NCBI GenBank assembly: GCA_016867235.1
Contig: VGJY01000018.1
Coordinates: forward strand, 1-36,361
Length of the DNA stretch: 36,361 nt
Source: Candidatus Tanganyikabacteria bacterium
GTDB taxonomy: Bacteria; Cyanobacteriota; Sericytochromatia; S15B-MN24; VGJW01
Reading direction: 5' to 3'
Shown here: one piece after another, positions 1 through 36,361 of the stretch
Layout of the letters: every line of letters begins with the position of its first letter
Numbering within the stretch: the stretch's first letter is position 1
Translations under genes and position numbers: made by a program
Notes under the pieces: model-generated
What the model was told of the DNA's origin: nothing
Seen by the model: the letters and a program-made list of their open reading frames with translations, nothing else
Database searches by the model: none

Positions 1-45
1 ATGTACGACGCCTTGGGTCTAGCCAAGCACCGCTCCAAGAACTAG
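1..45 (+). CDS. C-terminal end of a gene cut by the window start
   Basis: Reading frame 1 is open from the first base and stops at TAG 43-45, giving 14 residues ending HRSKN. Only a tail is visible, so no function can be named. An intrinsic terminator starts 14 bases after the stop, which supports this being a true gene end and not a chance frame. The ATG at base 1 may be internal. Confidence 0.45.
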   Translation: MYDALGLAKHRSKN

Positions 46-58
46 GGCATACGACAAA

Positions 59-94
59 GCGGCCCCAAACGCAGATGGGGCCGCTATTTCCGTT
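59..94 (+). terminator. Rho-independent terminator
   Basis: A perfect 9-bp GC-rich stem pairs 59-67 (GCGGCCCCA) with 76-84 (TGGGGCCGC) around an 8-base loop. It is followed by TATTTCCGTTTT, a T-rich tail. It lies just after the TAG at 43-45 and ends the upstream transcript. Confidence 0.85.
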
Positions 95-176
95 TTGAAC
101 CTGGTAAAGTCGGGCTAGGTACCCCGCCGAAGGAACCCGTTACTGCATCCTGCGGCCGGCATCCGGCGCGGGCGCG

Positions 177-980
177 GTGGATCTGCTGGTCACCTGGGCG
201 CGGCAGCAAGTCGGCAAGCAGGTTGCCGATGGCCGCCTGTACGGCAGTCGCCTGGTCAATGACGGCTGCCGGGCGGCGGGCATCCGCCTGGCGCCCTTGC
301 ACGTTTCGCGCCGCCACTCCCTGCCGGCGACGCTGGGGTTGTTGATCCGCGAACTCGGCGGCTCGGCGCCCCTCGTGGACGAGGCGATGCGCATGGGCTG
401 GCGCTGGTGCGAGGAGGCCGCCGGCGCGACGCCCTCCGCCCTCGGCTTCAAGTTGGCCGACGAGGTGATCGACCGCTTCTTCGGCCGCCTGCCGCGAACG
501 CGCGCCATCCTGGCGGGGGGCGCCAAGGTCCGCGAGGCGGTGCGGCACCTGCTGAACAGCGTGGTGGTGGGCGCCCTGGGCGGGGGTGGCGCGAGCCTCA
601 CCGCGGCCGTCACGGCCGAACTGACGCGCGTGGCCGATCGCGGCGGAGCCGACGGCTTCGTCCGCCTGCCGGCACGCCCTCCCTACTCGCCCCCGTCGCC
701 GCCGCGCGGCGGACCCGCGGGGGGTCCGGCGCTGTACCCCGTGTCCAGGTGGCTGTACGACCGGGTCGGCTTTCCGATCACGCTGTTTCGCTGGGGTGCG
801 GACTGCGCGGCGGCCGAGATCCGGAGCCGGCAGATCTACGCCGAGCACATGACCGATCTGCAGGGGGTAGCCGCCAGGATCGCCCGGGCGAATGCCGCCC
901 CCACGGGCGCGCTCCCGCCGCTCGTCTCCGTGGACGATCTAACGATGCTCCTGCCGGTGGTGCTGGACCTGACTATCTAG
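177..980 (+). CDS. Hypothetical protein, 267 aa
   Basis: I do not recognise a family. The first usable start in the frame is GTG 177; an in-frame stop lies at 105-107 and no ATG lies between. No good ribosome binding site is visible. The protein mixes Arg/Ala-rich helical segments with a Gly/Ala-rich stretch around residues 110-150 and a Pro/Gly-rich linker near 165-185. No signal peptide, transmembrane segment or catalytic motif is obvious. Its stop TAG 978-980 overlaps by three bases the stop of the convergent glycosyltransferase gene, so the two share a 3' end. The strong codon bias of the frame supports a real gene. Confidence 0.6.
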   Translation: MDLLVTWARQQVGKQVADGRLYGSRLVNDGCRAAGIRLAPLHVSRRHSLPATLGLLIRELGGSAPLVDEAMRMGWRWCEEAAGATPSALGFKLADEVIDRFFGRLPRTRAILAGGAKVREAVRHLLNSVVVGALGGGGASLTAAVTAELTRVADRGGADGFVRLPARPPYSPPSPPRGGPAGGPALYPVSRWLYDRVGFPITLFRWGADCAAAEIRSRQIYAEHMTDLQGVAARIARANAAPTGALPPLVSVDDLTMLLPVVLDLTI

Positions 981-2134
981 CCCACCCCGGCGAGGGGAGC
1001 CGTGTGAGCCTGCTCGGGCACCTTGGAGACGATGAACTCCGCGAGGTCGAAGACCGCGTCCGGGTTGCGGAGGCCGGCCATGTTCTTGACCGCCGCCTCG
1101 TAGCGGGCCCTGTCGTCCATGTAGCGCCGCACGAGCTTGGTGAGGTGCCCCGGGTGCTCGTAGATGTCCCCCAGGCCGTGGCGCGCCACGTACTCGAGGT
1201 TGCCCACCTCCTGCGGCATCGGCTCGCGCGTGCCGTCCACGAGCAGGGGCCGGAGCTTCATGACGGCCTCGGCGATGGTCCCGGGGCCGGGCTTGGTCAC
1301 CACCACGTCGGCCGCCTCCATGAGCAGGTGCATCTGGTCGGTGAAGCCGTACACGCGGAGCGGCACCGCCGACCGGGCGGCCAGGCGCTTGACCCGGCGC
1401 TCCATAAGGCGATTGCGGCCGCAGACGACGACGATCTGGATCGGCAATCCGCAGTTGGCGAGCTCCCTGGCGGCCCGCAACGCGCCCTTGCCGGCCACCC
1501 CGCCCATCGTGATCAGGGCGGTGAAGCGATCCTGCAGGTACAGTTGCCGGCGCGCCGCGTCCTTGCCGGGGGCGATGCGGAGGAAGTCCGGGTGGACCGG
1601 CAGGCCATGCAGCACCTTGATCTTGCTGCGCTGGTATCCGAACTCGACCATCTGGTCGGCCGCTTCGTCCGAGAGGGCGATCATGGCCGCCGCCTCCGGC
1701 CGCACCCAGTTCTTCAGGAACCCGTGGGACAGGTCGGTGCAGAAGATCAGGTACGGCACGCGCTCCTGCCAGCCGAGGTTGCGGAGCATCGAAAGCGCGG
1801 CCTGGTTGATCACCGAGAAGACACTCACGATGAGATCGGGCTTCTCCCGGCGGATGACGGCCTCGAGGTTGTGGCGGGCCTTGCCCAGGAACGGCATGAC
1901 CACTTCCTCGGGATTGAAGGTGCTGATCACGCGGAAGCCCATCTTGACCATGCGCGGATCGCCCTTGAGCATCGTGTTGTAGACCTCGTAGAGCGCCTTG
2001 AGCCGCTGGCTGCGCGACTCGTGCCCGATGTGCAGCATGAATACGTCGAGTTCGGGATGACGCTCCGTGAGGGCCGCCTGGATCGCGCGGGCGTTTGCGA
2101 GATGCCCGCCTCCGGCGGTCTCGTAAACGATCAT
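977..2134 (-). CDS. MGDG synthase / diacylglycerol glucosyltransferase-type glycosyltransferase (GT28 family)
   Basis: This fits the MGDG synthase/UgtP family, which moves a sugar from a nucleotide sugar to diacylglycerol at the inner membrane face. The N-terminus carries a TAGGGHLANA motif typical of the MGDG_synth domain. The C-terminal GT28 half has GGVAGKG near residues 211-217 and KPGPGTIAEA near 281-290, the usual nucleotide-sugar pocket. At 385 aa it has the normal family length. I prefer ATG 2134, which has AGGAAG about 6-9 bases upstream; a TTG at 2152 would add six residues (MARKKV) but has no clear ribosome site. The donor sugar cannot be read from the sequence. It could affect membrane glycolipid composition. 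Confidence 0.85.
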   Translation of the reverse strand: MIVYETAGGGHLANARAIQAALTERHPELDVFMLHIGHESRSQRLKALYEVYNTMLKGDPRMVKMGFRVISTFNPEEVVMPFLGKARHNLEAVIRREKPDLIVSVFSVINQAALSMLRNLGWQERVPYLIFCTDLSHGFLKNWVRPEAAAMIALSDEAADQMVEFGYQRSKIKVLHGLPVHPDFLRIAPGKDAARRQLYLQDRFTALITMGGVAGKGALRAARELANCGLPIQIVVVCGRNRLMERRVKRLAARSAVPLRVYGFTDQMHLLMEAADVVVTKPGPGTIAEAVMKLRPLLVDGTREPMPQEVGNLEYVARHGLGDIYEHPGHLTKLVRRYMDDRARYEAAVKNMAGLRNPDAVFDLAEFIVSKVPEQAHTAPLAGVG

Positions 2135-2185
2135 GACCTTCTTCCTGGCCAAGGTTGCCTGACTTCCCTCCCGTGGCAGCCTTCT

Positions 2186-2191
2186 ATTATA
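2186..2191 (-). promoter_or_regulatory. Possible -10 box for the glycosyltransferase gene
   Basis: The minus strand reads TATAAT here, a perfect sigma-70 -10 hexamer, in the 138-bp divergent gap and about 52 bases before the chosen start codon. No good -35 lies 16-18 bases further upstream (CCGTTC at 17 bases). It stands out in a very GC-rich gap, but it is only a partial promoter. Confidence 0.4.
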
Positions 2192-2272
2192 CGGGAAGCG
2201 AGGCGGGAGAACGGCCGAAACTTGCTGTTACATCCCGAGGCCGGCAGGGTAGGAACCCTTCGGGAAACGGGC

Positions 2273-2920
2273 ATGCGTACGATCGGGCGGAAACTGCGGG
2301 GCGCCTTGCTGGTGGCCGCCGCGGGTATCCTCGCGGGCTGCGTCGACCTGCCGGTGGTGGGGAACGTGGGCGAGCAGATCAAGCCCTACGTGCCCGAATT
2401 CATCCGGGAGAAGCTCTACGGGCCGGAGCACCAGGTGGCCGAGACGCCTTCCACGACGCCCGGTACTCCCCGCCGCCGCCGCCGCAATCTGGCGGCCCCG
2501 GGGCAAGCGGCGGCGGCCGCCGGCGCGCCGGGCGAAGCGGCCCCCGCTCCGGTGCGGCGCGAGAACGTCGCGGCGCTCTACGAGCAGTACCTGACGCGCA
2601 ACATGGAGTTCGATCGGCTGCGCACCCAGGCGATGGAACAGCTGATCGCCGGGCAGACCGACAAGGCCATCGACTCCCTGAAGCAAGCCCTCGCCAGGAA
2701 GCCCGGCGACAAGAGCGCCGAGGAGTTGCTGCACCTCGCGCAGCACCCGCCCGCCCAGCGACCGCTGGATGGCGGCGCGGACTTCTCGCAGGGCGCGCCC
2801 GGCATGGTCCCGGGCCTGCCGGGCCAGTTGCCGCCGGATCTGCCGGTGGATACGTCGACCGAGCCCAGCAACACGGCGCGGTACCGGCGATTGCCGCCGG
2901 GCGCCACGTCCTTCAATTGA
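2273..2920 (+). CDS. TPR-containing lipoprotein upstream of the Bat cluster
   Basis: A 215-aa secreted lipoprotein. The N-terminus (MRTIGRKLRG, then a hydrophobic run) ends in a lipobox LAGC, so Cys would be lipidated after signal peptidase II cleavage. A run of Arg and an Ala/Pro-rich linker follow at about residues 60-100. A short helical hairpin resembling one or two TPR units then appears (AMEQLIAGQTDKAIDSLKQA), and the tail is Pro-rich. ATG 2273 is chosen because it starts the signal peptide; the long frame upstream is antisense to the glycosyltransferase. The stop is two bases before the next gene, so it is probably the first gene of the Bat operon. No specific function is known. Confidence 0.75.
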   Translation: MRTIGRKLRGALLVAAAGILAGCVDLPVVGNVGEQIKPYVPEFIREKLYGPEHQVAETPSTTPGTPRRRRRNLAAPGQAAAAAGAPGEAAPAPVRRENVAALYEQYLTRNMEFDRLRTQAMEQLIAGQTDKAIDSLKQALARKPGDKSAEELLHLAQHPPAQRPLDGGADFSQGAPGMVPGLPGQLPPDLPVDTSTEPSNTARYRRLPPGATSFN

Positions 2921-2922
2921 GA

Positions 2923-3603
2923 GTGGGGCCCCTGGAGCCGCCGCCGCTTTGCAAGGCGGCAAGGGCGACCCGCCTGATCGCCCTGCCGGTCTTGCCGCCG
3001 TGGGGCCTCGCCTTGCTCGCGGCTCCCGCCTGGGCCGCCGACGATCTCCGCCCACTCAAGCCCGCCGTAGGGCCCAACCTCTGGCTGCCCGCGCTACTCG
3101 CGCTGCTGGTCGTGGCCCTGCTGGTCGCCGTCCTGGCCCGGATGGCACGCCGGCCCGACAGGGCGAACGCCGGCGCTTCCGAGATGCTCGCTCCCCCGCC
3201 TCCGCCGGCCAGCTTGCGCGCGCGCCTGGAGCAGGTGCGGGACTCCGGCTGGATCGAGAGCGGCGCTCACGTGAAGGCGTGCGACGTCATCGCCGAAGTC
3301 ATGCGCGATCTGGCCCGCGCCCGGTGGATCGTTTCCACTCCGCGCCTCACGACGGCCGAACTGCTTGGCGAGCTGGCGGCCAGGGGAGCCGAGAACGCCA
3401 TCACCGGCCCGCTCGGCGACGTCCTGGAAGCATGCGATTTCGTGAAGTTCGCGGGCGCCCGCGTTCCGGATTCGGATCTGCGCAGCCACCTCGAGACCGC
3501 CTTCGTGCTCGTGGACTCGTACGGCGTCGCCGGCCTGAACGCGGCGCTCGCGAGCGCGACCGGCGCACCGGAGCCGCTACGCGAAGCCGAACCGGCGGCC
3601 TGA
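2923..3603 (+). CDS. Membrane-anchored DUF4381-like protein of a Bat cluster
   Basis: The 226-aa product has a signal-like N-terminus ending near APAWA, then a transmembrane segment around residues 50-70 (LWLPALLALLVVALLVAVLA). A cytoplasmic domain follows in which helices like those of DUF4381 proteins appear. DUF4381 proteins usually sit between DUF58 and VWA genes in MoxR/Bat loci, and here the next two genes are VWA proteins. GTG 2923 starts two bases after the preceding stop, so translation is probably coupled; no Shine-Dalgarno is seen and the exact start is uncertain. MoxR and DUF58 genes are not in the window. Assignment to DUF4381 rests on context and topology more than on clear motifs. 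Confidence 0.6.
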   Translation: MGPLEPPPLCKAARATRLIALPVLPPWGLALLAAPAWAADDLRPLKPAVGPNLWLPALLALLVVALLVAVLARMARRPDRANAGASEMLAPPPPPASLRARLEQVRDSGWIESGAHVKACDVIAEVMRDLARARWIVSTPRLTTAELLGELAARGAENAITGPLGDVLEACDFVKFAGARVPDSDLRSHLETAFVLVDSYGVAGLNAALASATGAPEPLREAEPAA

Positions 3604-3618
3604 CGGCGGGCTTCCGCG

Positions 3619-4632
3619 ATGCACTTCGCGCATCCCGCCATCCTCTTCGGCCTGGCCTTGCCGGCGCTATGGCTGTTCCTGGCGCTACGCCCCGAGCGAG
3701 CCGGCGGCCTGCCGCTCCCCACCTTTCGCTACCTTCCGGGTTCCGCCGACCGGTCACGGCGCGGCCGTATCCTCCTGGCCATGCGGGCGGTCGCGCTGGC
3801 CCTGCTGATCTGCGCGCTCGCTGGCCCCAGGCGGCCCGGGGAATGGATCGTGGACCGGCGCTGGGGCGTGGACCTGATGCTCGCCCTCGACCTCTCGGGT
3901 TCGATGGCCGCCGAGGACCTGGCGCCAAACCGCTACGAAGCGGCCAAGCGGGTGCTGGCCGACTTCGTGGCCCGGGTATCCGACCAGCGCATCGGCCTGG
4001 TGGTGTTCAAGGCGCGGGCTCTCACGGTGAGCCCCCTCACCACCGACGCCCAGGTCGTGAGCGCAAGCGTCGCCGGCCTCGATCCGGACGCCCTGGCCGA
4101 GGACGGCACGGCCATCGGCGACGCGGTCGGCACGTGCCTCAATCGCCTGGCCGAGAGCAAGGCGCGCCACAAAATAGTCGTTCTCTTGACCGACGGCGAG
4201 AACAACTCGGGGCAAATGTCGCCCCTGATGGCCGCGGCGATAGCCCGCACCCGCGGCGTGCGCATCGACACCGTCGCGGTGGGGCGGTCCGGCGGCGCCC
4301 CGGTTCCTTACGTAGATGCGTTCGGGCGGAAGCGCTACCACCAGAACCGGGACGGCACGGTGTTCATGACCCGCATGGACGAATCGACGCTGGCCCGAAT
4401 GGCCGCATGGACGGGCGGCAACTTCTTCCGCGCGACCGATACGGCGGCCCTGGAGGCGACGTACGCCCGGATAGCCAGGTTGACGCGCAGCGAGGTGGAG
4501 CAGCATCGGCGGCGCGGGGTCGTGGACGCCGCTTTCCTCTTCCTGGTGCCGGCCTTGCTGCTCCTGGCTCTGGAACTGGCTCTCGCCCTCGGCCCCTGGC
4601 GCGTCCTGCGCGCGCGGGTGGGCCATGCTTGA
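3619..4632 (+). CDS. batA: BatA-like VWA-domain membrane protein
   Basis: A 337-aa protein with two N-terminal membrane helices (about residues 8-23 and 52-70), a von Willebrand A domain and a C-terminal membrane helix (about 308-328). The VWA domain carries a full MIDAS metal site: DLSGS at 91-95, Thr164 in DGTAIG and TDGE at 191-194. This architecture is that of BatA, part of aerotolerance/stress loci linked to MoxR ATPases. The domain would face the periplasm and bind a protein partner through the metal. Its last eight bases (ATGCTTGA, 4625-4632) overlap the start of the next gene, indicating translational coupling. Confidence 0.88.
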   Translation: MHFAHPAILFGLALPALWLFLALRPERAGGLPLPTFRYLPGSADRSRRGRILLAMRAVALALLICALAGPRRPGEWIVDRRWGVDLMLALDLSGSMAAEDLAPNRYEAAKRVLADFVARVSDQRIGLVVFKARALTVSPLTTDAQVVSASVAGLDPDALAEDGTAIGDAVGTCLNRLAESKARHKIVVLLTDGENNSGQMSPLMAAAIARTRGVRIDTVAVGRSGGAPVPYVDAFGRKRYHQNRDGTVFMTRMDESTLARMAAWTGGNFFRATDTAALEATYARIARLTRSEVEQHRRRGVVDAAFLFLVPALLLLALELALALGPWRVLRARVGHA

Positions 4633-6406
4633 GTGGGGCGCGCCGTACTGGTTCCTGGCCCTGGTGGCCCTGGGACCGCTCGGCCTTTGGCTCGGGCGCT
4701 CCATCCTCCGCGCTAGCCGCCTGCGCAAGGCCTTCGCTCCCCGCGCCCTGTGGCGGCGCATGCGCCTGGCCGGCGACGATCGGGAAGTGGCGCTGCGCGC
4801 GCTTGCCGGGCTCTGCTCGCTCGCCCTGATCGTCACGGCCCTGGCGGATCCGCGCGGCGGCGGGGGCCAGGGCGCATCTCGCGAGCAGGAGGCGCCGCGC
4901 CTGCTGGTGCTGCTCGACGCCTCGCGGTCCATGCTGGCGGCCGATACCGTCTACGGCGGCATGTTGCTCGCCGGGGACCGGGGTCCCACGCGGTTCGAGG
5001 CGGCCCGCTCCCTGGCTCGGGAGGCGATTTCCCACCTGGGCGGCTGGAACATCGGCCTGCTGGTCTTTGCCGCCGACCCCCTGGTGCTGTGTCCCGTGAC
5101 GTCCGATCACTCGGCCGCGCTCACGCTGCTCGAGCGGGCGCGGGCGGGCGATCCCGCGCTGCGAGGCGGCTCCAACATCGAGAGCGCCTTGCGGGCCGCC
5201 GGCGCGCTGCTGGGAGGCCACAAGGGGTCGATCCTCCTCATCAGCGACGGGGAGGAGCTGGCGGGCCGCGCTGCCGGCTTCGCGGGCGCGCTGGCCGGCA
5301 AGGGCATCCGCGTCTACGCGGTCGGCGTCGGCGGCGCGGAGGCCGTGCCCCTGCGGCTGCCGGGCGGCGATCTCGCGACCTGGCGCGGCGCCACGGTCAT
5401 GACCGCCCGAAACGACAAGCTCCTGGGCGACCTGGCCGCCAGGACCCGCGGCAAGTACTGGGCGCCCCACCTGGCGGACGGGGGCGTCGCGGCGACGCCG
5501 CTGGGCGTGACGGTGGCCGGCGGCCTGGACACTCCGGCGGGGCGGCGGCAACCGGGCCCGAGCCGGCGGGCGCCGCTCGTCGCCGCGGCCCTGGCACTCC
5601 TGGCGCTCGACGCCCTCTGGATCCTGCGGCGGCGACTCGCGGTAATCGGCCGCAAGGTCCTCGCCGTCTGGCTGGGAAGCCGGCGGCCGGCCGCCGGCGC
5701 CCGTCCGCGCCCCGTCGGCGGACCGGCCCGGGCGATCGTGGCGCTACTCGCGCTCTTCCTCCTGCCGGGCTGGACCTGGCCGGGAATCCCGTTCGTGCAG
5801 CAAGGGCTCGCGGCCTATCGCGAGGGCGAGGCCGCCAAGAGCGCCGAGTACTTCGAGGAGGCCGCCAGGCGCGACCCGGCGCCCGAGGTGCGCTACGATC
5901 TCGGCAATGCCTACCACGTGGCCGGCAATTACAGGCAGAGCCTGCGCGCGTACGCCAAGGCTCTCGAGAAGCTGCCGCCCAGGAGCCGGCTAGCCGAGCA
6001 CACGCATTACAACATCGGCAACACCCGCTTCCGGCTTGGCGACTACCGCGGTGCCATCGCCGCCTACAAACGAGCCCTCGGCATCGATCCGCGGGACGAG
6101 GATGCCAAGCACAACATGCGGCTTGCCGAGTCGCGCCTGGCGGGCGCGGCGCAGCAGCGCGCCCCGGGCGGCCGACAGGCGTCCGGCGCTCCCGGCCGAG
6201 CGACCGGCCCCGTGCCGGTGCCCGACGCGGCCGAGGCCGCGGCCCTGCTGGCGCGCCTCGATCTGGACGAGCGCCAGCGCCAGGCGGAGCAGGCGCAGCG
6301 CGAGGAGCGTGCCGATCCCAGCCTGGAGTCGCCTTCACAACTGGCCCGCCGCCTGCTCAAGGAGGCCGAGCGCAGCGTGACCCGGCAACTGGAAAAGGAC
6401 TGGTAA
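4625..6406 (+). CDS. BatB-BatC fusion: VWA plus TPR membrane protein
   Basis: At 593 aa this is a BatB-type VWA protein fused to a BatC-type TPR domain. Two N-terminal helices (about 9-25 and 57-73) precede the VWA domain, with DASRS at 98-102 and SDGE at 207-210. The third MIDAS position, usually Thr, appears as Ser183 in GGSNI, and an extra loop follows DASRS (about residues 106-120). Further helices lie at about 320-335 and 367-385. Three TPR units follow around residues 390-495, and then a charged C-terminal tail rich in Gln/Glu/Arg. In many genomes batB and batC are separate genes, so fusion is notable. It overlaps batA by eight bases. It probably forms a membrane complex with the previous two products. 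Confidence 0.87.
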   Translation: MLEWGAPYWFLALVALGPLGLWLGRSILRASRLRKAFAPRALWRRMRLAGDDREVALRALAGLCSLALIVTALADPRGGGGQGASREQEAPRLLVLLDASRSMLAADTVYGGMLLAGDRGPTRFEAARSLAREAISHLGGWNIGLLVFAADPLVLCPVTSDHSAALTLLERARAGDPALRGGSNIESALRAAGALLGGHKGSILLISDGEELAGRAAGFAGALAGKGIRVYAVGVGGAEAVPLRLPGGDLATWRGATVMTARNDKLLGDLAARTRGKYWAPHLADGGVAATPLGVTVAGGLDTPAGRRQPGPSRRAPLVAAALALLALDALWILRRRLAVIGRKVLAVWLGSRRPAAGARPRPVGGPARAIVALLALFLLPGWTWPGIPFVQQGLAAYREGEAAKSAEYFEEAARRDPAPEVRYDLGNAYHVAGNYRQSLRAYAKALEKLPPRSRLAEHTHYNIGNTRFRLGDYRGAIAAYKRALGIDPRDEDAKHNMRLAESRLAGAAQQRAPGGRQASGAPGRATGPVPVPDAAEAAALLARLDLDERQRQAEQAQREERADPSLESPSQLARRLLKEAERSVTRQLEKDW

Positions 6407-6472
6407 CCCCGCGGGAGCGGCCGCCAGGCCATCTGGACAATCACGGCCAAACCGGCGAGACTGCCAGTTACT

Positions 6473-7111
6473 ATGAAACGACTGATCTCCGGCCTCCTGC
6501 TGGCCGCAGCCATTCTCGCGGCCCCACTTACCGCCCGGGCGGCGGCTCCCACGGCCTTCAAGGCGAAGGGTCAGGTCAATAGCCTCATGGATGGCGAACC
6601 GCAGGAGATGAGCGTCGTCATCTCGTTCAAGGGCGGCAAGGTTCGCGTCGAGACGACCTCGAAGGACATCGGCAAGTCCATCATGGTCGGCCGCAAAGGG
6701 CACGACGAGATCGCCATGCTCGATCCCGAGCAGAAGATGATCGTGCGGATGAAGCCGTCGGCGTTGCGCGGGGCCTCAAACGACGACGCGCCGCAGTTCG
6801 ACACCCTCCTCGATCCCGCCGGATTCAAGGCCCTGGTGGTCAAGGAAGGCAAGAAGATGGGCCCCGGCGAGGGGATCCTGGGGCACAAGACGACGATCTA
6901 CGAGCGCACGAAGGGCACCACCCGGATGAAAGTCTGGCTCGCCGACGATCTCGAACTGCCGCTGCGCCTCGAGGGAAAATCGAAGAACGGGGATCAGTTC
7001 AAGATGCGCATCACGTCACTGGATCTCTCGCCGAAATTTGCTAAGGATGATTTCGACGACTCCCCGGCCGGCTATTCGGAAGTGAAGGCGGAGACCAACG
7101 AGCAGAATTGA
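6473..7111 (+). CDS. Secreted DUF4412/LolA-like protein
   Basis: A 212-aa exported protein with a clean signal peptide (MKRLISGLLLAAAILAAPLTARA). The mature part is a succession of beta-strands: a FKAKGQV start, a KVRVETTS strand, EQKMIVRMKPS, and later a VWLADDLELPLRLE strand. This resembles periplasmic DUF4412 or LolA/LppX-fold proteins that hold lipids in a half-barrel. No catalytic residue is expected. The start ATG 6473 lies 66 bases after the Bat fusion gene with no strong ribosome site. The next gene follows after ten bases, so the two may be cotranscribed. The family call is by pattern, not by a diagnostic motif. Confidence 0.6.
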   Translation: MKRLISGLLLAAAILAAPLTARAAAPTAFKAKGQVNSLMDGEPQEMSVVISFKGGKVRVETTSKDIGKSIMVGRKGHDEIAMLDPEQKMIVRMKPSALRGASNDDAPQFDTLLDPAGFKALVVKEGKKMGPGEGILGHKTTIYERTKGTTRMKVWLADDLELPLRLEGKSKNGDQFKMRITSLDLSPKFAKDDFDDSPAGYSEVKAETNEQN

Positions 7112-7121
7112 CGACCGCAAC

Positions 7122-8642
7122 TTGCTGACGATCGCGGACATCCGCCGTCGCGCAGAGGAGCGCAACCAGCGGATCTCCCGCGAGGTCTACGAGCATGGCA
7201 GCGGCCTGAAGGCCGAGATGGGTATGGCCCACATCCTGGAGGCGTACGGCGACCTCCAGACCCGGGAGGCCGTCGAGTACCTGCGAGGAGCGTTCGAAGC
7301 CGAGGTCGATCCGGTCGAGAAGCGGCGCCTGCAGTATCTCCTCGCCGACTTGCGCCAGGGCTTCCTCGACAACCACGTGGCCGCCCTGCACGACAAGTTC
7401 GCGACCCAGGAGGCGACCAAGTCGGTCGAACTGGCGGGCGAGTCCATCCCCTTCCGCCAGGCGGCGATCCGCATGTCCAACGAGCCCGATCGCGAGCGGC
7501 GCATCGCGTTGCAGGAGGCTTCGTGCCGGGTGATCGCCGAGTTGAGCCCGCTGCATTCGGACGCCCTGGCGGCAGTCCGGAAGATCATCACGGAAGATCT
7601 GGGCTACCCGTCGTACACGGACTTCTACCGGATCCAGCGCGGCATCGACTTCGCGGATCTCGCCACCAGGATGCAGATCTTCCTCGATCGGACAAACGAC
7701 CTGTATCGCCGGGTCATGGACGATTGGACGCGGGCCGGCCTGGGGCGCGGAATAGACGAGTGCGCCCGCCACGACATCAATTTCCTGCTGCGGGCCCGCG
7801 AGTTCGATCACGCCTTCCCCGAGAGCGGCCTCATTCCGACCCTCGAAGCGACCGTGGCCGACCTCGACCTGACCTTGCGCCACATCTTCCTTGACCTCGA
7901 GAAACGGCCCACGAAGTCGCCCCGGGCATTCTGCTCCCCGGTGCGCGTGCCCGAGGAGATCTACCTGGTGGTCTCGCCCAAGGGGGGAATGGACGATTAT
8001 TCGGCCTTGCTCCACGAGTGCGGCCACTCCCTCCACTTCGCGCACGCGTCGCCCGACCTGCCTTACGAGTTTCGCTTCCTTGGCGACAACTCGGTGACCG
8101 AGACCTTCGCGTTCACGCTGGAGCACTTCCACCTGGAACCCGGGTGGCTGCGGCGCCACACCGACCTCTCCGAGGACGAGATCGCTCGCTACCGCTTCCA
8201 CGGACTGCGGCAACTGCTCTTCATGGTCCGGCGCTACTCGGCCAAGCTCGAGTACGAACTGGAGCTTCACGACAACCGGCCTCTCGCGGGCAAGGACGCC
8301 CTGTACCGGCAGCACCTCGAGTCGGTCCTGCTCTACCGGCACTTCTCGGAGTACTGGCTCTTCGACACCGACGAGGGCTACTACACCGCGCAGTACTTGC
8401 GGGCATGGACCCTCGCGGCCCAGCTCCGCGCCTACCTGCGGCGGCGCCATGGCCCCGACTATTTCCTCCAGCCCGCCGCGGGCAGGGATCTGGTGGACCT
8501 GTGGAGCCTGGGGCAGCGGCTCTCGGCCGACGAGCTTGCGACGCATCTGGGCTACGACGGCCTCGACGTGGAGCCCCTGGTCGATGAGATGATCGGGGTT
8601 CTCGGCCAAAGGCCGAGTAGAAACTCGTCTGAGGTGAACTAG
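7122..8642 (+). CDS. M3-family (thimet oligopeptidase/PepF-like) metallopeptidase
   Basis: A 506-aa zinc peptidase. The HExxH zinc site is HECGH at residues 298-302, extended to HECGHSLH as in M3 enzymes. The third ligand is probably Glu327 in SVTET, 25-30 residues downstream as the family requires. The long helical N-terminal region and the C-terminal helices fit the closed-cavity fold of M3 oligopeptidases, which cut short peptides in the cytoplasm; no signal peptide is present. The start is TTG 7122, ten bases after the preceding stop; an internal Met (about residue 34) is an alternative. A perfect hairpin lies in the last 45 coding bases. Confidence 0.85.
   Translation: MLTIADIRRRAEERNQRISREVYEHGSGLKAEMGMAHILEAYGDLQTREAVEYLRGAFEAEVDPVEKRRLQYLLADLRQGFLDNHVAALHDKFATQEATKSVELAGESIPFRQAAIRMSNEPDRERRIALQEASCRVIAELSPLHSDALAAVRKIITEDLGYPSYTDFYRIQRGIDFADLATRMQIFLDRTNDLYRRVMDDWTRAGLGRGIDECARHDINFLLRAREFDHAFPESGLIPTLEATVADLDLTLRHIFLDLEKRPTKSPRAFCSPVRVPEEIYLVVSPKGGMDDYSALLHECGHSLHFAHASPDLPYEFRFLGDNSVTETFAFTLEHFHLEPGWLRRHTDLSEDEIARYRFHGLRQLLFMVRRYSAKLEYELELHDNRPLAGKDALYRQHLESVLLYRHFSEYWLFDTDEGYYTAQYLRAWTLAAQLRAYLRRRHGPDYFLQPAAGRDLVDLWSLGQRLSADELATHLGYDGLDVEPLVDEMIGVLGQRPSRNSSEVN
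8601..8617 (+). promoter_or_regulatory. Hairpin at the 3' end of the M3 peptidase gene
   Basis: CTCGGCC (8601-8607) pairs perfectly with GGCCGAG (8611-8617) around an AAA loop. It lies within the last nine codons before the stop and is not followed by a T-run. It may stabilise the mRNA end or weakly terminate; it could also be incidental in GC-rich coding sequence. Confidence 0.3.
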
Positions 8643-8664
8643 GCAGCAGGTTCGCGGGCGCGCC

Positions 8665-9363
8665 ATGCTGACCCGCAGGCCAGCCATGCGTATTGCGGGA
8701 TCCCTCGTCAGACTGGGATGGCTCGTCGCTTTCGCGACGAGTTCCTGCGCCAACGTCACCGCCGGCGCCGACAAGCGGTGGCCGCAGCTGGTGGTGATCT
8801 GGGGCAAGGCGAGCGTGCCCGCCGCCTACGCCACCGCGGCCCTCGAGACGCGGCCGGCCCGGGGCCTGGCTATTCGCCTGGCAGGCTATGGCCGCGAGCC
8901 GTGGGACGCCGTGGCGGTCGGCCGGGTGGGCATCGAGGATGGCCGCTTCTCCCTTTCGGTGCCCGAGGACCAGTTGCAGGTCGAGACGTTGCCCTACGAG
9001 GCTCAGGCCCTCGATCCGACGGGCCGGGTGCTGCTCGCCTCCCCGGTCGGCCTGGCGCGCGGGGCGGGCCGGGTCGAACGCGACCTGGACCCGGCCACGA
9101 CCATCGTCGCCGTCGCGGCGAGGCGGGGCGTCGCCTCCGGCCGCCGGGTGGCGGCATGGGACGTCGCGGCCCTCGCCGGACTTCCCGAAGTCAAGGCCGC
9201 CGCCGAGCGGCTCTACGGCCGGCCGGCCGCCCAGGCCCTGCCCACCACCCCGTCTCCGCCCGACGATGCGTTCGGCGCCTTTGCGGCCGTGCCGGCCGCG
9301 ACCGAGCCACCGGAGTTGCAGGCCGCAGTCACCGCGATCCTCCAAAACTTAGCCGCTCCTTAA
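8665..9363 (+). CDS. Putative exported protein, possible lipoprotein
   Basis: The 232-aa product has a signal-like N-terminus ending in TSSC, a poor lipobox match, so lipidation is uncertain. A second ATG at 8686 (MRIAGSLVRLG) starts the same signal sequence and is equally likely; neither has a clear ribosome site. The central part is beta-rich (ARGLAIRLAGYG, GRFSLSVPEDQLQVETLPYEA), as in carboxypeptidase-regulatory-like or other Ig-type folds. An Ala/Pro-rich tail follows. I do not recognise a named family. It follows the peptidase gene by 22 bases on the same strand. Confidence 0.6.
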   Translation: MLTRRPAMRIAGSLVRLGWLVAFATSSCANVTAGADKRWPQLVVIWGKASVPAAYATAALETRPARGLAIRLAGYGREPWDAVAVGRVGIEDGRFSLSVPEDQLQVETLPYEAQALDPTGRVLLASPVGLARGAGRVERDLDPATTIVAVAARRGVASGRRVAAWDVAALAGLPEVKAAAERLYGRPAAQALPTTPSPPDDAFGAFAAVPAATEPPELQAAVTAILQNLAAP

Positions 9364-9442
9364 TGCTTGCTTAGTCGTTTTCACTTCAGAAAGCGCCTCC
9401 GGGGAGCCATAACAAGGTACGAGACGAGGAGGAGAGGCTCCC

Positions 9443-10018
9443 ATGCAACACCCGAAGACCCCGGCGGCCCTGGCGATCACCCTGCTGATCGGCGCGATCG
9501 CGGCCGGTTGCGGCTCCAACACCAATAACTCTTCGGCGTTGCCGACCTCTCCGGCTCAGCCCGGCTACGGCGCCCCGGCGACGGACCCGTACAACCAGAC
9601 GCAGTACCCGACGCCCGGATCGGCCCCGGCGACCGGCACCGCGACACCGCGGCCGGTCCCCAGCGTGCCGCCCGCGACGGGGGACGCGACCGGCAGTCCC
9701 GCGCCGACCCCGACGCCCACCGCGTCAGCAACCCCGATTCCAAACGATTTCAAGCTCCGCCTGGTGAGCGTGCAGAAGAAGACCAGCGGCATCTGGCTCT
9801 GGAAGAAGGCCGAGATCACCGTGCAGGTCCAGAACCCGCTCTTCACCCGGGCGCAAACCGGCAAGGTCCTGGTGACGTACTTCTATAGCGGATCGATCGT
9901 CGGCCAGCCGCTCTCGAGCGGCATCAGCCTGCAGCCTGCCGAGATCAAGACCTTCACTTTCAAGGCGACCGAGAAGTCCGACGACGCGACCGCGCAGGTG
10001 ACGACGGATGGCCAGTAG
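9443..10018 (+). CDS. Lipoprotein with Pro/Thr linker and Ig-like domain (paralog 1)
   Basis: A 191-aa lipoprotein with signal peptide and lipobox IAAGC, a 75-residue linker rich in Pro, Thr, Ala and Gly (about 25-100), and a C-terminal beta domain (about 102-191). A purine-rich ribosome site (GAGGAGGAGAGG) lies just upstream of ATG 9443. The C-terminal domain has strands such as AEITVQVQN and VTYFYSG and ends with KSDDATAQV, which aligns with the end of the next gene's product. The two genes overlap by 11 bases and are clearly related. The domain resembles FxLYD/DUF3426-type beta-sandwiches that follow lipoprotein linkers, but I cannot name a ligand. Confidence 0.8.
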   Translation: MQHPKTPAALAITLLIGAIAAGCGSNTNNSSALPTSPAQPGYGAPATDPYNQTQYPTPGSAPATGTATPRPVPSVPPATGDATGSPAPTPTPTASATPIPNDFKLRLVSVQKKTSGIWLWKKAEITVQVQNPLFTRAQTGKVLVTYFYSGSIVGQPLSSGISLQPAEIKTFTFKATEKSDDATAQVTTDGQ

Positions 10019-10625
10019 GAAGTCGGCCTTGCTCGCCCTGGCGGCGAGCGCGCTCTGCCTGGGGCTCATGACCGGCTGCGGCGACGAGCCGATCTCGACC
10101 CCGCAGGCCGCGGCGCCGGCCACGTCGTCCGGCAACTACCCGGGCGCGACCGCGAATTACCCGGCCGCCAACCCGGCCGCGACCACCGGCAATGTCTACG
10201 GCACCCCCACCTCGGCCTGCGGACAGACCGTGCCGGCCGGGACCCAGGCGGCCGCCCCCCAGCAGGGCGCGACGACTCCGCAGGGCGCGACGACCGCCCA
10301 GGCGGGCTGCGGCCAGGCCGCACTGCCCGGCAACACCGCGCAACCGGGCTCCCAGGTGAAGGCCGGCATGGAAGCGACCATCGCCGAGCGCAAGGAGTCG
10401 GGGCTGTTCAGCAAGTCCCTCAAGTCGGTCACCGTGACGGTGACCAACAACGACGCCAAGACGCAGACCAAGTTCCTCCTCGTCGCGTTCACGAAAAAGA
10501 ACTCCGAAGTCGAAGTCCAGTACAAGTCGCTCACGATGAGCCCGGGAGGCACGGCGACCTTCCAGTTCTCGGCGACCAAGGACGCCGACGACGCCAAAGT
10601 CGAACTGCGGGATTCTTTGCTTTAA
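10008..10625 (+). CDS. Lipoprotein with Pro/Thr/Gln linker and Ig-like domain (paralog 2)
   Basis: A 205-aa lipoprotein with lipobox LMTGC. The linker (about 30-120) contains repeated QGATT units and four Cys residues beyond the lipobox (including SACGQ and AGCGQ), unlike paralog 1. The C-terminal domain (about 122-205) carries LKSVTVTVTN, TKFLLVAFT and KDADDAKVEL, lining up with WKKAEITVQVQN, KVLVTYFY and KSDDATAQV of the upstream product. ATG 10008 sits inside the end of the upstream gene (11-base overlap), so translation is coupled. The pair looks like an ancient tandem duplication with conserved domain and diverged linker. Confidence 0.8.
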   Translation: MASRKSALLALAASALCLGLMTGCGDEPISTPQAAAPATSSGNYPGATANYPAANPAATTGNVYGTPTSACGQTVPAGTQAAAPQQGATTPQGATTAQAGCGQAALPGNTAQPGSQVKAGMEATIAERKESGLFSKSLKSVTVTVTNNDAKTQTKFLLVAFTKKNSEVEVQYKSLTMSPGGTATFQFSATKDADDAKVELRDSLL

Positions 10626-10799
10626 ACGGGGGTCTTTTAGCGGCCGGTTTCTTCCGGGTGCACTCGCCCGGACAACGCGGCGGGCCGCTGGCGCGGCTGC
10701 TCGGCGGCCGCTGCTGACGGGCCTGAACGCCCTGGTGGAGGCCGCCGAGTGGTGCCACCATCACTTTTGTAGGGCATTAGCACCGGGTAAAAAGGGAAG
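10626..10799 (+). other. Intergenic region with hairpins between the lipoprotein pair and the polarity operon
   Basis: The 174 bases hold no convincing gene. TCCGGG and CCCGGA near 10650-10670 can form a 6-bp hairpin after TTTTAGCGG. The short palindrome TGGTGCCACCA near 10750 is followed by TCACTTTTGT. One or both could end the lipoprotein transcript. No good sigma-70 promoter is visible. Confidence 0.35.
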
Positions 10800-11690
10800 G
10801 TGGAATCGAATCGCGAGCTCGCGGGCTGGATCGCCGGAATCGTGGCGAAACAGGGCTATGAGCGGGCGCTGGTGCTGGACGGCGGCGCGGCGAGGGTAGC
10901 CAGGCGCCTCAAGGCTCACGCGTTCAGCGTGCGGGCCGCCGACACGTGGCAGTGCCACCACTTCTGGAACGGGGCCCTCCTGCCGGACGGCCCTGCCGGA
11001 ATCAGCGAGACGCAGGCCGCCGACTGGATGCGCTTGCGAAAGGAAGCGGACGTGGCCGGACGCTTCTTCGCCTGGGCCAACAACCATTTCTCGCCCGAAG
11101 AGGCGGTTTGGCTCGGGATCTGGCGGGCCAACATCCTGGAAACCGGGTTGCCCTTCCGGTTGCAGGCGCTCGGCAGCGTCGTGGTCATGCGCACCATGGC
11201 GTACTGGCTGGCATGGAATCGATCGGAGATCGGCCACAAGCCTCTCCCGCCTGCCGCGGTCTTCAGGCACTACGTGGACGAGGCCAACCGCGAGATCACC
11301 CAGACCGGCAACGATCACCAGGCCATCTTCCTGCCGCCAGGCCAGGATCCCGAACCGGGCGATGCCGCGCTCCTGTACTGTTACGTCGGGGATCGCGAGG
11401 GTATCAAACCCTTGGATCCGCGCATCGCGTTCTGGGAGCGCTGGATTCTGGGCGATCCGGCCGCCCCGTTGCCCGCGTCCGAAGCGGACGCCCTCAGCCG
11501 GTTGCTGGACAAGATGGTAGACGTTCCGGTCTGGGCGCTGGCCTACGGTGGCGACGGCAGCGAGCTGTTCTCCACTATCCTGGCCGTGCGTCCCGACGCG
11601 GTACGGCACGAAATCCAGGTGCCCTATCCCCACCCGAGGGGATCGGCTATCATGACCGAGGGCCTCATCCTGGCCTCAAAAGCAGCATAA
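10800..11690 (+). CDS. Degenerate D12-class DNA adenine methyltransferase-like protein
   Basis: A 296-aa protein laid out like D12-class adenine methyltransferases but without their catalytic motifs. The beta-strand and helix after residue 20 (RALVLDGGAARVARRLKAHA, then VRAADTWQCHHFWNGAL) match the position of the SAM motif (D-F-G-G) and the following ND motif. The place of DPPY is taken by LLYCYVGDRE, after which FWERW matches the family's FFEEW helix. VWALAYGGDGSELFSTIL and the last strand (MTEGLILAS) match the family end. GTG 10800 is the start, preceded closely by AAGGGAAGG. It is 13 bases from the DUF4388 gene, so it is probably first in the polarity operon. It may be a pseudoenzyme that binds DNA or protein. 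This is an inference from alignment by eye. Confidence 0.5.
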   Translation: MESNRELAGWIAGIVAKQGYERALVLDGGAARVARRLKAHAFSVRAADTWQCHHFWNGALLPDGPAGISETQAADWMRLRKEADVAGRFFAWANNHFSPEEAVWLGIWRANILETGLPFRLQALGSVVVMRTMAYWLAWNRSEIGHKPLPPAAVFRHYVDEANREITQTGNDHQAIFLPPGQDPEPGDAALLYCYVGDREGIKPLDPRIAFWERWILGDPAAPLPASEADALSRLLDKMVDVPVWALAYGGDGSELFSTILAVRPDAVRHEIQVPYPHPRGSAIMTEGLILASKAA

Positions 11691-11703
11691 GGGGCCGATC
11701 CAG

Positions 11704-12615
11704 ATGATTCCTGAAGGTAGCCTCTCGGAGTTCAGCTTGCCCGACCTTCTGCAGATCATCTCGATGGAGGCCGGCACCGGGACCTTGCGCCTGGCCGCGC
11801 CGGGGCGGCAGGGCACTCTCGAGGCGGACGGCGGAGTGCTCATCGGGGCGCAGTGCGGGCCGAAAGTGGGCGAGGAAGCCGTGTACGCGCTCTTCCTGTG
11901 GGAGGACGGCGCATTCCGCTGGGAACCCGGGTCGGTCGGCCAGATCGAACGCAACGTGGGGGTGGGTCTCGACGACCTCACGCGCGAGGGCATCGCGCGC
12001 CGCGACAAGTGGCGCCAGGCCAAGCAGACTTTGCCGTCGCTCAACGCGATCTATCGCCGCAAGGCAGGCGCAGAGCCTTCCGCCGACTGGCCCGCGGACA
12101 CGCTCCGGGCCTGGGAAGCCCTCGAGACGGGCTTCACGATCGGGGACCTGGGAAGGCGGCTGGAGCTGACGCCGGCGATCGCCGCGGCGGCGCTCATCCC
12201 CATCTTCACCGCGGGCGCCCTGGATGCAGAGATTCCCGAGACCGAGGCGGCTTGGATGCTGTTCCGGAAAGCCCTCGCCGGCCTCGTGGGTCGCTTCACC
12301 GACATCTCGGGCTTGCGCATGACCGAGAGCATGGAGTCCTTCCTCGCGGAGCGCGGGGTCGCGCACGGCCTGGATCTCATCGCCTCGGGCGGCCGCCTGC
12401 TGGAAGCCGATCGGCCCGCTGGAGAGTTCGTCACCGCCTGCAAGGCCGCGCTTGCCGACGTCACAGAGTACATGGCGCGGCTGCACGGCGCGTCGTTCGT
12501 CGAGCGCGTGGTCGCCGACGTCGTCCGGGATTCCTCGCAGGCCGAGCAGGCCGCCGCGCCCCTGCTGGGTCTCGGCGTGCCCGCTTCGGCGGGCGGGCGG
12601 GCCGAGGGAGACTAG
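11704..12615 (+). CDS. DUF4388 (PATAN-type) domain protein
   Basis: The 303-aa product begins with a DUF4388 domain (about 1-80): LSEFSLPDLLQIIS, TGTLRLAAP, GTLEADGGVLIGAQCGPKVGEEAVYALF and a final GAFRWEPG. DUF4388/PATAN domains occur in bacterial signalling proteins, often near roadblock/MglA genes, and are thought to be protein-interaction modules. The rest (about 95-300) is helical, with a winged-helix-like segment near 130-180, and ends in an Ala/Gly-rich tail. The start ATG 11704 lies 13 bases after the methyltransferase-like gene and the stop lies four bases before the roadblock gene, so these are one transcript. Confidence 0.8.
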   Translation: MIPEGSLSEFSLPDLLQIISMEAGTGTLRLAAPGRQGTLEADGGVLIGAQCGPKVGEEAVYALFLWEDGAFRWEPGSVGQIERNVGVGLDDLTREGIARRDKWRQAKQTLPSLNAIYRRKAGAEPSADWPADTLRAWEALETGFTIGDLGRRLELTPAIAAAALIPIFTAGALDAEIPETEAAWMLFRKALAGLVGRFTDISGLRMTESMESFLAERGVAHGLDLIASGGRLLEADRPAGEFVTACKAALADVTEYMARLHGASFVERVVADVVRDSSQAEQAAAPLLGLGVPASAGGRAEGD

Positions 12616-12619
12616 CGGC

Positions 12620-13102
12620 ATGTTCAACAGGGGCACGGCCAACCTCGTCATCACCGAGGACGGCGTTCGCGCGATCAACAACACGCTCGGCAACCTGGTC
12701 ATGGACTCGGGTGCCAAGGCCGCGCTGCTCCTGGAAAAGAGCGGTCAGCTCATCGCCGCGCAGGGGGAGACCAACGCGTTCGACACGATGTCCCTCTCGG
12801 CGCTGATCACCGGTTCGTTCTCGTCCAACAAGGCCATCGCCGGCCTGATCGGCGAGACCGAGTTCCGCAAGATGTTCCAGCAGGGCAAGCAAAGCAGCGT
12901 CTACATGGCCCTGCTCGAAACCGGCGACCTCATTTCGGTGATCTTCTCCAACCAGATCACCATCGGGAAGATCAAGTTCAAGGTCGAGCAGATCCTGGAC
13001 ACCCTAAACGAGCAGATGAAGGCGATGTACAATTCGACCCCGGAGACCCCTTTCAAGCCCGCGTCTCCGAGCGCCGCGCCGAAGCTCAACGACCTGTTCT
13101 AG
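12620..13102 (+). CDS. Roadblock/LC7-domain protein (MglB-type)
   Basis: A 160-aa roadblock protein; ATG 12620 is chosen because it starts the domain ([15 protein letters not shown]), and the open frame upstream is a shadow of the DUF4388 gene. Roadblock features are visible: an N-terminal helix, [17 protein letters not shown], the helix [24 protein letters not shown] and the strand [19 protein letters not shown]-terminal helix ([16 protein letters not shown]) and a Pro-rich tail follow. Roadblock proteins form dimers that act as GAP or exchange factors for MglA. Its neighbour is MglA, 20 bases downstream, so the pair probably works as a polarity switch. Confidence 0.85.
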
Positions 13103-13122
13103 AGAAAAGGCAGAACCCTTCG

Positions 13123-13701
13123 ATGGCCCTGATCAACTACGCAAGCCGCGAGATCAACTGCAAGATCGTGTACTACGGCACGGGTCTAGGCGGCAAGACG
13201 ACCAACCTGGAGTACATCTTCAAGCAGTTGGCGCCCGGCATCCGCGGCGAGATGATCAGTCTGGCCACCGAGACCGAGCGCACGCTGTTCTTCGACTTCT
13301 TGCCGCTCGATCTGGGATCGGTCCAGGGCTTCAAGACCAAGTTCAGCCTGTACACGGTTCCCGGCCAGGTCGAGTACAACGCGAGCCGCAAGCTCATCCT
13401 CAACGGCGTGGACGGCATCGTGTTCGTCGCCGACTCCCAGCGCGAGAAGATGTCCGAGAACATCGAGTCGTTCCGCAACATGGAGGAGAACCTCGCCGAG
13501 TACGGCCTCACCCTCGAGCAGGTGCCGTACGTGCTGCAGTACAACAAGCGCGACCTGCCCAACGTCAGCAACTTCGAGGAACTCGAGTCGGCGCTCAACA
13601 TGCGGGCCGTGCCGTCATTCGAAGCCGTGGCGGTGGAGGGTTCCGGCGTGTTCGCCACCCTAAAGGCCGTCTCCAAGGCCGTCCTGAACCGGCTGAGCTA
13701 G
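13123..13701 (+). CDS. mglA: MglA-family small GTPase
   Basis: A 192-aa MglA-type Ras-like GTPase with no signal or membrane segment. The P-loop is GTGLGGKT at 19-26 with Lys25 and Thr26. The MglA switch I is TLFFDFLP at 54-61. The G3 motif is TVPGQ at 78-82 in place of DxxGQ, as in MglA proteins. The G4 motif is NKRD at 141-144. In Myxococcus, MglA-GTP marks the leading pole; its GAP is MglB. The roadblock gene upstream (20-base gap) would provide that partner. ATG 13123 is preceded by AAAAGGC. Confidence 0.93.
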
Positions 13702-13702
13702 C

Positions 13703-13720
13703 GCCGGCCTCCGTGCCGGC
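13703..13720 (+). repeat. Isolated fragment of the repeat-element core
   Basis: The sequence GCCGGCCTCCGTGCCGGC follows directly after the MglA stop. The same module occurs inside the 133-bp element (as the reverse complement at about 13778-13794). It can fold on itself and may be a remnant of an older copy next to the intact one; it could also help terminate the mglA transcript. Confidence 0.5.
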
Positions 13721-13738
13721 GGCGGCGTCAGCCGAGAC

Positions 13739-13871
13739 TCATAGCGCGGCTCTGATGACTTCGCTCCGGCATCGCGGCCGGCACGGAGGCCGGCCCCACC
13801 CGTTGCATCGGTGGCGCAGGCCTCCGTGCCTGCGTCCGATAGGCGCCAGGTCATTTGAGCGCCGCTATCAG
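13739..13871 (+). repeat. 133-bp MITE-like element, copy A
   Basis: This block is identical to the reverse complement of 33810-33942 over all 133 bases. Its ends form imperfect terminal inverted repeats: ATAGCGCGGCTC at the left (from 13741) and, reading inward from the right, ATAGCGGCGCTC; 18 of 24 end positions match. Inside, GGCACGGAGGC (13780-13790) pairs with GCCTCCGTGCC (13820-13830), giving a nested hairpin. It encodes no plausible protein. It lies in the 260-base gap between mglA and the kinase gene. No target duplication is obvious. Confidence 0.85.
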
Positions 13872-13961
13872 TCCGAACCCCTGCTCGTACTCCCTGTCAC
13901 AGACCGGCTGTGATGCCTGGCACTACGCTTGTTTACATCTTCTCCCAGCTGCGGAGGCGCC

Positions 13962-15950
13962 ATGTACGAGCAGTTTGCCGGTTACGAGTTGATCACCCAG
14001 TTGGCCGAGAGCCTGACCGGGCGCATTCACCTGGCGCAGGCACCCGGCACGGGGCAGCTCTTCGTCATCAAGGAGATGCTGCTCGAGCACGAGAGCGCAC
14101 TGTCGGAGGCCGAGCAGAAGCTGCGCTTCGAGCGGGAGACGCGGTTCCACTGCGCCCTCGACCACCCCAACATCGTCAAGGCGCACACCGGCGGCGAATC
14201 AGACGGGCGCTACTACCTGGTCCTCGATTACGCGCAGGGCACGACGCTCCAGCAGGTCATGGAGAGCGGCCAGCCGGCCATTCCCCAGGTGCTCAACTGG
14301 GGAATCCAGCTCTGCAGCGCCCTCCAGTACATGTACGACACCCTCGGCCTGGTCCACCGCGACATCAAGCCGGCCAACATCATCATCAGCCCGTCCGGCC
14401 AGGTGCGCATCACCGACTTCGGCCTGGCCCGCGTCGCGATGCACCCCGACATCACCCAGACCAAGATGATGCTGGGCACCCTGGTCTACATGAGCCCCGA
14501 GCAGCTCCTGGATCCGTCGATGGTGGACAACCGGGCCGACATCTTCGCGGTGGGCGCCGTCCTCTTCAAGGCCCTGACGGGTACCTTGCCGTTCGCCGCC
14601 GAGAAGCTCGAGACGATGGCGCAGCGCCTGCTTTACGGGACGCCCGACGATCCCTGCTCGCTCAATCCCCTGCTGCCGCGCAGCCTCGGCGACATCTTGC
14701 TGCGCTGCCTGGCCAAGGACTCCGACGAGCGCTACCCCTCGGCCCGGGCCCTGTCCCAGGACCTGGCCCGCGAGCTGAAGAACGCCAAGATCTACCTGGC
14801 CCAGGGCCAGGTCCATGGCACGCGCAGCGAATGGAAGGAAGCCGCGCACTGCTTCCAGCAGGCCTGTGCCCTCGACGGCGACGACCCCTTCGCCTGGTTC
14901 CACCTGGGCGACGCCCTGGAGATGCAGGGCCAGGCCGATCCGGCCTTCGACTGCTTCCTCAAGGTGGTCAACGCCGACCCGGCGGCGGTCCAGGCCTATC
15001 GGCGCCTCGGCCGCGCCTATCGCAAGCGCGGCGACAAGGCGTCGCTCGATGCAGCCGTCAAGATGCTCGAGCGCGCCTGGACGCTCGAACCGGAAGATCG
15101 CGACACCTCCCTCGATCTGGTCTCGCTGCGGGTCATGGTAGGCAAGGACCAGGACGCCCTGGAACTGGTATCCGACCTGGTCAAGCGCTACCCGGAATGC
15201 GCGCGCTCGCACCTGAATGCCGGCCGCCTGCTCTACAAACTCGGGCGTTGGCCCGAGGCCCTGGCCGCGTTCCGCATGGCCCACCGCATCGAACCCCGGC
15301 AGTACCAGGCGCTCTTCAACCTCGCGTCCCTGACCTTCGAGATGGGGCGGCACGAGGAGGCAGAAGATCTCTTCTTGAAGGCGATCGCCCTGGATACCTC
15401 GCAGATAGACTCGCAGCACAACCTCGCGATGCTGTACTTCGAGACGCAGCGGTATCGCGAGGCCGAGGACCTGCTGCGCCACGCCCTCGGCCGGAGCGAG
15501 CGGATGGCGAGCCTGGCCCTGCTCGGCAAGGTCCTGCTGGCGCAGGGCCGGCCGGACGAGGCGGTCGAGGTGCTGTCGCGAGCCATCGACCAGGGCGGCG
15601 GCTGGGACATCGAGGTCAACCTCGCCGAAGCCCTTTCAGGCGCCTTCCGGTACCAGGAGGCGATCCTCGTGCTGCGAGGGGTCGCGAATCGCGTCCCCGC
15701 CGGGGATCGTGCCAGGCTGTTCCTGCAACTCTCACGCGTCGAACGCACCGCCGGCAACGGCAGCGACGCGGTGCGCGCGCTGCGCGAGTGCCTCGGGGCC
15801 GATCCGGAGCCGGATGTGGCCGAGGAGGCGCAGCACCTGCTTGCCGTGCTGGCGCCGCGGTCGCGCGGCACCGCTCCGTTGCGAGCCCCCGAGCGCCCGG
15901 TCAGCGGCGTCTGGCGGTTCTTCGGCCTCCTGCGCGAAGCGCACCAGTAG
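13962..15950 (+). CDS. Serine/threonine protein kinase with C-terminal TPR array
   Basis: A 662-aa cytoplasmic protein with an N-terminal Hanks-type kinase (about 8-270) followed by a TPR array (about 285-640). Catalytic features: Lys37 in VIK, HRD at 132-134 followed by Lys136 and Asn139, DFG at 152-154 and the SPE form of APE at 178-180. The glycine-rich loop is poor: only Gly20 remains in LAESLTG, so ATP binding should be tested. ATG 13962 has GGAGG at 13953-13957 and starts at the domain edge. No transmembrane segment joins an external sensor; TPRs would recruit a partner. It follows the MglA operon after a repeat element and could regulate it. Confidence 0.9.
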   Translation: MYEQFAGYELITQLAESLTGRIHLAQAPGTGQLFVIKEMLLEHESALSEAEQKLRFERETRFHCALDHPNIVKAHTGGESDGRYYLVLDYAQGTTLQQVMESGQPAIPQVLNWGIQLCSALQYMYDTLGLVHRDIKPANIIISPSGQVRITDFGLARVAMHPDITQTKMMLGTLVYMSPEQLLDPSMVDNRADIFAVGAVLFKALTGTLPFAAEKLETMAQRLLYGTPDDPCSLNPLLPRSLGDILLRCLAKDSDERYPSARALSQDLARELKNAKIYLAQGQVHGTRSEWKEAAHCFQQACALDGDDPFAWFHLGDALEMQGQADPAFDCFLKVVNADPAAVQAYRRLGRAYRKRGDKASLDAAVKMLERAWTLEPEDRDTSLDLVSLRVMVGKDQDALELVSDLVKRYPECARSHLNAGRLLYKLGRWPEALAAFRMAHRIEPRQYQALFNLASLTFEMGRHEEAEDLFLKAIALDTSQIDSQHNLAMLYFETQRYREAEDLLRHALGRSERMASLALLGKVLLAQGRPDEAVEVLSRAIDQGGGWDIEVNLAEALSGAFRYQEAILVLRGVANRVPAGDRARLFLQLSRVERTAGNGSDAVRALRECLGADPEPDVAEEAQHLLAVLAPRSRGTAPLRAPERPVSGVWRFFGLLREAHQ

Positions 15951-15981
15951 GTCCGGACTCACCGGGCCGCGAGCCTGGCCG

Positions 15982-17307
15982 TCAGGGCGATGTGCCCAGG
16001 GCACCGCGGACGTTGATCATGCCCCAGCCGTAGTAATCGTCGAAGCCCGGGTCGCCGATATCCTGCGATCCGCTCACCAGGCGACTCCGCACCTCCTGGG
16101 GCTTGATGCCGGCCGAGAGCATGAGGGCCACGAGGCCGCTCACCACGGGGGCCGACATCGAGGTACCGCTGGCATACGCGTAGGCGTTGCCATCGTCGTC
16201 CGGATTGCCGGTCGTGGCGAAGTAGCGCCTGGGAATCGTGGACAGGATGTCGACGCCCGGCGCCGCCACCGTCACGAAGGGATTGTAGTTGGAGAACGGG
16301 GCGTGCTCCCAGAACCGCACCTCGACGTCGTCGGTGGCCGGCCTGGTCGCCGCGACCGAGATGACGCCCGAGATGGCGGCCGGGTACTCCAGGGGATTGC
16401 CGGCCAGGGCTTCGTTGCCCGCCGCGGCCACCACCACGACGTCGTTGGCGATCGCCTGGGCCATCTGCCGCGCCTCGATCTCGCTGGTCTGGGCGGAGCC
16501 GAGGCTCAGGTTGACGACCTTGGCGCCGTTGCGGATGGCGAACGCGAGACCCTGGATGAGGCCCGCCGTGTTGCCGCCGTCCACGCCCAGCACCCGGATC
16601 GGCAGGATCTGCGCTTCGGGGGCCACGCCGGCGATGCCCTTCCCGTTGTTCGCCACCGCCGCGATGATGCCCGCGACGTGGGTGCCGTGGCCGAAATCGT
16701 CCGCCGGGAGGCCCTTGCCTTCCAGGAAGTTCGCGCCCGTCAGGAGGTTGCCCTTGAGGTCGGGATGATCGAAGTCCACGCCGGTGTCGATCACCGCGAC
16801 CCGCACGCCCTTGCCCCGGTAGGTATCCCACGCCGCGCATTCGCCCGACTCCGCCTTGCACAGGTCGATGCGCCGCAGCGCCCACTGCGCCGGGAGGCCA
16901 GGGTTGTCCTTGAACACCCTGGGGTCGGTCGGCTTGAGCTGCGCCGTCCTGTCCGGCAGCCGGGCGGGGCGAAACGCCCCCCACATGTTGGGGTGCAGGC
17001 GGCCGTTGAACTCGGCGAAGCGGACCTCGGGAAAAGCCAGGAAGCGGGGGATCGTCTGCGCCTCCTTCCCGGCCGTGACGCCGCTCCGCCAGATGCCCGG
17101 CACGATCTCCTCGAGTGGCGTCGCTCCCACGGCCTTGTGCACCTCGTGCACGCGGGCCGGAGTCGTACCTTCCTTGAACTCGACCAGGAGTTCTCCCGGC
17201 TCGTACGCTCCGGAGGCGGGCGGGGCGGGAGCCGGGAGCGGCGCAAGCAGGCCGCACGCCGCGAGCAGCGAGGCGAGCGCGAACGCCACGACGACACGCG
17301 GCATCAT
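15982..17307 (-). CDS. Subtilisin-like (S8) serine peptidase lipoprotein
   Basis: A 441-aa S8 peptidase. A signal peptide ends in LAAC with Cys18 as the lipidation site. A propeptide-like region (about 35-125; ELLVEFKEGTTPARVHEVHKAVG) precedes the catalytic domain. The triad is Asp174 in VIDTGVD, His207 in HGTHVAG and Ser383 in GTSMSAP; the oxyanion Asn is Asn298 in AAGN. It probably sits at the envelope surface or periplasm. The start ATG 17307 overlaps the stop of the upstream lipoprotein gene (ATGA, 17304-17307), so the two are translationally coupled. A second ATG follows immediately. Confidence 0.92.
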   Translation of the reverse strand: MMPRVVVAFALASLLAACGLLAPLPAPAPPASGAYEPGELLVEFKEGTTPARVHEVHKAVGATPLEEIVPGIWRSGVTAGKEAQTIPRFLAFPEVRFAEFNGRLHPNMWGAFRPARLPDRTAQLKPTDPRVFKDNPGLPAQWALRRIDLCKAESGECAAWDTYRGKGVRVAVIDTGVDFDHPDLKGNLLTGANFLEGKGLPADDFGHGTHVAGIIAAVANNGKGIAGVAPEAQILPIRVLGVDGGNTAGLIQGLAFAIRNGAKVVNLSLGSAQTSEIEARQMAQAIANDVVVVAAAGNEALAGNPLEYPAAISGVISVAATRPATDDVEVRFWEHAPFSNYNPFVTVAAPGVDILSTIPRRYFATTGNPDDDGNAYAYASGTSMSAPVVSGLVALMLSAGIKPQEVRSRLVSGSQDIGDPGFDDYYGWGMINVRGALGTSP

Positions 17308-18740
17308 CGCGTGAACTCCATCCCGGTGGTCTTGGACTGGAACGTCTTCTTCCGGAACGGCCGGAACGGCGGGCTGCCGTCCTTGATGCCCAGGATGTCC
17401 GCGGGAGTGCGCAACCGCACGTCGAGATCGCCCTGGTGGTACGAAGCGGGCAGGAAGTCGCCGAAATCGACCGCCTTGGGCGTCACACCGCCGTACTTGC
17501 TCGAAAGGGCGTGGATCTCCCAGGTGTAGACGGTGCTGGGGAGCAGGGCGCCGCCGTTGACGTCGCCGTCCCCGAAGCCGGGGTAGGCCATGCGGGTCTG
17601 CCGGGTCAGGCCGCGCCACTTGGGCTGCGGGATGTTGGGCTCGAAGACCTGGACCATGTACGCCTCGGCCTCGCGTACGGGCTGCCACTCGAACGAGGGG
17701 CGGCCGCCCACGCCCTTGGCGCCTCTGGCCGGGCCTATGGGATCGGGTGGGCTCAAGAGTTCGAAGACGTTGTCCTGCGCCGTGTTGCTGGTGATGACGA
17801 CCAGCGACTCGCGCTTCCGGTCGGCGCTGAACGCCCGCCCCTCCAGGATATAGGCCGATTTGGCGACGCTCGGGACCAGGAGGGTCTGCTGGGTCGAGAA
17901 CGCCCGCGCCACCGGAATGGAGCCCAGGATGCCGAAGTCGAGCGTGATCTCGGTCTTGACGTCGTTGACCCAGCCCGCGTTGGTGTAGGCGATGCGGGCC
18001 TTGGTGCCGAAGGTGCCGATCTTGATGGGCGTAGGCGCCTTCCACTGGTACGAGGCCAGGCTGCCGGTGGGCCCGAACGGCACGTCGAAGTAGCCGTAGC
18101 CGAAGCCGAGCGTGCCGTTGCCGTAGTCCTTGAAGGAGAACGCCTGCGCCTGCGCCCCCTTCGCGGGGACGACCGGGCCGCCGGCGACCTCGCCCGCGGC
18201 GATCACGCCGGAGAACACGGCGCCAGGCAGTTGCGTGGTCGAGTCGGGGATCGCCCACTTGCTGTCCTTGACGGAACCGGCCAGGGCGCCGGCGAAGATC
18301 ACCTCGCCGTCGACCGGCACGCCCGCCGGTCCCTCGACGACGCCTTGCATCTCGACGCGGCGGGTCGTCAACTCGCCCGAGGTGGGGGTGGGGAACAGCG
18401 GATCGATGAAATAGGCGCGATCGTCCTGGACGGCGCCCGTGTCGTAGGTCACCGAGGTGTAGCCGGCCCGGCAGACGCTGATATTCTGGCGCGACACCGA
18501 CCCGAAGAGCGAGAATCGCCCGTTGTTGTCGGTCGTGGCCCAGCCGATGTCCGAAATGACCGTCGCGGCGCCGATTGGCTGCCCGGTCGCCGAGTCGAGC
18601 ACCTGCCCGCGCAGGGGCTGGCCGAAGCCCGGGAGGAGACCCGGAAGCGTGGGCGAGATGAGCAGGACGTCGCAGCCGCCCAGGGCCGGGGCCAGGAGGC
18701 CGGCGGCGGCTGCAAGCGCGGCGGCGCGGCCGATTATCAC
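17304..18740 (-). CDS. Lipoprotein with carboxypeptidase-regulatory-like and FnIII-like regions
   Basis: A 478-aa exported lipoprotein whose signal peptide ends in LGGC (Cys about 23). A carboxypeptidase-regulatory-like beta domain follows at about 42-95 (LRGQVLDSATGQPIGAATV, then TTDNNGRFSLFG and CRAGYTSVTYD). The middle contains long beta-rich, Gly-rich stretches. The C-terminal part (about 335-430) has GRPSFEWQPV, YMVQVFE and YTWEIHAL, like a fibronectin type III or similar sandwich. No enzyme motif is seen. It overlaps the S8 peptidase by four bases and probably forms an operon. It could be a surface substrate-binding, adhesion or scaffolding protein for the peptidase; this is inferred only from context. 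Confidence 0.75.
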   Translation of the reverse strand: MIIGRAAALAAAAGLLAPALGGCDVLLISPTLPGLLPGFGQPLRGQVLDSATGQPIGAATVISDIGWATTDNNGRFSLFGSVSRQNISVCRAGYTSVTYDTGAVQDDRAYFIDPLFPTPTSGELTTRRVEMQGVVEGPAGVPVDGEVIFAGALAGSVKDSKWAIPDSTTQLPGAVFSGVIAAGEVAGGPVVPAKGAQAQAFSFKDYGNGTLGFGYGYFDVPFGPTGSLASYQWKAPTPIKIGTFGTKARIAYTNAGWVNDVKTEITLDFGILGSIPVARAFSTQQTLLVPSVAKSAYILEGRAFSADRKRESLVVITSNTAQDNVFELLSPPDPIGPARGAKGVGGRPSFEWQPVREAEAYMVQVFEPNIPQPKWRGLTRQTRMAYPGFGDGDVNGGALLPSTVYTWEIHALSSKYGGVTPKAVDFGDFLPASYHQGDLDVRLRTPADILGIKDGSPPFRPFRKKTFQSKTTGMEFTR

Positions 18741-18819
18741 GCGCGCATTATACCCGCACGGTCATTCGCGTCCCGGCGCTTTGTCCGCCCTGCGCGCGGA
18801 GAAAATCGCGAACACCCCC

Positions 18820-18847
18820 TTGACTACTTTTAAGGACCCCTTAATAT
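18820..18847 (+). promoter_or_regulatory. Sigma-70 promoter for the EF-hand lipoprotein gene
   Basis: TTGACT (18820-18825) and TAATAT (18842-18847) are separated by 16 bases. An AT-rich stretch follows up to the ribosome site AAGGAG near 18884. This is one of the few A/T-rich islands in the window and fits a strong housekeeping promoter. A perfect palindrome TTAAGG-N3-CCTTAA (18830-18844) covers the spacer and the start of the -10 box and could be a repressor site. Confidence 0.7.
18830..18844. promoter_or_regulatory. Palindrome overlapping the promoter, possible operator
   Basis: TTAAGG and CCTTAA form perfect 6-base arms around ACC. It lies between -35 and -10 of the promoter at 18820-18847 and shares bases with the -10 box, so a bound repressor would block RNA polymerase. 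No known regulator consensus is matched with certainty. Confidence 0.35.
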
Positions 18848-18898
18848 AGTCTTATAGGGAGTTTTACGTTCGACTTGCTTCGGAAGGAGCACTTTTCC

Positions 18899-19540
18899 AT
18901 GAAGAAATTTGCGGCCCTGGTCCTGGTGGGAGCTCTGGCCGGCTGCGGCGGCGCCCAGATCGCGCCAATCGCCAAGGCGCCGGCGGGTTCGACCGTCAGC
19001 GCGAAGTCCACGCCCGGCCTGCGTGCGGCGTGGGATCAGATCCACAAGCAGATCTTCGCCAACGTCGACGCCAACAAGGACGGCAAGATCGACGAGTACG
19101 AGGCCGGCACCACGATCGACCTCGACACCTTCAAGAAGGCCGACCTCAATTACGACGGCGCGGTCGACTACAACGAGTTCATGAAGCACGCCACCAAGGG
19201 CGGCTTCCTGCAGGGCAGCGACACCCCCGACAAGTTCGTCGGCCGTCTGCGCGACGAGCTGGCTGGCTCGCTCAAGAAGCTCGACACCATGCCCAAGCGC
19301 GGCTGGTTCGACAAGGGCGACGGCTTCCTGCAGGCCGAGGAGCTCACGGGCAAGGCCCTCAAGGGCGCCGGCTTGGGCTTCTACTATCCCAATCTGCGCA
19401 TCTCGCTCACCGTGAGCGAGGTTTCCGAGGAGCAGTTCAAGGCCGCCGACAAGACCGGCGACGGCAAGCTCGGCCCCGCCGAGTTCGAGGACCTCTACGT
19501 GGCGCTGGTCCTCGCCGCCTTGACCCCTGCGGGCAAGTAA
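18899..19540 (+). CDS. EF-hand calcium-binding lipoprotein
   Basis: A 213-aa lipoprotein with the signal MKKFAALVLVGALAGC (Cys16). Two consecutive EF-hand loops are clear: DANKDGKIDEYE (near residue 58) and DLNYDGAVDYNE (near residue 82). A third, DKTGDGKLGPAE, lies near the C-terminus, and a degenerate one (DKGDGFLQAEE) lies between. Such proteins bind Ca2+ in the periplasm or at the cell surface. ATG 18899 is chosen over an earlier ATG (18875) because AAGGAG lies 8-9 bases upstream and it starts the signal peptide. It has its own promoter at 18820-18847. Confidence 0.88.
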   Translation: MKKFAALVLVGALAGCGGAQIAPIAKAPAGSTVSAKSTPGLRAAWDQIHKQIFANVDANKDGKIDEYEAGTTIDLDTFKKADLNYDGAVDYNEFMKHATKGGFLQGSDTPDKFVGRLRDELAGSLKKLDTMPKRGWFDKGDGFLQAEELTGKALKGAGLGFYYPNLRISLTVSEVSEEQFKAADKTGDGKLGPAEFEDLYVALVLAALTPAGK

Positions 19541-19572
19541 AGTAACTCCCTAAAACCCCCCCACCACCACCA

Positions 19573-19604
19573 GCGGGCGTCCTCTCCGAGGAGAGGGCGC
19601 CCGC
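19573..19604 (+). terminator. Long GC-rich hairpin after the EF-hand gene
   Basis: GCGGGCGTCCTCTC (19573-19586) pairs with GAGAGGGCGCCCGC (19591-19604) around CGAG, with 13 Watson-Crick pairs and one G-U pair. It lies 33 bases after the stop codon. There is no T-run after it, so it is either a factor-assisted terminator or an mRNA-stabilising structure. Confidence 0.55.
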
Positions 19605-19836
19605 ACCACACGGGCGGCCCCAAGAGGCCGTCCAAGCCGAGAAGCAGCGCCGCCCGTGCCGCCGCGCCAGCGGCCCAAGAAACTCTCCCAAGCCGAGCCC
19701 ACACAAAAAACCTTCCTCTCACACTTAACCCCCACATACCAAAATTTTTCCCCAACGATAAACGACTCCCGGAACGAGCCGGCGATAACCAAATCAAAGG
19801 AAGGGTGGATCTCCCAATCGGGAGAGGGAGGCAGCG
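19605..19836 (+). other. Compositionally distinct leader before a small membrane protein gene
   Basis: These 232 bases contain no gene. The stretch from about 19690 to 19800 is rich in A and C and less GC-rich than its surroundings, with AAAAAA, CAAAATTTTTCC and GATAAAC. It may hold the promoter or 5' leader of the gene at 19837, but no clear -35/-10 pair can be named. A 6-bp hairpin TCTCCC-AATC-GGGAGA (about 19810-19825) lies next to the purine-rich ribosome site. Confidence 0.4.
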
Positions 19837-20187
19837 ATGAATCAGGTGACGATGGCCGCAGCGCCCAGTCGCTTGACCAGCTCGCAGGGCGCCAAGCGCG
19901 ACCGCGAGAGCTTTGCTCCCGGCTACATGGGCGTCATCCAGCCTTCCGAGGATCGCTTCTACCGCCGCCCGGCCCACGAGAGCCGGAGCCGCCAGAAGCC
20001 GATCAACCTGATGGGCCTCCTGATCGCCGTGATGGTGCTGGCCCTCCTGGCCGCCCTGGCGCTCCTGCTGGCCGGCCAGCCCCTGCTGGCCCTCGCCCCC
20101 GCGGTGGTCCTGATGGCCGCCAGCGTCGGTTCCGCGATCCCGCAGGTGGCCGAAGCCCTGGCGATGCCGCTCATCGAGCGCCGGTAG
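19837..20187 (+). CDS. Small membrane protein
   Basis: A 116-aa protein with a 55-residue hydrophilic, Arg/Ser-rich N-terminus and two hydrophobic segments: about 58-80 (MGLLIAVMVLALLAALALLL) and about 82-100 (PLLALAPAVVLMAAS). The C-terminus is short and charged. The start ATG 19837 has GAGAGGGAGG just upstream. No family is recognised. It would be an inner-membrane protein with its N-terminal tail on one side. Confidence 0.65.
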   Translation: MNQVTMAAAPSRLTSSQGAKRDRESFAPGYMGVIQPSEDRFYRRPAHESRSRQKPINLMGLLIAVMVLALLAALALLLAGQPLLALAPAVVLMAASVGSAIPQVAEALAMPLIERR

Positions 20188-20265
20188 CCTTCCCCAGGGT
20201 TAACCGGACGCTTACCCGGCCATAAGAAACTCGCGCGCCGGGAGGAGCGAAAAACCACATGGAAC

Positions 20266-20307
20266 CCCGGACTCGCTCCGGGAGTGACCCGCCCGTTTCA
20301 AACGGGC
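20266..20307 (+). promoter_or_regulatory. Two adjacent hairpins in the leader of the Tyr/Gly-rich lipoprotein gene
   Basis: CCCGGA (20266-20271) pairs with TCCGGG (20277-20282), and GCCCGT (20291-20296) pairs with ACGGGC (20302-20307), in the 144-base gap before ATG 20332. The second lies inside the near-palindrome GCCCGTTTCAAACGGGC. They could be a terminator for the upstream gene or a structured leader. No T-run follows. Confidence 0.35.
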
Positions 20308-20331
20308 CGGGTAGGCCGAGAGGGAGGAGAC

Positions 20332-21153
20332 ATGGCTAGGAATCTGGCGATCGTCATGTTGAGCATGGCCCTGATCGGCTGCGGCACCGCTCCCAGGGCC
20401 GCCTCCATCGCCGCCTCCGCGCAGGCCCAGGCCGGCAAAGCGGCCGACAGCCAGATCGTGGCCGAGACCTACGGGCTCATCAGCCGCTGGCTGCTGGATC
20501 GCAACTACATGGTGACCTCGGTCGCCCAGTACCAGCAGAGCCGGGCGGCCGGCAAGGTGGCCGTCCGCGGGACGTTCTGGTCCACGTACCGCACGAAGCG
20601 GGGATTCCTGTTCCGCACGGGCTACTGGAACCTGTCGCTTCGCGACGAGGCGGGCGGCGGCGGCATCGGCGGCGGCTACGATCGGGGCTACGACCGCGGG
20701 TACGGCGGTTACGATCGCTCCTACGGTCCCAGCTACTCGCACTACAACGGCGGGATGATGTACGACTACTTCGAGGGCGTCGAGGAGAGCATCGAGGAAG
20801 GCATCTGGGACGATTACGACAACGACTACACCGGGGACTGCGAAGGCACCTACGGGAATCGCTCGCGCCGCAACCCTCGCCGCGACTACAACGACGGTCT
20901 TGACTGCTACCCGGGCAGCGACTACAACTCGCCGGGCTACGGGTCGGGCTACGATCCCGGCAGCCCGTACCGGTCACCCTACAACTCGTACAACGGCCTC
21001 TCGGTGCCGCTCGTGCGCATCACCGACAACTCGCGGTCGCGGAACTTCAAGCTCTTCAACGGCCAGCCGGCGATCGCCTTCGTGGACGGCCAGCGCTTGA
21101 AGGAAGTGCGCCTGGTCCGCGACGGCAGCGCGATCTGGAAGGGACTCTTCTAG
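20332..21153 (+). CDS. Tyr/Gly/Asp-rich lipoprotein
   Basis: A 273-aa lipoprotein with lipobox LIGC (Cys17). ATG 20332 is preferred over an in-frame ATG 48 bases upstream because GGGAGGA lies just before it and the signal peptide begins there. The N-terminal part (about 35-105) is ordered and strand-rich (YGLISRWLLDRNYMVTSVAQY, TRFLFRTGYWNLSLRDE type pattern). The middle (about 110-225) is low-complexity with GYDRGYDRGYGGYDRSY-like repeats and an acidic patch. The C-terminal 40 residues (VPLVRITDNSRS to WKGLF) are ordered again. The two ends may pack together with the Tyr/Gly region looping out. No family is recognised. Confidence 0.72.
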   Translation: MARNLAIVMLSMALIGCGTAPRAASIAASAQAQAGKAADSQIVAETYGLISRWLLDRNYMVTSVAQYQQSRAAGKVAVRGTFWSTYRTKRGFLFRTGYWNLSLRDEAGGGGIGGGYDRGYDRGYGGYDRSYGPSYSHYNGGMMYDYFEGVEESIEEGIWDDYDNDYTGDCEGTYGNRSRRNPRRDYNDGLDCYPGSDYNSPGYGSGYDPGSPYRSPYNSYNGLSVPLVRITDNSRSRNFKLFNGQPAIAFVDGQRLKEVRLVRDGSAIWKGLF

Positions 21154-21275
21154 GTCACCGCCGGCGGGGAAACCTTCACGGATAGAGGCGCCAGCTCCGA
21201 ACAGGTAGGGGCGCTCGGCCATCGTGGCACGACCCCTCGTTTCGGGAACAAGAAACCCGGAAGGGGGGACCGCGC

Positions 21276-21548
21276 ATGCACATTGACGCGAAATGCCACC
21301 CGGGCACCGGCAAGCTGGTGCGCCCGCCGGATCCGGCCGAAATCGCCGAGAAGATCGACAGGGCGGCCAACGCGGCCAGAAAGCCCAAGCGTCCCCGCCC
21401 CGAGCGGAAGGAACCCATCGACGAGACCCCGAAGACCAAGCCCAAGCCGCCCAAGAGCCTCGATCTGCCTGACAACTTCCTGGGCGACAACCAGCGCGAA
21501 CCTCAGGCGATGGGCCGCCCGGGCTGGCGCCCCCCGGTGCTGGGTTGA
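21276..21548 (+). CDS. Small Pro/Lys-rich protein, probable paralog of the next gene
   Basis: A 90-aa, highly basic, Pro-rich protein with no signal or membrane segment. It starts MHID and carries TGKL near the N-terminus and MGRPG near the C-terminus; the next product has MKIG, TGKL and MGGRPG in the same places. ATG 21276 has GGAAGGGGGG upstream. It is probably disordered, and could bind nucleic acid or an acidic partner, but nothing in the sequence proves this. Confidence 0.5.
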   Translation: MHIDAKCHPGTGKLVRPPDPAEIAEKIDRAANAARKPKRPRPERKEPIDETPKTKPKPPKSLDLPDNFLGDNQREPQAMGRPGWRPPVLG

Positions 21549-21597
21549 GCCGGCACCGGCGGCTGCAGTCAACTCACACGAGGGAGGGCTTCGAGCC

Positions 21598-21885
21598 ATG
21601 AAGATCGGCGATCCGGGCAAGAGCGGGAGCACGGGCAAGCTGCCCGATTTGCCAGGAAACAAGCCGCCCGAGGCTGCTCCGAAGCGACCGCTGCCGGGAG
21701 CCGATGTCCCGAATCCCCCGAGGTCGCGAAAGCCAGGCAAGCCCGGCCCCGCGGAGCCGAGGTTGCCGAAACTCGAAAATCCGACGCTTCGCAGCCTGAT
21801 CCCCGATCCCGACGCCCCGCCGCCCCCCCCTGGCAGGCCGATGGGCGGTCGGCCAGGGCTCTCCGGGAGTCGCCCGCGCGGCTGA
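21598..21885 (+). CDS. Small Pro-rich protein, probable paralog of the previous gene
   Basis: A 95-aa Pro/Gly/Lys-rich protein starting at ATG 21598, which has GAGGGAGGG upstream. It shares TGKL near the N-terminus and MGGRPG near the C-terminus with the product of the previous gene, 49 bases upstream. It probably is disordered. Its TGA stop (21883-21885) lies within the terminal repeat of the mobile-like element at 21882-22013, so the insertion may have replaced the original end. Confidence 0.5.
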   Translation: MKIGDPGKSGSTGKLPDLPGNKPPEAAPKRPLPGADVPNPPRSRKPGKPGPAEPRLPKLENPTLRSLIPDPDAPPPPPGRPMGGRPGLSGSRPRG

Positions 21886-22013
21886 TAGCGGCGCCCAGAT
21901 GACTTTGCGCTGTCTTCGTCACCCCGGCGAGAGCCGGGTCTAGCCGAGGTCTGGCTAGATTCCGGCTTCCGCCGGAATGACGCGGGGCGGAGTCGTGTGA
22001 GCGGCGCCATTAG
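21882..22013 (+). repeat. 132-bp MITE-like element with different core
   Basis: The left end (CTGATAGCGGCGCCCAGATGAC) matches the right end of the 133-bp element, 20 of 24 positions from ATAGCG. The right end read inward (CTAATGGCGCCGCTC) matches at 17 of 24. The core is different: 21918-21944 and 21954-21981 form a long hairpin (GTCACCCCGGCG... with ...CGCCGGAATGAC) around CGAGGTCTG. This core is like the dispersed GTCATTCCGGCG-type palindromes common in many bacteria. The element has the same length as copies A and B, which suggests related mobility. Confidence 0.6.
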
Positions 22014-22015
22014 GC

Positions 22016-22051
22016 GGCGGGTGCCCGGCGCCAACCGGCCGGACACCCGCC
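22016..22051. terminator. Hairpin between convergent genes
   Basis: GGCGGGTG (22016-22023) pairs perfectly with CACCCGCC (22044-22051), and GCCGG/CCGGC-type pairs extend inside. It sits between the plus-strand Pro-rich gene with its repeat and the minus-strand gene at 22059-22412, where a bidirectional terminator is expected. T-runs are absent on both sides, so strength is uncertain. Confidence 0.4.
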
Positions 22052-22058
22052 TCACCCG

Positions 22059-22412
22059 CTAGCGAAAGGCCCGGCCGGCCGCGATGGGCACGGCCACGCG
22101 CAGGCGGCCGGTGTGCCCGAGGCGCGAACGTTCGGCGCCTTGGCGGGCCCGCCCTCGCATGGCCTTGTGCCGCTCCTCGGCGCAGATCAGCACCGCCAGG
22201 GCGTGGGTCACCCGATCCAGGCGGTCGACGCGGGTCAGGAGATCCCGCAACCAGGGCCGCGGTGCCCAGAATTCCTGGTCGTTGAGCCACCGCCGGGCGA
22301 TGTCGCGGCAGGACAGGTGGCCGTAGTCGCGCAGGTAAGGGAGCAGGAGCGCCGCTAGCCGCTTGTTGCCCCGCACTCCGAGATCGGGAACCAGATTCAG
22401 ACGCATCGCCAT
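22059..22412 (-). CDS. Small helical protein, 117 aa
   Basis: The start is ATG 22412 (MAMRLNLVPDLG), with GAGGAGG six bases upstream; a longer frame starting at 22448 lacks such a site. The product is basic and helical: RLAALLLPYLRDYGHLSCRDIARRWLNDQEFW resembles a small winged-helix or HTH segment, followed by LLTRVDRLDRVTHALAVLICAEERHKAM. Its tail is Arg-rich. I do not recognise a family; a DNA-binding role is possible but unproven. Confidence 0.6.
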   Translation of the reverse strand: MAMRLNLVPDLGVRGNKRLAALLLPYLRDYGHLSCRDIARRWLNDQEFWAPRPWLRDLLTRVDRLDRVTHALAVLICAEERHKAMRGRARQGAERSRLGHTGRLRVAVPIAAGRAFR

Positions 22413-22530
22413 GGTGGCCTCCTCGCTGGACGAAAATTTGTTCGACACTCGAAAGTTTAATCGAGGAAGTGGGCGTCAAGGAAGTGAAATCGATCACGTG
22501 TTCGAGAGATCGACCTCGGGAGGCGCCGCT

Positions 22531-23577
22531 CTACCTGGCAGCGTGCGGCAATGGCAGATCCAGAACGGTGCAGAGGCCCGTCGCGCCGACGATGCGCGGC
22601 ACGGTGTTGAGCAGCGTCGCGACGGTGGCGACGTCTCCCGGCAGGCCGCCCGGAATCGCGAGGGCGAGATCGGGATCGCCCGTCACCTGGACGCTGTCTT
22701 CGTCCGCAACCCCGCCCAGGGCCATGATCAGTTCGAGTTCGACCGCCGTATCCGGGCCGGCCTTTGCCCGCGCGAACTGGTGCAGGCCGACGACCAGGCC
22801 TGCCTCGACGGTCAGAAACTCGCTCTGCCGGCGGTAGTCGGTGACGATGGGCGCCAATTCGTCCTCGATGCCGGTGACCGCGAAACCGAGGCCGCAAGCC
22901 AGCAGGGCCGCGGACTCGGCCAGGCCGATATGCCCCATGCGGCCGCCCTCCATCTCGGCGGCAAACTCTGCAGGCGTCATGCCGGCCCCGGTCTTCTTCT
23001 GCAAGTTCAGGCGCCGGCGGGACGTGTCCACCACGCGGCGTACCCGCACCTGGCGCACGGACCGGCAGCAGGTCGTGAGGACCAGGGGCAGGGCGTCCAT
23101 CGCGAAGCCCGGGTTGACGCCGACGCCGACCAGGGCGGTGCCGGCGTCGCGGGCAGCGCGATCGAGTCGGGCGGCCAGGTCGGGGTGACGGAGGCCGGGG
23201 AACGCGAGTTCTTCGGCGCTGGAGACGACTCGCAGCCCCCGCTCGAGGAGCGCCAGCAACTGGGGGGCGACGTCCGGCAAGAAGGAACCGGTGGTGTGCA
23301 CGGCCACGCGGGCGCCGGCGAGATCGCCCAGATCGGCTCTCACCGGCACGCCCCACGGCGCCTCGCCGCAGACCTCCCCGAGATCTCGGCCCACCTTCGC
23401 CGGATCGACGTCCACGGCTCCCACGACGCGCAGGCCGGTCCGAGCCCGGGCGGCGCGCGCCACCTCGATGCCGATGGCGCCGAGGCCGAAAAGCACCACC
23501 TCGACGGGCGGGACGGCCGGGGCGGGAGCGGGGCCGGGCAGGGTACGGAGCAGGGGACGCACGTCTTGGGCCATCAT
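22531..23577 (-). CDS. 2,4-diaminopentanoate dehydrogenase/DapB-like NAD(P)-dependent enzyme
   Basis: A 348-aa enzyme with a Rossmann N-terminus (VVLFGLGAIGIEVARAA; GxGxxG) and a DapB-like fold. Long-form DapB relatives include 2,4-diaminopentanoate dehydrogenase, which oxidises an ornithine-fermentation product. The GVGVNPGFAMDALP motif (about 165-180) and the RRRLNLQKKTGAG segment are typical of this branch. ATG 23577 is chosen because GGAGGAAT lies eight bases upstream; an earlier in-frame ATG at 23661 has none. No other ornithine-fermentation genes are in the window, so the substrate remains open. Confidence 0.75.
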   Translation of the reverse strand: MMAQDVRPLLRTLPGPAPAPAVPPVEVVLFGLGAIGIEVARAARARTGLRVVGAVDVDPAKVGRDLGEVCGEAPWGVPVRADLGDLAGARVAVHTTGSFLPDVAPQLLALLERGLRVVSSAEELAFPGLRHPDLAARLDRAARDAGTALVGVGVNPGFAMDALPLVLTTCCRSVRQVRVRRVVDTSRRRLNLQKKTGAGMTPAEFAAEMEGGRMGHIGLAESAALLACGLGFAVTGIEDELAPIVTDYRRQSEFLTVEAGLVVGLHQFARAKAGPDTAVELELIMALGGVADEDSVQVTGDPDLALAIPGGLPGDVATVATLLNTVPRIVGATGLCTVLDLPLPHAAR

Positions 23578-23666
23578 CGGGAGATTCCTCCGGGCGATAA
23601 CGGCTCGATGACTACCATTCGAGCCTTTCCCAGTGTAGCAGGCCGGACAGGGAGTTATCATCGGGC

Positions 23667-25088
23667 GTGCGGTTCGAACGTGGCTTCCTCGCGCTGATCG
23701 TTCTGGGCGCGGCGCTCGCCGCCCTGCCGGCGGTCGGGCAGCCGAGGGCGCCGCGGCTGGAATTGCTCGACGCCGGAGACCTGGGAGGCGAGCCGCGGAT
23801 GCCGGCGCTGGCAGGCGGCGTCTGGAACCGGGAACCGCTGATCCTCGGCGTGGAGCCCGACCTCGATCGCACCGTGCTCTATCGCCTCGCCTGGCTGGAA
23901 CGCGGCGCGGCCCCGAACTTGCCCGGTCCCGACCGGCCGCGCCAGGGCGAGACAGCGGGCGCCGACGCTCCGGAGCTGCAGGACGTCCTGGAAGGTACCG
24001 TGGCCACGGGCAGTGCCGGCCCGGCGCGCGGCGACGTTGCGCCGGCGGCCGGCCGGCCCCAGCCGATCGCCCTTGAGCCGGGCCTGCCGGAGATCGTGCC
24101 CTTCGAGCCGCTCCCGCCCGGGGTCGACTCCGTGGCGCTCGCCGGATCGGTCCGGGATGGCCTGCTCGCCTGGGTCGCCCGCGAAGGTTCCCCGGAGGTC
24201 CCGCTCTACCGGCTAGCGGCGCGGCGCTTCGCCGTGCACGGCAAGCCGGCCGGCGGGGATCTGACGCTGCAGGTCGGCCCCGGGCGCCCCGCCGACCTTG
24301 CCGTCGCCGTCGCGCCCGATGGCGAGGCCCTCATCGCCTGGACCAACCACCTGGCCGGTCGGGGCGCGGCGCTCCACTGGCGGTCGGTCGGGCACGGCGG
24401 CGAGATTGGCGCGCTCCGGCGCCAGTGGGACATCGCGAGCGATCAAGGCAGCCCGTCGGTGGCCGTGCTCCCGGGCGGATTCGCCCTGGCTCATCTCGAA
24501 ACGCCGCTCCAGGGGCAGCCGCCGGAGCCGCTGGAAGGTGGCGACGACGAGGTGGCCGGTCGAGGACCGGACCGGGCCTTGCGAATCCGGAAGGTGAGTG
24601 CCGGCGACGCTTCGCCGCGCGGCGAAGCCTCCACGGTGGCGCAACGGCCTGGCCTGGATCATCCGCAGGTCCGTTCCCGCGGGGGAGCGGCCCACGTGTT
24701 CTGGACCGACCCGCGTGGCGGCGGCCGCATGCTGCGCTCCCGCGCCGTTGGATCGGACGCGGTGCCCGCCGGCGCCGACTTCGCGCTCCGGACCGACCTG
24801 CGCGCGTCCGAGCCCGAGCCCTTCCGCGTCCTCCCCGCCGCCGATGGCCTCTGGCTGGTCGTGTGGCCACAACTCGAGGGGCGCGGTCGCGCCATGGTCC
24901 TGCAAGCCAGGCTCTTCCACGGCGCGGGAAACGCTGTCGGACCACCGGCGCTGGTAGGGCGATCCGGAGGAGACCTGGCCTTGCGGGACGTGGTCGAGAG
25001 TCGCGGCGCGGACCGGTGGATCGCGGTCTGGACCGAGGAGGAAGCGGGCAGGTTCAGGCTGCGGTACCGGCCGCTCCTTCTCAAGTGA
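23667..25088 (+). CDS. Secreted protein, possibly beta-propeller-like
   Basis: The 473-aa product has a signal peptide (RFERGFLALIVLGAALAALPAVGQ) and no later membrane segment. Repeated units with a beta-blade look recur, e.g. SVRDGLLAWVAREGS, VAPDGEALIAWTNHLAG, RGGAAHVFWTDPRGG, AADGLWLVVWPQLEGRG and SRGADRWIAVWTEEEAG. This pattern (hydrophobic strand, AW/VW, turn) is typical of beta-propeller blades. The start is GTG 23667, which diverges from the dehydrogenase gene. Its TGA overlaps the next gene's GTG (GTGA, 25085-25088), so they are translationally coupled. No enzyme motif is seen. Confidence 0.65.
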   Translation: MRFERGFLALIVLGAALAALPAVGQPRAPRLELLDAGDLGGEPRMPALAGGVWNREPLILGVEPDLDRTVLYRLAWLERGAAPNLPGPDRPRQGETAGADAPELQDVLEGTVATGSAGPARGDVAPAAGRPQPIALEPGLPEIVPFEPLPPGVDSVALAGSVRDGLLAWVAREGSPEVPLYRLAARRFAVHGKPAGGDLTLQVGPGRPADLAVAVAPDGEALIAWTNHLAGRGAALHWRSVGHGGEIGALRRQWDIASDQGSPSVAVLPGGFALAHLETPLQGQPPEPLEGGDDEVAGRGPDRALRIRKVSAGDASPRGEASTVAQRPGLDHPQVRSRGGAAHVFWTDPRGGGRMLRSRAVGSDAVPAGADFALRTDLRASEPEPFRVLPAADGLWLVVWPQLEGRGRAMVLQARLFHGAGNAVGPPALVGRSGGDLALRDVVESRGADRWIAVWTEEEAGRFRLRYRPLLLK

Positions 25089-25873
25089 CCGCGGTCGTAT
25101 CGGTCGCCCAGCTTGCCGTGCGAGACGGCGACTTCGCGGGCAACCTCGCGCTGGCCAGAAGCGCAGCCGGGGAAGCGGCCGCCCGCGGGAGCGACCTGCT
25201 GGTCTTGCCGGAGCTCTGGCTTTCCGGGCAGGCCCTGGAGACCGCGACGGCGACGGCCCTGCGGGAAGGCGACGAACGCGCCGAGCAACTGGCGGCGATT
25301 GCCCGCGATTCCGGCATGATGGTGGCGGGAAGCGTCCTGGCGGCGGCTTCCGGCCGGCCCCGCAACAGGCTCATGATCCACGACTCCATGGGCAAGGTCG
25401 TCGCCACCTACGACAAGGTGCACCTGTTCGGGCTCATGGCCGAGGACCGCCATCTCGCCCCGGGCGATCGCGCGGTGGTGGCCGACCTCGGCTGGTGCAG
25501 GGCCGGCCTGGCCATCTGTTACGACCTCCGCTTTCCCGACCTCTTCGGGCGTCTGGTCCGAGACGGCGCGGACGTCGTCATCATCCCGGCGGCCTGGCCG
25601 CGCGTCCGGATCGCTCACTGGCTCGCCCTGGTGCGGGCGCGAGCCATCGAGAGCCAGTTGTATGTCGTGGCCTGCAACCGCACCGGCGAGCACGCCGGCA
25701 TGGAGTTCGGCGGGCACTCGCTGGTCGTCGATCCCTGGGGCGACGTCTTGCACCAGTCGGAAGGCGACCCGGGCATGTTCACCGTGACGCTCGATCTGGC
25801 CCGCGTGGCCGAAGTCCGCGCTAGCTTGCCGGTGGCGAAGGACCGGCGCCCGGACGTCTACGGGCCGCCCTGA
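25085..25873 (+). CDS. Carbon-nitrogen hydrolase (nitrilase/omega-amidase family)
   Basis: A 262-aa nitrilase-superfamily amidohydrolase with the complete catalytic triad: Glu43 in LPELWLSG, Lys111 in YDKVHLFG and Cys145 in AICYDLRFP. This organisation is that of Nit2/omega-amidase-type enzymes, which hydrolyse amides of small dicarboxylate-like substrates. The start GTG 25085 overlaps the stop of the secreted protein gene by four bases, so it is coupled to it. Its 3' end runs 16 bases into the convergent arrestin-like gene. The substrate cannot be told from sequence. Confidence 0.9.
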   Translation: MTAVVSVAQLAVRDGDFAGNLALARSAAGEAAARGSDLLVLPELWLSGQALETATATALREGDERAEQLAAIARDSGMMVAGSVLAAASGRPRNRLMIHDSMGKVVATYDKVHLFGLMAEDRHLAPGDRAVVADLGWCRAGLAICYDLRFPDLFGRLVRDGADVVIIPAAWPRVRIAHWLALVRARAIESQLYVVACNRTGEHAGMEFGGHSLVVDPWGDVLHQSEGDPGMFTVTLDLARVAEVRASLPVAKDRRPDVYGPP

Positions 25874-27204
25874 AGCTCGGGCGGCAAGTCGTCGGAGGCG
25901 GCCAGCAAGGCCTGCAGACCGGCCGGGGTTTCCTTCCTGGCGGGCTCCTCGGGGGGCGCCGCCGGCGGGTCGTTCCCGGCCGCAGGCGCCTGGGCCGGTT
26001 CGGTCGCGGCGGCAGCGGGATCTGCACCGGTCGCGGCGGCAGCGGGCTCTGCACCGGTCGCGGCGGCTGCGGGCTCCGCTGCGCCCCGGGCCTCCTCGAT
26101 CTCTTCCAGGAGGCCCGGTTCGTCGCCAGGCGGCGGGGCCACGGGTCGAACCGTGACGCGAAACTTCCGGGCGAACTCGGGCTGGCCGGCGATGCGGACC
26201 AGGAAGCGCACGAACCAGATCACGGCGTGGTGCTCGGCCTCGAAGGTCGGCGCGGCGTCGCGCGGGACGTAGAGGATCCCCTTGGCCGCGGCCGCGACGC
26301 CTTTGCGGAGTTCCCGGGGGCCAGCCATCTGGTACTCGGTCTCGCCGGCGCGGGCCGTCTTCCAGGTGCCCGGCTCGGATCGCCGGCCGGCGACGAACAC
26401 CCGTTCCTCGCGGAAGAGCGAGACCCAGATCCCTTCGAGCTTGCCCTTGTACCGCGGCCGGAACTCGATTTCGCAAGCCAGGGCATCGCCGGGCAGGGCC
26501 ACCTGCGGGGATAAATCATGGCGAGACGCGCCAAGCGGCCCCAGCCGCCAGTCCGCGAGCACCTGCCAGCCCATCATGCCCAGCCCGACTCCCATGCCGC
26601 CGATCGAGATCAAGAACGGCGCGAGGAACGGGGAATCCTGGCCGAAGACGAGCCGCGTCATGACCGGCAGGGGCAGATCCGCCACGGCCCCCAGCAACAC
26701 GGCGAACATTGCCAGGCCGAGCCCGGTGAAGCACAGACCGACAAGCAGCCACCAGTATGGTTCGGAGGGCGAGCGCGCATCGCTCCTGATGGGCGGCGGC
26801 GCCGCGTACGTCGGGCCATGGTCGGGCGTGGCGCCCTCGGCGGCAACGACCTGGATCTCCCGCTCTGCTGTCTCGTCGGCATGCCGCAGATCGGCATGCG
26901 CGCGCAGGAACCACGCCACCGAGAAGGTCTCGCCCTCCCACGAGACCGGCCCGGCCGGCGCCTTGAAGCGAAAAGGGAATGCCTCTTTGTGGCCCGCGGG
27001 CCAGGCGCCGCGGAACAACTCGACCTGCGAGGTCCCGCCTTGCTCGGGCACGCCTTCGCCTTGCGTCCGCCACTCGCAGGAGACGACCAGCCGCTGGCAA
27101 TGGCAGTCGGCGTCCACGGCGACCGCGATGCGGCCGGCGATGGCGTCGCCCAGGCGGTAGGCCCGCGGCGCGCCGTCAAGCTTGATCTCGAGCCGGCAAC
27201 CCAT
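25858..27204 (-). CDS. Arrestin-like membrane protein with Ala/Thr/Pro repeat tail
   Basis: A 448-aa protein with an arrestin-like N-domain (about 1-130; LEIKLDGAPRAYRLGDAIAGRIAV, then CEWRTQG and FRFKAPAGPVSWEG). Two membrane helices follow (about 150-175 and 190-215; YWWLLVGLCFTGLGLAMFAVLL and a Gly-rich one). A second arrestin-like domain follows (about 230-370; GDALACEIEFRPRYKGKLEGIWVSL). The C-terminal tail contains AAAATGAEP-type repeats. Similar N-domains occur in the Spo0M/Vps26-like family in bacteria. ATG 27204 has no strong ribosome site. A 16-base 3' overlap with the nitrilase gene is present. Function is unknown. Confidence 0.65.
   Translation of the reverse strand: MGCRLEIKLDGAPRAYRLGDAIAGRIAVAVDADCHCQRLVVSCEWRTQGEGVPEQGGTSQVELFRGAWPAGHKEAFPFRFKAPAGPVSWEGETFSVAWFLRAHADLRHADETAEREIQVVAAEGATPDHGPTYAAPPPIRSDARSPSEPYWWLLVGLCFTGLGLAMFAVLLGAVADLPLPVMTRLVFGQDSPFLAPFLISIGGMGVGLGMMGWQVLADWRLGPLGASRHDLSPQVALPGDALACEIEFRPRYKGKLEGIWVSLFREERVFVAGRRSEPGTWKTARAGETEYQMAGPRELRKGVAAAAKGILYVPRDAAPTFEAEHHAVIWFVRFLVRIAGQPEFARKFRVTVRPVAPPPGDEPGLLEEIEEARGAAEPAAAATGAEPAAAATGADPAAAATEPAQAPAAGNDPPAAPPEEPARKETPAGLQALLAASDDLPPELQGGP
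26001..26081. repeat. 27-bp tandem repeat inside the arrestin-like gene
   Basis: Three copies start at 26001, 26028 and 26055, each beginning CGGTCGCGGCGGC; the first two differ at one base and the third is diverged. On the minus strand they encode AAAATGA-type nine-residue units in the Ala/Pro-rich C-terminal tail. The repeat is in frame and probably varies in copy number by slippage. Confidence 0.75.
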
Positions 27205-27263
27205 CTGCGTTCGACGTACCCCGGCGTCGCGATTTGTTTCCGCGGCGAGGGGAAGCGGGACCT

Positions 27264-28535
27264 TCAGTTGCCCGCAGGGAGCGCCGCGCGTTCGGGCTGC
27301 ACGGCTGCATCGTCCGGCCTCGGCGCGAGGTCGATCGGCAATGTGAACCAGAATTCGCTGCCGGCACCCGGCCGGCTCTCGACCCCGATGCTGCCGCCAT
27401 GGGCTTCCACGATCGACCGGCTGATGGCCAGCCCGAGCCCCGTGCCTGCCTGGAGCCGCCCGGCCGGGAGCTGGCTGAACCCCTGGAAGAGTTTCCCGAT
27501 GTCTTCCGGATCGATGCCGATGCCCGTATCCTCGACGCAACAGCGGACGGTGTCATTCGCCGTGGTGATGGCGACGCGCACGGTCCCGCCGGCCGGCGTG
27601 AACTTGACGGCGTTGTGGATCAAGTTCGTAAGGACCTGGTCGATGCGTTGCGGATCCAGCGCGGCCAGAGTGGCCGATTCGGGCAAGTCCAGAAGGAGTT
27701 CCACCTGGCGCTCGGCGGCAAACGGCGCCAGGCTCTCCCCGACTTCGCGCACCTGGTCGGCCAGATCGCCGGGCTGCAGCCGCAATGTGAACGTGCCGGC
27801 CTCCATGGCCGCGTAGTCGAGAAGGTCGTTGACCAGGGACCCGAGGCGCCGGGACGCTCGCCGGATCTGGGCCACGAACTCGCGCTGCTGCTCGGTCAGC
27901 GGGCCACCGATCTCGTCTTCGAGGAATTCCAGGAAGCCGAGCACGGAGGACAGGGGAGTGCGCAGGTCGTGGGACACCGCGTTGACGAAGTGTCGACGCA
28001 GCCGGTCGACCTCCTTGAGATCGGCAAGATCCCGGTAGGCGACGCGAAGCTCCTGGTAGAGCAGCGACGTGTCTTCCAGCGCGGCGACGAGTGTCTCGAA
28101 ACCCTTGCGACGGCGGGCACTCTGGGTTTCGAGCGCTTCGGTCGTGCCCCGCACGAGCTCCATGGTGGCGCGAAGCTCCGCCGATACCCGCTGCCACTCC
28201 ACCAGGCGCCCGTCGTAGGGCGAGGGAATGCCGAGGCTCCCCTTGCGCGAACTGGCGAGCGCCTGCTCGAGCCGGTCGATAGGCTGGAGCACCCCGGTCT
28301 TCAGGAACGCGGCGAACCAGATCGTGCCGATCAGCATCACCCCCGACACTGTGATGATCGCAGCGCGCAAGGCTATTTCCGCGGCTCCCATCGGCCGACC
28401 GGACAGCGACCCGAGTTCGAAGAGCAGCATGGCCGCGGCCAGGATGAGCGCGAAGGCCAGGCCGAGAATCCAGGTGAAGGAGGTCAGGCGGGAGCGGAGG
28501 CTCGCGGGGAACCTACCCGGCCGATCAGGATTCAT
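27264..28535 (-). CDS. Sensor histidine kinase partner of the adjacent membrane sensor
   Basis: A 423-aa two-component kinase. Two N-terminal membrane helices (about 20-38 and 57-78) flank a short external loop (about 39-56) too small for a ligand domain. A linker with HAMP-like and coiled-coil character (about 81-178) leads to HisKA with the H-box VSHDLRTPLS (His189). HATPase motifs follow: N-box Asn308, G1 DTGIG (336-340) and G2 GTGLGL (364-369). The sensor input therefore may come from the neighbouring protein, whose gene overlaps by 11 bases. No response regulator gene is nearby. Confidence 0.9.
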   Translation of the reverse strand: MNPDRPGRFPASLRSRLTSFTWILGLAFALILAAAMLLFELGSLSGRPMGAAEIALRAAIITVSGVMLIGTIWFAAFLKTGVLQPIDRLEQALASSRKGSLGIPSPYDGRLVEWQRVSAELRATMELVRGTTEALETQSARRRKGFETLVAALEDTSLLYQELRVAYRDLADLKEVDRLRRHFVNAVSHDLRTPLSSVLGFLEFLEDEIGGPLTEQQREFVAQIRRASRRLGSLVNDLLDYAAMEAGTFTLRLQPGDLADQVREVGESLAPFAAERQVELLLDLPESATLAALDPQRIDQVLTNLIHNAVKFTPAGGTVRVAITTANDTVRCCVEDTGIGIDPEDIGKLFQGFSQLPAGRLQAGTGLGLAISRSIVEAHGGSIGVESRPGAGSEFWFTLPIDLAPRPDDAAVQPERAALPAGN

Positions 28536-29115
28536 GGGCGAGAGCCTGCAACTTGCCCTCGAGGGCGGCGACCTCGGCTCGCAGATCGCGAATGCGCTCC
28601 TCGCGATTGGCCAGCAGTTCGGTGGCCCGATCGGTGAGGGCGGCTTGCTGCTGAAGGTCTTCGTTGAGGCGCGCCAGGTTGCGATTGGCTTCCTCCAGCG
28701 CCGCGGCCTTGTCCGAGAGGACCTGCTTGGAGCGCGCTTCGAGGTAATCCTCGACCGTTCCCGAGCGCAGCAGCTGCGGTATCACCATCCCGAGCACCAC
28801 GATCGTCGCGACGGCCGCGGTCGCGGTGAGGCCATCCAGCATGGCGTCGGTCCAGTAGAAGGGCCACCAGATCGTGACGATGTCCATCACGTGGGTGGTG
28901 CCGCAAAGGAAGAAGGTCGAGAACAGGAACAGCGAGACCAGCAAGGGGTTGGGGACGTCCGGCCGGCGGCCGAAGAAGACAAGGATGATGCCGGCCGTCG
29001 CGTAATACGCAAGTGCGATCAGGCTGTTGAACCCGACCACGGCCGCGATGAGCCAGGGCTGCCAGAGAAAGCACATGCCGTGCGGCATGAACTGGTCAGC
29101 GAGCTCGTGAATCAT
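28525..29115 (-). CDS. Stand-alone ethylene-receptor-like membrane sensor with coiled coil
   Basis: A 196-aa protein with three membrane helices (about 20-48, 58-85 and 90-115) and a long coiled coil (about 120-192). The helices match the ethylene-receptor sensor domain. LIALAYY (33-38) corresponds to the ETR1 LALAYF segment, and CGTTH (71-75) corresponds to CGATH with copper-coordinating Cys65/His69. The PHGMCFLW start is shared with bacterial relatives. The positions of ETR1 Asp25 and Ile62 are Asn30 and Phe68 here. No kinase domain is present, but the overlapping downstream gene encodes one. ATG 29115 has GGGGGTGA upstream. Ligand is unproven. Confidence 0.75.
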   Translation of the reverse strand: MIHELADQFMPHGMCFLWQPWLIAAVVGFNSLIALAYYATAGIILVFFGRRPDVPNPLLVSLFLFSTFFLCGTTHVMDIVTIWWPFYWTDAMLDGLTATAAVATIVVLGMVIPQLLRSGTVEDYLEARSKQVLSDKAAALEEANRNLARLNEDLQQQAALTDRATELLANREERIRDLRAEVAALEGKLQALAHES

Positions 29116-29158
29116 GGTCGGTCACCCCCGGCGCCGTGGCGCGTCCGGTCCTGCCTGG

Positions 29159-29173
29159 CCTGAGTATATCAGG
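29159..29173. promoter_or_regulatory. Palindrome with a -10-like core upstream of the sensor gene
   Basis: CCTGA-GTATA-TCAGG has perfect 5-base arms. On the minus strand it contains TATACT, close to a -10 box, about 45-55 bases upstream of ATG 29115. No good -35 precedes it. It could be an operator or a weak promoter. Confidence 0.35.
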
Positions 29174-29203
29174 CGCGCGGTGGCCCGCCGGGCGGCCCGA
29201 GAG

Positions 29204-29277
29204 TGGAAGCGCTCGGATTCGAACCGAGGTTGCACCGGTTATGAGCCGGGGGTCCTGGACCGCTGGACGACGCTTCC
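29204..29277 (-). tRNA. tRNA with CAT anticodon (elongator Met or Ile2)
   Basis: The minus strand folds into a cloverleaf of 74 bases. The acceptor stem GGAAGCG/CGCTTCC is perfect, with discriminator A. The D-arm is GTCC-loop-GGAC with GG in the loop. The anticodon loop is CTCATAA. The T-arm is CTCGG-TTCGAAT-CCGAG. The anticodon stem has four pairs plus one C-T mismatch at the top. CCA is not encoded. The G1-C72 pair and no GGG/CCC run in the anticodon stem argue against the initiator tRNA. CAT could be read as methionine, or isoleucine if modified by TilS. Confidence 0.85.
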
Positions 29278-29367
29278 CCCGACGAGAGGATACCGTAAAA
29301 GGCACTCGACCCGTAACTGGTGCGTAACGGCCAGACCGTAGCCTCCTTGCCACGGAGGATTTCGAAG

Positions 29368-29745
29368 ATGACCGACACGAACCACAACGGCAATCCGGCG
29401 GCGAACCTCGCCGAGATGTACGCCGAGGCCGAGAAGCTGTGGACCGGCCCGATCCAGGATTTCATGGGGAGCGAGTTCTTCGTGAAGTGGATGGAAGTCG
29501 GGCGCGACGTCTACCTCGCCCAGACCGAGATTTCCCGGGACAGCCTCGAGAAGTACTGGGAGGCGGTTCGCTTGCCGCACAAGGGCGACATCGCGAGTCT
29601 CGCCGGCCAGGTGGTGTCGATCGAGTCCAAGGTCGAGGCGCTCGAGGACGCCCTCGAGCACGTCGCCGACCGCCTCGCCCTGCTCGTCGGCATGGTCGAG
29701 AACCTCGCCCCGGCGAAGCCCGCCGGCAAGGCGGCCAAGGAGTAG
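29368..29745 (+). CDS. PHA synthase accessory subunit (short PhaE/PhaR or phasin-like)
   Basis: A 125-aa protein directly upstream of phaC. ATG 29368 has CGGAGG about 10 bases upstream. The N-terminal half is helical and aromatic (EKLWTGPIQDFMGSEFFVKWMEVGRDVY), like phasins and PhaE. The C-terminal part (VVSIESKVEALEDALEHVADRL) is a coiled coil like the end of PhaE. PhaE of class III synthases is about 300-350 aa, so this would be a truncated or minimal form, nearer PhaR. It ends exactly where the synthase gene begins, so they must be coexpressed. Confidence 0.7.
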   Translation: MTDTNHNGNPAANLAEMYAEAEKLWTGPIQDFMGSEFFVKWMEVGRDVYLAQTEISRDSLEKYWEAVRLPHKGDIASLAGQVVSIESKVEALEDALEHVADRLALLVGMVENLAPAKPAGKAAKE

Positions 29746-30762
29746 GTGGCGGTGCTGGCCGAGAATCTCCTCAAGCTGCATGCGAGCCCGCCCGTGGGCA
29801 TGTCCCCCCGCGAGCTGGTATGGACGAAGAACAAGGCGCGCCTGTACCGCTACGCCGCGCCAGGCGGCATCCGGCACAAGACGCCGCTGCTGTTCGTCTA
29901 CGCCCTGATCAACAAGCCCTACATCCTGGACCTGACACCGGGAAACAGCTTGATCGAGAGCCTCGCGGCCGCCGGGTACGACGTCTTCCTCCTCGACTGG
30001 GGGATCCCGGGCGAGGAGGATGCCGGCCTCGGTTTCGAGAATTACGTGCTGGAATACCTGCCGCGCGCGGCCAGGCAGGTGCTCGAGAAGTCGGGATCGG
30101 ACCGATTCTCGCTCTTCGGCTACTGCATGGGCGGCACGATCTGCGCCATGTACGCCGCGACACACCCCGGTCCCGAGCTGGCGAACCTGGTGCTCCTGAC
30201 GAGCCCCATCGACTTCTCGGAAGCGGGCCTCTACTCGGCGTGGCTCGATCCGGCCCACTTCGACGTGGAGCGCGTGGCGCGCACGCTCAAGCTCGTTCCC
30301 CCCGAGATGCTGGATCTCGGGGCCAAGCTCCTCAAGCCCCTCCAGAACTACGTCGGCCCGTACGTGCGGCTCCTGGAAAAGATCGAGGATGCCGAGTTCG
30401 TGAAGGGCTGGCAGGTGATGCACCACTGGGTCAACGACGGCGTGCCATTCCCGGGCGAGGCCTATCGCCAGTGGGTACGGCACTTCTACCAGGAGAACCG
30501 GCTGATCCGCGGCGAACTGGAGCTCCGCGGGGTGCCGGTTCGCCTGGGAAACATCCGCTGCAGCGTCCTGAACGTCTACGCGGAACTGGACCACATCGTC
30601 CCGCCCGCGATGGCATTGCCGCTGCTCGACCGGGTCGGCAGCACCGACAAGACCCTGCTGCCCATCAACGCCGGACATGTGGGCGTCGTCGCGGGACGCA
30701 CGGCGCACAGGCAGTTCATCCCGAAGCTGGAGGCATGGTTGCGGATACGCAGCCAGGGCTGA
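29746..30762 (+). CDS. phaC: Class III-type polyhydroxyalkanoate synthase subunit PhaC
   Basis: A 338-aa synthase of the alpha/beta-hydrolase fold, which polymerises (R)-hydroxyacyl-CoA into polyester on granules. The lipase-box variant is GYCMGG with Cys127. The other catalytic residues are Asp282 in AELDHIVPP and His311 in NAGHVGV. Length fits class III/IV PhaC (about 350 aa) better than class I (about 580 aa). GTG 29746 follows directly on the TAG of the accessory gene; a GTG at 29752 lies nine bases after AAGGAG and may be the true start (two residues shorter). Context with the PhaE-like protein agrees. Confidence 0.92.
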
Positions 30763-30865
30763 CAAGGCAACCAGCGATCCGCCCGAAGGGCTCCGGCCAA
30801 TGCTTTCCTTGCCCGGAAGGCGAGCCCGCGGTACTTTTGGTGCTTACCCACTAGCCTGGAAAGGA

Positions 30866-30881
30866 CAACCGATGACGGTTG
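30866..30881 (+). promoter_or_regulatory. Hairpin with the malate synthase start codon in its loop
   Basis: CAACCG (30866-30871) pairs perfectly with CGGTTG (30876-30881), leaving ATGA with the ATG start in the loop. The ribosome site (AAGGA, 30861-30865) lies just outside the stem. Such a structure could modulate initiation, but a 6-bp stem may also be chance. Confidence 0.4.
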
Positions 30882-32467
30882 AAGTCGCGACGGCGCGACC
30901 CGCGCAGCTTGCGCGCGGGTGCCCCCGGGGCCCCGGCTGCGAGCGCCTGCTCACCCCGGAAGCCATGGCTTTCCTCGGGAAACTGCACGCCGCGTTCGAG
31001 ACGCGCCGGCGCGATCTGCTGGAAGCGCGCGCCTTGCGCCAGCGTCGCCTCGATGCCGGCGAATTGCCGGATTTCCTGCCCCAGACGCGCCTGCTGCGGG
31101 AGGGCGAGTGGCGGGTGGCCGACGCGCCCCCCGATCTGCAACGGCGCACCGTGGAGATCACGGGTCCGGTCGAGCGCAAGATGATGATAAACGCGCTGAA
31201 CTCGGGCGCCGACTGCTTCATGGCGGATTTCGAGGACGCCAACTCCCCGACCTGGGACAACGTCGTGGCGGGCCAGATCAACTGCCAGGACGCCGTGCGC
31301 CGGACGCTTTCGTTCGAGAGCGCGGATGGCCGGGAGTATCGCCTCGCGGACAGGGTCGCCACGCTCATGGTGCGGCCCCGAGGCTGGCATCTGGTCGAGA
31401 AGCACGTGGTCGTGGACGACGAGGTCGTATCCGGATCCCTGTTCGATTTCGGCCTTTACTTCTTCCACAACGCCCGAGAACTGCTGGCCCGCGGCTCGGG
31501 GCCTTACTTCTACCTGCCCAAGCTCGAGAGCCACCACGAGGCGCGCCTCTGGAACGACGTCTTCGACTTCGCGCAGGACGAACTGGGCATTCCCCGCGGG
31601 ACCATCCGGGCGACCGTGCTGATCGAGACGATCCTGGCCGCACTCGAGATGGAGGAGATCCTCTTCGAGTTGCGCGAGCACTCGGCGGGCCTCAACGCGG
31701 GTCGCTGGGACTACATCTTCAGCTGCATCAAGAAGTTCCGGAACCGCCCGGGCCTCGTCTTCCCCGACCGCGCCGCGATCACGATGACGGTCCCGTTCAT
31801 GCGGGCGTACACCGACCTGCTCGTCAGGACGTGCCACAAGCGCGGGGCCCATGCCATCGGCGGCATGGCGGCCTTCATCCCGAGCCGCAAGGATGCCGCG
31901 GTGAACTCCACGGCACTGGGAAAGGTGCGCGAGGACAAGGATCGCGAGGCCGGCGACGCGTTCGACGGGACCTGGGTCGCGCATCCGGACCTCGTGGCCG
32001 TGGCCGGCGAGTCTTTCCGCCGGCTGTTGGGCGACCGCCCGCACCAGATCGCGCGACGCCGCGAGGACGTATCCGTCGCGGCAGGCGACCTCCTTGCCTT
32101 CGAGATCGCCGGGGGCCAGGTGACCGAAGCGGGCGTGCGCAAGAACGTGAACGTCGCGCTCCAGTACCTCGATTCCTGGCTCCGGGGCATCGGCGCGGCG
32201 GCCATCCACAACCTGATGGAGGACGCGGCCACGGCAGAGATTTCCCGGGCGCAGCTATGGCAGTGGCTTCACGGCGGTGCGCGCCTCGGGTCCGGCGAAA
32301 CCGTGGACGAGACCCTCTACAGGCGCATTCGCGGCGAGGAACTGGCGGCCCTGGGAGGGGCCGCCACGGGGCGCCTTGCGGAAGCGGCACGCCTGCTCGA
32401 CGGCCTGGTCCTGTCGGGCGAGTTCGCCGAGTTCCTCACTGTTTCGGCTTACGCATCGTTGGATTAG
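30872..32467 (+). CDS. aceB: Malate synthase A
   Basis: A 531-aa malate synthase that condenses glyoxylate with acetyl-CoA to malate in the glyoxylate shunt. The family signature [16 protein letters not shown] is present near residue 270. The catalytic Asp is Asp451 in [13 protein letters not shown], just as in the E. coli MSA motif. Length matches isoform A (about 530), not isoform G (about 720). ATG 30872 has AAGGA seven bases upstream. Isocitrate lyase follows after 15 bases, so this is an aceB-aceA operon, next to PHA synthesis genes. The flanking start region forms a hairpin. Confidence 0.95.
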
Positions 32468-32482
32468 AGGAGAGTTCTAGAG

Positions 32483-33793
<1,311 letters not shown>

Positions 33794-33809
33794 CCAGGCG
33801 CCACGCGAT

Positions 33810-33942
33810 CTGATAGCGGCGCTCAAATGACCTGGCGCCTATCGGACGCAGGCACGGAGGCCTGCGCCACCGATGCAACGGGTGGGGCCGGCCTCCGTGC
33901 CGGCCGCGATGCCGGAGCGAAGTCATCAGAGCCGCGCTATGA
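33810..33942 (-). repeat. 133-bp MITE-like element, copy B (inverted relative to copy A)
   Basis: The reverse complement is identical to 13739-13871 over all 133 bases. It lies in the gap between aceA and the STAND ATPase gene. The rest of that gap (33943-34060) holds no gene or clear promoter. The two copies flank about 20 kb in opposite orientation, so recombination between them would invert that segment. No transposase gene is in the window; mobility would have to come from elsewhere. Confidence 0.85.
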
Positions 33943-34060
33943 CGCCTTCCCGGGTTGGGCCGCCTGCCGGCCGCGCAAGGCCGTGTGCGCATCGTCAGGA
34001 GGCCCGCGCGGGCGGCGAACTGTCGCGTCGCCACCTGGTCGGGCTAGACTGGGTACCGAC

Positions 34061-36361
34061 ATGGCCCTGTTCGGCGAGGATCTGGTCACCCGCACGAAGT
34101 TCGTCGCGCCGCGCCTGAGAGGCGCGCACGTGCCGCGCGAGCGGCTGGCGCGCCTGCTGGCCGGCGCGCTGGACGTGCCCCTCACGGTGGTGCTGGGCGG
34201 GGCGGGCTACGGGAAGAGCACGGCGCTCGCCGGCTTCCTGGAAGCCACCGGCACGCCCGGCCTGTGGTACGAACTGGGCGACCGGGACGCCGATCCCCAG
34301 GTGCTGGCGCTGCACCTGGCGCACCTGTGCGAGCGCGCGTACCCGGGGGCGGGGCAGAAGGCGCTGGGCGTCCTCGCGCGGCCGGGCGGGGCGAGCGTCC
34401 ACTGGGCGGGCGCCGCCGAGGCCCTCTGCGACGGCCTGCTCGATCGCCTGGCGACCGATACCCTGCTGGTCCTGGATGATTTCGAGGTGCTGGAGCGGGC
34501 CAACGACGCCCTCCTGCTGCTGAACCATCTTGTCGGCCACCTGCCGCCGCGCCTGCATGTCGCCATCGCGACGCGGACCCGGCCCGCGCTGCCCCATCTG
34601 GCCCGCTGGCGCCTCGACGGCGACGTCCTGACCATCGATCAGGAAGCGCTGGCCTTCGACGCCGAGGAGGCCACGGCCCTGTTTGGCCGGCTGGGCGCCG
34701 ATCTGCCCGACGCGCCCAGGCTCGTGCGCGACACCGCCGGCTGGCCGATGGCGGTCCAGTTGCTGGCACGGCGGGCGGGGGCGGGCAACACCGCCGCTTT
34801 GCTGGCCGATCCCGAGAATCGGCGCGACCTCTTCGAGTACCTGGCCAGGGAAGTCCTCGACGTGCTGCCGGCCGCCGAGCGCGACTTCCTGCTCGCGACG
34901 GCGCCGCTCGGGCGCCTGGACGCCGCGGTCTGCGAAGCCCTCACCGGGCGGCACGACGCCGGCGCCATCCTGCAACGCCTGGCCGATCGCGGCATCTTGC
35001 TGGTCGCGCCGCCCGACGACGCGTTGCGTCCGCATCACCTCTTCCGCGACTTCCTGGTGGCACGCCTGGCCGATGCCGGGCGCCTCGAAGCGGGGCACCG
35101 CGCCGCGGCCGCGGCTCTGGATCGCGCCGGCCGCCTGCGGGAAGCGGTCGATCACCTGATCGCCGCCGGCGACGAAGGCGCCGCCGCGGCCCGGATCCTC
35201 TCGCTCGGCCCGGACCTGGTGCGCCAGGGCCTCTTCGAAACGGTCGCCGCCTGGCTACGGCGCCTGTCCGACGCCGTGCTGGACGGCACGCCCGATCTCG
35301 CCAAGCTGCAAGGGGACGCATGCCGGCTCGCCGCCCGCTTCGATGCCGCCCTGGCCTGGTACGACCGGGCGATCGCCGCGCAGGACGCCGATCCGGAAGG
35401 CCGGAGCCGGGCGCTGGCGGCCAAGGCGCAGGTATTCCTGGACACGGTGCGGCCGGCCATGGCGACCGCCTTGCTGGAGGAAGCGGCGCGCCTGGCGCGG
35501 GACCCCCGGGAGCGGGCCGACTTGCAGGTGCTGCTGGCCGAGAACGCCCTCAACCTGGGCGATCCCGCCAAGGCCGCCGCCCGCCTGGAGCAGGCCGGCG
35601 AGGCGGCCCCCGACGCGGCCGAGATCCGGGGCCGCCTGCTCCTGCGCACCGGGCACCTGAAGGAAGCGCGAGACTGGCTGCGGGCGCTGCTGGACCGCGA
35701 GGGGTCGCAGGCGGTCAAGGCACACCGCGAGGCCGCCCTGGTCCTGTCGCTGGTCGAGGCGTTCCTCGGCGACGCCGCCGCGGCGCGGGACCACGCCGAA
35801 CGCGGCCTGGCCCGGGCGCGGCAGCAGGGCGCGGCCTGGGGCGAGGCGGTCGGCCTGATCCGCGCCGGCCACGCGTCCCTGGTGGCCGGCGCCGAACGCG
35901 AGGCCGGCGCCCTGTACCGCAAGGCCCTCGACATCGCGGACTCGGTGGGCGTGGATCGGCTGACGTCCGAACCGCTCGTCGGCCTCACGGTGCTGGCCGG
36001 GCGCCGCGGCGACCTGGCCGAGGCGGAGCGCCACGCGCAGCGCGCCCTGGAGGCGGCCCGCAAGCACGGGGACGCATGGATGGCGGCCCTGGCGCAACTG
36101 GGGCTCGGCACCGCCCTCGTGGAGGGGGGCGATCCGCGCGGGCGGGAGCAATGCGAGCGTGCGGGCGCGGCATTCGCCGCGGTGAGCGACGTTCACGGGG
36201 AACTGCGGGCTAACCTCCTCGCCAGCAGTGCCGCCACGCTGCCGTCCGACACCCGGGGCGCGGCGGGGCGCCTGGGGGCGCTGGCCGCCGGGATCCGCGA
36301 CGCGGGGCTGGGCGCCTTGCTTGCCGGGCCGTCGCTGCTCGGCTTCGCCGGGTCGGAGCAA
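34061..36361 (+). CDS. MalT-like STAND ATPase with TPR-like C-terminal region (3' end cut)
   Basis: The frame is open from ATG 34061 to the last base (767 codons). The N-terminus has the MalT-type start (LVTRTKFVAPRLRGAHVPRERL), then Walker A GGAGYGKST at 46-54 and Walker B LLVLDDFE (about 140-147). This fits a STAND ATPase, as in MalT and related LuxR-type regulators. A winged-helix-like region follows, and from about residue 390 on helical TPR-like units (LRTGHLKEARDWLRALL type) fill the rest. The usual C-terminal HTH_LuxR or other effector is beyond the window, so DNA binding is not shown. No clear ribosome site precedes the ATG. Confidence 0.85.
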   Translation, partial: MALFGEDLVTRTKFVAPRLRGAHVPRERLARLLAGALDVPLTVVLGGAGYGKSTALAGFLEATGTPGLWYELGDRDADPQVLALHLAHLCERAYPGAGQKALGVLARPGGASVHWAGAAEALCDGLLDRLATDTLLVLDDFEVLERANDALLLLNHLVGHLPPRLHVAIATRTRPALPHLARWRLDGDVLTIDQEALAFDAEEATALFGRLGADLPDAPRLVRDTAGWPMAVQLLARRAGAGNTAALLADPENRRDLFEYLAREVLDVLPAAERDFLLATAPLGRLDAAVCEALTGRHDAGAILQRLADRGILLVAPPDDALRPHHLFRDFLVARLADAGRLEAGHRAAAAALDRAGRLREAVDHLIAAGDEGAAAARILSLGPDLVRQGLFETVAAWLRRLSDAVLDGTPDLAKLQGDACRLAARFDAALAWYDRAIAAQDADPEGRSRALAAKAQVFLDTVRPAMATALLEEAARLARDPRERADLQVLLAENALNLGDPAKAAARLEQAGEAAPDAAEIRGRLLLRTGHLKEARDWLRALLDREGSQAVKAHREAALVLSLVEAFLGDAAAARDHAERGLARARQQGAAWGEAVGLIRAGHASLVAGAEREAGALYRKALDIADSVGVDRLTSEPLVGLTVLAGRRGDLAEAERHAQRALEAARKHGDAWMAALAQLGLGTALVEGGDPRGREQCERAGAAFAAVSDVHGELRANLLASSAATLPSDTRGAAGRLGALAAGIRDAGLGALLAGPSLLGFAGSEQ

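Follow-up and report, generated by a model that had tools for sequence, protein, structure and literature searches.

Can an ethylene-receptor-type sensor and its histidine kinase form one receptor while being encoded as two separate proteins? This question is raised by two overlapping genes of the window analysed here (the whole stretch of 36,361 nucleotides, which is an entire 36-kb contig of a 6.1-Mb genome). The host belongs to the order S15B-MN24 of the Sericytochromatia, a non-photosynthetic class of Cyanobacteriota. The window pair shares a three-helix transmembrane (TM) ETR domain, a CG-T-H motif and histidine-kinase signalling with ETR1 of plants, SynEtr1 (Slr1212) of Synechocystis and AzoEtr1 of Azospirillum. 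However, these receptors are single chains in which PAS/GAF and kinase parts are fused (PMC11819568, PMC7700396), whereas the window has two chains; according to an open-access review, the output domains of ETR-domain proteins vary. Open-access work on ethylene perception concerns fused receptors, where the link between copper site and kinase cannot be separated. A split, two-protein ETR receptor is undescribed in this literature, which has fused forms only; an earlier mention elsewhere is possible. Our analysis makes it probable that the two genes specify one receptor in two chains, i.e., a copper-site membrane sensor acting in trans on a kinase of the intramembrane-sensing type. A two-protein receptor is well supported by the sequence comparisons described below, from which we infer the complex itself.

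Two overlapping genes for a sensor and a kinase

The sensor gene (28525..29115, minus strand) encodes a protein of 196 amino acids consisting of an ETR1_N domain and a long C-terminal helix, without an output domain. In a profile search, residues 23-117 (28765..29049, minus strand) match PF25487 with an E value of 5.7e-20 and 71.8 bits, above the curated cut-off of 27, and this is the only copy of ETR1_N in the genome. The AF2 model, obtained from a 41-row alignment (pLDDT 88.7), contains helices at residues 20-50, 57-83 and 87-117, followed by an unbroken helix from 121 to 195. The first three are the TM helices of the ethylene-receptor-like domain, and the second of them carries C71 (28903-28905) and H75 (28891-28893), a putative copper-site pair (28891..28905, minus strand) equivalent to C65 and H69 of ETR1. 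Both residues lie in the CGTTH motif already given in a preliminary description of the locus, while the second motif, read there as LALAYY, is actually IALAYY. The last helix comprises 75 residues (pLDDT about 98) and reaches to the stop codon, in agreement with the earlier statement that the sensor ends in a coiled coil without a kinase; the C-terminal segment to which it belongs (residues 118-196; 28528..28764, minus strand) is the proposed coupling segment. A fold search with the sensor did not find a relative among solved structures.

The histidine kinase gene (27264..28535, minus strand) encodes 423 amino acids. HisKA (E 9e-23) and HATPase_c (E 8e-32) domains were identified by profile search in residues 180-401 (27333..27998, minus strand), and H189, the phospho-acceptor (27969-27971), as well as the N, G1 and G2 boxes are all intact, as in two-component histidine kinases. 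The membrane half of the protein (residues 1-170; 28026..28535, minus strand) is composed of two TM helices, a short loop and a cytoplasmic linker, with hydropathy placing the hydrophobic segments at about 23-41 and 60-78 and an 18-residue loop between them. The profile search did not reveal a recognisable ligand domain in the kinase, so that the two helices of its own and the lack of a visible ligand domain, both anticipated earlier, were found as described. This is the layout of intramembrane-sensing kinases, for which the loop limit is taken as under about 25 residues. The AF2 model of the kinase, obtained from two alignment rows, was poor (pLDDT 51) and was left out of the evidence.

Sensor and kinase are indeed encoded separately, as originally proposed: the two ORFs, which lie in different frames, overlap by 11 bases at the sensor stop and kinase start (28525..28535, minus strand). 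Third-position GC is 0.86 and 0.85 for the two genes. On inspection by eye, no obvious ribosome-binding site precedes the start of the kinase, which makes translational coupling of sensor and kinase likely. A promoter and terminator scan gave no promoter and, for terminators, candidate sites at close to chance level. The neighbouring genes that were checked do not include a response regulator. Beyond the kinase on the minus strand, an ORF at 25858-27180 has membrane segments predicted by eye; it belongs to no Pfam or NCBIfam family, its sole match, an arrestin-like one, staying below threshold (E 0.05). Directly upstream of the sensor gene lies a tRNA-Met (CAT) gene (29203-29277, minus strand). 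A plus-strand cluster at 29320-33793 encodes a small coil protein, then a PHA synthase-like hydrolase (PhaC_N match) and then two glyoxylate-cycle enzymes assigned by eye, malate synthase and isocitrate lyase.

The pair in other genomes

A search for the same pair in the same order, which the preliminary description had called for, was successful in G009, a genome of another family of S15B-MN24, so that the lack of co-occurrence named there as grounds for refutation did not materialise. At this locus (L032), a 193-aa ETR sensor is followed, after a gap of 4 bases, by a 560-aa kinase; the sensor sequence is that found in record DAZV01000047.1 (Candidatus Sericytochromatia bacterium S15B-MN24 CBMW_12). 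The window and G009 sensors are 58% identical, with the similarity extending through the coil (52% over the C-terminal helix), and their dN/dS is about 0.35, at a dS of about 1.05 that is near saturation. The kinases share 30% identity over the membrane half and about 45-46% over the core, the G009 protein having an N-terminus similar to that of the window kinase and one extra PAS domain. The classified neighbours are riboflavin-synthesis, MerR/TipAS and ABC genes in G009, and nitrilase-family and PHA synthase genes in the window; since they are not common to the two loci, the pair has been kept as a unit. The ORF at 25858-27180 has no counterpart among the G009 neighbours checked. Because the two genes are separate, in the same order and non-overlapping in an independent MAG, the pair is not an assembly accident, although within the Sericytochromatia it rests on two genomes, both draft assemblies in many contigs.

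When residues 1-170 of the kinase were compared with all 18 genomes of the class, a single strong homologue was obtained, namely the partner kinase of G009 (E 3.9e-12), so that in the class this membrane half occurs only beside the sensor. The next match (G003, E 7e-4) was rejected, as it falls in the HAMP region of a protein resembling a receptor. Matches to the kinase core, on the other hand, number from 8 to 99 per genome in the class, and the core of the window kinase is nearer to paralogues (61% identity, G000:C15) than to the G009 partner kinase (46%). Paralogues seem to have swapped this core, and its closeness to them suggests that the kinase half of the pair has been exchanged or has drifted. 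Taken with the restriction of the membrane half to the vicinity of the sensor, this indicates that the membrane half rather than the core travels with the sensor, as expected for a docking partner. The paralogue with the 61% identical core (L065, G000:C15:12500-18000) is a 635-aa membrane kinase of the window's genome. Kinases of G006 show 44-46% identity over more of the window kinase, but were rejected as a pair, the G006 genome being without an ETR sensor.

PF25487 exceeds its cut-off in 2 of the 10 genomes of the order and 4 of the 18 of the class, and in 87/386 Cyanobacteriota, 15/396 Nitrospirota and 28/398 Pseudomonadota. In the Cyanobacteriota and Pseudomonadota surveyed, ETR proteins are as a rule fused. 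No short frames occur among the full-domain matches of the Pseudomonadota; among the matches listed, with weaker cyanobacterial ones lying outside the survey, short ETR frames are those of the window, G009, two broken cyanobacterial genes and the Nitrospirota. Split pairs of the Nitrospirota were found five times in the sample and in two more genomes (L062, L063), giving seven loci (L060, L062, L063, L117, L118, L120 and L121). As in the window, an ETR sensor ending in a coil (here of 200-274 aa) is followed by a separate membrane kinase, and in most of these pairs a response regulator comes next; the L062 and L120 loci end soon after the kinase start, and the kinase frame of L117 is without the first helices. 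The "new architecture" first attributed to the window is therefore an exception to the fused rule of the surveyed Cyanobacteriota and Pseudomonadota, but it is not unique to the window, given the same layout in the Nitrospirota.

Some short frames turned out not to be split pairs. Those of the Cyanobacteriota (G509/G682) correspond to an interrupted ETR-GGDEF gene (L155) and a truncated kinase from an interrupted ETR-kinase gene (L156), and both could be pseudogenes or sequencing frameshifts. In the Nitrospirota, L119 (G215) and L122 (G427) appear to be fused genes that have been interrupted or shortened, and they were left out of the count; their forms are an ETR-kinase in two overlapping broken frames and a 318-aa ETR protein that has lost C65 and H69.

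A weakly resolved tree of 101 ETR domains (117 columns) shows the window and G009 sensors as sisters (100/100). Nearest to them is a fused ETR-kinase of 425 aa, L019, which comes from the same class (94/89). The branch of the window sensor is long (0.78, compared with about 0 for the G009 sensor). Five sensors of the Nitrospirota cluster together (100/99) apart from those of the Sericytochromatia, and the kinase N-termini of the two lineages are unrelated (hhalign probability 0.7%). On these two grounds, splitting probably arose at least twice, separately in Sericytochromatia and Nitrospirota. A single old split is less likely but conceivable, given the weak resolution of the deep forks.

The ligand pocket

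Seven residues of AtETR1 are needed for ethylene binding: D25, Y32, I35, P36, I62, C65 and H69 (PMC11819568, PMC6586836). The copper site is made of D25, C65 and H69 (PMC12643061); a pairing of D25 with K91 is predicted, and mutation of either D25 or C65 abolishes ethylene binding (PMC11819568). Bacterial ETR domains, i.e., those of AzoEtr1 and SynEtr1, also bind ethylene (PMC11819568). At the seven positions the window sensor has N30, Y37, T40, A41, F68, C71 and H75, so that only the Tyr, Cys and His are kept (3/7), whereas 91 of 101 bacterial ETR domains keep 6 or 7. The altered positions (28834..29028, minus strand; column counts over 101 domains) are N30 (D25), T40 (I35), A41 (P36), F68 (I62) and, in addition, D94 (K91), and an Asp at the K91 position is found in the window sensor alone (1/101). 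The change I62F, which corresponds to F68, is presumably that of the ethylene-insensitive etr1-4 allele. The G009 sensor keeps six of the seven residues, with an Asn for D25 as in 11/101 domains, and the split sensors of the Nitrospirota keep 5-7.

Judging from these residues, copper binding is plausible in the window, G009 and Nitrospirota sensors. Ethylene binding appears plausible in the Nitrospirota sensors and perhaps in that of G009, but doubtful in the window sensor because only three pocket residues are left. The label "ethylene-receptor-like" holds for the domain, which is a true ETR1_N, and is weak as far as ethylene itself is concerned. With such an altered pocket, the window sensor may respond to copper as such or to some ligand different from ethylene. 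The dN/dS of about 0.35, at a dS near saturation, speaks against simple decay. A broader scenario seems possible, if slightly less likely than not. In it, separation of ETR sensors from their kinases would have happened on two or more occasions, in Sericytochromatia and in Nitrospirota, and would have given two-protein receptors in which a copper-site membrane protein switches a separate kinase; the window pocket, with Asn and Asp for D25 and K91, would have been re-tuned to a non-ethylene signal. Such a modified pocket is a natural experiment on which signals, apart from ethylene, an ETR fold can perceive.

Proposed coupling in trans and alternative readings

In the proposed mechanism, the ETR-type protein would sit in the membrane with its three helices, Cu(I) being probably held by C71 and H75, and its 75-residue helix would extend into the cytoplasm. 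The kinase, having two TM helices and almost no outside loop, would need a partner protein in the membrane to receive its signal. Through its TM helices and/or its long helix, the sensor would contact the kinase and switch autophosphorylation at H189 in one direction or the other, after which the phosphate would pass to an unlinked response regulator. BceS, a kinase with a TM bundle and a HAMP domain, acts in complex with its partner transporter (PMC10314905), and by analogy the long helix of the sensor could lie along the kinase linker. The BceS-BceAB (PMC10314905) and LiaS-LiaF systems of Firmicutes likewise combine a two-TM kinase that has almost no outside loop with an adjacent partner membrane protein; in the window, however, this partner is an ETR-type copper-site protein rather than an ABC transporter or LiaF, and the likeness drawn here is one of layout. 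Compared with ETR1, SynEtr1 and AzoEtr1, the window kinase has TM helices of its own, three of seven pocket residues remain in the sensor and no response regulator is seen nearby; neither the window nor the G009 pair has the one-chain organisation of ethylene receptors. In natural two-chain forms, the sensing unit and the kinase can be expressed, mixed and mutated apart, and the presence of fused as well as split forms in a lineage beside the cyanobacteria bears on the assembly of plant ethylene receptors.

The evidence for a two-chain receptor consists of the sequences and their domains, the gene order, the conservation of the pair, the exclusivity of the kinase membrane half and the constraint on the sensor. 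Against it stand the occurrence of the pair in only 2/10 genomes of the order, a kinase core closer to paralogues (61%) than to the G009 kinase (46%) and the absence of a response regulator from the neighbours checked; the sensor might also act on another target or be on its way to losing its function (3/7 residues, branch 0.78). If the sensor were a homodimeric copper or gas sensor for another output, the kinase would share its operon and work alone. This is unlikely: although the kinase has its own TM helices and a core nearer to unrelated kinases of its genome than to the kinase of the G009 pair, its membrane half is found in the class only beside the sensor, the ORFs overlap, the pair is retained although the neighbours differ, and the sensor has no other output domain. 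Decay, in which a fused ETR-kinase broke and the window sensor is drifting to loss, would account for the four changed pocket residues, the unique Asp at the K91 position (1/101) and the long branch. It is nevertheless quite improbable in view of the dN/dS of about 0.35, the retention of C71, H75 and Y37, the intact kinase boxes, a kinase N-terminus that is a new two-TM module with no leftover of a fused linker, and the same split in the independent genome G009 with six of seven residues.

Whether ethylene at the Cu(I) site alters kinase output, which would make the pair, that of the window included, a true two-chain ethylene receptor, appears doubtful to us. ETR1_N family membership, the Cys/His pair, the pockets of the G009 (6/7) and Nitrospirota (5-7/7) sensors and ethylene binding by AzoEtr1 and SynEtr1 (PMC11819568) speak for it; but the window has N, T, A and F at D25, I35, P36 and I62, and in AtETR1 binding is lost upon mutation of D25 or C65 (PMC11819568), D25 being part of the copper site (PMC12643061). 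Finally, overlapping ORFs in different frames could be a fused gene broken up by an assembly or sequencing frameshift, or could give a fusion through programmed frameshifting. Either is hardly credible, as the two-gene layout recurs in G009 with a 4-base gap, the sensor has a conserved end tail, the kinase opens with a new membrane module and the stop/start context TCC-TGA has, by eye, no obvious slippery codon.

Besides their fuller pockets (5-7/7), unrelated kinase N-termini and, in most cases, adjacent response regulator, the Nitrospirota pairs differ from that of the window in their coupling motifs. Their ETR sensors end in a tail, GREx+MIxLKxExNxL, which also ends other kinase-less sensors: 16 non-ETR matches in 37 genomes and one plasmid match all lie 0-19 residues before the stop codon. 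Several adjoining kinases carry an xLNxxED (or xLNxLED) segment. Among 116 kinase-like ORFs, a small set assembled around tail sensors that makes this specificity provisional, all those scoring >10 bits for the segment adjoin a tail sensor, true partners scoring 14-50 bits and the next best ORF 1.9; the matches include loci outside training (L213, L208/L185, L218 and L211). Together, tail and segment seem to be a coupling code that two-chain receptors use generally. An apparent coupling of this type in the window pair, obtained with the window rows in the profile, was gone in the leave-out test, in which the window tail scored 15 bits and that of G009 3, compared with up to 24 for background coils and 32-68 for Nitrospirota ETR sensors; the window and G009 kinases gave no match to the LED segment. 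The heads of the tail-motif sensors (L202-L218) are solute-binding, PAS, Cache, CheB/CheR and ETR, and one tail/LED pair lies in the window's own genome (L217, G000:C232:1-8000).
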